64,000 nt of DNA, from positions 1 through 64,000 of the forward strand of contig JANYJP010000130.1 of NCBI GenBank assembly GCA_025358455.1. The letters run 5' to 3'. This DNA comes from Bacteroidales bacterium (GTDB lineage: Bacteria > Bacteroidota > Bacteroidia > Bacteroidales > VadinHA17). Positions 1-64,000 of the stretch are shown here, piece after piece. The translations under genes and the position numbers were made by a program. Below the pieces are notes generated by a model, which made no database searches, was not told the origin of the DNA, and saw only the letters and a program-made list of their open reading frames with translations. Positions within the stretch are counted from its first letter, which is position 1; every line of letters begins with the position of its first letter.

Positions 1-53
1 ACTATTTCTACTGCCTTATTTTCGAGGTTAGTAATTGGTTACTATTGAATACT

Positions 54-81
54 TGCCCCAAATGCCCCAATAACTGCCCCA
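54..81. repeat. three short TGCCCCA direct repeats
   Basis: The heptamer TGCCCCA occurs at 54-60, 63-69 and 75-81, just outside the duplicated tRNA-Cys 3' end at 123-142. Short iterated sites beside a tRNA integration scar could be arm-type recombinase sites, but that is inference. No integrase gene is visible in the window. Confidence 0.4.
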
Positions 82-86
82 CAACA

Positions 87-116
87 AAAAAACCCCTTTG
101 ATAATCAAGGGGTTTT
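87..116 (-). terminator. intrinsic terminator-like hairpin beside the partial tRNA copy
   Basis: An A-rich tract and a CCCCTT/AAGGGG stem (about 89-98 with 107-116, interior AT-rich) form a hairpin. Read on the minus strand it ends in a run of T. It lies immediately downstream, in tRNA orientation, of the tRNA-Cys 3' fragment at 123-142. That is the same arrangement as the intact tRNA-Cys and its own terminator. Confidence 0.6.
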
Positions 117-122
117 AGTGGG

Positions 123-142
123 GTTGAGGTCGGTGGCGGATT
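123..142 (-). repeat. duplicated 3' end of tRNA-Cys (possible attachment-site remnant)
   Basis: The 20 bp at 123-142 are identical to 292-311, which contain the T-arm/acceptor 3' end of the intact tRNA-Cys plus 4 nt downstream. Identity stops abruptly at both ends. Integrating elements that target tRNA genes leave such a copy of the tRNA 3' end at the far junction. With only about 150 bp between the copies, any element here would be a deletion remnant, or the main element lies left of the window. Confidence 0.55.
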
Positions 143-172
143 ATTTGCATGATCCGGTTTTGGGGAACCTAT

Positions 173-295
173 CAACAAAATCCCTTCTGCCTTCGGCAGT
201 TATGGTCTTTTTTGTTTTAACCTCTCAGACCGACAAAATCGGCTTCGCGTTAAAACAAAAAATCCCTCGCACTACGTGCTCAAGGGATTTTGTTG
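173..295. repeat. nested inverted repeats downstream of tRNA-Cys
   Basis: An outer perfect 14-bp inverted repeat (173-186 with 282-295) encloses an inner perfect 14-bp inverted repeat (208-221 with 249-262). Small hairpins lie inside: CTGCC-TTC-GGCAG near 188-200, CCGA-CAAAA-TCGG near 229-242, and GCAC-TAC-GTGC at 269-279. Folded on one strand this is a multi-branched structure. It overlaps the tRNA-Cys terminator and the 4 nt after the tRNA. Confidence 0.7.
258..291 (-). terminator. intrinsic terminator of tRNA-Cys
   Basis: On the minus strand, just after the tRNA, AAATCCCT...AGGGATTT pairs around an inner AGCAC/GTGC stem. It is followed by six T residues, as expected for a Rho-independent terminator. 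Confidence 0.75.
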
Positions 296-366
296 AGGTC
301 GGTGGCGGATTCGAACCGCCGTAAACGGTTTTGCAGACCGCTACCTAGCCACTCGGTTAACCGACC
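296..366 (-). tRNA. tRNA-Cys (anticodon GCA)
   Basis: The minus strand folds into a cloverleaf. The acceptor stem pairs GGTCGGT with ACCGACC, and a short D stem ACC/GGT is present. The anticodon stem GCGGT/ACCGT carries loop CTGCAAA with anticodon GCA, and the T arm GGCGG/CCGCC carries loop TTCGAAT. The discriminator base is T, the usual identity base for cysteine tRNA. The 3' CCA is not encoded. The 3' end is duplicated at 123-142. Confidence 0.95.
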
Positions 367-726
367 GTGTATCAAATAAAATTAAACAAAAGAACTTCAA
401 AATCAAATCTCAAATCTTCCAGGGTGGCGGATTGCTCGTCGCGCGTGTATTCCAAACTTAAATGAAGATGTGCCATAAGTTTGGAGTGCAAAAATAATAA
501 TTTTTGTGTTATTTGTTGCCATCGACCCGAATCATCCCAATATTTTCTTTAACATTCACAAGGCAACTTTACTTAATCAATAAGGGAAAATCGACTAATG
601 CATTTAATATCAGGCTTGTAAAGAGAATAGTTCATTATTGTATTATTAACTTTCTGCATGAAATTAGATTGTTATATTTAGACTATTAATGCAAAATCAT
701 TTTCTTTAATATTTTAAAACCCTCTC
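367..726. other. 360-bp intergenic stretch, no supported gene
   Basis: AT-rich DNA between tRNA-Cys and the GH20-like gene. It contains a third, shorter match to the tRNA 3' end (GGTGGCGGATT at 423-433). A 61-codon open frame at 504-689 has no recognisable domain and no convincing start context. No clear TAnnTTTG element was found before the gene at 727. Confidence 0.5.
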
Positions 727-1842
727 ATGAAACAGTTTCTTACCATAATGCTATCCGTAATTTGTGGCATCACCTTTTCCCAGGGATCTGCAAATTCAAA
801 CTTCTATCCGGCCAATATTCTCCCTGTCCGAGGCTTTTGTATTTCAGCACCACAATCAGATCAGGTTGACGCGTTCGTTAAATTCATTGATGAAGAGCTT
901 GCGCCCCGATCAGTAAATACACTGATCCTCAGAGTGGACTTTAATTATCAGTACCAAAGTCATCCTGAACTGCGCGATTCTTCAGCCCTGACAAAAAATG
1001 AGGTTAAGAAGCTTGTGGCTGTCTGCAAAAAAAATAATATCAGAATTATTCCACAGGTTAATCTTCTGGGACATCAATCATGGGCCGGCAAAGTTGGAAA
1101 TTTATTGAAAGTCTACCCTGAATTTGATGAGACCCCAAACGTAAAAATGCCTGAAAATTATGTCTGGCCAAATGCCGATGGTTTATATTGCAAAAGCTAT
1201 TGTCCGTTACACCCCGGTGTTCACAAGGTTGTTTTTGATCTGATTGATGAGATATGCAATGTTTTTGAAACTGATGCATTTCATGCAGGTATGGATGAGG
1301 TCTTTTATATCGGTGAAGCACAATGCCCGCGTTGTTCAGGTATGGATAAAGCTGAACTTTTTGCAGGAGAGGTCCGTACGATCCGTGATCATCTGGCTTT
1401 GAACGGCCGTAAACTCTGGATATGGGGAGACCGCCTGATTGATGGAAAAACCTCAGGAATGGGAGAGTGGGAAGCCAGCTATAATAATACATACAGGGCA
1501 GTTGATATGATCCCCAAAGATGTTATAATATGCGATTGGCATTATGAAAGACCTGATCAGACGCCGGTTTATTTTGCAATTAAGGGACTGAGCGTTGTTA
1601 CCTGTCCATGGCGCGAACCTGGTATCGCGGTACTGCAGGCTCAGGATATGGTAAGATGGAGAACAGGAGCCACCCCCGAAATGAAAGATTGTTATTTGGG
1701 AATGGTTCAGACTGTATGGTCAGGTGCAGGACAGTTCCTTGACAGCTATTACGGCAAAAGACCGGAGAATGCTGTGAATACTCCGGTCAATTCTTTTAAA
1801 GCGTTATACACTGAAATTCAAAAAATGGCAGCAGTTAAATAA
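727..1842 (+). CDS. secreted glycoside hydrolase family 20-like protein (beta-N-acetylhexosaminidase fold)
   Basis: A 371-residue exported protein with an N-terminal signal peptide (about 1-18). The rest reads as a GH20-type TIM barrel. Residues 99-120 carry the step where the strand reading RIIPQVNLLGHQ leads into the barrel. HAGMDE at 186-191 matches the GH20 catalytic pair, here Asp190-Glu191, in which Glu is the general acid/base and Asp orients the substrate N-acetyl group. The accessory N-terminal domain of large hexosaminidases is missing, so this is a compact single-domain member. Likely substrates are beta-linked N-acetylhexosamines, but substrate and true activity are inferred. It is convergent with tonB, with stop codons back to back. 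Confidence 0.75.
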   Translation: MKQFLTIMLSVICGITFSQGSANSNFYPANILPVRGFCISAPQSDQVDAFVKFIDEELAPRSVNTLILRVDFNYQYQSHPELRDSSALTKNEVKKLVAVCKKNNIRIIPQVNLLGHQSWAGKVGNLLKVYPEFDETPNVKMPENYVWPNADGLYCKSYCPLHPGVHKVVFDLIDEICNVFETDAFHAGMDEVFYIGEAQCPRCSGMDKAELFAGEVRTIRDHLALNGRKLWIWGDRLIDGKTSGMGEWEASYNNTYRAVDMIPKDVIICDWHYERPDQTPVYFAIKGLSVVTCPWREPGIAVLQAQDMVRWRTGATPEMKDCYLGMVQTVWSGAGQFLDSYYGKRPENAVNTPVNSFKALYTEIQKMAAVK

Positions 1843-2610
1843 TCAGTTATTCTGAATCTTAAAAGTTACAGGTAGCATAAACCAGACAGGGACGGCAATG
1901 CCTCCCTGTCTCCCGGGTTTAAACCTGGGGAGGGTTCTGACAACCCTTAACGCTTCATTGTCAAGTAATGGGTCAATGCCTCTTAGTACCTCAATCCTGT
2001 CAACTGAACCATCAGCTTTTACAACGAATTTCAGAATAACCTTACCCTGGATATTGTTATTCTGAGCATCAGCCGGATAATTCAGATTTTCTCCAACATA
2101 TTTCAGCAGTGCAGCCGGACCTCCGGGAAATTCTGGCATCTCCTGTACTGTTACAACAGGTTCGGGATCGGGCGGTATTACCTGTTCCGTTATTGGGACA
2201 AATGTTGTGCTATCATCCACTTTCCCATTCTGCATTGTATTTTGTATTTCATCATTTGTCTGAATATATGTGCTGATTTCTGTGGTATCCTCAGAAACAA
2301 CAGGTTTAAGATTATTAATCACATTGGTCATGGCAGCCGGCGGCTTAGGGTCTTCAGGGGGTGTGAAGTCGGCAGAAGTAGGGGTTGACATTAAAATGAT
2401 AACAGAGGGAGGTCCTGTTGTAGCCTTTCCGTCTTCAGTTGCAAAAGAAAGAGCTGCTACCAGAATTGCACTGAAAGCGATCGCGCCAAGGATGGAGAGA
2501 CTAGCAGCAGATTTGTAGCGTTTCCGGAGATCGTAGGCTCCGTAGGTTTTGTTGCGGTTCTCGAAAATGATTTCATCAAATTCCGGGACATTTTCTTTGT
2601 TCCTCTTCAT
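1843..2610 (-). CDS. tonB: TonB family energy transducer
   Basis: A 255-residue inner-membrane protein that spans the periplasm and passes proton-motive energy from ExbB/ExbD to outer-membrane TonB-dependent receptors. The N-terminus has the Bacteroidota-specific motif EFDEIIFENRNKTYGAYDLR before a single membrane anchor (about 34-57). A Pro/Glu/Thr-rich periplasmic linker follows, then a C-terminal TonB domain (about 155-255) with the PAD...QGKVILKFVV strand and a closing P-VWFMLPVTFKI. No exbB/exbD sits beside it; the ExbBD pair at 48455-49566 is far away. The gene is monocistronic and its stop directly abuts the stop of the GH20-like gene. Confidence 0.9.
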   Translation of the reverse strand: MKRNKENVPEFDEIIFENRNKTYGAYDLRKRYKSAASLSILGAIAFSAILVAALSFATEDGKATTGPPSVIILMSTPTSADFTPPEDPKPPAAMTNVINNLKPVVSEDTTEISTYIQTNDEIQNTMQNGKVDDSTTFVPITEQVIPPDPEPVVTVQEMPEFPGGPAALLKYVGENLNYPADAQNNNIQGKVILKFVVKADGSVDRIEVLRGIDPLLDNEALRVVRTLPRFKPGRQGGIAVPVWFMLPVTFKIQNN

Positions 2611-2767
2611 TTTTGATAGTTTTAAATTGTTAAAAAACTCACAGGCAACCGTGGTTCAAACTATTTAAGGAAGAGGTATTTCCTTGATATTATATATGCA
2701 AATATGATGCCAGCTTATTGTGATGGGAGTAGGGGTGATTGGGAAATTGATGAGCACAGCGACAAAA

Positions 2768-2782
2768 TTCCGCGAAGCGGAA
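2768..2782. repeat. TTCCGC-GAA-GCGGAA mini-hairpin
   Basis: A perfect 6-bp palindrome with a GAA loop lies in the 5' region of tonB. Its core GCGAAGC is known as an unusually stable DNA mini-hairpin. There is no adjacent T run, so it is not an obvious terminator. Confidence 0.5.
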
Positions 2783-2833
2783 CTGAGTGGTAAGGGACTT
2801 AGTTACGAAAATACTTAGCCTCCTGGTTGAGTT

Positions 2834-3316
2834 TTACTTTATCAGCTTCCCTTCCTCCATAAGAACAGGGTAGGTATAACCATAACCAAAATCTTTATCC
2901 AGCGAAATTTTGCCTTCAACAGTAATAATACTGCCAAGCTCAGGAATAAAATCAGAAGTGAGGGTCAGATCAAAAAGTCCTTCAAAATCAGTTCCATCCT
3001 GAAGATGAATCCAGTTTTTACCCATAATTGATGGATTAACTTTTGTAACCTTTCCGTGGATTTTTACAGTTTTCCCGGCAAAGTTTTTTTTGTCTGAAAA
3101 CAGGGTTGCTATCGAAATGCCTCCCTCAACAGGTTCTATTTTAATATTCTCTTTTGATATTTTGGGAGTTTCCATTTGTGAGTTTCCCATGGATTTTGAT
3201 GCATCCTTTTGATTCCCGATATTTTTAACAGTCTCCCCGGGTTTTGCCAGTGGCCCTCTGCATGCTGCTAAAAACACAAATAATATCAGTCCTGAAATAA
3301 AAGATAGTCTTTTCAC
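2834..3316 (-). CDS. lipoprotein with OB-fold (NrfJ-like) domain
   Basis: I place the start at the GTG at 3316, giving about 160 residues. The upstream TTG at 3346 overlaps a TATCTTTG promoter element and would add ten residues before the signal peptide. From the GTG the protein begins MKRLSFISGLILF and has a lipobox LAAC, so it is a lipoprotein. After a low-complexity linker, the C-terminal half reads as an OB-fold: GKTVKIHGKVTKVN, then NWIHLQDGT, then GSIITVEGKI. This pattern is shared with small periplasmic NrfJ-like OB proteins, some of which accompany cytochrome or metal-binding systems. The function here is unknown. A ChaN-like gene follows upstream on the same strand. Confidence 0.7.
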   Translation of the reverse strand: MKRLSFISGLILFVFLAACRGPLAKPGETVKNIGNQKDASKSMGNSQMETPKISKENIKIEPVEGGISIATLFSDKKNFAGKTVKIHGKVTKVNPSIMGKNWIHLQDGTDFEGLFDLTLTSDFIPELGSIITVEGKISLDKDFGYGYTYPVLMEEGKLIK

Positions 3317-3343
3317 ATTAGTAGTTATTAAGTTTTTCTCTGT

Positions 3344-3351
3344 CAAAGATA
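3344..3351 (-). promoter_or_regulatory. -7 element TATCTTTG for the OB-fold lipoprotein (position good to about 1 nt)
   Basis: The minus strand reads TATCTTTG, an exact TAnnTTTG match, about 30 nt before the preferred GTG start. It overlaps the alternative TTG start, which argues against that start. Confidence 0.6.
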
Positions 3352-3424
3352 AGGGTAAATAATTCTACATCCTTACCGGGTCGCATATATCATTATTGTT
3401 AAAACAGGATATTCAAAAAACAGG

Positions 3425-4303
3425 TTATTTATAAGTCCTTGTCATTGAGGATGGTATTGCTATAACAAAAGTAGCAATGTTATTATTACTTTTTTCGAGA
3501 GTTTCAACTGTATCCTGCTGGACAGTCTCGACTGCAGCAATTTTCAAATCAGGATTGGATTTTTTCAAATACCAGACGATACCTTCAAAATTCCTGGAAT
3601 GATATGACCCGTTATAATGTATGAAGAGTTTCCCTTTTGACCAGTTTTTGAGTATGAAATGAGCCATTGTGGCATCCTTTACAGCCTGAGCCTTGGGAAA
3701 ATTAACAGATACATGCGATGTTGAATCTCCTCCCATTCCTCCCATGCTAAGCATATCTTTATAGCATTTAACTTCAGGATCGTATGGGAAGGGCAGTGGA
3801 GCAAAATATCTTTTGGCTTCAGAGTTCAGGGTTTCCAGCCCTTCAAAACCTTTTTTGTTGACTACTGCCGCGTACCGTCGCGGGACATTGGTTGCAATAA
3901 ACATCAGGTTATTTGATTTGGCAAAGTCAAGAAGCGGTTTATAATCAGTCTTGTAGTTCTTCCATAATTTAACTTCAGCTTCAAATTTTGAGGCATCATA
4001 TACTCCCTGAAGATATTCATCAATAAGCAGTTGGTTATCAGCTTCAAACATTTCAGCTCCAAGTGCCAGGTTTTTCTCTTTTACTGTAAAAAGGCTCTTT
4101 GTCATTTCCAGTTCAAGCCAGTGGGCAATCGGATCATCATGCAGTTCACCGAATAATACAATTTCTGCTTTTGATAATTCTTTTATCATGTCGGCATAGT
4201 CGGCTTTTTTACCCTCACCGGTAAATACCTTATAGGCTGGTTTGTCCTGTGAATATGATTGTAAGGAAAATGCAAGAATGAAAAAGATCGTTGATAATTT
4301 CAT
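3425..4303 (-). CDS. ChaN-like haem/iron-regulated protein
   Basis: A 292-residue exported protein with a signal peptide ending near SYSQ (about residue 19). The body matches the ChaN family (Cofac_haem_bdg). An early strand VLFGELHDDPIAH is the family's hallmark, followed by EMFEADNQ and a mid-region FIATNVPRRYAAVV. In Campylobacter, ChaN binds a haem pair and is iron-regulated; a role in haem or iron handling at the envelope is inferred here. There is no lipobox, so it appears periplasmic or outer-membrane associated. It lies between the DUF5916 gene and the OB-fold lipoprotein on the same strand, with about 108 nt to the latter. That gene has its own promoter element, so the two need not be one operon. 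Confidence 0.8.
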   Translation of the reverse strand: MKLSTIFFILAFSLQSYSQDKPAYKVFTGEGKKADYADMIKELSKAEIVLFGELHDDPIAHWLELEMTKSLFTVKEKNLALGAEMFEADNQLLIDEYLQGVYDASKFEAEVKLWKNYKTDYKPLLDFAKSNNLMFIATNVPRRYAAVVNKKGFEGLETLNSEAKRYFAPLPFPYDPEVKCYKDMLSMGGMGGDSTSHVSVNFPKAQAVKDATMAHFILKNWSKGKLFIHYNGSYHSRNFEGIVWYLKKSNPDLKIAAVETVQQDTVETLEKSNNNIATFVIAIPSSMTRTYK

Positions 4304-4383
4304 ATCAATTATATTAGTTGTGACAGGTTAACGGTGACCACAAAGAAAGGAACAATAATCTTAGCATCAAATTGAATATTGCA

Positions 4384-4420
4384 TAAAAAAGCAGAGACAC
4401 AATAGCATGTCTCTGCAAAA
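4384..4420 (-). terminator. intrinsic terminator after the DUF5916 gene
   Basis: A perfect 9-bp stem (GCAGAGACA at 4391-4399 with TGTCTCTGC at 4408-4416) has an 8-nt loop. It is followed on the minus strand by six T residues. The other side is also A-rich, so it could work in both directions. Confidence 0.85.
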
Positions 4421-4442
4421 AATATCCTGATCGGTACAAACC

Positions 4443-7079
4443 CTACTTTAATCCAAACCGGTAACTGAATTTAACAAGGAATACATTATGAGGCTTATTA
4501 TCGGAGGTATTAAATAGGCCACCAAGGTCGTTAAACAGATTCAGATTTCCGGCATCTGTTGAACTGCTTCTGGTCTGGCTCCAGACAAGGAATACAGAAG
4601 CTCCCGGACTATATTCCCATCTGACAACAAGATTGGAAAGAAATTCGCGTACATTAAAATCTGTTTTATTGAATGAGTAATCAGTTATCCCGTCTGCATT
4701 TTCATCGATATTATATTGATTTCCGGCGAATGTTATCTCCTGCCGGGTAAACGTGTGGAATCGGTCGCGGTAATTACTTGCCATCGGGTCAGTTATATAT
4801 TTATGGTCATAGTATTTCCCTGTTGCAATAAAAGGTTGTCCCCAGTACTGAAGAGTAAGATTCGGACTAAGGTTGAGATTTACCCTGAACGAAGTATTGA
4901 TGGTCTTCTGATCGATACTGGCAAAAAGGTATCGGTCATTACCGTTATACATGATTTTAGCAACATATTGAAGATCAGAGAATGATTTGTTGAATCCGGG
5001 ACTAATTGTAACTGACAGGTAATTTATTGGTTTATAAGTTAATCCAACCGATGCAGATAATTTTTTTGAATTATTAAGAAGACCTCTTGATCCATTAAAA
5101 GAGAAATCAAAAACCAGCTTTTTACGACTGTCTGTAGAGAAACCAAAACGCGGACTGATATTTCCGGGTAGTTTCATTTTTGGTCCGCCCCTGAGAATTC
5201 CTGTTGAAATGGATGAAGTGCTTAAGCTCCCTCCAGTCCATGCATTCCAGAAATTTTTAAAATTCATACTTGCATTCCATTCATATCCGTTAGCAATCCA
5301 GTCACCACCCATGTTATAGGCTGTATAGAAATCTGAGTTTAAGTTAAATCTTTTGTAAATTCCTTTGGGTTCCCACTGGTTATATCCTGCCCAGAGGACT
5401 GATATGATCTGATCGGCTTCGCGCAGATAACCGAGGTCATTAGTTTCAAAACCCGGAGTCTTCCAGAGAGTGGCGCTCATGAAATTCCAATGGCCGTTTA
5501 ATTTTTGTATTTGCATCCTTCCGCCTGATCCGGCAAGCGATGTCCGGTTGGTGTCAAGAACTGTATAATTATTATCAGGTCGCTGGAAGTAATGTGCTGA
5601 AGACTCCTTAGTATTCAGAATTGCTTTTCTGGAACCTTCAACAAGACTAAAAGCTGCGTTAAGGTTAAACATCCAGTTTTTATTCTTGAAGTATTGAGTA
5701 AAGTCAGCTCCACCAGTGTATGCTGCCTTATGCATGAAGTTGCTCAGATTTGCATCAAGTACTCTGTTTGTACTTGTAAAGATCCCTCCGATAATTGTAT
5801 TGCCCTCTTTAAGATCTTTTTGCACCCGGCCGATAAAGTAGTTTGTAAGAGGTTCAACAGTCTTCAGCTTCCTTCCACCTAATGTGTCAATTTCAGCTTT
5901 CTCTTCGGCTGTCATAGCTTCTACAATTCCTATTGAAAGTCCGTTCTGTGTTTTACCCGTTAACTTGGCAGCCCCCAGTATTGTAGTATTTGTTGGAACC
6001 CTGGCATTCCATCCTTCTTTCAAATTGAGATCTGCCTGCGGTCGGCGTCCTATCCTTCTTGAATAAAACAGATTATCGTTTCCGATACCCCCATCACCAA
6101 TTCCGAGTCCAAAGTTTGTAATATTGTTTCCTTCAATAAAAAACGGACGCTTTTCGCTGAAGAAAGTCTCATAGGCCGTAAGATTAACCTGAGAGGGATC
6201 GGCTTCAACCTGACCAAAGTCGGGATTAATCGTCAGGTCCATTGTCATGTTGTTTGTGACGCCTATTTTGGCATCAATACCTCCACTCAATTTTGAGAGT
6301 TTACCAGAGGCCCGGAATGGATTTTCGGGTTCTGCCTTAAATGTTTCAGTCTTAGCCACGGCATAAGGTGTTACATCAAATATCTTCCTGGGTTTGATTT
6401 GCTCAAGACCAGATAATTCTCCGAATAAATGAATGAGTCCCGGAGCATCTTTAGGAATATGTTGCCAGAAATCAGTTTCGTTTTTCCGGTAGTATAGTCT
6501 TGCCATATTAAGTCCCCAGACAGAGCCTGAATTTTTTTCAAACCTTAGCTGGCTGAAAGGGATTTTCATCTCAGCTATCCAGCCCTCGCTGTTCAGGGAT
6601 GTTTTAACCCACCAGTTAGGCTCCCAGGAAGGATCCTGATTCTGACCATCATTTGTATACATCTGGTCATATTTTACACCGGAAGAACTTACTCCGAAAA
6701 GAAAAGCAGTTCGCAGATCATGAAAACTGTCCAGGAATATTCCAACGAGATCCCCATCAGTATCATCACGTCTTGTTAAACGGTTTACAATACTGTCAGG
6801 ACTGGAATCAAATGCTTTAATGCCTACATATAGGTTGTCATCATCAAATAGTATTTTGAACTCGGTCCTTTGGGTAGCAGATTTTCCATTATATGGTTCA
6901 TTTTGAGTGAAATCATCTACCCAGCTGCCTTCTTTCCATACCTCATCATCAAGAATTCCATTTATAACAGGAGGAGCTGTTATCCGGGTTGCCTTGTACT
7001 GTTTCCTTTCAATTGTCTGTCCGTTTACTCCTGAAATAATCAGAAACAACAATAATCCAGAGAATAAAATTCTTTTCAT
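4443..7079 (-). CDS. DUF5916 outer-membrane protein with CBM9-like N-terminus
   Basis: An 878-residue protein with a signal peptide (about 1-20). Residues about 25-220 resemble the carbohydrate-binding family 9-like domain (INGILDDEVWKE, LYVGIKAFDSSP, WIAEMKIPFSQLRF). The remainder is a DUF5916 region with many alternating aromatic/polar strands that reads as a large outer-membrane beta-barrel, ending FLVKFSYRFGLK. Members are common in Bacteroidota and are usually annotated only as hypothetical or hydrolase-associated, so the ligand is unknown. It is monocistronic, with a strong terminator directly downstream. The length is typical of the family. Confidence 0.85.
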   Translation of the reverse strand: MKRILFSGLLLFLIISGVNGQTIERKQYKATRITAPPVINGILDDEVWKEGSWVDDFTQNEPYNGKSATQRTEFKILFDDDNLYVGIKAFDSSPDSIVNRLTRRDDTDGDLVGIFLDSFHDLRTAFLFGVSSSGVKYDQMYTNDGQNQDPSWEPNWWVKTSLNSEGWIAEMKIPFSQLRFEKNSGSVWGLNMARLYYRKNETDFWQHIPKDAPGLIHLFGELSGLEQIKPRKIFDVTPYAVAKTETFKAEPENPFRASGKLSKLSGGIDAKIGVTNNMTMDLTINPDFGQVEADPSQVNLTAYETFFSEKRPFFIEGNNITNFGLGIGDGGIGNDNLFYSRRIGRRPQADLNLKEGWNARVPTNTTILGAAKLTGKTQNGLSIGIVEAMTAEEKAEIDTLGGRKLKTVEPLTNYFIGRVQKDLKEGNTIIGGIFTSTNRVLDANLSNFMHKAAYTGGADFTQYFKNKNWMFNLNAAFSLVEGSRKAILNTKESSAHYFQRPDNNYTVLDTNRTSLAGSGGRMQIQKLNGHWNFMSATLWKTPGFETNDLGYLREADQIISVLWAGYNQWEPKGIYKRFNLNSDFYTAYNMGGDWIANGYEWNASMNFKNFWNAWTGGSLSTSSISTGILRGGPKMKLPGNISPRFGFSTDSRKKLVFDFSFNGSRGLLNNSKKLSASVGLTYKPINYLSVTISPGFNKSFSDLQYVAKIMYNGNDRYLFASIDQKTINTSFRVNLNLSPNLTLQYWGQPFIATGKYYDHKYITDPMASNYRDRFHTFTRQEITFAGNQYNIDENADGITDYSFNKTDFNVREFLSNLVVRWEYSPGASVFLVWSQTRSSSTDAGNLNLFNDLGGLFNTSDNKPHNVFLVKFSYRFGLK

Positions 7080-7220
7080 GCAGGGTTCAATTTGTATTGG
7101 TTTCGGTATAAGGACGAATATTCAGCGAGTTTGATGCAAAAAACATCAATTTTAATTTATTCTAAATAAATAATTATTGGGAAGATATTCTGTTTAAGAC
7201 AGTTATCTATGGCTAAAATT

Positions 7221-7721
7221 TTATTCGTATAGTCTTATAAATTCAAAGGTATTTCCGGTATATGTCAGAAATTTAAGAAAATCGGATTTTGATATTACAA
7301 GAGAAGCAGTATTTACATTCGGATGGAAAGCAAGGCTGTCTGATTCATTGAGTTTTTCATCAATGAACACATGCACATGTTTTTCGGTATCATTAATAAG
7401 TCCGAAAGGTGTAACGGAACCCGGTTCTACGCCCAGATATTTTTTAAGTCTCCGGTCCGAGGCAAATGTAAGCTTCCCTTGTCTGAGCCTTTTCTCAAGA
7501 TCATGGATGTCGAGTTGCCTCAGATGTTCGAGGATTACCAGATAGTGTTTGTCACCCTTATGATTCCTGAAGAAGATGTTCTTGCACCTTCCTGAATCAT
7601 AATCTTTCCAGTGGATCTTAGCATCTTCAATGGTTGCAAGAGGAGGATGCTCGTGATACCCGAACCGAATTGACAGTCTTTCCAGAATCGCGTAAAGTTC
7701 CTTTTGTCCCCTCATCAGCAT
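7221..7721 (-). CDS. prolyl-tRNA editing protein, ProX/YbaK-type aminoacyl-tRNA deacylase
   Basis: A 166-residue free-standing editing domain of the YbaK/ProRS-associated (INS) family. Proteins of this group hydrolyse mischarged Ala-tRNA(Pro) or Cys-tRNA(Pro). Visible family marks are the N-terminal YHEHPPLATIEDA strand, KNIFFRNHKGDKHYLVIL containing the conserved lysine region, and GSVTPFGLINDTEKHVHVFID, where the GxxxPfG loop closes the pocket. The similarity is closest to stand-alone ProX/PrdX. It is the last gene of the marC-rnhA-proX operon, 15 nt after rnhA. An ATG three codons into the frame is an alternative start. Confidence 0.85.
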   Translation of the reverse strand: MLMRGQKELYAILERLSIRFGYHEHPPLATIEDAKIHWKDYDSGRCKNIFFRNHKGDKHYLVILEHLRQLDIHDLEKRLRQGKLTFASDRRLKKYLGVEPGSVTPFGLINDTEKHVHVFIDEKLNESDSLAFHPNVNTASLVISKSDFLKFLTYTGNTFEFIRLYE

Positions 7722-7736
7722 TACTTATTTTATGGT

Positions 7737-8210
7737 CTACTGAAGTATAGCCTCTTCAGGATTATATCCGGCATCTTCACTACGGTTACTACCTTTATAT
7801 GCATTTACTGCCAAACGGTCACAGATTTCATTTTCCGTATTATTGTCATGTCCTTTTATCCACACAAACCGCACATTGTGTTTACGGTATATTTTAAGAA
7901 ATCTTATCCAGAGGTCAGGGTTTTTTTTCTTTTTGAATCCCTTTGATTCCCATTGGAAGACCCATCCTTTCACGACCGAATCCGCAACATACTTTGAGTC
8001 GGTATAAACTACAACGTTACTCCCTGCAATTTTAAGCGCTTCAAGTCCTGTTATAACTCCAAGGAGCTCCATCCTGTTATTAGTTGTAAGCCTGAACCCT
8101 TCGGATTTCTCAAGTCTGTGGCGCCCTGAGATTAGAACAACACCATATCCTCCGGGGCCGGGATTTCCACTTGAAGCCCCATCAGCATATATTGCGATTT
8201 CACCTTGCAT
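7737..8210 (-). CDS. rnhA: ribonuclease HI
   Basis: A 157-residue enzyme that cleaves the RNA strand of RNA:DNA hybrids. The catalytic carboxylates are present in order: Asp10 (YADGASSGNPGPGG), Glu48 (NNRMELLG), Asp71 (VYTDSKYV) and Asp131 (ICDRLA), with His121 in the mobile loop. It includes the basic handle region (KGFKKKKNPDLW). Length is typical. The start overlaps the end of marC by 11 nt, which suggests translational coupling. RNase HII is also encoded in this window at 11177-11776. Confidence 0.95.
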   Translation of the reverse strand: MQGEIAIYADGASSGNPGPGGYGVVLISGRHRLEKSEGFRLTTNNRMELLGVITGLEALKIAGSNVVVYTDSKYVADSVVKGWVFQWESKGFKKKKNPDLWIRFLKIYRKHNVRFVWIKGHDNNTENEICDRLAVNAYKGSNRSEDAGYNPEEAILQ

Positions 8211-8784
8211 GAGGAAGAATAAGACCAGAGTTGGTAATGAAAAGCTTTATTGCTATTGAAAGGAGTATAACACCAAAAACTTTTTTGAGGATTTGCAATC
8301 CACCTGCACCCAGGACTCTTTCAAACACATATGTTAACCTAAGTACAAGATAAATTACAACCATATTCAGCATAAGAGCAATAAGAATGTTAATTGTATG
8401 GTATTCAGCTTTAAGTGACAGGATTGTTGTAATGGATCCCGCTCCTGCAATTAACGGGAACGCAATAGGGAATATCGATCCTTCCACGTGAGAATCCTGT
8501 TTAAAGAGTTCGATACCCAGGATCATTTCCATAGCTATTAAAAAAATAATAAAGGACCCGGCTATGGCAAAAGAAGAAACATCTATACCGAAAATACCAA
8601 GCAACGGACTGCCAATAAATAAAAATGCCATTAATATTAAAAAGGATATCAGAGTAACTTTCCCTGATTTGATCTTGCCGGATTTGGCTTTTATATCGAT
8701 AATTATTGGTATTGATCCCGGGATATCAATTATAGCAAAAAGCACCATAAAAGCAGCAAGGATCTCAATCAGACTCAAATGCAT
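8200..8784 (-). CDS. MarC family integral membrane protein
   Basis: A 194-residue protein made almost wholly of hydrophobic segments (six predicted membrane helices), matching the MarC/UPF0056 family. The family marks IIDIPGSIPI near the N-terminus, the central IAFPLIAGAGSITTIL and the C-terminal AIKLFI are visible. The family's function is unknown despite its name; a role in multiple antibiotic resistance has not held up. It is the first gene of an operon with rnhA and proX, with a TATCTTTG element 16 nt upstream. Confidence 0.88.
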   Translation of the reverse strand: MHLSLIEILAAFMVLFAIIDIPGSIPIIIDIKAKSGKIKSGKVTLISFLILMAFLFIGSPLLGIFGIDVSSFAIAGSFIIFLIAMEMILGIELFKQDSHVEGSIFPIAFPLIAGAGSITTILSLKAEYHTINILIALMLNMVVIYLVLRLTYVFERVLGAGGLQILKKVFGVILLSIAIKLFITNSGLILPHAR

Positions 8785-8800
8785 AATTTAATATTTAGTG

Positions 8801-8808
8801 CAAAGATA
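8801..8808 (-). promoter_or_regulatory. -7 element TATCTTTG of the marC-rnhA-proX operon
   Basis: An exact TAnnTTTG match on the minus strand, 16 nt upstream of the marC ATG. No well-spaced -33 TTTG is visible. Confidence 0.6.
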
Positions 8809-8894
8809 ATCACAAAAAATTAAAATGACTTGAAATCTGATCCGTCCTTATAGCGATATTAAAAAAGTTCACTTTAATGAAAGTTGTGAGGGGT

Positions 8895-8938
8895 TCAAAA
8901 AAACACACCCATCTCTTTTAGAAGAAGGGGGTGTTTTA
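8895..8938 (-). terminator. intrinsic terminator after the S46 peptidase
   Basis: AAAACACACCC (8900-8910) pairs with GGGGGTGTTTT (8927-8937) with one mismatch. On the minus strand it is followed by a seven-T run. It lies 17 nt after the peptidase stop codon. Confidence 0.85.
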
Positions 8939-8954
8939 TTTAATGTCTGTACAA

Positions 8955-11105
8955 TTACTGTACTATAGTCATTTCATCTACAAGGTTTTTAGCTCCTGCA
9001 TAAATATCCATTACCCATAATACGCACCGGATATCTACAACAATTGTTCTCTGAAGTTCCGGTTCGTAAGCGATATCACCGCTCATAGATTCCCAGTTAC
9101 CATCAAATGCCAATCCTATCAATTCACCATTTCCATTCATAACCGGACTTCCCGAGTTGCCCCCGGTAATATCGTTGGTTGTCAGGAAGCACACTGGCAT
9201 ATAACCTTTTGAAGAACCATATCTGCCGTATTCTTTCTTATTATTCAGATCAATAAGTTGTTTCGGCAGGTCGAATTCATAATCACCTGGTTTATACTTA
9301 TCTACAACGCCCTGCAATGTTGTATAATACTTGTAGGTAACGGCATCTCTCGGATCATAATCCTTTATGGTTCCATAGCTCAGACGCATTGAAAAGTTAG
9401 CATCCGGATATTGCGTTTTTTCAGGAGCCATTTCCATCAGAGCTGCAATCCATAATCTTTTACCCGTTGACAGACCTTCATCAAACTGACTGGATGCTTT
9501 TGATACATCTGCTGCTGTCTTATAAATTGAAGTAGTTGTAAGAACGACCGGATCTGATTCAATATTCTTAAGAACAGGTTTGTCGAGGAAAGCATTCAGT
9601 TTGGTCTCACTTGCGAATATTGATTTTGCGAACATATCATCAACAAACTTATCAATGTTCCCTTTGTACTTTTTATCAACAACATTGACAAAGAAATCCG
9701 GATGGAATTTTGCAGGTACATCTGACCTGTAAAGCTTAAGCATTGCTTTTATTGATTTATTATCAGTTGAAGCATTATAGTCTTTATAGAAATCGCTGCT
9801 GTTTGTCCTGATCTTTGCAACTTCTTCTGATACTTTCTGGGTATCTTTTGCTTTTAAAGCAGTTATCAGCCCGGTAACCATGCGGTTCAGGCTTAATAGT
9901 TCGCATCCCTGCATACATTCATTTATATATTGAAGAGTATTATAATATTCTGCTCTGCCTTCAATAGATGTTTTTATCATATTCAACACTTCGCCGTATT
10001 TTGCTTTGCGATCAGGAGTTGCAACGACCCATTTGTTAAACTGGCTTTCCAGCGCTTCTTTCTTTGATACTACGTAAAGCTTTTCAAGACTGGACTTCTG
10101 ACCAATGGAATATTTCCAGTAGTTGGAAGAACCAAAGTATTTTGATGAGTACTGAATGTTGATCTTCTGATCAGACTGCATATCCTTCATCCAGATATCC
10201 TGTTTGATACCACGTATTTTAATCCTGTCAGGATGTACGATCTGAAGCTGTTCTTTTACTTCATAAGAGGTCATATATCTGTTTGTTCTGCCCGGGTAAC
10301 CGAGAATCATGGTAAAGTCACCTTTATTCAGGTCCTTTATGGAAACTGGCAGATAGTGTTTCGGTTTAAGAGGAATATTCTTTAATGAATATGCTGCAGC
10401 TTTTCCATCAGGTGCGGTATAAACACGGAATACACTGAAGTCTACAGTATGACGGGGCCATTCCCAGTTGTCGGTATCAGAACCAAATTTACCTATTGAC
10501 TGTGGAGGGGTTCCTACTAAGCGAACGTCGTTATATCTTTCATAAACAAGAAGATAGAAGTAATTTCCGCCATAGAAACTTCCGACCTGTGCCCTGTACG
10601 AGTTACCTTCAGTAGCTTTTTTCTCAACGGCTTGCCTTGCTTCATTTATTGCAGCAGTGCGATCTGTTTCACTCATTTCCTGTTTTACATTTGCCAGCAC
10701 CTGTCCGGTAACATCTTCAATTCTTATAAGGAAAGTAGCAGAGAGATTAGGGTTTGGTAACTCTTCCTCTTTTGTTTTTGCCCAGAATCCATCGCGAAGG
10801 TAATCATGCTCAACTGAACTATGTGCCTGAATTGAACCGTAACCGCAATGGTGATTAGTGAGAATAAGTCCCTGTGAAGAGACAATTTCTCCGGTGCATC
10901 CGCCTCCGAATATTATTATTGCATCCTTTAAACTGGCCTTATTAAGACTGTAAATATCTTCAGCTGAAAGCTTCAGCCCTAATTCTGTCATCTTACCCAT
11001 GTTTAATTTTTCGATAAGCGGCAGGAGCCACATACCTTCATCAGCTTTAACTCTGATTCCAAAACCCAGGATGAGGATTACTAAAATTGACAACAATTTT
11101 TTCAT
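8955..11105 (-). CDS. S46 family dipeptidyl-peptidase, DPP7-type
   Basis: A 716-residue periplasmic serine exopeptidase that releases N-terminal dipeptides. It has a signal peptide (about 1-21) and a chymotrypsin-like domain interrupted by a helical domain. The catalytic His lies in LTNHHCGYG (His85/86), and the nucleophile is Ser651 in TGGNSGSPV. In the S46 family the residue 18 positions after this serine sets specificity: Gly in DPP7 (broad, hydrophobic P1) and Arg in DPP11 (acidic P1). Here that position is Gly (FDGNW), so DPP7-like specificity is inferred. Such enzymes feed peptide-fermenting Bacteroidota. It has its own promoter element and terminator. Confidence 0.92.
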   Translation of the reverse strand: MKKLLSILVILILGFGIRVKADEGMWLLPLIEKLNMGKMTELGLKLSAEDIYSLNKASLKDAIIIFGGGCTGEIVSSQGLILTNHHCGYGSIQAHSSVEHDYLRDGFWAKTKEEELPNPNLSATFLIRIEDVTGQVLANVKQEMSETDRTAAINEARQAVEKKATEGNSYRAQVGSFYGGNYFYLLVYERYNDVRLVGTPPQSIGKFGSDTDNWEWPRHTVDFSVFRVYTAPDGKAAAYSLKNIPLKPKHYLPVSIKDLNKGDFTMILGYPGRTNRYMTSYEVKEQLQIVHPDRIKIRGIKQDIWMKDMQSDQKINIQYSSKYFGSSNYWKYSIGQKSSLEKLYVVSKKEALESQFNKWVVATPDRKAKYGEVLNMIKTSIEGRAEYYNTLQYINECMQGCELLSLNRMVTGLITALKAKDTQKVSEEVAKIRTNSSDFYKDYNASTDNKSIKAMLKLYRSDVPAKFHPDFFVNVVDKKYKGNIDKFVDDMFAKSIFASETKLNAFLDKPVLKNIESDPVVLTTTSIYKTAADVSKASSQFDEGLSTGKRLWIAALMEMAPEKTQYPDANFSMRLSYGTIKDYDPRDAVTYKYYTTLQGVVDKYKPGDYEFDLPKQLIDLNNKKEYGRYGSSKGYMPVCFLTTNDITGGNSGSPVMNGNGELIGLAFDGNWESMSGDIAYEPELQRTIVVDIRCVLWVMDIYAGAKNLVDEMTIVQ

Positions 11106-11143
11106 ACTATAAAACTTATTTAGATTGGTTTTAAATTAATGAT

Positions 11144-11151
11144 CAAAGATA
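11144..11151 (-). promoter_or_regulatory. -7 element TATCTTTG of the S46 peptidase gene
   Basis: An exact TAnnTTTG match on the minus strand, 38 nt upstream of the ATG, in the 71-nt gap between rnhB and the peptidase gene. Confidence 0.6.
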
Positions 11152-11176
11152 ACTTTATTAATTAAAAAAGGGCTAC

Positions 11177-11776
11177 TCAAAAATCAATTTTGAGCTGAGT
11201 GTCGAAAAGATTAAATGACCTTCTGTGATACGGTGTTATTCCATATTTCAGCAATGCTGCCCTGTGGAAGGAAGTAGGATAACCTTTATTTTTATCCCAG
11301 CCATATTCAGGATATTCATTATTAATCTTTTCCATAAACTCATCGCGGAATGTTTTTGCAAGAACTGATGCCGCGGCTATAGAGAAATAAATACCGTCGC
11401 CTTTAATAATTGTCTTATGACCAAGATTTTTATAAGGGTAAAATCTGTTCCCGTCTATCAGGAGAAACTGAGGTTCTTTATCAAGTCCTTCTACTGCAAT
11501 ATGCATCGCTTTTATTGAAGCCCTGAGAATATTCATTTCATCAATTTCATTATTATCAACAAAAGCCACCTTCCAGGCTATAGCGGAATCCATTATCTCA
11601 TCCTTTAAAAAAGCTCTTTGCTTTGCTGAAAGTTTCTTCGAATCATTAAGGATGGCGTGTTTAAAGTGCTTGGGAAGGATGACTGCTGCTGCCACAACCG
11701 GTCCTGCCAGACAACCTCTTCCGGCTTCATCACAACCGGCTTCAATAAGATTATGATACAGGAATGATTTCAGCAT
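11177..11776 (-). CDS. rnhB: ribonuclease HII
   Basis: A 199-residue enzyme that nicks DNA at single embedded ribonucleotides and also degrades RNA:DNA hybrids. The N-terminal AGCDEAGRGCLAGPVVAAAV motif carries the catalytic Asp-Glu pair and the GRG loop that reads the ribonucleotide. The third acidic residue lies in LLIDGNRF, and the conserved SIAAASVLAKTFRD helix follows. Length is normal for the family. The gap to the downstream peptidase gene contains a promoter element, so rnhB is probably transcribed on its own. Confidence 0.95.
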   Translation of the reverse strand: MLKSFLYHNLIEAGCDEAGRGCLAGPVVAAAVILPKHFKHAILNDSKKLSAKQRAFLKDEIMDSAIAWKVAFVDNNEIDEMNILRASIKAMHIAVEGLDKEPQFLLIDGNRFYPYKNLGHKTIIKGDGIYFSIAAASVLAKTFRDEFMEKINNEYPEYGWDKNKGYPTSFHRAALLKYGITPYHRRSFNLFDTQLKIDF

Positions 11777-11931
11777 ATTTGGTATTCTTCCAATGATTGA
11801 GTTGTAAATTAAGGAAATATTTTAACCCCATGAAAGGAGAGCTTATCATTTTAATTGTTGGTAATGCTTATAGGTTCCTGATAAGGTATGGGTATTGGCA
11901 GGAAAAATCAATGTTTTGTCAAATAATTTTC

Positions 11932-11939
11932 TATTTTTG
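11932..11939 (+). promoter_or_regulatory. -7 element TATTTTTG of the T9SS cargo gene
   Basis: An exact TAnnTTTG match ending 21 nt before the ATG at 11961. It lies inside the longer open frame that begins at 11895, so it supports the shorter start. Confidence 0.5.
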
Positions 11940-11960
11940 AGGTGCCGGACAGATTGTAAT

Positions 11961-12464
11961 ATGGTTAAAAATACTGGGAGTTTAATACTACTATTACTAT
12001 TGGGATCAGGTTCAAACCTGTTTTCTCAGGTGTTGTCACATCAGGTGCTTGTGTGTGCCGCGGGAGTAACAGGAACCGGAACATTAGAATATTCACAGAC
12101 AATTGGAGAATCTGCAGTTGAGATATTTAATACTGCTGATCTTGTTTTAACCCAGGGCTTTCAGCAGCCAAAAATGATATTGTTAAATGTGATCCCCCCT
12201 TCAGGTAATGGTGTAAACGTATATCCTAATCCTGTAACTGACTTTATTAATGTTGAATTATTTGGCAATGTCTCACGAAAATTCAGAATAGAGATTTTTA
12301 ATATTTCAGGAACCCTTGTCAGAACCGAAAAGATAACTTATTCTGATCCGTTCTGGGAAATCCGGCAATACCCTGCTGACAAGTTAAACAAAGGTCTTTA
12401 TATTATAAGGATCGTCAGCGAAGATGGGTTAATTAACAGAACATTTAAAATTGATAAAATGTAA
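11961..12464 (+). CDS. small secreted protein with type IX secretion sorting domain
   Basis: I choose the ATG at 11961 (167 residues) over a start at 11895, because a clean signal peptide begins here (KNTGSLILLLLLGSGS, ending near LFSQ) and a -7 element lies just upstream. The middle has the LEYSQTIGE...LVLTQGFQQP pattern seen in many short Bacteroidota proteins. The last 80 residues are a type A T9SS C-terminal domain: VNVYPNPVTDFINVELFG, then IFNISGTLV, ending GLYIIRIVSEDG. Such domains direct export through the outer membrane and cell-surface attachment. The passenger part is very short and its role is unknown. The gene may form a unit with the C1q-like gene 11 nt downstream. Confidence 0.85.
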   Translation: MVKNTGSLILLLLLGSGSNLFSQVLSHQVLVCAAGVTGTGTLEYSQTIGESAVEIFNTADLVLTQGFQQPKMILLNVIPPSGNGVNVYPNPVTDFINVELFGNVSRKFRIEIFNISGTLVRTEKITYSDPFWEIRQYPADKLNKGLYIIRIVSEDGLINRTFKIDKM

Positions 12465-12475
12465 TCCGGGAAATC

Positions 12476-13135
12476 ATGTCTGTAAAAAACCTGAAGATCT
12501 GGCTTTTAGCTTTTGTTCTCACAACTGTCTCCCTGGGCAGCTTTGCACAGGATAATGTTCCATATGGGATTAATTATCAGGCGGTAGCAAGAGACAATTT
12601 CGGTAAAGAGCTGACCAGCAAGGATATTGATGTGAAATTTTCAATCATTAAAGAGACTCCTCTTGGCACCATGGTTTATCAGGAACTGTATTCGCATGTT
12701 ACAACTTCGAAATACGGAGTTTTTTCACTCGTGATAGGAAAAGGTACAGCCACAGGAGGTATTTATAACAGCTTTTCGCAGATTGACTGGAGTAAGGCTA
12801 ATCATTTTCTCAAGGTAGAAGTGAAATTTGAAAATGATTTTATCGACATGGGGACAATGCAGTTTCTTGCAGTACCTTATGCACTCTATGCCCAGAAATC
12901 GCTTGAGCCCGGACCTGCAGGACCGAAAGGCGACCCTGGCCCTAAAGGTGAATCGGGTGATCCTGCAACTGATAATCAGTATCTCTCATATATTGGTGAT
13001 ACTCTTTCAATTTCCAATGGGAATAAAGTTGGACTGACTAATCAGCTACAGGATTTGGTGCTCGATGTCAACAACAAACTGAAAATAACCAAGAATGCTT
13101 CAGCGACGGCAATTGATCTCGCCCCGTTTAAATAA
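12476..13135 (+). CDS. collagen-like/C1q-type secreted protein, N-terminal part before an in-frame stop
   Basis: 219 codons with a signal peptide (about 1-24, ending FAQ). A beta-rich domain follows (NYQAVARDNFG..., ending MQFLAVPYALYAQKS), of a type common at the start of Bacteroidota tail-fibre-like surface proteins. Next comes a short collagen-like Gly-X-Y tract (GPAGPKGDPGPKGESGDP) and one copy of a repeat (DNQYLSYIGDTLSISNGN, then KITKNASATAIDL). The frame is then closed by TAA at 13133-13135, but the same frame stays open for another 212 codons to 13774 and encodes the C1q-like end. So this is the 5' part of one gene cut by a single stop codon, or a gene with readthrough, or a sequencing error. 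Confidence 0.7.
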   Translation: MSVKNLKIWLLAFVLTTVSLGSFAQDNVPYGINYQAVARDNFGKELTSKDIDVKFSIIKETPLGTMVYQELYSHVTTSKYGVFSLVIGKGTATGGIYNSFSQIDWSKANHFLKVEVKFENDFIDMGTMQFLAVPYALYAQKSLEPGPAGPKGDPGPKGESGDPATDNQYLSYIGDTLSISNGNKVGLTNQLQDLVLDVNNKLKITKNASATAIDLAPFK

Positions 13136-13300
13136 GACCTTGCCTATAATAATACAACTGGATTACTCGGTATCTCAAATGGCGCCGGCGCTGATCTTTC
13201 TGCACTAAAAACTGCAGCTATTCAGGATATTCATTTAACCGGCAATCAGCTTACAATAGATAAAAATGCTTCTTCAGTAGGAGTAGATCTTACCAAATAC

Positions 13301-13774
13301 ATGGATAATACAGATAATCAGCAATTAGCATATTCAGAATCAAGTAAGTTGCTTTCAATAACCGGGGGCAATAGTGTGACAATCGGTACGTTGATAGCAT
13401 TCAGGGCAAAGAAAATAACGTCCGAAACTGGACTCACGGCTTCCACAGACTATGATTTTATTACACCGGAAATTATTTACAATGATGGCTCGGGATTTGA
13501 CGAGAAAACAGGAATTTTCACAGCTCCTGTACCAGGAATTTATACTTTTATAATTGGATATAATGCCACTGGTACTTTTGGTTCAAGAGAATTGAAATTG
13601 TATTTGAATGGTTCGATCTATGAAACTTTAAATACTGATATTAATGGTGGATCATCTTTAACAAGGTCTATAACAATAAAACTTATTGCCCTGGATAAAG
13701 TAAAAGTGTTATTTAATACAGGTGCCGCAAAGGAATCTGGCACAGGTTCTTTTTCCGGCTACAAGGTTTATTGA
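13301..13774 (+). pseudogene. C1q-like C-terminal part of the interrupted gene
   Basis: This segment is in the same frame as the upstream 12476-13135 segment (offset 825 nt). There are no stops between 13136 and 13774, so the open region really begins at 13136. It starts with a second copy of the repeat (TIDKNASSVGVDL, DNQQLAYSESSKLLSITGGN). It ends in a C1q/TNF-like jelly-roll of about 130 residues (FRAKKITSE, then IIYNDGSGFDEKTGIFTAPV, then a final FSGYKVY). C1q-like domains make trimers and bind diverse ligands. On its own it has no signal peptide and would not be exported. An ATG at 13301 exists, but independent translation is doubtful. Confidence 0.6.
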
Positions 13775-14143
13775 TGGAACCCCTCGAAGGTTGATTTCGC
13801 CCAATACGGTGCTTGATATTATTGTGGTAGTTCTAACATCGGGCAAAGTATGATGTTACCATATTTAAGGCCTACGGCCTATCATCCCGAACGCCAGTGA
13901 GGGATCTCCATAAGTCGTTACAGTCTTTGTAAATAATGCCATATTGTTTGATGTGCATATTTTTATATCGACTACTAACAACAACATTTCACAAGTCAAA
14001 CATTATCTGATACTTGTATTATTGTCAGAATACCTGGTGTGCAAAATTGTATAGAGAATCGGAATGAGGAATCTCCTCGGACATTACAGAAACATTTTAT
14101 TAATTGCAATGCACTCGCAATAAATAAATATGCCTGATAATGT
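13775..14143. other. 369-bp intergenic stretch with REP-like sequence
   Basis: No gene is seen. It contains the palindrome AGGCC-TAC-GGCCT at 13868-13880. A stretch beginning ATCATCCCGAACGCCAGTGA follows at about 13881-13909, and a diverged relative (CGGAATGAGGAATCTCC) lies near 14060-14076. Similar phrases recur as short interspersed repeats in many bacterial genomes. Confidence 0.5.
13868..13909. repeat. probable short interspersed (REP-like) repeat
   Basis: A perfect 5-bp palindrome with a TAC loop is followed directly by a CCCGAACGCCAGTGAGGGAT-type sequence that recurs widely between bacterial genes. Only one full copy and one diverged copy are visible in this window, so repeat status rests on recognition of the phrase. 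Confidence 0.4.
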
Positions 14144-14557
14144 TTAAATCAGAGAGATTCGTTTTCCTATCTTTCTGAAGATAACAATAGAGAAAAGAGC
14201 TGCCGCAAGGATCCCCGTAACATTACTCATTATATCCCTTATGTTATAAGATCTTCCGGGAATAAGCTTCTGATGAAACTCATCAAGTATTGCAAACACA
14301 ATCAGTGTCAGGGTGATCAATAAGAGTTTTTTATACTTCAGATTAAACTCCTTTCCCACAAATGAAAGGAATGCTATAAATGCCAATAACCCATATTCGC
14401 AAAAATGCATCAGATAGTCAAGTCTGAATTCAGATTTTGCAGTATGGATCTTTAATGTGGGTATATTTGGCAGTGATGACACAAAAATTATTATTACCGC
14501 CCAGCCAATCAGGAAATATCTGGCAAAGGGTCTGAGATATATTATCAGTTTTATCAT
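14144..14557 (-). CDS. VanZ-like membrane protein
   Basis: About 137 residues from the ATG at 14557; an upstream ATG at 14587 would add ten polar residues. A purine-rich AGGAGA lies shortly before the chosen start. Four hydrophobic segments are present. Between them are the VanZ-like marks: LDYLMHFCEYGLLAF in the second helix, and the acidic/histidine motif LDEFHQKLIPGRSYNIRDIMSN near the third, followed by GILAAALF. VanZ proteins lower teicoplanin sensitivity in some Gram-positive bacteria. In Bacteroidota the role of these homologues is unknown. It is divergent from prfB. Confidence 0.85.
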   Translation of the reverse strand: MIKLIIYLRPFARYFLIGWAVIIIFVSSLPNIPTLKIHTAKSEFRLDYLMHFCEYGLLAFIAFLSFVGKEFNLKYKKLLLITLTLIVFAILDEFHQKLIPGRSYNIRDIMSNVTGILAAALFSIVIFRKIGKRISLI

Positions 14558-14667
14558 TTTTTGGGTTCTCCTGTTTCCAACGGGCACGAAAAGTAATAAA
14601 ATCCTGTCAGTTACGCAAAGTGTACTAACTTCTCAGTCATAACTTCCCATGTTGTGTCAGAAAAGAG

Positions 14668-14675
14668 TAAATTTG
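14668..14675 (+). promoter_or_regulatory. -7 element TAAATTTG of prfB
   Basis: An exact TAnnTTTG match 15 nt upstream of the prfB ATG. A TTG at 14652-14654 is closer than the usual -33 spacing, so only the -7 element is supported. Confidence 0.5.
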
Positions 14676-14690
14676 TGCAAAACTATAGTA

Positions 14691-15783
14691 ATGATAACTA
14701 ACGAACAGATAAAGGCTTTATCGGGACGCCGCGACGCGTTAAGGAGGTACCTTTGACATCGAAGGAAAACTTGAAGTAATTGCAGAAAAGGAAAGCTTGT
14801 CACAGCAACCAGGCTTATGGAATGATCCAAAAAAAGCCGAAGAGCTTCTGAAGGGAATTGCCCGGTTAAAATCCTGGATTACAGATTTTGAAAAGATTAA
14901 CACCGCACTCGACGATCTGGTAGTGATCAACGATTTTTACAGGGATGGTGAAGCAACTGAAGAAGATATTGATAAACAGTATAGTAATTGTTTGTCAATG
15001 ACTGAGGACCTGGAGGTCCGGAATATGTTGCAGAAAGAGGAAGATCAGCTTGGTGCAATCCTGAAAATTAACTCAGGCGCTGGCGGTACCGAAAGCAATG
15101 ATTGGGCAGCCATGCTCATGAGAATGTATCTCCGGTGGGCAGAAAGAAACAACTATAAAGTAAAAGAACTTGATTATCAACCCGGTGACGAGGTTGGCAT
15201 TAAGACAGTTACGCTGGAGATTGAAGGTGAACGGGCCTATGGATATCTGAAGAGTGAGAATGGAGTCCACCGTCTGGTCAGGATCTCTCCCTTCAATGCG
15301 CAGGGAAAACGCCAGACAACATTTGCTTCAGTTTTTATTTCCCCTCTTGTTGATAATAATATTGAAATTGAAATTAATCCTGCCGATATAACATGGGATA
15401 CCTTCCGCTCAAGTGGGGCAGGAGGCCAGAATGTAAATAAAGTAGAGACAGCAGTAAGGTTAAGACACGCTCCTTCAGGATTAGTTATCGAAAACCAGGA
15501 GACCCGCTCACAGCTAAACAATAAAGAGAATGCTATGAGGATCCTTAAGTCACAACTTTATGAACTTGAACTGAGAAAACAGCAGGAAGAACAGGCAAAA
15601 ATTGAGGGTGAAAAGAAAAAAATAGAATGGGGCTCACAGATCAGATCATATGTGCTTCATCCGTATAAAATGATTAAAGATCACAGGACTAACCATGAGA
15701 GTGGTAACGTGCAGGCGGTACTCGACGGTGACCTCAACCCATTCATAAACTCATATCTGATGGAGTTTGCCGGAAAACAGTAA
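14691..15783 (+). CDS. prfB: peptide chain release factor 2 (programmed +1 frameshift)
   Basis: Release factor 2 ends translation at UGA and UAA. The first 21 codons from ATG 14691 run to an in-frame TGA at 14754-14756. The slip site is CTT-TGA-C, preceded by an internal Shine-Dalgarno sequence AGGAGG three bases upstream of CTT. A +1 shift onto TTT continues with GAC at 14755 and gives a 363-residue protein, the normal RF2 length. The stop-codon-reading tripeptide SPF (RISPFNAQG) and the peptidyl-hydrolysis GGQ motif (SSGAGGQNVNKVE) are both present. Falling RF2 levels promote the shift, so the gene is autoregulated. It must be annotated as a joined reading frame; an in-frame reading would miss the first 21 residues. 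Confidence 0.97.
14745..14757 (+). promoter_or_regulatory. prfB frameshift signal
   Basis: The CTT-TGA-C slip site and its upstream AGGAGG have the same layout as in E. coli prfB (SD-like element, 3 nt, CUU UGA C). Confidence 0.92.
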
Positions 15784-15923
15784 CTGAAACTACCGGCAGT
15801 TTTGTATTTAAGAAAGGTATATTATTGAATGCTGATACTCATATGGTTTTACATGATAAAATTCATAAAAACTATGGAGGGTAATTAGTTTTATTTGTAT
15901 CAAAATTTTCAATGGGTTAAATA

Positions 15924-17792
15924 ATGGTAAAAAAGAAAAAATTATTTAAAAAGTTTCCACCTGTGACTACCAGTGAATGGATGGATAAAATCCATACTGA
16001 CCTGAAAGGAGCTGATTTCAATAAGAAGCTGGTATGGAAAACAAATGAGGGGTTTGATGTAAAACCATTTTACCGGACTGAAGACATTGAAAATCTTATG
16101 TATATCAATACCCTGCCAGGGGAATTTCCATATTTAAGAGGAACCAGAATAAGGAATAATAATTGGTTAGTAAGGCAGAATATTGAAGTGTCAGATTACC
16201 GTGACGCGAATAAGAAAGCGCTGACAATATTAATGAAAGGTATTGATTCGCTTGGATTTATACTTACAGATCCTGAATCAGTCAATGAGAGTAATTTTAA
16301 TCTTCTTCTTAAGGATATCCACATAGAAATAATTGAAGTTAATTTCATATGTAACGGGAAAGCAAAGGAGATACTTGAATATTTAATAAAAATATCTTCC
16401 GGAAGAGGGTTGAATCCACAGGACATACATGGCGCGATTGAAGCCGATCCGATCGGTCGTCTTACTGTAAATGGAACACTTTGTATAGATATTGAATCAG
16501 GCTTCGACTACCTCGCATCACTTACCAGATCGTCATCGGTTTTTCCAAATCTTCGCACAATTCACCTTAAGGCATCCAACTTTAATAATGCCGGGGCAGA
16601 TATTGTACAGGAACTTGGGTTCGGAATCTCCATGGGTAATGAATACCTTACTCAGCTTACTGACAGAGGTTTAAATGCTGATATCGCAGCATCAAAAATA
16701 CGCTTCAGCTTTGGAACAGGGTCAAATTATTTCCCGGAGATCGCAAAGTTAAGAGCTGCGCGTCTGCTATGGTCCGTTATACAAAAAGGCTATCAAAAGG
16801 CCGAAAGTGAAAACATGAAAATGGATATTCATTGTGTTACAAGTGAATGGAACAAAACAGTGTACGATCCTTATGTAAATATGCTCAGAACGCAGACGGA
16901 AGCAATGTCGGCAGCTCTTGGCGGAACAGATTCCCTCACAGTTGAGCCTTTTGATATTGTTTTCAGACAACCTGATGAATTTTCAGAGAGGATTGCCCGT
17001 AACCAACAACTCATACTTAAAGAAGAAGCCTATTTCGATAAGGTTGCTGATCCGGCCGCGGGTTCATATTATATTGAAAATCTAACAAATCTGATTGCTG
17101 AAAACTCCTGGAAACTTTTCCTCGAAATTGAAGATCATGGTGGTTATCTTGCTGCCCTGAAATCAGGATTTATCCAGAAAAAACTATCAGGGTCAGCAGC
17201 TAAACGCAAGAATGATGCTGCTACACGGAAAACTATACTTCTTGGAACAAATCAGTATCCGAATCTGGGAGAATCACTATCAGCATCTGTCGATACCGGA
17301 AAATTATTCAGCAATAAACCGGCTGAACACGAAATGGATGTGGATCCCATTAAGATTTTCAGAGGCTCAGAGGAATATGACAGGCTGAGAATTGCAGTGG
17401 ACAAGGCACCCGGACGACCAGTGGTTTTTCTTCTTCCAATAGGTAACCCTGCAATGCGAAAAGCCAGATCGCAGTTTTCTGCCGGTTTCTTTGGTTGTGC
17501 AGGTTATCAGATTATTGATAATACAGGTTTTGATTCTGTTGAGGATGGAGTAATATCAGCACTTGAGGCAAAAGCCGATATTGTTGTGATATGCAGTTCA
17601 GATGAGGAATATAATCAGTTCGCCCCACAGATCTATAAAGGGTTGAAAGATAAGGCAATCGTGGTAATTGCAGGTAATCCTTCATCTGCTGATGAACTGA
17701 AATCAAAGGGACTCGAACTTTTTATTCATAATAGGTCAAATGTTCCTGAAACACTAAGTTATTTTAACACCAGACTCGGGATTAAAATGTGA
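15924..17792 (+). CDS. mutA: methylmalonyl-CoA mutase small (beta) subunit
   Basis: A 622-residue non-catalytic partner of the adenosylcobalamin-dependent mutase that interconverts methylmalonyl-CoA and succinyl-CoA. It has the mutase TIM-barrel ([13 protein letters not shown]..., [42 protein letters not shown]). The C-terminal flavodoxin-like domain lacks the cobalamin-binding DxHxxG motif, as expected for the small subunit. The large subunit starts 19 nt downstream, so the two are co-transcribed and form a heterodimer. No meaB or epimerase gene lies in the window. Confidence 0.93.
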
Positions 17793-17811
17793 TTTGCACA
17801 AAAGAAAGATT

Positions 17812-19962
17812 ATGAGACCAAAATACAGATATAGTGACCTTAAAGAGCTTCCAGCCGGCAAAACAAATCACCGGGAATGGGAAAAGGAGAAAGGTATAAA
17901 ACAAGACTGGGTTACACCGGAAATGATCCCGATAAAGAGCGTTTATACCAGGGAGGATCTTAAAGGAATGGAGCATCTCAATTATGCTGCAGGTCTGGCT
18001 CCTTTTTTACGTGGCCCTTATTCCGGGATGTATGCTATGCTGCCATGGACCATCAGACAATATGCAGGATTTTCTACTGCTGAAGAGTCAAATGCTTTTT
18101 ACAGGCGAAATCTTGCTGCCGGTCAGAAAGGTTTGTCGGTGGCTTTTGACCTTGCTACACACAGAGGCTATGATTCAGATCATGAGCGGGTTACAGGAGA
18201 TGTTGGAAAAGCTGGGGTAGCTATCGACTCAATTCTTGATATGAAATTGCTATTTGACAGTATTCCCCTGAACAAAATGTCTGTATCGATGACTATGAAC
18301 GGGGCCGTTTTGCCTATAATGGCATTTTATATAGTCACCGCACTTGAACAAGGGGCAAAACTTGAGGAATTGAACGGAACCATTCAGAATGATATCCTTA
18401 AAGAGTTCATGGTCAGGAATACCTATATATATCCTCCTGAATTCTCAATGAAGATCATAGCGGATATCTTCAGGTTTACTTCTGCTAAAATGCCAAAATT
18501 CAATTCAATAAGTATTTCAGGATATCATATGCAGGAGGCTGGTGCAACGTGCGATATTGAACTTGCTTATACACTGGCTGACGGACTTGAATATCTCAGA
18601 ACAGGCGTTAAGGCAGGATTGGATATCGATGCTTTTGCGCCACGTTTATCTTTCTTCTGGGCAATAGGTATGAATCATTTTATGGAGATTGCCAAGATGA
18701 GGGCTGCCCGTATGCTCTGGTCTAAAATTGTCAGTGAATTCAATCCGAAGAATCCAAAATCTCTAGCACTAAGAACTCACTGTCAGACATCAGGATGGAG
18801 CCTGACCGAACAGGATCCTTACAATAACGTCGGAAGGACCTGTATCGAAGCGATGGCTGCAGCATTAGGTCATACTCAGAGCCTGCATACAAATGCTCTT
18901 GATGAGGCGATGGCGCTGCCAACTGATTTCTCCGCAAGGATAGCCAGGAATACACAGATTTATATTCAGGAAGAAACACAGATCTGCAGGGCAATAGATC
19001 CGTGGGCAGGATCATATTATGTTGAATCTCTTACTCATGAAATTGCCCAACGTGCCTGGGAGCATATAATGGAGGTCGAGAGTCTTGGCGGAATGTCAAA
19101 AGCCGTGGAGACCGGTGTTCCGAAAATGAGGATCGAAGAGGCTGCGGCAAGGACCCAGGCCAGAATCGATTCGGGTGTTCAGACCATTGTAGGGACAAAC
19201 AAATACAGACTAGAAAAAGAGGATCCGCTTGATACACTGGAAGTTGATAATTCAGCTGTTCGCGAATCGCAGATAATAAGACTAGCTAAACTCCGTGCCG
19301 AAAGAAATGAAAAAGAATGCCAGATGGCACTCGAAGCTATAACAAAATGTGTTCAGACAGGAGAAGGTAATCTTCTGGAACTAGCAGTGGAAGCTGCAGC
19401 TAAACGTGCAAGTTTAGGCGAAATATCCTTTGCTTGTGAAAAAATTGTCGGGAGGTACAAAGCTGTGATACGGACTATATCAGGTGTTTATTCATCAGAA
19501 TACAAGTCAGACGATGACTTTAAAGAAGCCAGGGCGCTAGTTGCCAGGTTTGCTGAAAAAGAGGGCCGTCAGCCCCGGATTATGATCGCGAAGATGGGCC
19601 AGGATGGACATGATCGCGGCGCAAAAGTTGTATCAACAGGGTATGCCGACATAGGCTTTGATGTAGATATCGGGCCTCTTTTCCAGACCCCTGCTGAAGC
19701 TGCCAAACAGGCAGTTGAGAATGATGTCCATATATTGGGTGTTTCAAGTCTTGCTGCAGGTCACAAAACACTTGTTCCTCAGGTCATTGCTGAGTTGAAA
19801 CGGCTCGGCAGAGAAGATATTCTTGTAATTGCCGGCGGGGTTATTCCCGCGCAGGATTATCAGTATCTCTACGATGCAGGTGTTGCAGCTATATTTGGCC
19901 CGGGGACATCAGTTTCAAAAGCAGCGAAACAGATTCTGGAGATATTATTGGAAATCAGTTAA
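17812..19962 (+). CDS. mutB: methylmalonyl-CoA mutase large (alpha) subunit
   Basis: About 716 residues from the ATG at 17812; a TTG at 17794 would add six residues but is less likely. The N-terminal barrel contains the substrate-binding marks [27 protein letters not shown] and [22 protein letters not shown]. Near the C-terminus the cobalamin domain has the base-off ligand motif DGHDRG, with GVSSLAAGH and VIAGGVIP also conserved. It is the catalytic subunit, cytoplasmic, working with MutA in succinate/propionate conversion. No terminator with a clear T run follows. Confidence 0.96.
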
Positions 19963-20166
19963 TAGACTGAAGTAACGCCTGCGCCTTTCATTAGGTGCGG
20001 TTCCTGTATGTTTTACCCGGAAAATAAATATAAAAGTTATTTAAACTCATTATATATAAGGAGTTTAGCATGGTTATATTTATCATATTTCAAAAATTCA
20101 TTCCCTGTATTTTATTAATTTAGGTTTCTTCTGTTTTACACTTTTGAACTAAACCCTAATAAATAG

Positions 20167-20631
20167 ATGAAATTCTATATTCCTCCGCAGATACCCAGGC
20201 TTGTAATTGCGTTCGCAATATTTATCTCGCTATTTCTGGTTGCAAGGCATTTTCTTGTACCGGATACATTTGGTAAATATGGTCATTACAGGGCTGCTTC
20301 ATTAATTGATAATGCGAATCCTGAAATTCACTATGCCGGACAACAGGCTTGTTTTGATTGTCATCAGGATATTGAAGATCTAAAAGCAAAGGATGTCCAT
20401 AGTGATATCCACTGTGAAGTATGTCATGGGCCCGGTGAAAAGCATGTTCTCAGCAGTGAAGCTGCTGATATATTTAAGCCTTCCGGAAGGGAATTCTGCG
20501 GATCGTGCCATGCCTTGAATGCTGCAAAACCAAAATCCGCTATATTCCAAATAGACCTTAATAAGCATAATGTTGGGAAAAATTGCAACGAATGTCATAA
20601 TCCTCATCAGCCATGGGAAATGAAAAAGTAA
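20167..20631 (+). CDS. membrane-anchored tetraheme cytochrome c
   Basis: A 154-residue protein with an N-terminal membrane anchor (about 8-25) and a periplasmic domain with four CxxCH haem sites: CFDCH, CEVCH, CGSCH and CNECH. The arrangement resembles the small multihaem subunits (DsrJ, NrfB-like, QrcA-like) that accept electrons from membrane quinol dehydrogenases. Its end overlaps the start of the Fe-S protein by 19 nt, and an NrfD-type gene follows, so the three form one operon and probably one complex. The electron acceptor is not apparent in the window. Confidence 0.88.
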   Translation: MKFYIPPQIPRLVIAFAIFISLFLVARHFLVPDTFGKYGHYRAASLIDNANPEIHYAGQQACFDCHQDIEDLKAKDVHSDIHCEVCHGPGEKHVLSSEAADIFKPSGREFCGSCHALNAAKPKSAIFQIDLNKHNVGKNCNECHNPHQPWEMKK

Positions 20632-21380
20632 AATCCTCCAGAAGAAAATTCATAAAATCGGCAGCAACTCTTGCAGGTGCTGCAATTGGATTCAGCTGGC
20701 TTAAGTCGTCTCAGGTTTTACTCTATGGCGCTGAACCTAAAGATGAAACCCTGCCCTGGTATGGTATTGTAATAGATATCCAGAAATGCATAGGATGTGG
20801 TAATTGTGCCAAAGCCTGTAAAAAGGAAAACGATGTTCCTGTTGAACCATTTTTCTTCCGCACCTGGGTAGAACAGTATACGGTTAAAAATGACGGATCG
20901 GTTGATATTGTTTCACCAAATGGAGGAATTGATGGTTTTAAACAGACTGTTCCGGATGAGGATATCTTTAAATCCTTCTTTGTTCCCAAGATGTGCAATC
21001 ACTGTTCTAAATCACCCTGTATCCAGGTATGCCCTGTAGGCGCTACCTACGATAGTCCTGAGGGTGTTGTACTTATAGATGAAAAGTATTGTATTGGTTG
21101 CAGGTATTGTGTACAGGCATGCCCCTATGGCTGCAGGTTTATCCATCCGGTAAAGAAGGTTGCCAATAAATGCACTCTCTGCTATCACAGGCTGAAGAAG
21201 AATCTTGCTCCTGCATGTATGGAAACCTGTCCTACCGGCGCAAGAATGTACGGAAACCTTAGGGATAAGAACAGCGACCTGGTTAAATTTCTGAAGGAAC
21301 ATACGACGCAGGTTCTCAGGCCAAATCTGAATACGGGCGCGAAATTATATTACAATGCATTAAGTTCGGAGGTAAGATAA
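20613..21380 (+). CDS. periplasmic four-cluster ferredoxin subunit (DsrO/NrfC/HybA-like)
   Basis: A 255-residue protein with a twin-arginine signal (SSRRKFIKSAATLAGAA), so it is exported folded with its clusters. Four cysteine groups for [4Fe-4S] clusters are visible: CIGCGNCAKACKKE, CNHCSKSPCIQVCPVGA, CIGCRYCVQACPYGC and CTLCYHRLKKNLAPACMETCP. This is the electron-transfer subunit that links an NrfD-type quinol-interacting membrane protein to a cytochrome or catalytic subunit. It overlaps the cytochrome gene and is followed 1 nt later by the NrfD gene. No molybdopterin subunit is nearby. Confidence 0.9.
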   Translation: MGNEKVKSSRRKFIKSAATLAGAAIGFSWLKSSQVLLYGAEPKDETLPWYGIVIDIQKCIGCGNCAKACKKENDVPVEPFFFRTWVEQYTVKNDGSVDIVSPNGGIDGFKQTVPDEDIFKSFFVPKMCNHCSKSPCIQVCPVGATYDSPEGVVLIDEKYCIGCRYCVQACPYGCRFIHPVKKVANKCTLCYHRLKKNLAPACMETCPTGARMYGNLRDKNSDLVKFLKEHTTQVLRPNLNTGAKLYYNALSSEVR

Positions 21381-21381
21381 G

Positions 21382-22578
21382 ATGAATCCACACTACCAGC
21401 ACCTGTACGATATATTAGCCCATTCACAGGGTTATATTTTCCCGAATGAAATTGACCTTCAATGGGGAATTCTGATTGTTGTTTATCCTTTTATTACCGG
21501 GCTCGTAGCCGGGGCATTTATCCTGGCATCTCTTGAACGGGTTTTCAAGGTTAAAATACTTAAGCCCACATACCAGATAGCGCTTCTTACTGCGCTTTCA
21601 TTTCTTCTGGTTGCAACTTTGCCATTAATAAGTCATCTCTCACAACCGCAGCGAGCCTATGAAATTATGATAACACCACATTCATCATCAGCAATGGCCA
21701 TCTTTGGCTTTGTTTACCTGTGGTATCTGATGGTTGTGCTTTTATTGGAGATCTGGTTTGACTACAGGCATAGCATGGTTGTATGGGCAAATGAGAAAAA
21801 AGGAGTGATGAAGTATGTTTATAAAATACTTACTCTCGGGGTAAACGACATTTCTCCAAGAACCCTTAAATGGGACAGAAAGCTCGGTTATATTATTACA
21901 GTTGTGGGTATCCCCTCTGCTTTCATATTACATGGTTATGTCGGGTTTATATTTGGTTCTATTAAAGCTAATCCATGGTGGTCAACCCCATTGATGCCTA
22001 TAATTTTCCTTTTTTCCGCAATGGTATCAGGGATTTCAATGGTAATGTTGATCTATATGGTCATATCATGGTTCAGGAAGAAAGCAATTGAGGTGAATGT
22101 TCTCGATTCAATCGGAAAGTTCCTCTTCTTTGTGCTTATTCTTGATTTTACCCTTGAAGGTCTCGATCAGATACAGAGGATATATGAAGCAGAAGAATCA
22201 TTCGAAATTATTAAATTACTGGTTTCCAGTAAATTATACCTTACTCTGTTTGTTAGTCAGGGTTTGATCGGTACTATTATTCCCCTGATAACGCTTGCCT
22301 TTCTGCAGTTCTACAAACATCAGATCAGACTTAAGAAAACAATATATTTCATCATCGGATTACTTGTTCTTGTTGGAGTTTATTCAATGAGATGGAATGT
22401 AGTGATAGGTGGTCAGTTATTCTCAAAAAGTTTCGCCGGGTTTACAAGTTTCAAAGTTGGACTGATTGGTCTAGATGGAACATTGATGGCAGCCTTCTGG
22501 ATCATACTCCCATTTGGAATTCTTGCATTTCTGTTATGGTTGTTACCTCCGTGGAAAATGGTAGAACCTGAAGAATAA
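21382..22578 (+). CDS. NrfD/PsrC family quinol-interacting membrane subunit
   Basis: A 398-residue polytopic protein with around ten hydrophobic helices, matching the NrfD/PsrC/DsrP family. Marks include WGILIVVYPFITGLVAGAFILASL in the first helices and a late helix with MRWNVVIGGQ, typical of the longer PsrC/HybB-like members. These proteins bind quinone and pass electrons to the Fe-S partner. With the cytochrome and ferredoxin genes before it, it forms a cytochrome-FeS-NrfD module similar in make-up to the DsrJOP half of the Dsr complex. The direction of electron flow is unknown. Confidence 0.88.
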   Translation: MNPHYQHLYDILAHSQGYIFPNEIDLQWGILIVVYPFITGLVAGAFILASLERVFKVKILKPTYQIALLTALSFLLVATLPLISHLSQPQRAYEIMITPHSSSAMAIFGFVYLWYLMVVLLLEIWFDYRHSMVVWANEKKGVMKYVYKILTLGVNDISPRTLKWDRKLGYIITVVGIPSAFILHGYVGFIFGSIKANPWWSTPLMPIIFLFSAMVSGISMVMLIYMVISWFRKKAIEVNVLDSIGKFLFFVLILDFTLEGLDQIQRIYEAEESFEIIKLLVSSKLYLTLFVSQGLIGTIIPLITLAFLQFYKHQIRLKKTIYFIIGLLVLVGVYSMRWNVVIGGQLFSKSFAGFTSFKVGLIGLDGTLMAAFWIILPFGILAFLLWLLPPWKMVEPEE

Positions 22579-22653
22579 TTTGTGAGTGATAGCCGGACCT
22601 TCAAATTCCGGGAACTGTTTTAGTGAGTTTTTCCAATGTAAAAATATTTTGCA

Positions 22654-24300
22654 ATGGCGGATCATGAACAGGAAATGGAAAAAATTGAGAGGCGTCTGAA
22701 CTCATTGGAAACTCGTCTTGCCATGCTGGAATCAGAAATGGTTAATGGCGAAAATAAAGATAACGGTAGGCCTGAGGTGCAGGTTACGTTAACAGAAACT
22801 CATTCTCTAAGCGATACATTATCTGAAGATGACACGGGACTTGAAACCCTGATAGGGCGTTTTGGGCTGGCCTGGTTAGGCAATATAGTATTGCTTTTCG
22901 GGATAATCTTTTTGACCCAGTATCTGATGAATACCGGGAACCTCTTTTTATCAATACTTGTTGGTTATATTTCAGCTGCCTCAATTTTTTTTCTGGCAGG
23001 TCACCTGAAGAAATTAAATGAACACCTCTCCTTTATTTTTAAGATAAATGCACAGATAATCCTGTTTTATGTAACTCTGAGGTTGCATTTTTTCTCAGCG
23101 TCTCAGGCACTTTCGAATAAATCAATATCGGTCATAATTTTATTGTTGCTTGTTGCATTGCAGGTATATATTGCAATCCGCGATAAATCGCAGGCATTTG
23201 CTACATTATCTTTAATCTTTGCGCTTACAACTGCCGTTGTAAGCGATACAACATTTGTAATGCTTCCACTAGTAGTAGCAACAGCTTATGGATCAATTTA
23301 TTATTATTACCGTTTTAACTGGAATTCGTTGCTTGTTCTTGTAATTATTCTTACTTACAGTTCATTGCTTCTCTGGCTTTTAGGAAATCCTGTTATGGGA
23401 CATCCCTCGCAACTGATTGCAGATAATCACTCCGGAGTGATATTTCTCTTTGGAATCGGTGCCGGTTTTTCTTTTACATTATTGCTAAGAAAAGAAGATG
23501 GGTCTTCTGATGATTTTCTGATTGGAATGACATTCGTAAATGGAATACTTTTTACTCTTCTTCTGGTTTTTATTGTTTTAGGGTTCTTTAGTAAAAATTA
23601 TGTAACTCTTTTTTCCATCATAACTGTTTGTTGTCTGTCGTGGTCAATAGTTTTGCATTTAAGATCCGGTTGGAATTTTGCCTCCGCGTTCTATGCACTT
23701 TATGGTTTTATGGCGATGAGTATTGCCCTTTACGGACTCTTTGGAATGCCACAGGTCTATCTGCTTCTTTCTGTTCAGAGCCTGGTAGTGGTTTCTATGG
23801 CGCTCTGGTTTCGCAACAGATTGATAGTTGTTATGAATAGCCTCCTTTTTTTAGCCATTCTGCTTGTTTATATTTTATCATCAAAATATATCACTGGAGT
23901 TAGTTTTTCCTTTGCACTTGTTCCACTCATCTCTGCAAGAATTATTAACTGGAAGAGATCAAGATTGCAGATTAAAACCGACCTTATAAGAAATCTATAC
24001 ATGGCCGAAGGTTTTTTTATGGTTTTATTTGCCCTTGTCCTGGCAGTTCCTAAACATTTTATAACTCTTTCCTGGGCAATAGCGGCCCTGGTTTATTTCA
24101 TAATCAGCCTCATACTTAAAAATATAAAATACAGATACATGGCCCTGGGAACCCTGATATGTGCAGCCTTTTATCTTTTTATTTTTGGTCTGGCAAGGAT
24201 TGAATTAATATACAGGGTTTTGGCTTTGCTGTTTCTTGCTGTCATTTCAATTGGCATATCAATGTATTATACCAGCCGGATAAAAAAATCTGATAATTAA
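22654..24300 (+). CDS. DUF2339-like multi-spanning membrane protein
   Basis: A 548-residue protein. Residues about 4-35 form a short coiled coil (EKIERRLNSLETRLAMLESE), followed by an acidic linker and then some sixteen hydrophobic segments. The entry into the membrane part, GRFGLAWLGNIVLLFGIIFL, matches the start of the DUF2339 family, whose function is unknown. It lies 75 nt after the NrfD gene on the same strand. No promoter element was recognised between them, so co-transcription is possible. A functional link to the redox complex is only a guess. Confidence 0.7.
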   Translation: MADHEQEMEKIERRLNSLETRLAMLESEMVNGENKDNGRPEVQVTLTETHSLSDTLSEDDTGLETLIGRFGLAWLGNIVLLFGIIFLTQYLMNTGNLFLSILVGYISAASIFFLAGHLKKLNEHLSFIFKINAQIILFYVTLRLHFFSASQALSNKSISVIILLLLVALQVYIAIRDKSQAFATLSLIFALTTAVVSDTTFVMLPLVVATAYGSIYYYYRFNWNSLLVLVIILTYSSLLLWLLGNPVMGHPSQLIADNHSGVIFLFGIGAGFSFTLLLRKEDGSSDDFLIGMTFVNGILFTLLLVFIVLGFFSKNYVTLFSIITVCCLSWSIVLHLRSGWNFASAFYALYGFMAMSIALYGLFGMPQVYLLLSVQSLVVVSMALWFRNRLIVVMNSLLFLAILLVYILSSKYITGVSFSFALVPLISARIINWKRSRLQIKTDLIRNLYMAEGFFMVLFALVLAVPKHFITLSWAIAALVYFIISLILKNIKYRYMALGTLICAAFYLFIFGLARIELIYRVLALLFLAVISIGISMYYTSRIKKSDN

Positions 24301-24390
24301 GTCCAAATTCCTGTTGAAAGGATATTCCGGATAATTAGTTGTATGCATTGAAAAAATCCTCTTAATTTGTATCCAAGTAATAATCAGAAT

Positions 24391-24966
24391 ATGAAAAGTA
24401 TTACCTTTTTGTTCCTTTCACTCGTTATTTGTTTTTACTCATGTAAAACAACGAAACCGGTTGCTGAGAAAAGTCAGAGCCCAAATCCAGTTGCAGTTGC
24501 AGCGATTGCTGCTTCCCCTGAGGAAACAGATTTCTCTGAACAGAAAACATGGCTTCTGGGTTATTTTAACCCAGTTCAGCTTACTCACGAACCCTATTCC
24601 GCATGGTATATTAAGAGCTTCGATGATTATCAGGTTAACTCTGAGTCAATCAATAGGTTACTTGACATAAATAAGGATAATCTTTCCATAAAGATTGTGA
24701 TGGGAACCTGGTGTCCCGACAGCAGGAGAGAGGTGCCCCGTTTTATGCGGGTTCTCGATGTCTGGAAATTTCCTGCAACTAAAGTAACATTTATCGGAGT
24801 TGATAATGCCAAGTTGTCGCCGGTTGGGGAATATGTTAGTCTGAACATACAACGGGTACCGACTTTTATAATTTATAAAAATAATATTGAAGCCGGACGC
24901 ATCATTGAGAATCCGGTAACGTCTTTAGAGCAGGATATGGTTAACATCCTCACCAGGACTGAATAA
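24391..24966 (+). CDS. thioredoxin-fold lipoprotein with CPDS active site
   Basis: About 191 residues from the ATG at 24391; an upstream TTG at 24367 would precede the signal peptide. The signal ends in a lipobox-like FYSC, so it is probably a lipoprotein. A disordered linker follows, then a thioredoxin fold with the active-site motif GTWCPDSRREVPRF and the cis-proline loop RVPTFIIYK. The second active-site cysteine is serine (CPDS), so it cannot form the usual intramolecular disulfide. A single-cysteine mechanism, or a binding role, is inferred. It is followed 20 nt later by a small membrane protein gene. Confidence 0.75.
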   Translation: MKSITFLFLSLVICFYSCKTTKPVAEKSQSPNPVAVAAIAASPEETDFSEQKTWLLGYFNPVQLTHEPYSAWYIKSFDDYQVNSESINRLLDINKDNLSIKIVMGTWCPDSRREVPRFMRVLDVWKFPATKVTFIGVDNAKLSPVGEYVSLNIQRVPTFIIYKNNIEAGRIIENPVTSLEQDMVNILTRTE

Positions 24967-24986
24967 TAATAAATAAATTAAATAAC

Positions 24987-25478
24987 ATGGAAGAGGTAAA
25001 AAACAACACAGGACAAAGTCTGGGAATTGCTGCTCTGATTACAGCAATAATTACTTTTGTTCTGGCAGTTATCCCCTGTGTGGGTCTGATTGCGATTATA
25101 CCCGGTATAATTGCTATTATTCTGGCATCAGTCGGACTTTCTCAGGCTTCGAAAAATAATTCACCTCGCGGTGTATTGGTAGCCAGTCTTATAATCGGCA
25201 TAATTGCTTCGATGATTTCAATTTCCCAGGTATTTGTTGCTACTAAAATTGCGCAAAAAGCTGACATGTGGCCAAATCATCTCAATAATATTATTAATGA
25301 TGTTCAGGATAATGTTGTTAAAGACATTGAAGACGCGAATATCTCTATAAAAGTAGAGAGCAATGGTGATAAGGTGGAGATAAACACCAGTTCAGATAAA
25401 AAAGACCAGGAAAAGAAACTTGAAGATCTCGAAAGTGGAAACACTAAGAAGAATGACAGCATTCCTAAGAAAAAATAA
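24987..25478 (+). CDS. DUF4190-like small membrane protein
   Basis: A 163-residue protein with two tightly spaced hydrophobic helices (about 12-40 and 60-80) joined by a short SQASKNNSPRG loop. That is the usual DUF4190-type arrangement. A charged, Asp/Lys-rich C-terminal tail (about 100-163) follows, probably outside the membrane. No enzymatic motif is visible. It lies between the thioredoxin-like gene and a DUF2752 gene that overlaps its 3' end, so all three are probably co-transcribed. Confidence 0.65.
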   Translation: MEEVKNNTGQSLGIAALITAIITFVLAVIPCVGLIAIIPGIIAIILASVGLSQASKNNSPRGVLVASLIIGIIASMISISQVFVATKIAQKADMWPNHLNNIINDVQDNVVKDIEDANISIKVESNGDKVEINTSSDKKDQEKKLEDLESGNTKKNDSIPKKK

Positions 25479-25920
25479 TTCAACAGACAATACACCAAAG
25501 GTAAGTCCGGGAAAGGAACCTTACCTTATTATAAATATATTCTTTGCCGGAGTGATTTTGCTGATAATAGCTTACTCCGGAATTTTTTCTCCGGTGAAAG
25601 ACAACTATCCTGTTGCCTGTTTGCATGAAAAATTAACCGGTGAACCATGTATATCCTGTGGATTATCGCATAGTTTTTCTCTGATTGTCAGAGGAAGAAT
25701 AAATGAAGCATACCAGTGGAATATTTATGGGATGAGGGTATTCCTTTTTTTTGTATCCCAGTTAATTTTAAGAGTGGTTTTTTCAATATTCTATATAAGG
25801 TATCAATCAACCCGTAAACAATTGATTATTATTGATTCTGTTGGATCGGCAGTGCTTTTTCTGATTGCATTCTGGCCTTATATTCTGAACATTGTTTCCG
25901 GAGCTGTGCTTCGGGTGTAA
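25453..25920 (+). CDS. DUF2752 membrane protein
   Basis: About 155 residues from the ATG at 25453; a TTG at 25420 would extend it but lies deeper inside the upstream gene. After a short cytoplasmic start there are three or four hydrophobic helices. Between the first two is the family motif with two cysteines around a glycine (CISCGLSHSFSLIVRGR), matching the DUF2752 CPxCGxTRS pattern with some changes. The function of the family is unknown. It overlaps the preceding gene by 26 nt and is convergent with recX. Confidence 0.75.
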   Translation: MTAFLRKNNSTDNTPKVSPGKEPYLIINIFFAGVILLIIAYSGIFSPVKDNYPVACLHEKLTGEPCISCGLSHSFSLIVRGRINEAYQWNIYGMRVFLFFVSQLILRVVFSIFYIRYQSTRKQLIIIDSVGSAVLFLIAFWPYILNIVSGAVLRV

Positions 25921-25960
25921 TTGAGGGGAATGCAAAGGGGGTGAACATCGCAAAACATAG

Positions 25961-26428
25961 TCAATCTTCAATATCATTCAGCAAATCATATAACAGATTG
26001 CTTTCAAATCCTTTCGACTGGCCATACCTCAATAGTTTACCTTTAAGGTCATACTTGTTTTTAGCTTTTACATTTCTACGGTGTACAGCCATTAACTCCC
26101 TGAGTACTTTTGTATAAGCTGAAGGATCAATAGTATCAAGGGCTGATCTTATTATGTCGGATGGTATTTTCTTAATTTTCAGAAATGAAGCTATCTTTAT
26201 TTTCCCCCATTTATTGAAATTGAATTTATCTCTGACAAAAGCTGTGGCAAAACGTGACTCATTGATAAAATTTTCTTTAATAAGAATGCTGACTATCCTT
26301 TCAGAATCGTTATTCCCAACGCCCCATAATTCCAGTTTAGCGCGCATATCATTACAACAATATTCCCTCTTTGAACACTGAGCCATAGCTTTGTTCAGAG
26401 CTGTTTTGTAAAGTTCGTTTTCAGACAT
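25961..26428 (-). CDS. recX: regulatory protein RecX
   Basis: A 155-residue helical protein that inhibits or modulates RecA filament growth. The three-helix tandem repeats are visible in order: KMAQCSKRE-like first helix with LELWGV, then IVSILIKENFINESRFATAFVRDKF, then KIASFLKIKKIPSDIIRSAL. It overlaps the 3' end of prmC by 8 nt and is translated after it. recA is not in the window. RecX sequences are poorly conserved, but the FINESRFATAFVRDKF motif is diagnostic. Confidence 0.88.
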   Translation of the reverse strand: MSENELYKTALNKAMAQCSKREYCCNDMRAKLELWGVGNNDSERIVSILIKENFINESRFATAFVRDKFNFNKWGKIKIASFLKIKKIPSDIIRSALDTIDPSAYTKVLRELMAVHRRNVKAKNKYDLKGKLLRYGQSKGFESNLLYDLLNDIED

Positions 26429-27287
26429 GCTTTGTACCTTTAATAATCCGGTCCCTGCTGTTTATATCTGCTATTAAGTGTATATCAGAATATTCAAAAG
26501 AACTTAATAATTTAACCATCTCACTACCCATAGCCTCATTTATTTCAAAATACAATCTGCCTCCGGGTATCAAAATCTTCTCTGCTATGTTTAAGATTGC
26601 CTTATAATAAACAAGTGGCTCGGAATCATCCACAAACAAGGCCAGATGTGGCTCAAATCCCAGAACATTTTTACTCATTAAAAGCTTTTCAGAATTACGT
26701 ACGTATGGCGGGTTACTTACAATAATCCCGGCCCGGCCGATAGTAGTATAATTAAAATTGAAAATATCACCTGTTATAAACCGAACATTTACTTTGTTCA
26801 GATGAGCATTATCCCTCGCGATAGTGAGCGCTTCTTCTGAGATATCAATACCGTTGATTATTGATCGCGGAATATTTGCTGCCAGTGCAATTGCAATACA
26901 CCCTGAGCCTGTTCCAAAATCAATAATTTCACCCTGAAAACCTTTGTTTTCGTTTATAATGAGATGAACAAGCTCTTCTGTTTCGGGACGTGGAATAAGT
27001 GTTGCATTGTTTAATTTGATTATACAATCATAAAATTCAGTTTCTCCCAGAATATATTGAACCGGTCTTCCTTTTTTAAGTTCATTGCAGATTTCTATTA
27101 TTTTTTCAGTTTGTTCACTTGTAACCACCTGCTCTGAATTTTGCAACTGATGCAACCTTGTAACTCCGGTAACAGTCTTGATAATAATATTGGAAAGAGC
27201 GCTTAACTCCTGTACCTGGTAGATTTCATCAAGTTCCTTAGCAAGATATAACCTGATATCTTTTATTGTTTGTATATTAACCCCCAT
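26421..27287 (-). CDS. prmC: peptide chain release factor N5-glutamine methyltransferase
   Basis: A 288-residue SAM-dependent enzyme that methylates the glutamine of the GGQ motif in RF1 and RF2, raising termination efficiency. The N-terminal helical domain binds the release factor. The catalytic domain has the SAM-binding IIDFGTGSGCIAIALA loop, the Asp in INGIDISEEAL, and the NPPYV substrate motif (VSNPPYVRN). Its substrate prfB is encoded about 12 kb away. It is divergent from ribD with only 26 nt between starts, and recX follows in the same unit. Confidence 0.95.
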   Translation of the reverse strand: MGVNIQTIKDIRLYLAKELDEIYQVQELSALSNIIIKTVTGVTRLHQLQNSEQVVTSEQTEKIIEICNELKKGRPVQYILGETEFYDCIIKLNNATLIPRPETEELVHLIINENKGFQGEIIDFGTGSGCIAIALAANIPRSIINGIDISEEALTIARDNAHLNKVNVRFITGDIFNFNYTTIGRAGIIVSNPPYVRNSEKLLMSKNVLGFEPHLALFVDDSEPLVYYKAILNIAEKILIPGGRLYFEINEAMGSEMVKLLSSFEYSDIHLIADINSRDRIIKGTKHV

Positions 27288-27291
27288 AAGT

Positions 27292-27299
27292 CAAATTTA
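27292..27299 (-). promoter_or_regulatory. -7 element TAAATTTG before prmC
   Basis: An exact TAnnTTTG match on the minus strand, only 4 nt upstream of the prmC ATG. If it is used, the transcript would start at or very near the start codon (leaderless). Confidence 0.4.
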
Positions 27300-27313
27300 G
27301 TGTTTTCAGCGAA

Positions 27314-28393
27314 ATGAAAGAAAGTGACGACAATAAATTCATAAGAAGATGTCTGGAGCTGGCTGCAAAGGCTGAAGGAATGACTTATCCTAACCCTCTT
27401 GTAGGTTCGGTTATTGTGCATGATGGAAAAATCATTGGTGAGGGCTATCATCTTAGAGCAGGGGGTCCGCATGCGGAAGTAAATGCCATAAACTCGGTTC
27501 TGTCTAAAGATAAATTAAAACAATCAACACTTTACGTAAACCTTGAGCCCTGTTCTCATTTCGGGAAAACACCCCCATGCGCAGATTTCATAATATCTAA
27601 TTCAATACCAAGGGTAGTGGTTGGCACACTTGATACGAGCGATAAAGTATCAGGAAGGGGAGTGGCTAAACTAAGGTCTGCCGGCTGTGAAGTTATTGTC
27701 GGAATAAGTGAGAATGAATGCAGGAGACTTAACAGGAGGTTTTTTACATTCAATGAGAAAAAGCGGCCATACATAACATTGAAATGGGCGCAGAGTGCTG
27801 ACGGATACCTTGATATTGTGCGACCGGCAAAATTTGAACCCGTACCTAACTGGATATCAGGAAAGCCGGAAAGGATCCTGGTGCATAAATGGAGAGCATC
27901 TGAACAGGCTATCCTGGTTGGTGCCGGGACTGTCAGAGCTGATAATCCAAAACTTAATGTGAGAGAGTGGAAGGGAAATAATCCTATACGAATAATCCTT
28001 AGCAGTTCAGGTATTATTGACAACCGATTAACAGCAAATGAGAAAGATAACACAGTTATTCTTTTTACAAATAATATGGATTCGAACTTCCCCGGGGCGG
28101 TAAAAGTTAAACTAACCAGTGAAAAACCTGCTTCAGAACAAATAATTGAATATCTTCATCTGGCAGGTATTCAGTCACTCTTTATTGAAGGAGGTGCAAA
28201 AGTCCTTACACAATTCATTTCAAATGGGTTGTGGGATGAGGCGAGGATTTTTAAAGGTGTAAATTATTTTAAAGATGGGATAATAGCCCCGGTAATAAAT
28301 GGCACGCTATTATCCGTTACAAAGTTCAGTGGAAGTTCACTTGAAATTTATTTAAAAGTTGAAAGTCAGGCCCATCGGAATTTTGAAAATTAA
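27314..28393 (+). CDS. ribD: bifunctional riboflavin deaminase/reductase
   Basis: A 359-residue enzyme for the second and third steps of riboflavin synthesis. The N-terminal deaminase domain has the zinc site (GGPHAEVNAI with His/Glu, then LEPCSHFGKTPPCADFI with two Cys) and the TYPNPLVGSVIV motif. The C-terminal reductase domain (about 150-359) has KRPYITLKWAQSADGYL, the NADPH-binding ILVGAGTVRADNPKLNVR and IEGGAKVLTQFI. Length and order are typical. No FMN riboswitch is visible: only 26 nt separate it from prmC. Confidence 0.95.
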   Translation: MKESDDNKFIRRCLELAAKAEGMTYPNPLVGSVIVHDGKIIGEGYHLRAGGPHAEVNAINSVLSKDKLKQSTLYVNLEPCSHFGKTPPCADFIISNSIPRVVVGTLDTSDKVSGRGVAKLRSAGCEVIVGISENECRRLNRRFFTFNEKKRPYITLKWAQSADGYLDIVRPAKFEPVPNWISGKPERILVHKWRASEQAILVGAGTVRADNPKLNVREWKGNNPIRIILSSSGIIDNRLTANEKDNTVILFTNNMDSNFPGAVKVKLTSEKPASEQIIEYLHLAGIQSLFIEGGAKVLTQFISNGLWDEARIFKGVNYFKDGIIAPVINGTLLSVTKFSGSSLEIYLKVESQAHRNFEN

Positions 28394-28411
28394 AAAAAAG
28401 TTATAAATTTG
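28382..28411 (+). promoter_or_regulatory. promoter of the TPR-caspase gene
   Basis: TTTG at 28382-28385, then 18 nt, then TAAATTTG at 28404-28411, fits the Bacteroidota -33/-7 pattern. The -7 element covers an upstream TTG start (28409), which supports the ATG at 28448. Confidence 0.65.
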
Positions 28412-28447
28412 ATAGTTTGTCAGGGTAATAAACTTAACTCAAGAGGT

Positions 28448-30784
28448 ATGAAAAAGCAAATATTTTTAATGGCAATCATTATCGCCCTCGTATCGGTATC
28501 TACTTTCGGGCAGAATGCCAGAAAGTATTTTAAAGCAGGTTCTGAGTTTTTTGATGGAATGAAGTATGAGGACGCTATAGTACAATATACCAGCGCAATA
28601 GGTCTCGATCCATCCAATACGGATTATTACTATGCACGAGGGCAGGCTTATGAGAAACTGTTAAAATATGATGAGGCCAAAGCAGATTATGAAAAGGTTT
28701 TAGTTTTTGACGCGAAAAATGTGGATGCAATTATCAGCATGGGTGTGATCGCGAATAAAACCGGCAAATTTGAAGAAGCTTTGAAAATTCTTAACCATGC
28801 CTCTAACATTGATAAACGAAACTCTAAAATTTATCCTGAGAAAGTAGTTACCCTTCTTGGTCTCGAAAAGTATAATCAGGCTCTTAAGGTTTCAGATACT
28901 GCAATAATAATAAAGGATACGCCTATGGATTATTATTACCGTGGTGTAATTTACAGAAAACTCGGTAACGACGTCCTTGCAAAAAAAGAGTTGGAAAAAT
29001 CTATTTCAAAAGATAAGAAACTTGTTGAACCACGACTTGAGCTTGCTGAGCTGCTCATTCCCACTAACGCTCAGGAAGCAATGAACCAGTGCAATGAGGT
29101 AATTAAAAACAATGACCGCAATACTCTCGCCTATCTGATGAGAAGTAAAGTATATAAGAAAAACCTTGATTACCCCAATGCAATTAATGACATATCAAAA
29201 AATATCATGATCGATCCTGCAAATCCGTCATTTTATTTTGCAAGGGGAATCTGCTACCAGGAATTTAACCAGCATCCAAATGCGATTAACGATTTATCAA
29301 AATATATTTCACTTAAAAAGGATGACCCGGATGGTTATTTTGCCAGAGCAAAATCGTATGAAGAAATTATGAATTTTGACAAAGCAATGGCAGACTATAA
29401 TAAGATTACCTTACTCTCAGAGTTCGATATGAAGGCCCGTAAAATGTTGAAAGATGCTCAGATAAGACTTTATGAACTGAACAGAGAAACAGTGCCTCCG
29501 GAAATAGCAATTTTAAATCCCCTTCCTGTAATAGATACTCTCGAAATCAAAGGCGACCTGACAACAGTTCTTATCTCAGGCAAGATTAAGGAAAAAAGCA
29601 AGCTAAAAAGCTTCATGATAAACAACGAAGCTGTTATTACTGCAGAGAAAAACGGGGAATATGACTTTATAGCGAATGTCACAGTTAGCGGCATTAACAA
29701 AATTACACTAACTGCAAAGGATGATTATGATAACGAAAAGGTACTGAGCTATTCACTTAAACGTACCGAAATAATCCCGCCAAAGATCAGCATTATAGCC
29801 CCTTATTCAACTGATGACGGTCAGGTATTTCTTGATACGTCTACACCTAATATTGCTATTCAGGGAAGGATTACTGATGACAGTAAGATTAAGTCAATAA
29901 CTATCGGTAATGTTACTGCAAGTTACGACCCTAATTCATTGAATCCTGCATTTACTGCCAACCTGGATGTGTCAAACCTGGCCAGGTTTACTATTATTGC
30001 CGAGGATATTTACGGAAATCGTCAGGAATCGGAGTTCAGGTTTAACAGAGACGGTGCAGAAATTGTAGCCAACAACCCTATGGGAAGAACATGGGTAGTA
30101 TTTATTGAAAACTCAAGTTATGAAAATTTTGCCAGCCTTGATGGCCCAATAAAAGATGTAAGCAACATTCAGCGGTCTCTTGCTAATTACCAGATACATA
30201 ATGTTATACATAAGAAAGACATGACCAAGACCGAGATGGAGAAATATTTTAATATTGAGCTTCGCGACCAGGTTAAGAAAAATCAGGTTAAATCTTTATT
30301 GGTATGGTATGCCGGTCATGGTAAATTTATAAACGACATTGGTTACTGGATCCCTGTTGATGCAAAGAGGGATGACGAGTTTACCTATTTCAACATAAAC
30401 GCTCTTAAAGCCGGGTTACAAGGCTATGGTGATGTAGTTGTTCATACTCTTGTAGTTTCCGATGCATGTGAATCAGGACCAGGATTTTATACTGCAATGC
30501 GTACTGCTAACGCAGCTCCTAGTTGCGATAACAGGCTGGTGGCAGGTGCTAAATCAGCGCAGGTATTCTCCTCTGCAGGCAGTGAATTGGCAGCAGATAA
30601 TTCTAAATTCACATCAACTTTCGCTAACATATTATTAAATAATAAGAATGCATGCATCCCAATTGAAACTATCGTTAAGTCAGTGACTGCTGCCGTTATC
30701 ACTGATAAGGGGCAAAAACCAAAATTTGGAAATATACAAGGGATGGACTATGCGGAGGGAACTTTCTTCTTTATAGCAAAATAA
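28448..30784 (+). CDS. TPR-caspase (peptidase C14) protein
   Basis: 778 residues from the ATG at 28448, which gives a clean signal peptide (MKKQIFLMAIIIALVSVSTFGQ). A TTG at 28409 lies inside the promoter. Residues about 25-355 are a run of roughly eight to nine tetratricopeptide repeats (YARGQAYEKLLKYDEAKADYEK and similar). Two immunoglobulin-like stretches (about 360-520) follow, then a caspase-fold domain (about 550-778). The His-Cys dyad is intact: His624 in WYAGHGKF and Cys674 in VVSDACESG. So it looks like an active exported cysteine peptidase with protein-binding repeats. The target is unknown. The propeller-SpoIIE gene starts 6 nt downstream, suggesting a joint function. Confidence 0.88.
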   Translation: MKKQIFLMAIIIALVSVSTFGQNARKYFKAGSEFFDGMKYEDAIVQYTSAIGLDPSNTDYYYARGQAYEKLLKYDEAKADYEKVLVFDAKNVDAIISMGVIANKTGKFEEALKILNHASNIDKRNSKIYPEKVVTLLGLEKYNQALKVSDTAIIIKDTPMDYYYRGVIYRKLGNDVLAKKELEKSISKDKKLVEPRLELAELLIPTNAQEAMNQCNEVIKNNDRNTLAYLMRSKVYKKNLDYPNAINDISKNIMIDPANPSFYFARGICYQEFNQHPNAINDLSKYISLKKDDPDGYFARAKSYEEIMNFDKAMADYNKITLLSEFDMKARKMLKDAQIRLYELNRETVPPEIAILNPLPVIDTLEIKGDLTTVLISGKIKEKSKLKSFMINNEAVITAEKNGEYDFIANVTVSGINKITLTAKDDYDNEKVLSYSLKRTEIIPPKISIIAPYSTDDGQVFLDTSTPNIAIQGRITDDSKIKSITIGNVTASYDPNSLNPAFTANLDVSNLARFTIIAEDIYGNRQESEFRFNRDGAEIVANNPMGRTWVVFIENSSYENFASLDGPIKDVSNIQRSLANYQIHNVIHKKDMTKTEMEKYFNIELRDQVKKNQVKSLLVWYAGHGKFINDIGYWIPVDAKRDDEFTYFNINALKAGLQGYGDVVVHTLVVSDACESGPGFYTAMRTANAAPSCDNRLVAGAKSAQVFSSAGSELAADNSKFTSTFANILLNNKNACIPIETIVKSVTAAVITDKGQKPKFGNIQGMDYAEGTFFFIAK

Positions 30785-30790
30785 GAATAT

Positions 30791-33700
30791 ATGTCAGTCA
30801 TACAAGCCATTAAACGCCAGATAAAATATTTTATCTGGCTTGTGCTTTTTTTGCCTGTTGCAGTTCTTCCGGTAAAAGCGCAAAAATATTTTTTTGATAA
30901 TTACAGTATCAACCAGGGGTTGAGCGAGCAGAAAGTCTATACCCTGCTGCAGGATTCAAAAGATTATATCTGGCTTGGAACTGCCAATGGATTATCGCGT
31001 TTCGATGGGAATAAATTTGAGAATTTCACCTCCCGTGATAGTCTTGCCACAGGCGGAGTTAAGTGTATTATTGAAGATTCATTGGGTTTTATATGGTTCG
31101 GTCATCTGAACGGAGGCATCTCAAGATATGATGGCCGTAAGTTTGAACGCATAGCCATTGATTCATTAACGGTAGCAGGCGACATAACGGGCATAGCCCA
31201 GATTAAAGATAAAATCTGGTTTACATCTCAATATAGCGGCGCTGTTCAGTCTGACTTCCCTGTAAAAAACATTAAGCATATTAAAGTAAAACAATTCAAA
31301 GGGAAAGATGGCCTGAGCGACCAGGTATTTGGGGCTGCAGTAACCCGTGACAGGTCATTTATCTGTATTGCTGACGTTGGTTTGAGGCGATATAATGCAG
31401 AGGAGAAAAAGTTTGAAATATACAGGATGCCACATATGACCACTTATTTTCAATCAACATGTCTTAAGGAAGACAAAGAAGGAAATATCTGGTTCGGAAC
31501 CTATAACGGAGGTATCTATAAATATATTATGGCAGAAAGCAGGATGGAGGTAATTGATCTCCCTAAAGCAGGTGTGCCAACCAACTGGGTGTCATGCCTG
31601 ACTGAGGACAGTAAAGGCAGGATGTGGGTTGGAACCTGGGGAGCCGGAATTGCTGTTTTTGACCATGGCAACCTTCAGAAGTTTGATACGGCTAACGGAT
31701 TAAAAGCTGTCAAAATATTTGATATTATTGAAGATGTGGAGGGTAATATCCTTATTGCAGATCAGAATAACGGACTTACCATATTTAAAGGTGATGCTTT
31801 TGTAACAATAAACGAGAAAGAGATACTGCCTGATCCAAATGTTAATGCAATATTCCAGGATAAGAAAGGTGATATGTGGTTCGGTACAAACGCCGGAATT
31901 TCACATTATTATACCAACTCAGCCCAAAAACCTGATATTTTTAATCATGCAAAAAACTCAATTTACGAAGACATAAGGTTCTTAAAAGCAGATAAGGAAG
32001 GAAATTTATGGATTGGAGCAAATGAAGGAGGTGTCATTCTTTATAACATGAAGACTTCCAAATTTGAAGTTCAGCCTTATATTAATTCAATTCTTTACAA
32101 AGACGGGCAGGTAAAAGCTCTTGAAATTGACCGGCAGAATAATCTCTGGATAGGAACAAACGAAGGCGTTGCAGTCGGTACAATTAATGATCAGAATTTT
32201 AAGAGATATACTCTGTTGGATAGCCTTACTATATTCGGAATAACTTCCCTGTACTGCGATCCGAACGGCGATATGTGGATAGGAACTGAACCAAAGGGAG
32301 GCAAACCTGTACTCATTAAGTACAACGCATCTAAAAAAGAATTCAAACCGGTCTCCGCCATTCGGGAAGTTGCTCCAAAGACCATGGTTATGGATGGGAA
32401 AGGCATTTTATGGATTGGAACCGGCGAGGGATTAATAGGATTCAGAAATGATTCTATAATATTTAACCTTACCCGGAATGACGGACTGCTTTCAAATAAT
32501 ATAAACCTTCTGACTATCGGTAAAGACGGAAGTATTTACATAGGCACAAACAATGGTCTGAACAGATACTTCCCTGGAAATAAGCAGATCTTTTCCTATA
32601 CCGAACGAAATGGATTTACAGGAATAGAGGCTAAACCAAATGCTGTTTTTCAAAGTTCTGAAGGCGATTTATGGTTTGGCACTGCAAACGGAGCAACACG
32701 TCTCAGACCTGAAAACACCTCGGTTGATGGTCTCGAACCGCTGACACATATAATGGGAATACGCGTTAACTATAAGCCCCGTGAAATGGTTGCAGGAATG
32801 AAGCTTAATTTCAGGGAACGCTCCATATTATTTGACTATTACAGCATATGCTTAACCAATCCGGATGTTGTTAAGTATAAGGTTAAACTTGAGGGGGCAG
32901 ATAAAGACTGGCAACCTGTTACAAATCAGACCAGGGCAATATATTCAGCCCTGCCGTCAGGAAAGTATACATTTATGGTTCTTGCGAGAAACAGCCATGG
33001 CGTTTGGAACAGTAAACCGGTAACATACAGTTTTATTATAATGCCTCCCTTTTACCGGACCTGGTGGTTCATTCTGATCTCGGTGGTGATTATTGTTGTT
33101 ATAGTTGTATTGTATATCCGTGTCAGGGAACAAAATCTTGTAAAAGAGAAGATAATTCTTGAGGAAAAGGTTAAAGAAAGAACAGCTGAGGTTGTACAAA
33201 AGAGCATGGAGATTGAAGAGAAAAACAGGGACATAACTGCGAGTATAAGATATGCAGAGAGAATTCAGCGTGCCATGTTGCCCCGTGAAGATACATTTCA
33301 TGATACATTTGTGCTTTTCATGCCTAAGGACATCGTGAGTGGTGACTTTTACTGGATGTACGATAACGGTGACCATCAATTCATTGCTGTTTGCGACTGT
33401 ACCGGACATGGAGTTCCCGGAGCATTTATGTCAATTATCGGGCATAATTCACTGAACAAAGTTGTAAGGGAATATGGTATAACCCGTCCATCTGCAATCC
33501 TCGATCAACTCAATTGTGAAGTATTGAAAGCTCTGATGCAGCGAAATGAAGAGACAATAAATGATGGTATGGATATGACTCTTATTGCTTTTGACAGGAA
33601 GAAATTTTCACTTGATTTTGCCGGAGCTTATAACCCATTGTATGTTGTAAGAAAAGGCGAAGTTTTCGTATATAAGGGTGACCGGTTTCCCATCGGGATG

Positions 33701-33979
33701 ACAGCAATCGGAGGTAAAAAGAACTTCTCAAACCAGAGTGTTGATATACAGCCAGGCGACATGATCTATATGTGCTCTGATGGTTATGCAGATCAATTCG
33801 GATCGTCCAAAGTAAAGAAGTATAAGTCGGGGAATGTGAAGAAATTATTGTCAGAGATATGGGATCTTCCGGTAAAGGAGCAGCGTGACAGGCTTAAAAA
33901 GGAAATTCTTGACTGGAAAGGCGATCTTCAGCAGGTTGATGATATAATGTTTATAGGGACAAAGATTCCGGAAAATTAG
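30791..33979 (+). CDS. two-component-type beta-propeller sensor with SpoIIE (PP2C) phosphatase output
   Basis: A 1062-residue inner-membrane receptor. After a signal/anchor (about 11-30) come about twelve propeller repeats of the Reg_prop kind (IWLGTANGLSRFDG, IWFGTYNGGIYKY and similar), making a large periplasmic propeller. A Y_Y_Y domain (about 660-745), one membrane helix (about 757-777) and a coiled coil (about 785-825) follow. The C-terminus is a SpoIIE/PP2C-like serine phosphatase (about 835-1060) with metal-binding acidic motifs DCTGHGVPGAF, CSDGYADQFG and VDDIMFIGT. Such hybrids usually end in a histidine kinase; here the output is a phosphatase, probably acting on an anti-sigma antagonist or similar. 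It is 6 nt after the caspase gene. Its stop overlaps the convergent LOG gene's stop by 4 nt. Confidence 0.9.
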   Translation: MSVIQAIKRQIKYFIWLVLFLPVAVLPVKAQKYFFDNYSINQGLSEQKVYTLLQDSKDYIWLGTANGLSRFDGNKFENFTSRDSLATGGVKCIIEDSLGFIWFGHLNGGISRYDGRKFERIAIDSLTVAGDITGIAQIKDKIWFTSQYSGAVQSDFPVKNIKHIKVKQFKGKDGLSDQVFGAAVTRDRSFICIADVGLRRYNAEEKKFEIYRMPHMTTYFQSTCLKEDKEGNIWFGTYNGGIYKYIMAESRMEVIDLPKAGVPTNWVSCLTEDSKGRMWVGTWGAGIAVFDHGNLQKFDTANGLKAVKIFDIIEDVEGNILIADQNNGLTIFKGDAFVTINEKEILPDPNVNAIFQDKKGDMWFGTNAGISHYYTNSAQKPDIFNHAKNSIYEDIRFLKADKEGNLWIGANEGGVILYNMKTSKFEVQPYINSILYKDGQVKALEIDRQNNLWIGTNEGVAVGTINDQNFKRYTLLDSLTIFGITSLYCDPNGDMWIGTEPKGGKPVLIKYNASKKEFKPVSAIREVAPKTMVMDGKGILWIGTGEGLIGFRNDSIIFNLTRNDGLLSNNINLLTIGKDGSIYIGTNNGLNRYFPGNKQIFSYTERNGFTGIEAKPNAVFQSSEGDLWFGTANGATRLRPENTSVDGLEPLTHIMGIRVNYKPREMVAGMKLNFRERSILFDYYSICLTNPDVVKYKVKLEGADKDWQPVTNQTRAIYSALPSGKYTFMVLARNSHGVWNSKPVTYSFIIMPPFYRTWWFILISVVIIVVIVVLYIRVREQNLVKEKIILEEKVKERTAEVVQKSMEIEEKNRDITASIRYAERIQRAMLPREDTFHDTFVLFMPKDIVSGDFYWMYDNGDHQFIAVCDCTGHGVPGAFMSIIGHNSLNKVVREYGITRPSAILDQLNCEVLKALMQRNEETINDGMDMTLIAFDRKKFSLDFAGAYNPLYVVRKGEVFVYKGDRFPIGMTAIGGKKNFSNQSVDIQPGDMIYMCSDGYADQFGSSKVKKYKSGNVKKLLSEIWDLPVKEQRDRLKKEILDWKGDLQQVDDIMFIGTKIPEN

Positions 33980-34551
33980 ATTTTTGCAATTTTCCGCCAT
34001 TCTTCATTACCGCGGTTCTTATTTCCGAGTGCATTAATAACTTCTTCAGGAGTATCTACAATTTCCCAGATACCCTTATGTTCTAATCGCAGGAATTGAC
34101 TATTTATCATATTTTCAAGAAATTCGAGCAGCGAATTGTAATATCCCAGAGTATTTAGAATTATAATAGGGCCATCAAAAAGGCTCAGTTGTTTTAATGT
34201 GATTGCTTCGGTTAGTTCCTCAAGAGTTCCGACACCTCCGGGCAGAGCAACAACAGCTCCAGACATGGCAAACATCTTCTTTTTTCTTTCGCCCATATCG
34301 GAGGTTATTATCATGTCCTTTACGCTCGAATGATCCCATCCCTCGTCCTTCATAAAGGATGGTATTACGCCGGTGATTTTACCACCATGTTCAATTACCG
34401 CATCAGCGAGTTTGCCCATGAGTCCAATACCACCACCTCCGTATACAACATCGATTTTGGCTCTGGCAAGCAGTATTCCGAGATTTGAAGCTGCAGTTGC
34501 ATATTCACTGTTTATCCTGCTGCTGGATGAGGCAAAAACACAAATTGTCAT
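33976..34551 (-). CDS. LOG family protein (nucleoside 5'-monophosphate phosphoribohydrolase)
   Basis: A 191-residue Rossmann-type enzyme of the LOG/TIGR00730 family. It has GGGGIGLMGKLADA near the N-terminus and the catalytic PGGVGTLEELTEA motif in the middle. Plant and bacterial members release cytokinin bases from their nucleotide forms or act as AMP/GMP nucleosidases. Which one applies here cannot be told from sequence. It is convergent with the SpoIIE sensor gene (4-nt overlap of stops), and the trxA terminator lies between its start and trxA. Confidence 0.9.
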   Translation of the reverse strand: MTICVFASSSSRINSEYATAASNLGILLARAKIDVVYGGGGIGLMGKLADAVIEHGGKITGVIPSFMKDEGWDHSSVKDMIITSDMGERKKKMFAMSGAVVALPGGVGTLEELTEAITLKQLSLFDGPIIILNTLGYYNSLLEFLENMINSQFLRLEHKGIWEIVDTPEEVINALGNKNRGNEEWRKIAKI

Positions 34552-34560
34552 ATAGCATTA

Positions 34561-34593
34561 TTAAAAAGGCCGTTACAGATAAACCGAACGGCC
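34561..34593 (-). terminator. intrinsic terminator of trxA
   Basis: A perfect 7-bp stem, GGCCGTT at 34568-34574 with AACGGCC at 34587-34593, is followed on the minus strand by TTTTT. It lies 20 nt downstream of the trxA stop. Confidence 0.85.
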
Positions 34594-34613
34594 ATATTAT
34601 GTAAATTTATTTT

Positions 34614-34931
34614 TTAGATAAGGGCATTAAGTTTTGCCACAAAGTTATTCTTTGGAACAGCGCCTACCTGCTTGTCAGCCACTTTACCATCCTTGAAGAA
34701 AAGGATTGTTGGTATGTTCCTGATCCCGTATTTTGCTGCAACCGCGGGGCTGTTGTCTACATCACATTTTACAACAGTTGCTTTTCCAGAAAATTCGTTC
34801 GATATTTCTTCAATAATAGGTGCAATTATCCTGCACGGGCCACACCATTCAGCCCAGAAATCGACGAGAACCGGTTTGTCTGATTTGATTACCAGATCAT
34901 CGAAGTTTCCATCATTTACTTCTAATGCCAT
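34614..34931 (-). CDS. trxA: thioredoxin
   Basis: 105 residues from the ATG at 34931; an upstream start at 34961 would add ten residues outside the family's usual N-terminus. It is a classic cytoplasmic thioredoxin: FWAEWCGPCRIIAPII carries the redox-active WCGPC, the buried Asp is in LVDFWAEW, and the cis-proline loop is NIPTILFF. It reduces disulfides of ribonucleotide reductase and other partners. It has its own -7 element (34972-34979) next to the dnaE stop, and its own terminator. Confidence 0.97.
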   Translation of the reverse strand: MALEVNDGNFDDLVIKSDKPVLVDFWAEWCGPCRIIAPIIEEISNEFSGKATVVKCDVDNSPAVAAKYGIRNIPTILFFKDGKVADKQVGAVPKNNFVAKLNALI

Positions 34932-34971
34932 AATTATTAAGATTTTAAGAATTTGCCACAATTGTTCGTCG

Positions 34972-34979
34972 CAAAGATA
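34972..34979 (-). promoter_or_regulatory. -7 element TATCTTTG of trxA
   Basis: An exact TAnnTTTG match on the minus strand, 40 nt before the trxA ATG, in the gap between dnaE and trxA. Confidence 0.6.
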
Positions 34980-34980
34980 A

Positions 34981-37900
34981 CTAATTAACTTTATATTCTA
35001 TTCCCGGATGATCGTCAAGGTAGGTGATAAAATCGTTATTCAACCTTACCCGGAAAGTCCGTGAAAACATGGGAAGCGAGATTTTATCATCAGAATCGAG
35101 AAACAGAAATTTTAACTCCGTCTCTCCATGATTATCTTTTACCATCTCTTTGAGCTCGTTAATCATCTCGACACTTATGTTTTCAGGGTCAATTATCAGT
35201 GTAACAGATTTTATAAGTTCATCTTTTACACTCGATAGCAGATTTATTGTCTTAATCCTGAACTCAATTTCATCCTCTTTATATCTGCGTTTCTGCACTC
35301 TGCCTTTTATGAGCAGGTAATAGCCGGTAATAAAGTACTTACTGTTATCGATATAATCCTTATCAAACATCATGAAACGGAATGTGTCGGAATAATCCTG
35401 AAGAGTAAATGACCCATAAGGTTTACCGTTTTTACCGATTCCGTTCTTTGTTTCCGTCACCATACCGGCAACAACAACATCGCTTTCAAGATAATCGCGA
35501 AGATTTTGCAGATCAGCTAAAGTAGCGGTTGCAAAAGTATTTATCTCAAGTTTGAAGTCATCCAGAGGATGAGATGAAAGATATATTCCAATTACCTCTT
35601 TTTCCCTGTTTAACTTTTCAAGTTTAGGCCAGTCAGGGCAGTATGAAGGTTCAGGTTTAATCATATCAAAACCACCTGATTCACCGAAAAGCGACTGCTG
35701 ATTGGAATTTTTGACAGTCTTCGCATTATTTCCATACCTGATAAGACTCTCAATAAAACTCGACCCTTTGGTATCAAGTGAAAAATACTGTGCCCTGATT
35801 GTTTCCGGGAAACAATCAAACGCGCCTGCTACAGCCATTGCTTCAAGATTTTTCTTGTTAAGCGAATTAAGATTCACTCTCTCGACAAGATCATAGACAT
35901 TCTTATAAAGACCGTTTTTCTCTCTCTCTTCAATCAGCTGCAATACAGCACCTTCCCCAACTCCTTTAATTGCGCCAAGACCAAACCTGATGTTACCGTC
36001 CTTGTTCACGGTGAACTTAACGAAGCTCTCATTAACATCAGGGCCAAGTACATCCATCCCCATTCTGCGTGTCTCGTCCATGAATGTTGTGATCTTCTTT
36101 ATGTCATTTATATTCCGGCTAAGAACTGCAGCCATATATTCTGCCGGATAGTTGGCTTTCAGATAACCTGTCTGAAAAGCAACAAGTGCATAACATGTCG
36201 AGTGTGACTTATTGAAGGCATATTGTGCAAACGCCTCCCAGTCGGACCATATTTTATTTACAACATTTTCATCATAACCTTTTAATGCGCAGCCCTCCTG
36301 GAATTTAAGTTTCATCTTGTCCATTATGGAGCGCTTCTTTTTCCCCATTGCCTTCCTGAGGGAATCCGCTTCTCCTTTGGTAAAGCTGGCGAGCTCCTGT
36401 GACAATAACATCACCTGTTCCTGGTAAACTGTAATCCCATAGGTATCGGCAAGATACTTTTCCATTACAGGAATCGGGTAGTCAATTTTTTCACTACCAT
36501 GCTTTCTCCGGATAAACTTCGGAATATATTCCATTGGTCCCGGACGGTACAGGGCATTCATTGCAATTAAATCTTCAAGCCTGTTCGGTTCAAGATCTTT
36601 CAGGTATCTCTTCATCCCGGTTGATTCGAACTGGAAGATGCCTGTTGTCTCACCATTGCTGAAAAGTTCAAATGTTTTTTTATCGTCAAGAGGAAGGTCA
36701 TCAATGTTGATCACTATCCCTTTTGACTTTTTAATGTTGTCGAGAGCGTCTTTAATTATTGATAGTGTTTTCAGACCAAGGAAATCCATTTTAAGAAGGC
36801 CGACAGACTCAACATGGTTTCCATCGTACTGAGTCGCGTACAGATCAGTATCTTTTGCGGTGCAAAGTGGAATGTAATTATCGAGGGAGTCTTTACCTAT
36901 TATTATACCACAGGCATGAACCCCGGTTTGTCTGACTGATCCTTCCAGGACTTCGGCATATTTTAAAGTCTGGGCAATTAGTTTGTTTGAGGATTGTTTT
37001 TCTCTTGCCAACTCGGGTACCTCAGCATAGGCAGCAGAAAGAGTTATCCCGGGCCTTTCAGGTACAAGCTTTGCAAGCCTGTCCGCATCGGAAAGCGGGA
37101 GCTTCTGGACCCTGGCAACGTCACGTATGGCCATTTTGGCTGCCATTGACCCAAAGGTAATTATATGGGCAACCTTATCATGCCCGTATTTATTAACTAC
37201 ATATTTTAAAACAGAGTCCCGTCCATCCTCATCAAAATCAATATCAATATCAGGCATTGAAATACGGTCGAGATTCAGAAACCGTTCAAAAAGGAGGCCG
37301 TACTTTATAGGGTCTATGTCTGTTATTCTCAGGCAGTAAGCAACAGCTGAACCAGCTGCTGACCCTCTTCCCGGCCCAACTGAAACACCCATTTCTCTTG
37401 CTGCACGCAGAAAATCCTGAACGATAAGAAAATATCCCGGGAATCCCATTTTAGCGATCATCTCCAGTTCAAAATCAAGTCTTTCAGTCTGTTCTTTTGT
37501 CAGTGTGCCCCATCTGATATCTGCTCCTTTATAAGTCAGAAACCTCAGATACTCATCTTTATCGGTATAACCCTCAGGCAAATCGAATTCAGGCATAATA
37601 GGATCATGGTTGAGCTTATACTTTTCAATTTTTTCAACCAGACCAGCCACATTATCTACTGCTTCAGGAATGTCACTGAAGATTTTCCGCATCTCATCCT
37701 CACTCTTAATATATTCCTGCTTTGAATATCTTAAACGGTTAGGATCATCGATATCTTTGGCTGTATTGATGCAGATCAGCCTGTCGTGTGCTTCTGCATC
37801 TTCAGCATTAATAAAATGAGCATCGTTTGTGGCAATAACCTTTACATTAAACTTAACTGCCAGCTTTTTGAAAGCTTCAATAACTTTCTGCTGCAGTGGA

Positions 37901-38466
37901 AAGGCAGAACTGTCAGCCTCAGGATCATAAGTTTCGTGTCTTTGAATCTCAAGGTAAAAATCTTCACCAAAGATGTCAATATAGCTTTTCAGAGCTGCTT
38001 CCGCGCCGGCCATTGTTCCATTGAGGATCTCATCCTGTACTTCACCTGCAAGGCATGCTGATGACGCTATTAACCCTTCGTGGTATTTTACAAGAAGTTC
38101 TTTATCGATCCTGGGTTTGTAATAAAAGCCTTTTATCCAGGCAATGGAAACCAGCTTGATCAGGTTCTTATATCCGATAAGATTTTTTGCCAGAAGGATA
38201 AGGTGGTTACCTGAGCGGTCCTCTTTTCCGCTTACATCCGCGATAGATCTTTTAGCAACATAGATCTCGCAACCGATTATTGGCTTAATCCCTTTTTCAG
38301 TTGCACTGTTATGAAATTCTTTAACCCCGAACATGTTCCCATGGTCGGTAATAGCTATTGATTCCATACCCAGGGCTTTTACCTTGTCCATCAGCAAACT
38401 GATATTGGAAGCTCCGTCTAATATAGAGTATTGAGTATGAACGTGTAAGTGGGCGAATGCTGTCAT
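34981..38466 (-). CDS. dnaE: DNA polymerase III alpha subunit
   Basis: 1161 residues from the ATG at 38466; a start at 38487 would add seven residues and lie nearly on the transcription start. It is the replicative polymerase of the DnaE1 type. The PHP domain (about 1-280) has FAHLHVHTQYSILDGAS and ITDHGNMFG. The polymerase palm has GPGRGSAAGSAVAYCL and the catalytic PDIDIDFDEDGRD. The fingers include YQEQVMLLSQELASFT and the tail has the OB-fold (VVAGMVTETKNGIGKNGKPYGSFTLQD). Length matches E. coli DnaE closely. trxA follows but has its own promoter. Confidence 0.97.
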   Translation of the reverse strand: MTAFAHLHVHTQYSILDGASNISLLMDKVKALGMESIAITDHGNMFGVKEFHNSATEKGIKPIIGCEIYVAKRSIADVSGKEDRSGNHLILLAKNLIGYKNLIKLVSIAWIKGFYYKPRIDKELLVKYHEGLIASSACLAGEVQDEILNGTMAGAEAALKSYIDIFGEDFYLEIQRHETYDPEADSSAFPLQQKVIEAFKKLAVKFNVKVIATNDAHFINAEDAEAHDRLICINTAKDIDDPNRLRYSKQEYIKSEDEMRKIFSDIPEAVDNVAGLVEKIEKYKLNHDPIMPEFDLPEGYTDKDEYLRFLTYKGADIRWGTLTKEQTERLDFELEMIAKMGFPGYFLIVQDFLRAAREMGVSVGPGRGSAAGSAVAYCLRITDIDPIKYGLLFERFLNLDRISMPDIDIDFDEDGRDSVLKYVVNKYGHDKVAHIITFGSMAAKMAIRDVARVQKLPLSDADRLAKLVPERPGITLSAAYAEVPELAREKQSSNKLIAQTLKYAEVLEGSVRQTGVHACGIIIGKDSLDNYIPLCTAKDTDLYATQYDGNHVESVGLLKMDFLGLKTLSIIKDALDNIKKSKGIVINIDDLPLDDKKTFELFSNGETTGIFQFESTGMKRYLKDLEPNRLEDLIAMNALYRPGPMEYIPKFIRRKHGSEKIDYPIPVMEKYLADTYGITVYQEQVMLLSQELASFTKGEADSLRKAMGKKKRSIMDKMKLKFQEGCALKGYDENVVNKIWSDWEAFAQYAFNKSHSTCYALVAFQTGYLKANYPAEYMAAVLSRNINDIKKITTFMDETRRMGMDVLGPDVNESFVKFTVNKDGNIRFGLGAIKGVGEGAVLQLIEEREKNGLYKNVYDLVERVNLNSLNKKNLEAMAVAGAFDCFPETIRAQYFSLDTKGSSFIESLIRYGNNAKTVKNSNQQSLFGESGGFDMIKPEPSYCPDWPKLEKLNREKEVIGIYLSSHPLDDFKLEINTFATATLADLQNLRDYLESDVVVAGMVTETKNGIGKNGKPYGSFTLQDYSDTFRFMMFDKDYIDNSKYFITGYYLLIKGRVQKRRYKEDEIEFRIKTINLLSSVKDELIKSVTLIIDPENISVEMINELKEMVKDNHGETELKFLFLDSDDKISLPMFSRTFRVRLNNDFITYLDDHPGIEYKVN

Positions 38467-38499
38467 GGATGGAACTAAAAAATTCAATAAGATAGTTCA

Positions 38500-38507
38500 C
38501 AAAAATA
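38500..38507 (-). promoter_or_regulatory. -7 element TATTTTTG of dnaE
   Basis: An exact TAnnTTTG match on the minus strand, 33 nt before the preferred dnaE ATG. Confidence 0.5.
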
Positions 38508-38678
38508 CGCAAAATTGAATTAAGATCGGATGAGTCAGATATTCTGTGGATAAATATATCAGGCAAATTAACTGGGGAAGATTTTTAATAATTCCGGGGA
38601 ACTTAAAAGCCCGTAGTTCATATTATGATTTCATCTTTTAGGTTGAACCGCGTATTTAGAATTATTTAGTATTATTCA

Positions 38679-38709
38679 TTTGTCAATAAAATATTTACTG
38701 TTATCTTTG
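38679..38709 (+). promoter_or_regulatory. promoter of rpsP-rimM
   Basis: TTTG at 38679-38682, 19 nt, then TATCTTTG at 38702-38709. This is the best full match to the Bacteroidota -33/-7 consensus in the window, and it lies 46 nt before the rpsP ATG. Confidence 0.8.
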
Positions 38710-38755
38710 CAGCCACAATTTTTAAAACAGGTTTAATAATAAAGCTTAAGAATTA

Positions 38756-39352
38756 ATGGCAGTTAAAATCAGATTAGCTAGAAAAGGCCGCAAGAAGCTG
38801 GCCTTCTACCACATTGTGGTTGCAGATAGCAGATCGCCACGGGATGGCAGATATATTGAAAAAATCGGATCGTATAATCCGGTTACTAACCCCGCTAAAA
38901 TCGAACTCGATTTCGATAAAGCATTGGGTTGGCTGCAAAATGGCGCATTACCTACAGATACATGTAGAGCTATCCTGTCTTATAAAGGTGTTCTAATTAA
39001 AAAACATCTTCTCGAAGGTGTGAAAAAAGGTGCATTCGATGAAGCCGAAGCCACCAGAAGGTTTGAAGAGTGGATCAGTCAGAACGAAGCAAAAGTTGAA
39101 GCCAAGAAATCAGGTCTTGAGAAGTCTCAGGATGATGAACTGGGGAAACGGCTTACTGAAGAAAAACGCATTAACGAAGCAAGAGCAGCAAAACTTGCTA
39201 AGAAAATTGCGGACCTTGCAGCTAAAGAAGCAGCAGGAGACAAAGCAGAAGCCATTGCCGAAGAGGCTGCCCCTGCTGAAGAGTCAGTGCAACCACCTGT
39301 TGCAGAAGAGACTGCATCTGAACCGGTCGCAGATGATAAGCCTCAGGAGTAA
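38756..39352 (+). CDS. rpsP: 30S ribosomal protein S16 with long C-terminal extension
   Basis: A 198-residue protein. Residues 1-80 are an ordinary S16 ([30 protein letters not shown]..., then [11 protein letters not shown]), which binds 16S rRNA in the body of the small subunit. The remaining roughly 115 residues are an Ala/Glu/Lys-rich tail ([18 protein letters not shown]...) likely to be helical and then disordered. S16 of most bacteria has only 80-90 residues; extended forms are known in Bacteroidota. rimM follows 28 nt later, the usual gene partner. A strong promoter lies upstream. Confidence 0.96.
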
Positions 39353-39380
39353 TTGAACGGTCATAAGGATCAACGATCCA

Positions 39381-39902
39381 ATGGCTTACATCAACGAAAT
39401 ATTACTGGGACGAATCACTAAAATCAGCGGCTATGAGGGTGCCGTAACAGTTAAGTTAGAGAAATCATTCACTGAAAATATACCCCTTTTGGAATCGGTC
39501 TTTCTTGAAATAGATGGGAGACCGGTTCCTTTTTTTATATCCGATTCTGAGTACTCCGGAGCTGACATTCTAAAACTCAGATTTGAAGGATACAATTCAA
39601 TTGAAAAGATCAGTGAATTTACCGGTTGCCGCGTCTACCTGACATCGGGAACCAAAGATAATTCGCAGAATGATGACTTGAGGACACTTATCGGTTATAC
39701 AGTTTTCAGGATTGATGATAATTTACTGGGATCAATAATTGATATCATTCAAAACCCCGGACAATGGTTGCTGACTATAATGTCTCCGGGGAATAAAGAA
39801 ATATTGATACCTCTCCATGAAGATTTTATAGTGAGCATTGACAATCTGAAAAAAATTGTTGTTATGGATATTCCGGATGGGCTCACCGATATTAATAAAT
39901 AA
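39381..39902 (+). CDS. rimM: 16S rRNA processing protein RimM
   Basis: A 173-residue assembly factor for the 30S head that binds S19. The N-terminal RimM domain begins ILLGRITKISGYEGAVTVKL, and the C-terminal PRC-barrel domain has TLIGYTVFRIDDNLLGSIIDI and EILIPLHEDFIVSID. It is co-transcribed with rpsP, as in many genomes. Sequence conservation of RimM is low, but the domain order and context agree. Confidence 0.93.
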   Translation: MAYINEILLGRITKISGYEGAVTVKLEKSFTENIPLLESVFLEIDGRPVPFFISDSEYSGADILKLRFEGYNSIEKISEFTGCRVYLTSGTKDNSQNDDLRTLIGYTVFRIDDNLLGSIIDIIQNPGQWLLTIMSPGNKEILIPLHEDFIVSIDNLKKIVVMDIPDGLTDINK

Positions 39903-39983
39903 AATATTTTCTCAAGAATGCAGCTTTTTTCCTGAAAGCAGGTCTTTGTTTAGTATTACAATTTATTATTAAAACATAACGCT

Positions 39984-40691
39984 ATGAAAAGAGGAATAAT
40001 CTTAACAGCATTTATCTTTGCAATAATCGTATCAACAGGTTTTGCCAGAAGCCAGTCTCAGGATAAAGAGACAAGAGACCTAAAAGGTTTTACAAAAGTA
40101 AATTTCGGGGTTGCCGGTAATTTATATATTAATATCGGATCAGAATTTAAAGTTATTCTCGAGGGCGATAAAGACATACTTGATAATATTAAAACTGAAG
40201 TAACAGGTGGCAGACTTGATATTAAGAATGAAAACTGGCGCATGCGCATGAATACGAATGAGAAACTTACGGTTTACATTACTATGCCCGAAATCAATGG
40301 ATTGGGTGTTTCAGGATCAGGGAAGGCTGAAATTAAGGATGCGGTTAAGGCCGGCGACCTGAATTTAAGTGTTAGCGGAAGTGGTAAAATATATACCGGA
40401 GATATTGCAGTATCACGTCTGGATTGCAGTATTTCAGGTTCAGGTGATATATACCCGGGCGCCGGGAATGTGGTCAAAGGTGACATTTCAATCAGCGGAT
40501 CAGGCAATTATTCGGGAGAATCAACCAAATTCGAGTCAGTTGAGATTTCGGTTTCCGGTAGCGGAAATTGTACATGTAATGTCACTAAGTCACTCAGAGC
40601 AAGTGTTTCGGGTAGCGGAAATGTTTCATATTCAGGGAATCCCAATGTTGATGCAAGGGTTTCAGGTTCAGGCAAAGTCAGATCAAGATAG
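39984..40691 (+). CDS. secreted GIN/DUF2807 beta-solenoid protein
   Basis: A 235-residue exported protein with a signal peptide (about 1-22). The body is the DUF2807 'head GIN' domain: KGFTKVNFGVAGNLYINIG at the start, then a ladder of short beta repeats with Ser-Gly-Ser-Gly turns (VSGSGKAEIKDA, VSGSGKIYTGDI, ISGSGDIYPGAG, ISGSGNYSGES and so on). This predicts a right-handed solenoid. The family is common at the Bacteroidota cell surface and its role is unknown. It is convergent with tsaC, with one base between the stop codons. Confidence 0.88.
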   Translation: MKRGIILTAFIFAIIVSTGFARSQSQDKETRDLKGFTKVNFGVAGNLYINIGSEFKVILEGDKDILDNIKTEVTGGRLDIKNENWRMRMNTNEKLTVYITMPEINGLGVSGSGKAEIKDAVKAGDLNLSVSGSGKIYTGDIAVSRLDCSISGSGDIYPGAGNVVKGDISISGSGNYSGESTKFESVEISVSGSGNCTCNVTKSLRASVSGSGNVSYSGNPNVDARVSGSGKVRSR

Positions 40692-40692
40692 A

Positions 40693-41262
40693 TTATTGTC
40701 GAATAATTTTAATTGTACCGTTTTGTTCTATTCGTATGACCGGCGAGGCAGATTGTTTTTGTCGGTCATCCTGACGGTACTTTACAACATAAGCAACATT
40801 ATTAATAACTAAATCTTCTATTTCACCGTAATATTCAGGTGAGGGTTTCCCGCTAAAATTAGCTGAAGTTGAAACGATAGGTTTTCTGAACCTTCTTATT
40901 AGCTCACTGCAGAATTCATCATGGCAAATTCTTACACCTACCGATCCGTCAACGTTGCAAACACCTTCTGCGAGGTTAATTCCTTTAGAATAAATAATTG
41001 TGAGGGGGCTGTCTGAAACGCCGGTAAGTTCAAATACTATTTCCGGTATATCCTGTACATACCGTTCAAGCATCGCTTCTCCATCAACAAGTATCAGGAG
41101 ACTTTTATTTTCACTCCTGGATTTGATTTTGAATATCTTTTTAACTGCAGAAGGATTGGTGGCATCACAGCCAAGACCCCATATTGTGTCAGTCGGATAA
41201 AGAATTATATCGCCGTTTTTAAGCGCTGTAAGAGATTCCTTTATATCTTCATCGAAGATCAT
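40693..41262 (-). CDS. tsaC: L-threonylcarbamoyladenylate synthase
   Basis: A 189-residue YrdC/Sua5-fold enzyme that makes threonylcarbamoyl-AMP from threonine, bicarbonate and ATP, the first step of t6A37 modification of tRNAs decoding ANN. Family marks are GDIILYPTDTIWGLGCDA, the KIKSRSENKSLLILV motif (KxR and SxxK), VGVRICHDEFC and PIVSTSANFSGKPS. The extra Sua5 domain is absent. It starts 4 nt after the glycosyltransferase stop, so the two are one operon. Confidence 0.93.
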   Translation of the reverse strand: MIFDEDIKESLTALKNGDIILYPTDTIWGLGCDATNPSAVKKIFKIKSRSENKSLLILVDGEAMLERYVQDIPEIVFELTGVSDSPLTIIYSKGINLAEGVCNVDGSVGVRICHDEFCSELIRRFRKPIVSTSANFSGKPSPEYYGEIEDLVINNVAYVVKYRQDDRQKQSASPVIRIEQNGTIKIIRQ

Positions 41263-41266
41263 ACAA

Positions 41267-42037
41267 TTAATTCTGCTTTAATGCACTGGCCCTGTTTAAA
41301 AGCCTCAGTTTCTTGTATTTATAGAAGGTGGATTTTGCGTACTGCGAGCAGATAGTATAGCCATTATGGCCGTCAAGGAATCCTCCTCTTATAATATAGG
41401 ATCTGAAAAATCCCCAGATTAAATGTATATATGGAGTAAAAACATTCGCATTTCTCCCGGCTCTGTGGAACTCTTCGGCGCCAATTAGTGAATACTTTTT
41501 CATTTTGTCGATGTGATCCTGACGGGAAGTAAATGACACATGGAGCAAGTCACCTTTAAGATATCCTATTTTATACCCGTTTGACATAATGAATTTCTCA
41601 TGAATATTCAGTTCCCCCCATTTCCCATGATCGGAATAGAAAAGTCTCAGTTGTTTATCGGGGTACCACTCTGAATATCTGATCCATGTTCCGCAATAGT
41701 AATTCCGTCTGTTAAATTTATAACCTTTATATTCCCATTTGTCTTTGATGGCAAGGATCGATTCTCGGAGCTCATTACTTAATGCTTCGTCAGCATCGAG
41801 AGATAATATATTTTGATAAGTGGCAAATTGAAGGGCATAATTTTTCTGATCCATAAATCCTTCAAATGGATGTTTAATAAACCTGACATTGTATTTTTTA
41901 CAGATTTCTTCAGTTCCGTCGGTGGAAAATGAATCAACGACAATTATTTCATCGGCAATACCTACTAATGACGCCAGGCATTTTTCTATATATAGTTCTT
42001 CGTTATATGTAATTATAACTGCAGATATTTTTGGCAT
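41267..42037 (-). CDS. glycosyltransferase family 2 (WaaE/KdtX-like)
   Basis: A 256-residue GT-A-fold enzyme. The nucleotide-sugar site opens with ISAVIITYNEELYIEKCLASL, the metal-binding acidic motif is SLDADEAL, and IIVVDSFSTDGT is typical of GT2. The closest resemblance is to the WaaE/KdtX group that adds glucose or heptose to the lipopolysaccharide core, but the sugar and acceptor cannot be fixed from sequence. It heads a two-gene unit with tsaC and is preceded by a well-spaced promoter. No other LPS gene is adjacent. Confidence 0.85.
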   Translation of the reverse strand: MPKISAVIITYNEELYIEKCLASLVGIADEIIVVDSFSTDGTEEICKKYNVRFIKHPFEGFMDQKNYALQFATYQNILSLDADEALSNELRESILAIKDKWEYKGYKFNRRNYYCGTWIRYSEWYPDKQLRLFYSDHGKWGELNIHEKFIMSNGYKIGYLKGDLLHVSFTSRQDHIDKMKKYSLIGAEEFHRAGRNANVFTPYIHLIWGFFRSYIIRGGFLDGHNGYTICSQYAKSTFYKYKKLRLLNRASALKQN

Positions 42038-42063
42038 AAATAAACATTCGTTAGGACAGTTTT

Positions 42064-42093
42064 CAAAAATAGCATAAAATCAATAATTACCAA
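42064..42093 (-). promoter_or_regulatory. promoter of the glycosyltransferase-tsaC unit
   Basis: On the minus strand, TTG (42093-42091), 19 nt, then TATTTTTG (42071-42064). It lies 26 nt before the ATG. Confidence 0.6.
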
Positions 42094-42235
42094 TTATCAA
42101 ATGAATCTATTTTCAAAAAGCGTATAAAAAAATGTATAAACAATACAATTTCCTGTATGAAGCCGGCAAATATCATACCGCGATAATATACCTCTCAACG
42201 CATCATTGAGTGAGGTCTTCATTTCTGCCAGCCAA

Positions 42236-43468
42236 TTACCATTTGAGGTTACCAAGTCTTTCCATAGCTTTTAACACGTTTTCATACGTGGCGAATGAAG
42301 AAAACCTGAAGTATCCTTCACCGGAGGGGCCGAAACCTGATCCTGGCGTACCTATCACATAAGCTTCCCGCATAAGTTTATCAAACAGATCCCACGATTT
42401 TATTCCCCTGCCTGAATTAGCCCAGACATATGGAGCATTAACTCCACCATAAACCTTAAAGCCAAGTCTGGACAGACTTTCGCGCAAGATCCTGGCATTA
42501 TTCATATAGTAATTAATAGTAGTTCTCACCTCTTTTTTTCCTTCAGATGTATAGATAGCAGCAGCGGCTTTTTGTACAGGGTAAGAAACGCCGTTGAACT
42601 TTGTGGTATGCCTCCTGTACCAGAGCGGGTTCAGGTATTTTTCTGAACCAGCTGAAGTTGTAGCAACAAGATTTTTAGGAATAACCATATAGGCACAGCG
42701 TGTTCCTGTAAACCCTGCCGTTTTTGAAAAACTGCGGAATTCAATAGCTACTTCTCTGGCTCCTTCAATTTCATATATTGAATGTGGAATTTCAGGGTCA
42801 GAAATATATGCCTCATAGGCTGAATCGTAAAGTATGATTGCTTTATTTTTAATTGCATAATCAACCCATTTTTTTAACTCATATTTGCTAGCTGTTGTTC
42901 CTGTGGGATTGTTAGGGAAGCAAAGGAAGATAATATCAACTTTCTTATCCGGAACTGCAGGGATAAAACCATTTTCAGCATTACAGGGCAGGTATACCAG
43001 CCCGCCGTAGTAGCCGTTTCCCAGGTATTCACCGGTCCGGCCTGCCATCACACTTGTATCGACATATACAGGATAAACAGGGTCCTGCATGGCTATGACA
43101 TTATTCAGGCCAAAGATCTCCAGAATATTGCCAGTATCACATTTTGAACCATCTGAAACGAAAATCTCGTCTGCATGTATATCAGCACCGCGATCCTGAT
43201 AGTCGTTTTTTGAAATAGCTTCGCGCAGAAAATCATACCCTTGCTCAGGACCGTATCCTTTAAATGTTTCGGCTTTCGACATTTCTTCCACACCTTCATG
43301 AAAGGCACGGATTACTGAAGGTGTAAGGGGCTGCGTCACATCTCCTATCCCCATCTTGATAATGTCGGCCTGTGGATGCTCTTTCTGAAATTCATGAACC
43401 CTCCGTCCTATTTCAGGGAATAGATAACCGGCCTGAAGTTTAAAATAATTTTCGTTAATCTGCGCCAT
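42236..43468 (-). CDS. dapL: LL-diaminopimelate aminotransferase
   Basis: A 410-residue PLP enzyme that converts tetrahydrodipicolinate directly to LL-diaminopimelate, bypassing the succinylase route. It has the fold-type I marks: [14 protein letters not shown] and [15 protein letters not shown] at the start, [19 protein letters not shown], and the PLP lysine in [17 protein letters not shown]. The length of about 410 and the [12 protein letters not shown] segment are specific to DapL. It is divergent from the dapF homologue. The two would together give meso-diaminopimelate for peptidoglycan and lysine. Confidence 0.95.
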
Positions 43469-43757
43469 TTTTATATTTTTGACGTAAATATATTAAAGAT
43501 ATTATTCTCCATTAAACAATGAATTATATTTATTCCACTGTTAGCTGTGAAAAGCAGTTTTTTGGCAATACTGATCCTGTTCAATTATCAGAAATAATCG
43601 GAACTCAGCTCTGCGTATATAACGAAAATATTCTCCGAAATCGAAGCCGTGATCTGAAAGGATTTATTTCTTATTCAAATTTAATGGTCAATTATTCACC
43701 TGGGCACACAGTAATCTGGAACTTCATATTTTAAAAAACCGACTATATAAGTTAGTG

Positions 43758-44636
43758 ATGGAAAAAAACAGTTTTGTCAAGATGCATGGATTGGGCAATG
43801 AATATATTGTCCTGGAGAGCACAAATATAGATTTCGAACTTTCAAAACAGGCTATAATGCGTTTGTGCAACATCCATTTCGGGATCGGCTCGGATGGCAT
43901 AGTTTTGAAAGTTCCGTCGGCAAAAGCTGATTTTGGTTTCAGGGTTTTCAACCCCGATGGATCGGAAGCTGAAAAAAGCGGAAATGGACTTCGTATATTT
44001 TGTAAGTATCTCTATGATTATGGTCATGCCAGGATCAGGCAATTTTCTGTTGAAACACTTACTGATATTGTTTATGCCGATATCGTTGAAGAGCACAAAG
44101 GGAAAGCAATGTTGATCAGGGTGGATATGGGAAATGCAATCTTTGCATCACACGCTATCCCGGTAAATTCGGATCAACCGGAATTTATCGGACAAAAAAT
44201 AATGGCAGGCGATAAAGAATTTGAAGTGAATTGTGTTTCAGTCGGCAATCCGCATTGTGTTGTTATAAAACAGGAGCTGGATGAGAAAGAAATCCGCACC
44301 TACGGTCCTTTACTGGAAAATCATCCATTGTTTCCCAACCGTATCAACGTGCAATTTGCCAGGGTGCTTTCCGATCATGATGCAGAGATTCTGATATGGG
44401 AGCGGGGAGCCGGGTTCACCCTGGCATCAGGCAGTTCATCCTGTGCAGCATCATGCATTCTGATCAAAAGAGGCCTTATCAAAAGCGATCTTACAATGCA
44501 TATGCAGGGGGGAACACTGAAAATACAGGTCGATAAAAACTGGAATATCCACATGACAGGCGAAGTACGCGAAATCGCCAGAGGAGTTCTGGGAATTGAA
44601 CTGTTGGAAGATCTGAACAAACCTTTTGCAGGTTGA
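43758..44636 (+). CDS. dapF: diaminopimelate epimerase homologue with both catalytic Cys replaced by Ser
   Basis: 292 residues from the ATG at 43758 (a GTG one codon earlier is an alternative). Known DapF interconverts LL- and meso-diaminopimelate with two catalytic cysteines, Cys73 and Cys217 in H. influenzae. The fold marks are all present: VKMHGLGNEYIV, HFGIGSDGIV, FNPDGSEAEK, VGNPHCVV and IWERGAGFTLA. But the normal CGNG is SGNG (Ser74, codon AGC at 43977) and the normal ACGTG is ASGSS (Ser224, codon TCA at 44427). Either this is an unusual serine version, or the enzyme has changed activity and a second dapF exists elsewhere. Context next to dapL supports a diaminopimelate role. Confidence 0.85.
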   Translation: MEKNSFVKMHGLGNEYIVLESTNIDFELSKQAIMRLCNIHFGIGSDGIVLKVPSAKADFGFRVFNPDGSEAEKSGNGLRIFCKYLYDYGHARIRQFSVETLTDIVYADIVEEHKGKAMLIRVDMGNAIFASHAIPVNSDQPEFIGQKIMAGDKEFEVNCVSVGNPHCVVIKQELDEKEIRTYGPLLENHPLFPNRINVQFARVLSDHDAEILIWERGAGFTLASGSSSCAASCILIKRGLIKSDLTMHMQGGTLKIQVDKNWNIHMTGEVREIARGVLGIELLEDLNKPFAG

Positions 44637-44985
44637 AACAATATTTACTCTTCTTAAAATATAAAATCCTGAGTTTCAAGACGCTTCCAAAATGTATCAA
44701 TTCTGTTTTCGGGAGCTGATACCAGTATAGCTGTGCCCTGGCTTTCCGAAGGGATACACTCTTTAACTACACTTGTTAAACCTGACCAGAGCGCCTTATA
44801 TTAAATTGGATTTTAGTCATATACATATCATTTAACAATTTTTAATGATTGTAACAGATTTGTTTCGTATTTTATATTTGGCGAAACATAAATCTGTTCT
44901 ATATTTGTACCTTCCGAAATTTTGTTTTTTTTAAGACATTTTGATTTTGTAATGGCATAATTTTATTTGCATTAATAATAAACCG
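44637..44985. other. 349-bp intergenic stretch with tandem promoter elements at its right end
   Basis: No gene seen in 44637-44870; it is unremarkable AT-rich sequence. The last 115 bp carry two TATATTTG elements, annotated separately, that would serve the gene at 44986. Confidence 0.5.
44849..44907 (+). promoter_or_regulatory. two overlapping promoters before the gene at 44986
   Basis: TATATTTG occurs at 44873-44880 and again at 44900-44907. The TTTG of the first copy is exactly 19 nt from the second copy and can serve as its -33 element. The first copy has its own TTG at 44849-44851, 21 nt upstream. The predicted leader is about 70 nt or more. Confidence 0.65.
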
Positions 44986-45750
44986 ATGAGTAAATTTATC
45001 TATTTAACAGCAACTCCCGAAGCATTGATCGCTTCTATGCTTCCCCCGGCAGAATTTGGTGCCTATCTTTCAACCGGGACAAAAAAAAGAAATAAGGGTC
45101 AGGCATTATTCTTTGAAGTTGACCTTGGTCATATTGAGAAACTAATTGATATGGATAGCCTGAATCGACGATGTGTTGCGAAAGCTGATGGCAAACCCAA
45201 AAGCTCGGTATATCTTTCAGTTTACAGAGTACTTGAGACAATACCATTGTCGGCCCTTAAGAGTTTATATCTTACCACCGATAATGGTAATACACATGAG
45301 TTGAAGAAATCTCCTTATGATCTTTCAAGGGAAATAACAGGCAAGCTGCATCTTTTCCAGGAGTTATTACCAGTAAACCCATTGGTTGCAACCGAATTAC
45401 CACCATCAGTATTCCTGAAGAAGCTGACGGACGGATCAACTCCCATTGTTCTTCCCAAACTTTTTTTTGTTGATCTGAAGCTGGGAGAACTGGCAACTAA
45501 CCCTGCTAAAGGGCAAATTGAAAATTTACCTTATTCCAACATCGGTCACCTTCGAGACTGTCTGGAAATTTTAAAAGGTGAATATGAAAAACATATGAAG
45601 ACAGTTCAGCGAGTTTATTCCGGTTCACTTCTCTACAGAACAATTGAAAGTGGATTCTATGTTGGTTCAAAAGATGAAATAATCTTTTACCGGTACCCCG
45701 ATATGGAAGAGCTGGAAAACAATAATTATGAATTTTTTAGATCTATATAG
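44986..45750 (+). CDS. conserved-looking protein of unknown function
   Basis: A 254-residue soluble protein without signal peptide or membrane segment; I do not recognise a family. It starts SKFIYLTATPEALIASMLPP and has a GAYLSTGTKKRNKGQALFFEVD segment. The middle has an LSVYRVLETIPLSALKSLYL helix, and the C-terminal half repeats an ILPKLFFVDLKLGEL-type strand-helix pattern. Codon use looks like its neighbours. Two good promoters precede it. The K+-independent pyrophosphatase gene begins 28 nt downstream with no terminator between, so the two are probably co-transcribed and may be functionally linked. Confidence 0.8.
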   Translation: MSKFIYLTATPEALIASMLPPAEFGAYLSTGTKKRNKGQALFFEVDLGHIEKLIDMDSLNRRCVAKADGKPKSSVYLSVYRVLETIPLSALKSLYLTTDNGNTHELKKSPYDLSREITGKLHLFQELLPVNPLVATELPPSVFLKKLTDGSTPIVLPKLFFVDLKLGELATNPAKGQIENLPYSNIGHLRDCLEILKGEYEKHMKTVQRVYSGSLLYRTIESGFYVGSKDEIIFYRYPDMEELENNNYEFFRSI

Positions 45751-45778
45751 TATTAATCCTTTTAATTGAATATTTATT

Positions 45779-48058
45779 ATGGTTAGTTTACCGGGGGCAA
45801 CCTCTTTTGAAGTAATGGCAATCTGGAGTGTATTGGTTATTGCATTTTTCGGACTTGCTTATGCAATGTTTTTGCGCAGACAAGTTATGGCTTGCGATAA
45901 AGGAACAGAAAAAATGCAGGATGTGTGGGATGGGATACGCGTAGGTGCAAATGCTTATCTGAAAAGGCAATTAAAGACTATTGTCCCTCTGATTTTCGTT
46001 TTTACGGTTATCCTCTTTTTATCTGTTTATGTGGTTCCTCCGACTGAGGAATCAAAATTACGTTTTGTTGGTTATTCCGATCAGTCACTTAAGCTGATAA
46101 TCGGTTTTGGCCGGGCGGTAGCATTTATAATGGGTTCCATTTTTTCTTTGATGGTAGGTCAGTTTGGAATGAGAATGGCAGTTCAGGCAAACGTTCGTGT
46201 TGCATCCGCTTCCAGAAGAAGTTTTGCGGAGGCTCTGAAAATTGCCTATCGCGCCGGTACTGTTACAGGAATGCTGACAGATGGCTTAGGATTACTTGGA
46301 GGCACACTCATTTTCATAGTATTCGGTGTTGCATCTCCTGATACTCTTCTCGGATTCGGTTTTGGTGGTACATTACTTGCACTCTTTATGAGAGTGGGAG
46401 GGGGCATTTACACTAAAGCTGCTGACGTTGGAGCTGACCTTGTCGGAAAAGTTGAGGCAGGGCTTCCTGAGGATGATGAACGTAATGCTGCAGTAATTGC
46501 TGACCTTGTTGGAGATAATGTTGGTGATTGTGCCGGTATGGCAGCTGATATCTTTGAATCTTATGAAGTTACAATTGTTTCAGCATTAATACTTGGTGTT
46601 GTATTATTTACACAAACGCATGAACTGTCATGGATCATTTTCCCACTTCTTGTCAGAGGTATTGGAGTTCTTTCTTCAATAATAGGTACTTACCTGGTAA
46701 AAGGAGGGAAAGAAGCAAATGCAAATAATGCTCTTAAGGCAATTAACAAAGGATTCTATTCCTCAGCTGCAATAAGCATTGCTGCATTCGGAATACTTGC
46801 ATATTTCTATCTTGGAGAATGGCGTTCGTTTCTTTCAGTTGTGGTTGGTATCCTTTTAGCAATTGTACTTGATGAAATAACAAAACACTATACTGACGGT
46901 CATTATCACCCTGTTAAGGATATCGCGAAGAATGCAAAGACAGGTTCCGCAACTCTGTTATTAAAAGGTATGAGTTATGGATTTGAAGTTGCAGTATGGC
47001 AGACCTTAGTTATTGCAACTACAATCTTTGCTTCTGTTATGATCTATTATGGTCAGCCAATAACGTATGTGCTTTATGGTGTTGCTATGACCGGGATTGG
47101 GATGCTTACGCTGACCGGGAACAACGTGGCCATGGATGCTTTTGGTCCAATTGCTGATAATGCGAATGGGATCGGAGAATTGTCTCATCTGGACAAAGAT
47201 GCACGTAAGATTATGGATGCACTTGACGCAACAGGAAATACTACCAAAGCTATTACTAAAGGTGTCGCGATCGGATCAGCAGTAATTGCAGCTGTGGCAT
47301 TATTTGGATCTTTCATTACAGATGTGACTAAAGTTCAGATTCAGATGGGATTTGAAAAAACAGCACAATTGCTCGAAACCGGAATCCGCGTATCTGTACC
47401 GATGGTTTTTATCGGATTACTTATAGGTGGAACTATCCCTTTTCTATTCTCATCATTGTCAATCAGTGCGGTTACACGTGCTGCCGCCGAGATTGTAGAA
47501 GAAGTTCGTCGTCAGTTCAGAATACCCGGTATTATTGAACGTACAGTAAAACCAGATTATCAAAAAGCTGTTGATATTTGTACTGTTTCAGCTCAAAGAG
47601 AACTAATTCCATTGGCCTTAATCGCCGTATTGTCTCCAATATTTGTAGGATCTCTTCTTGGTGTTGAGGCCTTAGGTGGGTTCCTTGCCGGAGTGATTCT
47701 TTCGGGGCAGTTACTTGCAGTCTTCATGGCAAGTGCCGGTGGCGCCTGGGATAATGCCAAAAAAACTATTGAGGACGGACTTTATGGTGGAAAAGGCTCT
47801 GATGCTCATCATGCAGCTGTTGTTGGTGACACTGTTGGCGATCCGCTAAAAGATACTGCCGGACCAGCACTTAACCCAATGATAAAGGTTATAAACCTGG
47901 TTTCACTTTTGGCCGCTCCTGTAATTATTGCATATCAGATACCGGGGCATACATCTTTAGGTATGTTTATAACAGGTGCGATCTGCCTTTTAATTATAGT
48001 TGGAGCAATTACATTCTCTAAGAGAGGTGGTTTTAAAAAAATACCTTTCGAAGCTTAA
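45779..48058 (+). CDS. hppA: membrane-bound pyrophosphatase, K+-independent type (H+-pumping)
   Basis: A 759-residue inner-membrane pump with about sixteen helices that couples PPi hydrolysis to cation export. The PPi/Mg-binding motifs are [32 protein letters not shown] and the C-terminal GDTVGDPLKDTAGPALN. In the diagnostic GNTT motif it has Lys490 and Thr493 (GNTTKAIT), the signature of K+-independent H+-PPases; K+-dependent ones have Ala and Gly. Proton as the pumped ion follows from that class. It lies 28 nt after the unknown gene and ends at a strong terminator. A second, K+-dependent paralogue is at 49923. Confidence 0.93.
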   Translation: MVSLPGATSFEVMAIWSVLVIAFFGLAYAMFLRRQVMACDKGTEKMQDVWDGIRVGANAYLKRQLKTIVPLIFVFTVILFLSVYVVPPTEESKLRFVGYSDQSLKLIIGFGRAVAFIMGSIFSLMVGQFGMRMAVQANVRVASASRRSFAEALKIAYRAGTVTGMLTDGLGLLGGTLIFIVFGVASPDTLLGFGFGGTLLALFMRVGGGIYTKAADVGADLVGKVEAGLPEDDERNAAVIADLVGDNVGDCAGMAADIFESYEVTIVSALILGVVLFTQTHELSWIIFPLLVRGIGVLSSIIGTYLVKGGKEANANNALKAINKGFYSSAAISIAAFGILAYFYLGEWRSFLSVVVGILLAIVLDEITKHYTDGHYHPVKDIAKNAKTGSATLLLKGMSYGFEVAVWQTLVIATTIFASVMIYYGQPITYVLYGVAMTGIGMLTLTGNNVAMDAFGPIADNANGIGELSHLDKDARKIMDALDATGNTTKAITKGVAIGSAVIAAVALFGSFITDVTKVQIQMGFEKTAQLLETGIRVSVPMVFIGLLIGGTIPFLFSSLSISAVTRAAAEIVEEVRRQFRIPGIIERTVKPDYQKAVDICTVSAQRELIPLALIAVLSPIFVGSLLGVEALGGFLAGVILSGQLLAVFMASAGGAWDNAKKTIEDGLYGGKGSDAHHAAVVGDTVGDPLKDTAGPALNPMIKVINLVSLLAAPVIIAYQIPGHTSLGMFITGAICLLIIVGAITFSKRGGFKKIPFEA

Positions 48059-48094
48059 TGTTAGTTGAATAAATCTCATTAAAACATATATTCT

Positions 48095-48129
48095 AAAGCT
48101 TCCTCTTTAAAACAGAGGAGGCTTTTTTA
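48095..48129 (+). terminator. intrinsic terminator after the first pyrophosphatase
   Basis: A 12-bp stem (48095-48106 with 48114-48125, one G-U pair) is followed by a run of T. Confidence 0.9.
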
Positions 48130-48310
48130 TTGTCTAAATGGATACGGCAATTAAATTTAAAGTTTAACAAAACGTATATTTATGTTTAGTCAGGTTTTTA
48201 GTAAAATGAATAGCCTTATCAATGTGATATTTGTTACATGTAAATGAGTAATAAAAACATAATTGTAATTATTTTGGTGATATTTCAGGAATACAAATGG
48301 AAAAGTTTCA

Positions 48311-48341
48311 TTGGAAAAACATTTAAGAACGACTATATTTG
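48311..48341 (+). promoter_or_regulatory. promoter of the exbB-exbD pair
   Basis: TTG at 48311-48313, 20 nt, then TATATTTG at 48334-48341. Confidence 0.6.
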
Positions 48342-48454
48342 AAACTTCCTCTGAATAGAATTTAATTCCAGGTTTATTTCATTTTATTAGAACATTGAAT
48401 TCAAATACTTTTTCAGGAAAGGCTCCGTTTTAATACTTATATAAATAAAATATT

Positions 48455-49168
48455 ATGACAGCACTCTTTTTGCAGATTTCCCAGAGTATTGATACTCTGA
48501 ACAAAACGATTGCATCTGCTCCTGCGCTTCCGGTTCAACCCGCGGTAGTGCCAACATCATTGATAGCTATCATTATGAAAGGTGGTATTATCATGATACC
48601 TATAGGCATACTTTCCATTGTTGCTGTTTATGTCTTTATCGAGCGTTATTTAACAATAAAGAGGCATATCAGTTCAGATGTAAACTTTATGAACAGCATT
48701 CATGAATTTATTATCAATGGGAGAACCGATTCAGCCCTTACTCTATGCCGTAATACAGCAAAGCCTATCGCCAGAATGATAGAGAAAGGGATCTCCCGGT
48801 TAGGGAAACCCATTAAAGAAATTGAAGAATCTATTGAGATAGCCGGGAAATTTGAAGTTTATGACATGGAAAAGAACATACAGATACTTGCGGTTATTGC
48901 AGGAATTGCACCTATGTTCGGGTTTCTTGGAACTATAATCGGGGTTATTAAAATATTTTTTAATATTTCCATGACAAGCGATGTAAGCATCGGTAGTGTC
49001 TCTGCCGGACTTTATACAAAAATGGTTACCAGCGCAGCCGGACTTATTGTTGGTATCGTTGCTTATATTGGATATCACTGGTTAAATATAATTTTGAATA
49101 AAGCTATTCACCAACTTGAATGGAATGCCATGAATTTCATTGACCTTTTAAAAAGCCCGTCGAAATGA
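48455..49168 (+). CDS. MotA/TolQ/ExbB family proton channel protein
   Basis: A 237-residue inner-membrane protein. One helix near 35-57 (GGIIMIPIGILSIVAVYVFIERYL) is followed by a cytoplasmic region (RTDSALTLCRNTAKPIARMIEKGI). Two further helices carry the conserved proton-channel positions (LAVIAGIAPMFGFLGTIIGVI and MVTSAAGLIVGIVAYIGYHWL). With ExbD it forms a pentamer-dimer motor that converts ion flow into motion of a TonB- or TolA-like partner. The ExbD gene overlaps its stop (ATGA). No TonB is adjacent; one is at 1843-2610. Confidence 0.92.
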   Translation: MTALFLQISQSIDTLNKTIASAPALPVQPAVVPTSLIAIIMKGGIIMIPIGILSIVAVYVFIERYLTIKRHISSDVNFMNSIHEFIINGRTDSALTLCRNTAKPIARMIEKGISRLGKPIKEIEESIEIAGKFEVYDMEKNIQILAVIAGIAPMFGFLGTIIGVIKIFFNISMTSDVSIGSVSAGLYTKMVTSAAGLIVGIVAYIGYHWLNIILNKAIHQLEWNAMNFIDLLKSPSK

Positions 49169-49566
49169 TAGATCTTCGTAAGAAAAAAGACTTTACTGCT
49201 GAAGTATTTACTTCTTCTATGAACGATATCATGTTTTTTCTTATGCTGTTTTTTATAATTATATCTACTTTACTCAATCCAAGCATGATAAAGGTATCAT
49301 TACCTAGCTCCCGGAGCAGCCAGTCGATTCAGAAGAAAGAGATAAATCTTACAATGACAAAAGAAAAAATTTATTATGTGAACAACACCAGGGTTCCTTT
49401 TGATGGTCTCGAAACACAGTTGAAAAAAGAGCTTGCAGTTTCTCCCGATGCCTTCATCATGTTACGATTTGACAATACTCTGCCAATCCAGGATTTAGTG
49501 AATGTGCTTTCTTTGGGAAACAGGTTGAGTTCAAAAATGATTATAGCTACAGCAAAGTCGAGGTAG
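49165..49566 (+). CDS. ExbD/TolR family protein
   Basis: A 133-residue protein with a short cytoplasmic start and one membrane helix containing the essential acidic residue, Asp21 (SMNDIMFFLMLFFIIIST). A small periplasmic domain follows (KVSLPSSRSS..., ending LGNRLSSKMIIATA). It is the moving core of the ExbB-ExbD motor. It overlaps exbB by 4 nt and is closed by its own terminator, so the pair is a separate transcript between the two pyrophosphatase genes. Confidence 0.92.
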   Translation: MIDLRKKKDFTAEVFTSSMNDIMFFLMLFFIIISTLLNPSMIKVSLPSSRSSQSIQKKEINLTMTKEKIYYVNNTRVPFDGLETQLKKELAVSPDAFIMLRFDNTLPIQDLVNVLSLGNRLSSKMIIATAKSR

Positions 49567-49922
49567 CCTTCATAAAAGTTAAAAAAGCCTTGTTCAGATA
49601 CGAACAGGGCTTTTTTTATATCAGTTAGAACTTTTTAAGTCTTACTGCTTTTTAGCTTTGGATTAATTATCTGCAATCATTTTTGAATTGAGAAGTCTTC
49701 AGGTAGTGTAAAAAGCAAAGAATTATTTTTATGGAAGCTGAATGATTATGATTGCTTGTGATTTTCTTCCAAAAATAGCATAAAATAGAATTATATTTTG
49801 TAATATCAGCCTCAAAACATCCAGGCTGTGGAGGTTAATATAATAAGAACCTTCTGAATTTCGATAATCGATAATGATTATATAGTTGAATCAATAATAG
49901 TTAAACCTTAAAATTTTTTATT
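49567..49922. other. 356-bp intergenic stretch: terminator, then unassigned leader of the second pyrophosphatase
   Basis: Beyond the terminator at 49581-49618 no gene or exact TAnnTTTG element is seen. A TATATTTTG near 49791-49800 is one base too long. Nothing resembling a known riboswitch was recognised. Confidence 0.45.
49581..49618 (+). terminator. intrinsic terminator after exbD
   Basis: A GCCTTGTTC/GAACAGGGC stem (49587-49595 with 49602-49610) is extended by A/T pairs and followed by seven T. Confidence 0.9.
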
Positions 49923-52223
49923 ATGATTAGTAACCTATTCTGGATCGTTCCGATTTCAGCACTCATGGCATTACTCTTCGCCTGGATCTTTTACAAAGGC
50001 ATGAAACTTCAGGATGAAGGAACAGATAAGATGAAAGAGATTGCCGAATATGTGAGGGAAGGTGCAATGGCCTACCTGAAAAGCCAGTACACAGTTGTCG
50101 GCAAGATATTTGTAGTTCTTGTTGTACTTTTATCAATATTGGCATATATGGGTGTACAGAACCCATTTGTTCCGGTAGCCTTCCTGACCGGAGGTATCTT
50201 CTCAGGTCTATGCGGTTATCTTGGAATGAAAACTGCAACTTTTGCATCTAACAGAACAGCCTGGGCTGCCTCTAAATCACTCAACAAAGGATTACAGGTA
50301 GCTCTTCGCAGTGGAGCAGTTATGGGCCTTGTTGTTGTTGGATTCGCGCTCCTCGACATTGCAGCCTGGTTCGTTTTCCTGACTAAAGTTGTATTTACGC
50401 CGGAACATATGGTTTCCGGATTAAATTTCTTAGGTCTTAACTTTGTTCAGGCAGGAATTGATGAGCATCAGAAATTTGTTGAGATTACTGCAACAATGAT
50501 CACTTTCGGTATGGGTGCCTCAACACAGGCCCTTTTTGCACGTGTTGGTGGTGGTATCTTTACAAAAGCTGCTGACGTAGGCGCTGACCTTGTTGGTAAA
50601 GTAGAAGCTGGAATTCCTGAGGACGATCCACGTAACCCTGCAACAATTGCTGATAACGTTGGTGACAACGTAGGTGACGTTGCCGGTATGGGCGCTGACC
50701 TTTATGAATCATATGCAGGTTCTATTCTTTCTACTGCTGCACTCGGTGCTGCTCTTCCAATGATTGCTGGACAAAGTGGTGATTATCAGATTAAAGCTAT
50801 TATTGCTCCCATGGTGGTTTCAGCTATCGGGATCCTATTATCAATTGCCGGAATATATATGGTCAGAACAAAAGAGTCGGCTTCGCAGAAGACTCTTCTA
50901 AGGGCACTTTTACTGGGAACAGGTGGAAGTTCTTCTCTTATTCTTGTTGTACTTGCTGTTATGGCCGCTGCAGACTGGATTACCTGGGGCGTATTCGGCG
51001 CTGCAGTATCAGGTTTGGTAGCAGGCGTAATTATAGGGCAGGCAACAGAATATTATACTTCTGATGGCTATAAACCTACACAAGGTATAGCAGAACAATC
51101 TCAGACAGGACCGGCAACTGTAATTATTGAAGGTATGGCAGTGGGTATGTTCTCAACATGGCTTCCTGTTCTGACAATAGTTGCTGGTATCATTGCCGCT
51201 TATGGTTTTGCAGGGGGATTCCATAACTTCCCGATGGGTGTTTATGGTATCGGTTTCGCATCTGTCGGTATGCTCTCAACACTTGGAGTAACTCTGGCAA
51301 CTGATGCTTTCGGACCCATTGCCGATAACGCTGGTGGAAATGCTGAAATGGCAGGATTACCTGAAGAAGTAAGAGAAAGAACAGATGCTCTTGACGGACT
51401 TGGAAACACAACAGCTGCTACCGGCAAAGGTTTCGCTATTGGTTCAGCAGCTCTTACTGCACTTGCTCTTGTTGCTGCTTATATGGAGGAGGTAAAACTC
51501 TGGCTTGGAAGACTTGCTGACAAGAGTGTTGATGGTTATAAGCAAATCGGTGATGTTTTGTTTTATCATAGTCATGTACCGGCAACTGTTCAGGCTGGTC
51601 AACAGGCAATTGAAGTATCACACGCGGGAGTTAAAGATTTTGTTTTGGCCTATAACCTTTCACTCTTCAACCCAATATTAATTGCAGGTCTTTTCATCGG
51701 AGCAATGATGTGTTTTGTATTTGTTGCAATGGCTATGAAAGCTGTTGGAAGGAATGCAGGAAGAATGGTTGACGAAGTAAGACGTCAGTTCCGTGAAATT
51801 CCGGGCATTATGGAAGGCACAGGAAGACCGGAATATGCAAAATGTGTTGCAATTGCAACTAAAGGCGCCCAGAAAGAAATGATCATGCCTGCACTTATGG
51901 CAATTATAGTACCTGTTGTTACAGGTATCGTTTTTGGTGTACCAGGCGTTATCGGGTTGTTGATGGGCGGTATGACTACTGGTTTTACTTTAGCCAGTAT
52001 GCTTAACAATTCAGGTGGTGCATGGGATAATGCTAAAAAATACATTGAAAGAGGAAATTATGGCGGCAAGAAAAGCGAATGCCATAAAGCAAGTATTGTT
52101 GGAGATACCGTAGGTGATCCGTTTAAAGATACATGCGGCCCATCAATGAATATCCTGATTAAACTTATGTCAATGGTTGCCGTCGTTATGGCCGGTGTTA
52201 CTGTCGCCTGGAGTCTCTTCTAG
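49923..52223 (+). CDS. hppA: membrane-bound pyrophosphatase, K+-dependent type (probably Na+- or Na+/H+-pumping)
   Basis: A 766-residue paralogue of the pump at 45779. It has [42 protein letters not shown] and [17 protein letters not shown]. The diagnostic motif is GNTTAATG with Ala498 and Gly501, which marks the K+-dependent class. The glutamate in the ESYAGS helix sits where Na+-PPases carry it. Na+ pumping is therefore likely, and dual Na+/H+ pumping is known from a Bacteroides member; sequence alone does not settle which. It is monocistronic with its own terminator. Confidence 0.93.
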
Positions 52224-52248
52224 GGAATTATTAAGTAAAATAATATTT

Positions 52249-52281
52249 AAAGAGCTGTTCCGCAAGGAATGGCTCTTTTTA
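52249..52281 (+). terminator. intrinsic terminator after the second pyrophosphatase
   Basis: AAAGAGC...GCTCTTT with an inner TGTTCC/GGAATG stem (two wobble pairs) around a GCAA tetraloop, followed by T5. It reaches the stop codon of the convergent zinc-ribbon gene. Confidence 0.88.
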
Positions 52282-52896
52282 CTTTTCGCCGGTAGCCTCA
52301 GCAGGTGCCTTATCCGTTTTTGGCGCGATTTTTGGTTTTTTTACCGGATAAGATCCTGGCAGAATGACGTTAAGCAATTTCTTTCCCAGCAACCCGAGCC
52401 TGACAGCGAAAAACAGACAGCCAATGCTGAGAATAAGTACTGTAATACCAATGTTGCCATCTTTTGCAACAAAAAACATTGTTGCAGCCAGAACAATAAT
52501 ACTCGTACTGAATATTATTTTTAATCGTAAAAGAGGCGGTGCCAGCGACTTAAAACGCATCAATCCGTCAAGAATTCCTGTGGATATTGCTGCAATTAAT
52601 GTTAAAGGGAATGCATATAACGAAAACTGCAGGACATGAGAAAACAACTCATATTTAACACCCGGAAATAATCCGGTAAATATTATCAGGGCAGGTATAA
52701 GAAAAACAAATGTCTGCGATAGGTGAATTGCAATAGGGTGTAAATCAAGGCTTAATACAAACAACCTGTTTATCGCTACACGTTCTCTGTAAGGCTCAAA
52801 TACTTTTGATGACAAGCCACATGCCGGACAAACATCTTTTAATTTACCGGCTTCCATAACATAACCGCAGGCTTTACAGCGAACTAATTCTTTCAT
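52279..52896 (-). CDS. zinc-ribbon membrane protein
   Basis: A 205-residue protein with an N-terminal rubredoxin-like zinc ribbon (VRCKACGYVMEAGKL...VCPACG, Cys at 7, 10, 23 and 26). About four or five hydrophobic helices follow (from DLHPIAIHLSQTFVFLIPAL, which resembles DUF2231), then a Lys/Ala/Pro-rich tail. The metal (Zn or Fe) and function are unknown. A -7 element lies 73 nt upstream. The gene is convergent with the second pyrophosphatase gene and its stop overlaps the latter's terminator. Confidence 0.75.
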   Translation of the reverse strand: MKELVRCKACGYVMEAGKLKDVCPACGLSSKVFEPYRERVAINRLFVLSLDLHPIAIHLSQTFVFLIPALIIFTGLFPGVKYELFSHVLQFSLYAFPLTLIAAISTGILDGLMRFKSLAPPLLRLKIIFSTSIIVLAATMFFVAKDGNIGITVLILSIGCLFFAVRLGLLGKKLLNVILPGSYPVKKPKIAPKTDKAPAEATGEK

Positions 52897-52968
52897 AATT
52901 GATATATTTAATTTTAAACCTTACTCCGTATTAGTATTCGTATTTATCGATTTGGATATATACGGTTA

Positions 52969-52976
52969 CAAATTTA
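52969..52976 (-). promoter_or_regulatory. -7 element TAAATTTG of the zinc-ribbon gene
   Basis: An exact TAnnTTTG match on the minus strand, 72 nt before the start codon. No -33 element with usual spacing was found. Confidence 0.4.
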
Positions 52977-53036
52977 TTTACAATTTACTATTCCTGCTTT
53001 TAATTTCTAAATTTATGCTTTTAATATTTTAATATT

Positions 53037-53981
53037 ATGCTACTACCTACCATTACCGATATAAGGGAAGCCCACTCAAGGATTAAGCCATATATTCACT
53101 GGACCCCGGTATTGAGCTCCCAACTGTTAAATGAACTTTTTAATTGCAGTCTGTTTTTTAAATGCGAAAATTTTCAAAAAGTTGGTGCATTTAAATTCCG
53201 GGGAGCCACCAATGCTGTACTTTCATTAACCCCTGAGGAGAAAAGGAGAGGAGTTGTTACCCACTCATCCGGCAATCATGCAGCTGCGCTTGCATTGGCA
53301 GCGAGGATGAATGGAGTAAAAGCAAATATCGTTATGCCAGAAAATGCTCCTGTTGTAAAGAAAAAGGCGGTTGCCGGATATGGAGCTGAGATCACCTTTT
53401 GTAAGCCAACCTTACAAGCCAGAGAAGAAACTACAAGGATGATAATGGAAAAAACGGGTGCAACACTCGTCCATCCTTATGATAATTTTAATGTAATATG
53501 CGGGCAGGGTACAGCTTCATTGGAACTTCTGGATGAAAAAAGCGATCTTGACTTTGTAATTGCACCGGTCGGTGGCGGCGGACTGATGAGCGGTACTTCA
53601 ACTAGTGTAAAAGGAATTAATAAGAGTATCAGGGTCATAGGCGCAGAGCCGCTTAATGCAAATGACGCATTTATATCGTTCACCTCAGGGACTCTGACTC
53701 CCTCGGTTAATCCTCATACGATTGCTGACGGACTGCTAACTTCACTGAGTGAGCTGACTTATTCAATAATAAAGAATAATGTTGATGAAATCTACACAGC
53801 AAAAGAAGAGTCGATAATTGAATGTATGCTATTGATCTGGGAGAGGATGAAAATAATCATTGAGCCATCCTCAGCCACCGTTCTTGCTATAGTCAGGGAA
53901 AATCCGGAGGTATTCAGGAATAAAAAAATAGGATTAATAATCTCGGGTGGGAATGTGGATTTCAGAAAATTACCGTTCTAG
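53037..53981 (+). CDS. PLP-dependent serine/threonine dehydratase family protein
   Basis: A 314-residue fold-type II PLP enzyme. The PLP lysine is Lys53 in GAFKFRGATNAV, HSSGNHAAALALAA binds the substrate carboxylate, and the phosphate loop is APVGGGGLMSG. A regulatory ACT domain is absent, so it belongs with short catabolic threonine/serine dehydratases and serine racemases. The sequence does not say which, because the two activities share these motifs. Its stop overlaps the stop of the convergent EEP-fold gene by 4 nt. Confidence 0.88.
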   Translation: MLLPTITDIREAHSRIKPYIHWTPVLSSQLLNELFNCSLFFKCENFQKVGAFKFRGATNAVLSLTPEEKRRGVVTHSSGNHAAALALAARMNGVKANIVMPENAPVVKKKAVAGYGAEITFCKPTLQAREETTRMIMEKTGATLVHPYDNFNVICGQGTASLELLDEKSDLDFVIAPVGGGGLMSGTSTSVKGINKSIRVIGAEPLNANDAFISFTSGTLTPSVNPHTIADGLLTSLSELTYSIIKNNVDEIYTAKEESIIECMLLIWERMKIIIEPSSATVLAIVRENPEVFRNKKIGLIISGGNVDFRKLPF

Positions 53982-55060
53982 ACTTTCTTCCTGAAATATG
54001 CAATGATCGGATAGTGATCGGAATATTTCAGTTTAATTATTTCAAAATAGCTGTTAATGAGAGCATTATCATACAGAATATAGTCTATTCTGTTTGGTGG
54101 ATAGTTTCCCTTATAAGTAAATCCGGCTCCATAACCTGAAGTAACGAATGAATCGTTAAGCCCTTTACGTAACTTTCTGTAAACGTAGGAAACAGGGGTA
54201 TCATTAAAATCACCTGCAACAATCACCGGGTAAGGTGACTTGTTAATGTGATTTTTAACTACCTGCGACTGAAGGGCCCTCCTTACAAATCCTTTTTTCA
54301 GACTTACTGATATATCCTTAACCTCACCCAGGGTCTTTTTGTCATCCGCAGCTGTAATCTCCTCAAGGAATGATCGTTCCATTCGCATAAGCCTGAAGGA
54401 CTGCAGATGATTATTATAGATTCTGAATGTATCATTCTGAATCAGGATATCGGTGTAGATCGACAGACTTGATGATCCGGGATGTATTATTTCTCCTTTT
54501 TTTATAATTGGATATTTGCTGAATGTGGCAATTCCATAATATCTGTTTTTGCCGGTTCCCAGAATTTTAAAATGGGAAAAGTATTTACCACCAAGAACTG
54601 TATTAACTTCAGCTTCTGCCTCTGAAGGATTACCTGATATAAAAAATTCCTGAAGACAAAATATATCGGGTTTCTGGGATTTAAGAAAGTTAAGTACATT
54701 TTTTTCTGAAGTTAAGCCACGCTTGTTCTCGAAATAATTGAACATGCGTACGTTATAGCTTAGCACTTTAAATGTGTTTGTCTTATCGCGGGCAGGTTTA
54801 AAGACTTGGATGTAGTTAAAAAAATGAGTGAACCCGATGGCAATAATCAACACAGAAATAAGGGCTTCAAATCTTAACAACATTGCCCAGATGACAACAA
54901 GAATAATATTGATTAAGAGCAGGTAAGGATATGCCAGTCCGAAAAAAGCAGGCAGTGCAAAATTTTCAGGATTGATTATAACAGCCAGATATGATATCGA
55001 CAGGGAGACTGCAAAAATAATGTTTACAGACAGAAGAATCTTATAAAGGAGCTTTTTCAA
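53978..55060 (-). CDS. membrane-anchored endonuclease/exonuclease/phosphatase (EEP) family protein
   Basis: A 360-residue protein with three N-terminal hydrophobic helices (about 5-85). An EEP-fold catalytic domain follows with LSYNVRMFNYF, the metal-binding Glu in PDIFCLQEF, VAGDFNDTPVSYVYR, and the final RIDYILYDN...SDHYPIIAYF. EEP enzymes cleave phosphodiesters or phosphomonoesters in nucleic acids, lipids or sugars. The membrane anchor suggests an envelope substrate, but that is inference. Family-typical residues are intact, so it is likely active. Such proteins often sit beside rhomboid genes in Bacteroidota; here the rhomboids follow on the same strand. Confidence 0.85.
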   Translation of the reverse strand: MKKLLYKILLSVNIIFAVSLSISYLAVIINPENFALPAFFGLAYPYLLLINIILVVIWAMLLRFEALISVLIIAIGFTHFFNYIQVFKPARDKTNTFKVLSYNVRMFNYFENKRGLTSEKNVLNFLKSQKPDIFCLQEFFISGNPSEAEAEVNTVLGGKYFSHFKILGTGKNRYYGIATFSKYPIIKKGEIIHPGSSSLSIYTDILIQNDTFRIYNNHLQSFRLMRMERSFLEEITAADDKKTLGEVKDISVSLKKGFVRRALQSQVVKNHINKSPYPVIVAGDFNDTPVSYVYRKLRKGLNDSFVTSGYGAGFTYKGNYPPNRIDYILYDNALINSYFEIIKLKYSDHYPIIAYFRKKV

Positions 55061-55172
55061 GATTAATAAGATATGTTTACTAATGTACCAGAATTAAGAA
55101 AAAAAGTTGTTTCACTTCTCTGATTTTTGATAAGGTTATTCAAAGAATGTACCAGGAGATACAATCTTTTGA

Positions 55173-56060
55173 TCAATTTTTTTTCTGACTTTCATTAAAC
55201 AGGGTTTCTTTTTCCTCTTTTGTCAGGCTGTCATATCCTCCTTTTGAAATCTTATCAAGTATTCTGTTAACGCGTGTCTGATGTTCAGTCTTTATTGCGT
55301 TATACTCATATTCAGTAGCTGCCTTCTTATGCGTGACTTTAAGTTTCTTTTCTGGCTTAAAAATAGTAGCTAAAAAATCTATTACCTTGTTGAAACCCCT
55401 TCCTATATCACGCCCCTGTCTTAAATTCAGAGTATATAAATAACCAAAGCATGCGCCGCCTATATGAGCAAGCTTGCCTCCCGAATTAATTGAAAAATCC
55501 ATTACCGAAGTAAAAATAAATATCGCGAGAGCCATGTATTTGATCTTTATTCGTCCAAATAAAAAAAGCTGAACGGTATAATCAGGGACATATGCGGCTA
55601 TTGCAATAACTATTGCCATTACTGAGGCAGATGCTCCGATTGCAGCTGACTCGGAAACAACCCCGGAAAATACCGGGAAAATATTAAATGACAGAATATA
55701 AACCAGGGCGCCACTTATACCACCAAGAAGATAAACAGCCACAAGTTTTCTCTGATCAAGATATTCCAGGAATATTTTTCCAAACCAGTATAGCCATAAC
55801 ATATTGAATAAGATATGCCAGATATCTTTATGAACAAACATGTATGAGATTAATGTCCAGGGCTTTAAAAGCAATGCTTTAAAGGATGATGGAACAGAAA
55901 GAAGGTTAAGAGCCTGTTCAGAAATACCGTTATTATTCAGCAAGAAACCAATTACGGCAACGATTGTGATAACAATGAATACGGCAATGTTGATATAAAT
56001 CAACCTTGTAAGATTACTTCCTGTCCTTAAAGTTTCCTTTATATCGTCCCAGATTCCCAT
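55173..56060 (-). CDS. rhomboid family intramembrane serine protease
   Basis: A 295-residue polytopic protein. After an N-terminal helix the family motifs appear: FVHKDIWHILFNMLWLYWFG, the active-site serine in AAIGASASVMAI and the active-site histidine in GGKLAHIGGACFGYLY. Beyond the six-helix core there is a polar C-terminal tail of roughly 70 residues rich in Lys and Glu. It starts 1 nt into the stop of the upstream rhomboid gene, so the two are translationally coupled. Substrates are unknown. Confidence 0.93.
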   Translation of the reverse strand: MGIWDDIKETLRTGSNLTRLIYINIAVFIVITIVAVIGFLLNNNGISEQALNLLSVPSSFKALLLKPWTLISYMFVHKDIWHILFNMLWLYWFGKIFLEYLDQRKLVAVYLLGGISGALVYILSFNIFPVFSGVVSESAAIGASASVMAIVIAIAAYVPDYTVQLFLFGRIKIKYMALAIFIFTSVMDFSINSGGKLAHIGGACFGYLYTLNLRQGRDIGRGFNKVIDFLATIFKPEKKLKVTHKKAATEYEYNAIKTEHQTRVNRILDKISKGGYDSLTKEEKETLFNESQKKN

Positions 56061-56803
56061 TAATAAAGCGTATTTGTTGTTTTTCTCCAGTATCTGATCA
56101 GGATATATCCGAATAACATTCCTCCAAGATGGGCCGCATGTGCAATATTACTTCCGGGTTGAGTTAATGCAAGATAAAGTTCAATTGCACCATAACCCAG
56201 AACGAGCCATTTGGCCTTAATTGGCATTGGAGGTATTAGGAGTAAAAGCTGTGTATTCGGGAATAGTACTCCGAAAGCAAGCAAAACACCGAATATTGCG
56301 CCTGATGCTCCTACTGTGGGAGTATTCAGCAACAGTTGAAGTTTCAACATATCCGGATCAGTAAATCCCTGTCCCTGTTTGAATAATGCTGTTCCTTCAC
56401 TAAGAACCGCCTGCAGGTTTTCAGGGCTCAGACTATTTGCCAGGTGTGAATACTGGAATGCAATAACTGTTTCGTGGGTTAATGCTGCACCCAGTCCGCA
56501 GATCATATAATAAATGAAAAACCGTTTTGGCCCCCATGTATTTTCAAGTATTTGCCCGAAAATATATAAAGCATACATATTAAATACAAGATGCCAGATG
56601 CCTCCATGCATAAACATGTGCGTGACAATCTGTACAGGCATGAATTGTTCTGATTTAGGGAAATAGAGTCCAAGAATACTGTTCAGGTCAATGTCGAAAA
56701 CTCTTCCTGCCCCATAATAAATAAGGAGCATTAGTACATTGAGCATTATGATATTCTTCACCACTGGTGGCATCGCGAAAAAGCCTCTTCCGTATCCGTT
56801 CAT
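56060..56803 (-). CDS. rhomboid family intramembrane serine protease
   Basis: A 247-residue rhomboid with the motif series HMFMHGGIWHLVFNMYALYIFG, the catalytic serine in TVGASGAIFGVLLAFG, and the catalytic histidine in IAHAAHLGGMLFGY. The long hydrophilic insert between the second and third core helices (about 108-160, SLSPENLQAVLSEGTALFKQ...) is unusual compared with the compact partner gene. It is the first gene of a two-rhomboid unit, 84 nt after mutL. Confidence 0.94.
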   Translation of the reverse strand: MNGYGRGFFAMPPVVKNIIMLNVLMLLIYYGAGRVFDIDLNSILGLYFPKSEQFMPVQIVTHMFMHGGIWHLVFNMYALYIFGQILENTWGPKRFFIYYMICGLGAALTHETVIAFQYSHLANSLSPENLQAVLSEGTALFKQGQGFTDPDMLKLQLLLNTPTVGASGAIFGVLLAFGVLFPNTQLLLLIPPMPIKAKWLVLGYGAIELYLALTQPGSNIAHAAHLGGMLFGYILIRYWRKTTNTLY

Positions 56804-56887
56804 TATGAGTTTTTATAAAAATATTTATCTTCAATAGTCAGGCCAAATATTTATTTTTTAATTCATCCGACAATTTGTCACCATTTT

Positions 56888-58696
56888 CTATTTAAATCTT
56901 TTGTCAATATCTTCAAGTGTAAGAATGCTGATCACAGGTTTGCCCTTTGGAGAGTAGTTTGGCGACTGGCATGCAAAAAGTGTATCGAATAGATCCTCCA
57001 TTTCATTATGACTCAGTATTTTTCCATAAGGAATGGCTGAAGCTCCAGCCATGGCTGAGGCCACTTTTTCTTTTGCTCCTGTTGACGGGGCTTCCTCTGT
57101 GCTTTTATAATCTTCAAGTAGGATTTCCAGCATCTCAAGCGGATTGGAAGCATCACTGCCAGAGGGTTTCCCATTTATTGTTATCTTGTTTTTTTCCGTA
57201 TGTTGTATGTTGAAACCAAGCAATTCAAGCTCACCTTCTATCTCTTTCAGAATGAATAAATCAGAAGGATTAAGTTCTGCAGTCACGGGAAACATATCTA
57301 CCTGGCTTACTGCGCGATTATTGCTGAGGCATTCCTGAAATCTTTCATAAAGGACCCTTTCATGGGCTCTCTTCTGATCAATAAGCATGAGTCCTGATTT
57401 GACTGAACAAACAATATATTTATTTTTGACCTGGAAGAACCTTCTTTGTGATTCCCTTATCTTTTCATATTGTTCAGGATCCTCATTTTCTTTTTCAAGG
57501 GCTGTGTAGAGCTTTTCCCAGTTTGCAGTATTCTCGCTTTCAAATCTCTCAACGAATCCCGACCTGTCAGGTTGCCGGTCTTCACTATCAAATGGATTGA
57601 AGTTTGTATTTACCTCAATTTTAGGCTGTTCCGGCATGTGAATGGAATGGCTCATTACGGGGATATCAATCAGAGCTTCATTCTCGAAATCAAGAGATGG
57701 CACAATATTGAACCTGCCAAGAGCTTCTCTCACAGATGCCATAAGAATCTGCCATATTGATCTTTCATCTTCAAACTTGATCTCCGTTTTGGTGGGATGA
57801 ATATTAATGTCTATTGAAGCAGGATCGGCTTCCATAAAGATGAAATAGGAGGGGATTGCTTCGATTGGAAGGATATTCTGATATGCTTCAACAACTGCCT
57901 TATGGAAATATGGGTGTTTCATAAAACGGTTATTCACGAAAAAGAACTGTTCCCCATATGTTCTTCTGGCATTCTCGGGTTTCCCTATAAAACCTTTGAT
58001 TGTTATGATGCTGGTCTCAGTTTCAAGGGTAATCAGATCCTGGTTGATCTGTTTCCCGAATACTCCAATAATTCGTTGTCTCAAATTACCCGAAACAAGA
58101 TTGTAAATCTCGGTATCATTATGATGAAGAGAGAACCTTATACCTGGATGCGCTAATACAATCTTCTGAAATTCATTTACAATATGTCGTATTTCGGTGT
58201 TGTCCGATTTAAGAAATTTACGTCGTGCAGGGATATTAAAAAAGAGATTTTTCACTGAAAAACTTGATCCTTGAGGACAGCTGCACGGCTCCTGCGCTTC
58301 AACCTTTGACCCGCTTATTACTACAAGTATCCCTGTCTCGCTCTCTTCCTTTCGTGTTTTAAGTTCAACCATTGCAACTGCCGCGATTGAAGCTAATGCT
58401 TCTCCCCGAAAGCCCTTTGTTGTGATTGCAAAAAGATCCTGTGCCGAAGTAATTTTCGAGGTAGCATGTCTCTCAAATGCTAACCTTGCATCGGTTTCAG
58501 TCATCCCGTCGCCATCATCAATTACCTGGATCAGAGTCTTTCCGGAGTATTTTATAATCACCCTTATATTCTTAGCCCCGGCATCAACAGAATTTTCCAT
58601 CAGCTCCTTTACAACAGAGGCGGGCCTTTGTATTACTTCGCCTGCAGCAATCTGGTTCGCTACCGAGTCGGGTAAAAGCTTTATTACATCAGGCAT
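56888..58696 (-). CDS. mutL: DNA mismatch repair protein MutL
   Basis: A 602-residue GHKL ATPase of mismatch repair. The N-terminal ATPase has IAAGEVIQRPASVVKELMEN, DDGDGM, ATSKI and GFRGEALASI. The C-terminal domain is present, but its endonuclease metal motifs are changed. DQHAx2Ex4E reads DQKRAHERVLYE, and the usual C(P/S)HGRP end reads SPKGKPV. The nicking activity found in MutL of species without MutH may therefore be altered. Similar changes may be common in Bacteroidota; I cannot check. It is followed by the rhomboid pair. Confidence 0.96.
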   Translation of the reverse strand: MPDVIKLLPDSVANQIAAGEVIQRPASVVKELMENSVDAGAKNIRVIIKYSGKTLIQVIDDGDGMTETDARLAFERHATSKITSAQDLFAITTKGFRGEALASIAAVAMVELKTRKEESETGILVVISGSKVEAQEPCSCPQGSSFSVKNLFFNIPARRKFLKSDNTEIRHIVNEFQKIVLAHPGIRFSLHHNDTEIYNLVSGNLRQRIIGVFGKQINQDLITLETETSIITIKGFIGKPENARRTYGEQFFFVNNRFMKHPYFHKAVVEAYQNILPIEAIPSYFIFMEADPASIDINIHPTKTEIKFEDERSIWQILMASVREALGRFNIVPSLDFENEALIDIPVMSHSIHMPEQPKIEVNTNFNPFDSEDRQPDRSGFVERFESENTANWEKLYTALEKENEDPEQYEKIRESQRRFFQVKNKYIVCSVKSGLMLIDQKRAHERVLYERFQECLSNNRAVSQVDMFPVTAELNPSDLFILKEIEGELELLGFNIQHTEKNKITINGKPSGSDASNPLEMLEILLEDYKSTEEAPSTGAKEKVASAMAGASAIPYGKILSHNEMEDLFDTLFACQSPNYSPKGKPVISILTLEDIDKRFK

Positions 58697-58999
58697 TAAT
58701 CAGGATATTTTGTTGTAGTTGATTAACATTTCATTGAAAAACAAGTTCAAAAAAAGTGCAGAGAGTCTCATCTTTAAACTATTTTACAAATATATAAATA
58801 ATTGGTACATCCTCTTTCTGTAGATATTCTGAAGAGCAATAAGGAAAGTATTATGGTAAATAAGGTTCAGATTATTATCTTTATAGAAAAAACAGGGGAT
58901 TTTGAATCACTGATCGTAATTCATCTCTTTATTAAGAATTGAAATAGTAATTCCTCAGTCGCATAAGGTATAACGGTATATGGACAAACAATTAAACTT
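58697..58999. other. 303-bp intergenic stretch between divergent mutL and the EEP lipoprotein gene
   Basis: AT-rich, no gene seen. TATCTTTA near 58876-58883 is one base off the -7 consensus. No exact promoter element or repeat was recognised. Confidence 0.45.
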
Positions 59000-59869
59000 A
59001 TGATGAAAAAACAATTTATCTGTATTGTAGCCATATTTATCATTATTATCACCGGGTGTTCGCAAAAGGGGAATAACAATACAATCAAGGTGTTGACATT
59101 AAATGTCAGATATGATAACCCTGAAGACAGTATAAATTCCTGGCCAAAAAGAGCTGTACAGGTTTGTAATTTCATAAAAAATGAGAAACCTGATATTCTT
59201 GGGATGCAGGAAGTTTTGTGGCGTCAGTATTTAGCTCTTGATTCAGCGCTTAGTGATTATAGTTCAGTTGGAGTTGGCCGTGACGATGGCGCCAGGGCTG
59301 GTGAGATGAATCCTGTTTTCTTCAGGAAAGATAAATTTGACATGGTAAGGACCATAACTTTCTGGCTTTCCGAGACTCCCGGCACTCCGGGTTCAATGGG
59401 CTGGGGAGCCTCCCTTCCACGTATTGTTACCTGGATGGAGCTGGTCGACAGAAAGAGTCATGACCACTTCTTCTATTTTAATACTCATTTTGCACACGAT
59501 TCGGATTCTGCAAGAATCATGAGTTCGAGAATATTGCTTAAGGAGGCAGGAGAAATTTCTGAAGGATTTCCTTTTATAATTACCGGTGACTTTAATATGC
59601 TTCCAACAAGTGCCGGATATGCAATATTGACCGGACCTGACGAAAGTGTTCCGGCATTAAAAGATTCCTATTTTATTTCTGAAAGAAAACCTAACGGCCC
59701 ATCTTATACATTCAATGGGTTCACAGATACACCCGGGCCCGGAAGGATTGATTACATCTTCGTTAAAAACGGGATGAAAGTTCTTGATCAGAAAACTTAC
59801 ATCAGCAAAGAACGGGGTGTCTATATCTCTGACCACTGGCCTGTTGCAGCTGTAATTGTTTTAAAGTAA
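59000..59869 (+). CDS. lipoprotein of the endonuclease/exonuclease/phosphatase (EEP) family
   Basis: A 289-residue protein with a signal peptide and lipobox (IIITGC, Cys at about 20), so it is membrane-anchored in the envelope. The EEP domain is complete: VLTLNVRYDNPEDS, PDILGMQEVLW, an ARAGEMNPVFFRKDKF segment, FIITGDFNMLPTSAGYAIL, and RIDYIFVKNG...SDHWPVAAVI. The layout (WPKRAVQVCNFI, then the PVFFRKDKF turn) resembles secreted Bacteroidota enzymes annotated as endonuclease/exonuclease/phosphatase. Substrate unknown. Two ATG codons in a row leave the start uncertain by one residue. It is convergent with the ABC permease gene. Confidence 0.9.
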   Translation: MMKKQFICIVAIFIIIITGCSQKGNNNTIKVLTLNVRYDNPEDSINSWPKRAVQVCNFIKNEKPDILGMQEVLWRQYLALDSALSDYSSVGVGRDDGARAGEMNPVFFRKDKFDMVRTITFWLSETPGTPGSMGWGASLPRIVTWMELVDRKSHDHFFYFNTHFAHDSDSARIMSSRILLKEAGEISEGFPFIITGDFNMLPTSAGYAILTGPDESVPALKDSYFISERKPNGPSYTFNGFTDTPGPGRIDYIFVKNGMKVLDQKTYISKERGVYISDHWPVAAVIVLK

Positions 59870-59906
59870 TCAGAATGTCTTGTGGTCTTGCGGTACTGAA
59901 GCCTTC

Positions 59907-61025
59907 TTAAGCAGTCTTCCTGTATCTTCTTACTGCCAGTGTCGTAAAGCAGATTGCAATAACAATCAGTGAATATATTTCCCTGCTGATGTCATGGATA
60001 GTTGAACCCTTAAGCATTACCATCCTGTTTATTCGCATAAGGTAAGCAACCGGATTAATAAGATTGAAGTCCTGAGCCCATCGTGGCATGCTTTCAAAAG
60101 GTGTAAAAATGCCGCTCATAAGGATGAAAATTATCATACAGAAAAATGCAATAAACATATACTGTTGTTGTGTTCCTGAAAATGTTGATATGAAAAGAGC
60201 GAGACCAAGAACTGCAATCATAAATATAGCAGCACACATGAACAGAAGGGAAATGCTTCCGACAAAAGGTATATTAAATGCCAGTCTGCCAAGAAGCAAC
60301 CCGATTGCCAGATCTATCATCCCGAATATAAAAAACGGGACCATTTTTGCAATGATAAACTGATATTTCCTGACAGGAGTAACGTTTATCTGCTCAATCG
60401 TTCCAACTTCTTTTTCTTTTACCATATTAAGTCCGGCAAGCAAAAATCCTATTGCGGTTACCAGTATCCCGAGTATTCCCGGCAGCATATAATGCTTGTA
60501 GTTAAGCATTTCATTATACCAATACCGGTTTGTGATCTGAATTTGCGGTGCTGTTGCAACAGGAATTGTATTGAAGTTGTTGGTGAGTATATTCATATTA
60601 TAATCGCGTATAACCCCGTTAAGGTAGGCCCACGAGAGCTGTGCTGTTGAAGAATTAATGGCATCAATGGTGGTCATCAGCTTCCCGGGTTTTCCAGTTA
60701 CGAGATCCTTTCCGAATCCAGAAGGTATATTAAGGATCAGGTCAAATTTGTTGCGGTGAAGCAGGTTGTTTGCTTCAGTTTCTGAAAATGTGGCAAATGT
60801 TACTTTGAAAAAAGTCGATCCGGTAAGTTTACCGATCAACCCTCTGGATTCCTGAGTCATATCCTTATCGATGATACATAGTCTGACATTCTTAATCTCA
60901 AATGTTACGGCCGGTACCAGTACCAGCATCTGTATTATTGGCACGGCAAATATAGCCTTGGATATGAATTTATTCCTGAAAATCTGGAGGAACTCTTTTC
61001 GGATAAGATATAGGATAGTTCTCAT
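59907..61025 (-). CDS. ABC-2 type exporter permease (YbhR/YhhJ-like)
   Basis: A 372-residue permease. One N-terminal helix is followed by a large extracytoplasmic domain (about 45-165) and then five or six helices. The sequence GLNMVKEKEVGTIEQINVTPVR is the ABC-2 permease coupling motif. It is the last gene of the MFP-ATPase-ATPase-permease-permease operon, 36 nt after the other permease. The two permeases would form the pore; the exported compounds are unknown. Confidence 0.9.
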   Translation of the reverse strand: MRTILYLIRKEFLQIFRNKFISKAIFAVPIIQMLVLVPAVTFEIKNVRLCIIDKDMTQESRGLIGKLTGSTFFKVTFATFSETEANNLLHRNKFDLILNIPSGFGKDLVTGKPGKLMTTIDAINSSTAQLSWAYLNGVIRDYNMNILTNNFNTIPVATAPQIQITNRYWYNEMLNYKHYMLPGILGILVTAIGFLLAGLNMVKEKEVGTIEQINVTPVRKYQFIIAKMVPFFIFGMIDLAIGLLLGRLAFNIPFVGSISLLFMCAAIFMIAVLGLALFISTFSGTQQQYMFIAFFCMIIFILMSGIFTPFESMPRWAQDFNLINPVAYLMRINRMVMLKGSTIHDISREIYSLIVIAICFTTLAVRRYRKTA

Positions 61026-61061
61026 TTATAGTCTTTTGTCTCTTTGTCTCTTCGTCCTTCC

Positions 61062-62171
61062 TTACTCAAGTCTGACTTTAAATTTTCTAACACTTATTCC
61101 AATGAAAACTATTGTCATTAAAAGAAGTATAAGTGTTTCTTTCCACACGTACAGGAACCCTGTTCCTTTGATCATTATGCTCTTTATAATTATAATGAAG
61201 TATCGGGGAGGCATAAGGAGGCTTATCAGTTCATAAACCTTTGGCATGTTTTCAATAGGATAGATGAAGCCTGACAGAAGTATTGTGGGCAGCATCATCC
61301 CCACAAGTGATATGAAGATAGCCTGCTGCATACTGCTGGAAACTATTGAGATAAGTATGCCGACTGACAGACTCAGCATTATATAAAGCATTGATTCGGC
61401 AAGAAGCAGAATTATGCTTCCTTTTACTGAGAGACCGAATACCAGCCATGACAGCAACAGGATCAGAATTACGTTTACGAATGAGAGAAGAAAATACGGC
61501 ATGACCTTTCCAAGAATAATCTGGATAGGCTTAAGAGGCGAGACCAATAAGACCTCCATTGTCCCGAATTCCTTTTCCCTTGTTATTGTTACAGATGTCA
61601 TCAGGGCGCAAATGAGTATCAGGATCATGGTAATGACGCCCGGAACAAACATATGCTGACTCTGCAGGTTGGGATTATAGAACATTTTTACTTCAGGCTG
61701 GATGAGCCCTGAATTATTGACCCGTATTCCAGATATCTCTCTGTTAAAATCCGCTATTATAGCGGTTGTGTAATTTGTTACCAGGGTGGCTGTATTAGGT
61801 TCCGAACCATCAGCAATTATACTGATGTTTGCCTTACCTTCGCTCAAAAGTTTCTTCCCGAAATCTTTTTCAAAGATGACAACCTCTTTTGTTTTTCCTT
61901 TTCTGAAAACATCTTCAATTTCGTTGTAGCTGATAAGGTTTTGAGTTCTTCTGAAAAATCCGGATGAGATAATTTTATCTGTCAGCTTCTGGGTAGTTTC
62001 ATCCTTCGAAAGATCAAGGAAGGCCACTCCTGCATTTTTTACATCAGTGCTTACTGCAAAACCAAAAATAAGTATCTGAGCTGCCGGTATCCCAAACAGT
62101 ATAAAAAGTGTTCTGTAGTCCCTGAAAATATGCAGGAACTCTTTCTTTACAAAACCCAGGAATCGATTCAT
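61062..62171 (-). CDS. ABC-2 type exporter permease (YbhS-like)
   Basis: A 369-residue permease with the same plan as its neighbour: one helix (about 21-40), an extracytoplasmic domain (VAFLDLSKDETTQKLTDKII...) and several C-terminal helices. The coupling motif is VTITREKEFGTMEVLLVSPLKP. It starts 3 nt after the ATPase gene, so all are translated as one unit. Confidence 0.9.
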   Translation of the reverse strand: MNRFLGFVKKEFLHIFRDYRTLFILFGIPAAQILIFGFAVSTDVKNAGVAFLDLSKDETTQKLTDKIISSGFFRRTQNLISYNEIEDVFRKGKTKEVVIFEKDFGKKLLSEGKANISIIADGSEPNTATLVTNYTTAIIADFNREISGIRVNNSGLIQPEVKMFYNPNLQSQHMFVPGVITMILILICALMTSVTITREKEFGTMEVLLVSPLKPIQIILGKVMPYFLLSFVNVILILLLSWLVFGLSVKGSIILLLAESMLYIMLSLSVGILISIVSSSMQQAIFISLVGMMLPTILLSGFIYPIENMPKVYELISLLMPPRYFIIIIKSIMIKGTGFLYVWKETLILLLMTIVFIGISVRKFKVRLE

Positions 62172-62174
62172 ATT

Positions 62175-62909
62175 TTAGTTATTTACCGGTCTGGCTATTT
62201 TTATAAATACTTTTTCAATTGAATCCACATCATATTGTTTCTTAAGGTTTTCAGGAGTATCAAGCGCAACTATCTTCCCTTCGCTCATAATTGATATCCT
62301 GTCGCAATATTCGGCTTCATCCATGTAGTGAGTTGTCACAAAGACAGTTATCCCTCTTGCAGCTGTTTCATATATCATTTCCCAGAATTGACGGCGGGTT
62401 ATCGGGTCCACACCTCCGGTGGGTTCATCGAGAAACACAATTTTAGGATCATGAAGAATTGCTACGGAGAATGCCAGTTTCTGTCTCAGACCAAGAGGAA
62501 GATCAGCAATTATCCTGTTTTCGTATTCATGAAAACGGAGTCTGTCCAGAAGTTCATTAGTCCTTGCCCTGATAAGCTCCCTGCTCATTCCGTAAATTCC
62601 GCCATAGAGAGTAATATTCTCTTTGACTGTAAGGTCCTCATAAAGAGAGAACTTCTGACACATATAACCAATGTTTCGCTTAATCTTCTCGGCCTGTTTT
62701 TTCGCATCAAACCCTGCTATTATCACCTCTCCTGATGTTGGTTCCGATAATCCTGACAGGATTCTGATTGTTGTTGTTTTTCCTGCACCGTTAGCTCCGA
62801 GAAATCCGAAGATCTCTCCTTCGAATACCTCAAAATTCAGGTTATCATTAGCGATAAAGCTTCCGAATTTCTTGACAAGATTTTTCACGGATATTACACT
62901 GTCCTTCAT
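62175..62909 (-). CDS. ABC exporter ATP-binding protein with degenerate signature motif
   Basis: A 244-residue ATPase. Walker A is GANGAGKTTTIRI, the Q-loop is YMCQKFSLYEDL, and Walker B is IVFLDEPTGGVD with the H-loop VTTHYMDEAEY. The signature, normally LSGG(Q), reads LPLGLRQKL. So its composite ATP site with the partner ATPase would be asymmetric. It pairs with the ATPase at 62982 in what is probably a heterodimer, equivalent to the two halves of fused YbhF. Confidence 0.92.
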   Translation of the reverse strand: MKDSVISVKNLVKKFGSFIANDNLNFEVFEGEIFGFLGANGAGKTTTIRILSGLSEPTSGEVIIAGFDAKKQAEKIKRNIGYMCQKFSLYEDLTVKENITLYGGIYGMSRELIRARTNELLDRLRFHEYENRIIADLPLGLRQKLAFSVAILHDPKIVFLDEPTGGVDPITRRQFWEMIYETAARGITVFVTTHYMDEAEYCDRISIMSEGKIVALDTPENLKKQYDVDSIEKVFIKIARPVNN

Positions 62910-62981
62910 TTTTTCCTGAAATATTTAATTCTCTGTCTTTTATAATGTCATTAGGCCTTATGCCATTGTGCTGTAATGCCT

Positions 62982-63905
62982 TTATACCTTTTCTTCCTTT
63001 TCCATTAGTTCAAGGAATCTGTCTTCTATTCCTGCAACTGTCTCAACAGCGGATACATTCTTCAATCCGGCTTGCCTGAGGTAATCAAAGAGTGATTCGT
63101 TCACCTGGTTTCCGGCGAGAGTTACATGAACTGAATCTCCAAAAGGATAGGCTGTAAGAGTTTCAGGATAACTCCTTAAGGCAGTTATAAGTTTATATTT
63201 TTCATTTGCTTTAACCATAAAAAGTTTTCTGCTGAATCCTTCGCGTATTTTTTGCGGAGTATCAATAGAGAGTATGTTGCCGTTCTGAATAAGGGCCACC
63301 CTGTCGCATCTCATTGCTTCGTCCATGTATGGAGTTGATACCAGAATTGTAATATTATGTTGCCTGAGTTTGGCAAGCATTGTCCAGAATTCAGACCTTG
63401 AGACGGCATCAACGCCGGTAGTGGGCTCATCAAGTACAAGCAGCTTAGGTTTATGTATTAGAGCACACGATAGAGCCAGCTTCTGTTTCATACCTCCCGA
63501 CAATTTGCCGGCCAAACGTTTCCTGAATGGTTCAATATGCGAATAGATATCTGAAATGAGGTCATAATTTTCCTTAACAGTTGTTCCAAATACTGTAGCA
63601 TAAAAATTCAGGTTTTCTTCTACAGAAAGATCCGGGTAAAGGCTAAACCTGCCAGGCATATAACCAATGTTTTTGCGAAGTTCTTTATAACCGGTAATAC
63701 AATCCAATCCCAATATCTTCATTTCACCTTCATCAGGAAGGAGTAATGTTGTGATGATCCTGAAAAGAGTGGTTTTTCCGGCGCCATCGGGACCAATAAA
63801 GCCAAAGATCTCAGATTCATTAACTGAGAATGAAATATTTTTCAGAGCCTGTGTCTCTCGGAACTTTTTACTGATAGCAGTCGATTCAATTACCTTTTGC
63901 ATCAT
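62982..63905 (-). CDS. ABC exporter ATP-binding protein
   Basis: A 307-residue ATPase with complete motifs: Walker A GPDGAGKTTLFRI, signature LSGGMKQKLAL, Walker B LLVLDEPTTGVD and the H-loop VSTPYMDEAMRCD, where the usual His is Pro. A C-terminal extension (about 235-307) follows. It begins 2 nt after the stop of a membrane fusion protein gene that enters from the right edge. It is part of the five-gene YbhGFSR-like exporter operon. Confidence 0.93.
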   Translation of the reverse strand: MMQKVIESTAISKKFRETQALKNISFSVNESEIFGFIGPDGAGKTTLFRIITTLLLPDEGEMKILGLDCITGYKELRKNIGYMPGRFSLYPDLSVEENLNFYATVFGTTVKENYDLISDIYSHIEPFRKRLAGKLSGGMKQKLALSCALIHKPKLLVLDEPTTGVDAVSRSEFWTMLAKLRQHNITILVSTPYMDEAMRCDRVALIQNGNILSIDTPQKIREGFSRKLFMVKANEKYKLITALRSYPETLTAYPFGDSVHVTLAGNQVNESLFDYLRQAGLKNVSAVETVAGIEDRFLELMEKEEKV

Positions 63906-63907
63906 GG

Positions 63908-64000
63908 TCAGAATTTTGCTTCTCCCGGCATACCTGACTTCATGGTGCCGTCATTTCTAGCATCAATATTTACTGCATAAACAAGTGTTACCCGTTCCTC
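63908..64000 (-). CDS. HlyD/YbhG-type membrane fusion protein (C-terminal 30 residues only)
   Basis: The frame enters from the right edge and stops at 63908. It reads VYAVNIDARNDGTMKSGMPG and ends EAKF. That is the usual end of HlyD/MFP proteins, where the LKPGMxAxV turn is seen. Its gene comes first in the exporter operon; the TetR-like regulator or TolC-type gene that often accompanies such operons would lie beyond the window. Confidence 0.75.
   Translation of the reverse strand, partial: EERVTLVYAVNIDARNDGTMKSGMPGEAKF

Follow-up and report, generated by a model that had tools for sequence, protein, structure and literature searches.

A diaminopimelate epimerase homologue with serine at both catalytic cysteine positions, apparently from an old and widespread Ser/Ser branch of DapF

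The gene P0001, which encodes 292 amino acids plus a stop at positions 43758-44636 (forward strand) of a 64,000-nucleotide stretch of Bacteroidales DNA (the window), specifies a homologue of the diaminopimelate (DAP) epimerase DapF in which both catalytic cysteines are replaced by serine. Judged from sequence comparisons, P0001 belongs to an apparently old, widespread Ser/Ser branch of DapF, a clade sister to ordinary Cys/Cys DapF, and is probably a functional, cofactor-independent DAP epimerase. Cys/Cys DapF works via a thiolate/thiol pair, and the Ser/Ser form, if a working enzyme, would break the rule that DapF chemistry needs a pair of cysteines. Whether Ser74 and Ser224 would themselves be the real acid/base pair is a separate matter, for which we judge the case to be about evenly balanced.

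The reading frame of P0001 contains no internal stop, and its ATG start at 43758 is consistent with close relatives (the mechanical ORF list begins one codon earlier, at GTG). TIGR00652, the curated equivalog model for DapF, matches P0001 at 233.2 bits (3.6e-69; cut-off 114.65) and so labels it an ordinary DapF, a point that bears on annotation. At E up to 0.001, the only Pfam match is DAP_epimerase, with no proline racemase family, and the only NCBIfam matches are TIGR00652 and NF038284 (bifunctional DapF/glutamate racemase), the latter far under its cut-off (66.5 vs 350 bits). The first site reads NPDGSEAEKSGNG, with Ser74 inside, and the second reads WERGAGFTLASGSSSC, with Ser224 inside. 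When P0001 is aligned with five solved DapF chains, one of which (2q9j) is a C217S mutant, both serines fall on the catalytic Cys positions, which bears out what the initial annotation had read from the DNA. P0001 has Ser74 and Ser224 where membership of DapF calls for a catalytic Cys/Cys pair and, compared by eye with the PROSITE DapF signature as quoted in PMC8225329, NPDGSEAEKSGNGLR fits except for a Ser in the required Cys place. The two-domain DapF fold is indicated by two PF01678 halves and by an AlphaFold2 model (pLDDT 95.9) in which helices start right after Ser74 and Ser224, at residues 75 and 225. The best structural match of the predicted model is 9mro, the closed, inhibitor-bound Anabaena DapF (Z 38.9, 1.9 Å over 272 residues, 34% identity). 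The features of the locus are as follows.

42236..43468, reverse strand: dapL, LL-diaminopimelate aminotransferase, divergent neighbour (TIGR03542 615 bits, cut-off 364.7)
43469..43757, no strand: dapL-dapF intergenic gap, a place occupied by lysA in six same-genus relatives (L004-L009)
43758..44636, forward strand: Ser/Ser DapF homologue (TIGR00652 233 bits; two PF01678 halves; AF2 pLDDT 95.9; 9mro Z 38.9)
43974..43976, forward strand: Lys73 codon AAA, a residue fixed in Ser/Ser forms and in no others
43977..43979, forward strand: Ser74 codon AGC, replacing the first catalytic Cys (alignment; model helix from residue 75)
44427..44429, forward strand: Ser224 codon TCA, replacing the second catalytic Cys (alignment; model helix from residue 225)
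44433..44438, forward strand: Ser226-Ser227, changed loop at the second site where Cys/Cys DapF has Thr-Gly (conservation counts)

The same serine pair is found in 91 sequences, whose records are labelled with about ten different phyla, within a typed set of 183 that also includes 89 Cys/Cys and 2 Cys/Ser sequences and one split gene (L125, counted apart as '-S'). Rows removed before counting were L001-L003 (copies of the window gene), L064 (identical to L009) and L208, L215, L218 and L219 (same genomes as L126, L137, L138 and L141); alignment A2 is without L094, L095, L098, L121, L142 (listed match runs past a stop), L125, L134 and L140. By their labels, the hosts of the Ser/Ser form are Bacteroidota (many Prolixibacteraceae, with Maribellus and Sunxiuqinia among the carriers), Ignavibacteriota, Aquificota, Dadabacteria, Thermodesulfobacteriota, Nitrospirota including Leptospirillum, Chloroflexota, Dictyoglomota, Methylomirabilota, FCPU426 and a few single MAGs; these labels are the records' own, many hosts are MAGs, and the naming of some MAGs is open to doubt. 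For the scan of named genomes the best 80 loci were kept, which makes the spread a lower bound, and these comprise 66 Ser/Ser, one Cys/Ser (L105), twelve Cys/Cys and one split over two frames (L125). The latter, a same-type dapF at 5001-5778, reflects a sequencing error or a recent break. Among 198 drawn genomes of the window's phylum, 29 gave a match at E up to 1e-15 and, the window's own aside, 27 of these are Cys/Cys and one is Ser/Ser (57% identity); the Ser/Ser form is rare in this draw. A search of 80 genomes from the phylum to which the Leptospirillum record is assigned gave matches in 71; loci were read for 30 of these 71, of which 20 are Ser/Ser genomes (four already in the named-genome scan) and 10 are Cys/Cys. 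The genome G324 carries two genes that are 44% and 43% identical to the query, and the one that was read (L213) is Ser/Ser.

A careful tree was built from 77 hand-picked rows after removal of the trait columns. It separates 53 Ser/Ser plus 2 Cys/Ser sequences from 22 Cys/Cys sequences with support of 100/100, a value that holds against the nearer Cys/Cys DapF only, the far Bacteroidota Cys/Cys rows (L020-L052, L175-L201) being left out. A quick tree of 102 rows, which leaves out L001-L003, L125, L118, L065 and 25 of the 33 far Cys/Cys rows of the order, gives the same split (SH-aLRT 99), with eight far Cys/Cys rows on the Cys/Cys side. The Ser/Ser forms do make a clade, as the initial annotation had thought worth checking, though one that extends across many phyla and not Bacteroidota alone. 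The two Cys/Ser forms, L012 (386-1246) and L105 (5-850), both from Bacteroidales, are nested inside it, and a Ser/Ser side without them is found in 0% of 200 bootstrap trees. Because of this nesting, Cys was seemingly regained at site 1, and such a regain could mean that serine is not optimal there. In 75 Ser/Ser rows Ser74 is encoded by AGY only and Ser224 by TCN only, which fits a single origin with serines that were never left since. Taking Cys/Cys as the older state, as it would be in the wider fold (the trees are unrooted), we infer that both serines predate the diversification of the clade and that a single lineage subsequently reverted to Cys at its first site. L105 alone has Ser224 coded by AGT and not TCN, and may have reached its second serine by way of a different residue.

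Pairwise identity among the 91 Ser/Ser rows has a median of 51% and is as low as 36.6%. With the DAP contacts mapped from the account of Anabaena DapF in PMC12039745, the equivalent residues N14, N65, G75, N76, N164, N197, E215, R216 and G225 are identical in all 91, and the set gripping DAP at its distal and proximal ends is kept with the sole exception of Thr226, which is Ser. The initial annotation had called every other hallmark intact; this stands for the DAP-contacting residues, but not for Thr226, nor for positions 66, 73, 80, 213 and 227 near the catalytic sites. Pro66 is present in 91/91 Ser/Ser sequences, with A, S or C at that position in the 89 Cys/Cys sequences. Lys73, which directly precedes Ser74, is likewise found in 91/91, compared with M (80) or L (9) in Cys/Cys and N in both Cys/Ser sequences. 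Ile80 (90/91) and Ile213 (91/91) take the place of mostly C and of T/V/S, respectively, in the Cys/Cys set, and the Thr-Gly found in 89/89 Cys/Cys sequences is replaced by Ser226 (89/91, Thr in the other two) and Ser227 (91/91). Common origin alone could explain these shared residues, but less easily their full retention at such divergence. According to PMC12039745, the catalytic sulphurs of Anabaena DapF have no basic residue within 4 Å, and the Gly227 backbone NH is in hydrogen-bonding distance of Cys224, which makes a Lys beside the first site and a Ser at 227 pointed differences. The changed residues may tune the serines, with Lys73 as the best candidate for tuning Ser74. An aromatic residue at 220 (Y/F/W for E) was dropped as a Ser/Ser signature, E being found in 11/91 Ser/Ser rows.

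A takeover of the catalytic positions by other cysteines, which would have undone the initial annotation, was looked for, and on conservation none seems to have occurred. Among the listed Cys positions only Cys37 is invariant in the 91 Ser/Ser sequences, and this position is C (68), S (20) or T (1) in the Cys/Cys enzymes. The remaining stand-ins, C159 (52/91), C167 (78/91) and C229 (82/91), are not fixed in Ser/Ser.

The neighbourhood of P0001 places it in the DAP/lysine pathway, through linkage to dapL and lysA and through co-occurrence. The divergent gene is dapL, as initially annotated, and its relevance to the role of P0001, proposed at the same time, is strengthened by linkage in 8/8 relatives and by the distribution of DapL. 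The eight genus relatives are 71-90% identical to P0001 and carry the same two serines; six have the gene order dapL, lysA, dapF and two have dapL and dapF adjacent, as in the window. The 36 same-genus genomes, its own included, comprise nine with Ser/Ser DapF, 22 with a far-diverged Cys/Cys DapF (all read) and five without a match to the P0001 query, among which G021 gave a TIGR00652 match (unread) and the other four gave none. The two types of DapF are never found together in these 36 genomes, and at the 22 Cys/Cys loci neither dapL nor lysA was seen within the 1.8-3.3 kb read. Window-type DapL (E up to 1e-60) is present in 9/9 Ser/Ser genomes and in 0/27 other typed genomes of the genus, an association with a hypergeometric value of ~1e-8 that is not to be read as a probability, the genomes being related. 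A DapL search over 58 genomes found it in 15, six of them untyped for DapF. In the named genomes a lysA-cluster gene is found at 20 of 68 Ser loci (among the best 80 loci kept), and two members of this cluster that were tested scored 390 and 275 bits (cut-off 297.9). The gene after dapF encodes an LL-DAP aminotransferase in L078 and a DapC in L135; at Dadabacteria-type loci the downstream gene encodes an amidohydrolase and is not a DAP gene. One of the four same-genus genomes without a DapF match (G007, 97% complete) has two Ddh pieces (C163, C247), one of them over cut-off, and Ddh there is a third way to meso-DAP within one genus. Within the genus, one genome of each DapF type has Ddh over cut-off as well, namely G030 (Ser/Ser) and G028 (Cys/Cys).

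A Cys/Cys dapF elsewhere in the window's genome, for which the initial annotation had advised a search, was not found; at 95.7% completeness a second copy could have been missed. There was no Ddh match in this genome either. Its best lysA match is on another contig than dapF, and its MurE is of the DAP-adding type (NF001126 616 bits, cut-off 373). A missed second dapF or Ddh is unlikely as a general answer, given the survey of other genomes. In 54 of 56 Ser/Ser genomes, the window's own included, no DapF other than a Ser/Ser one was found, the exceptions being G080 and G100, which have an extra Cys/Cys DapF (L144, L146); both Cys/Ser genomes have a single DapF. A match to the lysA model is present in 57 of the 58 Ser/Ser or Cys/Ser genomes, 43 of them over cut-off and 15 of the 57 under it by one tally (some are pieces), with none in G088. 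Ddh is over cut-off in two of the 58 (G030, G062); weak matches in 15 further genomes, of ~18-34 bits over short N-terminal stretches, were not counted as Ddh. In total, 54 of the 58 genomes have neither a second DapF nor Ddh among the matches found. For genomes reached via named loci completeness is not given and some are partial MAGs, so it is the pattern that counts and not single absences.

Eight LysA encoded beside Bacteroidota Ser/Ser dapF score 275-298 bits on TIGR01048 (cut-off 297.9), one just over and seven below. These low-scoring LysA (L094 5978-7240; G070, G074, G075, G077, G078, G079, G082, G083) are unlike the LysA of the window's genus or of other phyla.

In the pathway that we propose, DapL would convert tetrahydrodipicolinate to LL-DAP, on which the Ser/Ser DapF would close, gripping it with the usual DapF contacts, and one alpha-carbon would be inverted to yield meso-DAP for LysA and MurE. 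Ser74 and Ser224, positioned just ahead of the two central helices, would act as the acid/base pair. More tentatively, Lys73 and the Ser226-Ser227 loop might stand in for the thiolate tuning of the Cys enzymes, with Lys73 perhaps aiding deprotonation of Ser74. That the whole clade moves alpha-protons by Ser/Ser, aided at one site by the adjacent invariant Lys in a Lys-Ser unit, is a proposition to which we give even weight for and against. The chemistry of bare serines is poor as reported for related enzymes: a single Cys-to-Ser change in PddB leaves <0.1% activity (PMC8225329), Cys-to-Ser mutants of HisR are greatly reduced (PMC11602996), a review favours Cys over Ser or Thr as the base (PMC8142540) and, among enzymes of the proline racemase fold, Ser paired with Thr accompanies dehydration and not epimerisation (PMC4113996). 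A natural Ser/Cys 4-hydroxyproline epimerase is described as a Ser precedent in the same fold (PMC4113996). Since the pathway says that DAP is epimerised and the chemistry says that bare serines are poor, a pocket rebuilt around the serines would reconcile the two. Counted against this explanation are the change of Thr226 to Ser, the Cys/Cys copies L144 and L146, Ddh in G030 and G062, the lysA matches under cut-off, the absence of a lysA match in G088 and the amidohydrolase of Dadabacteria-type loci.

P0001 could also be a DAP epimerase whose proton transfer falls to Lys73, a bound water or some other group, the serines serving only in substrate binding or positioning. The presence of Lys73 in 91/91 Ser/Ser and none of the 89 Cys/Cys sequences would fit, as would the statement in PMC8142540 that a serine hydroxyl is poor at taking an alpha-proton; yet Lys73 could presumably serve one face only, and both serines are kept in 91/91 sequences at the exact Cys positions, each before a helix, as expected of acid/base residues. 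We consider this reading unlikely. Somewhat less probable still is a clade that now catalyses a different reaction (such as an elimination) or acts on a different substrate (some other amino acid), with meso-DAP coming from an unrecognised enzyme. Ser/Thr changes are reported to accompany dehydratases in the proline racemase fold (PMC8142540, PMC4113996), and HisR, which is predicted as DapF, is described as acting on histidine (PMC11602996). Such a shift would have to be squared with the DAP contacts kept, with the linkage to dapL and lysA and with a sole DapF in most genomes searched, accompanied by a lysA match and no Ddh; many phyla would each require an unknown DAP epimerase. The initial annotation had left the choice between a serine epimerase and a new reaction undecided, and the clade, together with the lack of a second dapF among the matches found, favours the serine epimerase.

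The loss of both catalytic cysteines is what a catalytically dead DapF retained for regulation or binding would predict, and PDB titles record E. coli DapF in complex with RppH. It is very improbable here: no other DapF was found in the genome, the gene is under strong purifying selection, and the genomes of the genus carry either Ser/Ser or Cys/Cys DapF. For sequencing or assembly error, or decay, there is the origin of the window in a fragmented draft (142 contigs, 95.7% complete), but the chance is negligible: this reading is refuted by independent assemblies, the same serines occurring in 91 sequences from many separate assemblies with AGY-only Ser74 and TCN-only Ser224 in 75 of them, and dN/dS for P0001 against six same-genus relatives is 0.04-0.08. 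The initial annotation, too, had argued against simple decay. A functional DAP epimerase of the Ser/Ser clade is the reading that we prefer.

Compared with DapF of known structure or family (TIGR00652; 9MRO, 2OTN, 1GQZ), P0001 shares the predicted fold, the length, the two PF01678 halves, the DAP contacts (Thr226 being Ser) and the pathway context, at 24-36% identity to solved DapF in structure matches; it differs in having Ser/Ser for Cys/Cys, K73 for M/L, S226-S227 for T-G, and P66, I80 and I213. The histidine racemases HisR and CntK, and PddB, have a DapF-like fold (PddB by modelling) and, like P0001, are PLP-independent; unlike it, they are Cys/Cys and act on other substrates. The Cys/Thr aspartate/glutamate racemases are of a fold family different from that of DapF. 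In these, one catalytic Cys is naturally a hydroxyl residue, only one being replaced, as described in PMC8142540. Members of the proline racemase superfamily have their overall fold in common with P0001, at 10-16% identity in structure matches, and act on proline-type substrates; according to PMC4113996, 4-hydroxyproline 2-epimerase (Ser/Cys) has a natural Ser at the first catalytic place and is still an epimerase, with one Cys replaced only, t3HypD (Ser/Thr) is a dehydratase, and clusters without one or both Cys are noted. The Ser/Ser clade, as read from its alignments, would go beyond the Ser/Cys and Ser/Thr precedents in that neither cysteine is left. A search of the full-text literature gave, among the matches listed (titles and abstract starts, subscription journals being mostly outside coverage), no description of a natural Ser/Ser DapF.

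Removal of a proton of pKa about 29 by a weak thiolate is a standing puzzle, and the accepted answer, as given in PMC12039745 and PMC8142540, rests on cysteine. A natural Ser/Ser DapF that is the sole DapF found in most Ser/Ser genomes searched would mean either that Ser suffices in the right pocket or that the base is something else. If a Ser/Ser pair does move the alpha-protons, it would be a cysteine-free, presumably oxidant- and thiol-reagent-resistant way to deprotonate an unactivated amino acid. Aziridine inhibitors of DapF attach covalently to the catalytic cysteines. Because Ser/Ser enzymes lack the cysteines that these inhibitors bind, the finding bears on DapF as an antibacterial target.

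Just downstream of dapF, the window contains a 254-residue ORF (44986-45750) with no Pfam match at 1e-5. Two membrane pyrophosphatase genes (45779-48058 and 49923-52223; PF03030, 815 and 864 bits) flank an ExbB/ExbD-like pair. The motif GNTTKAITKG is present in one pyrophosphatase and altered in the other, a difference that we take to be the mark of K+-independent versus K+-dependent types.
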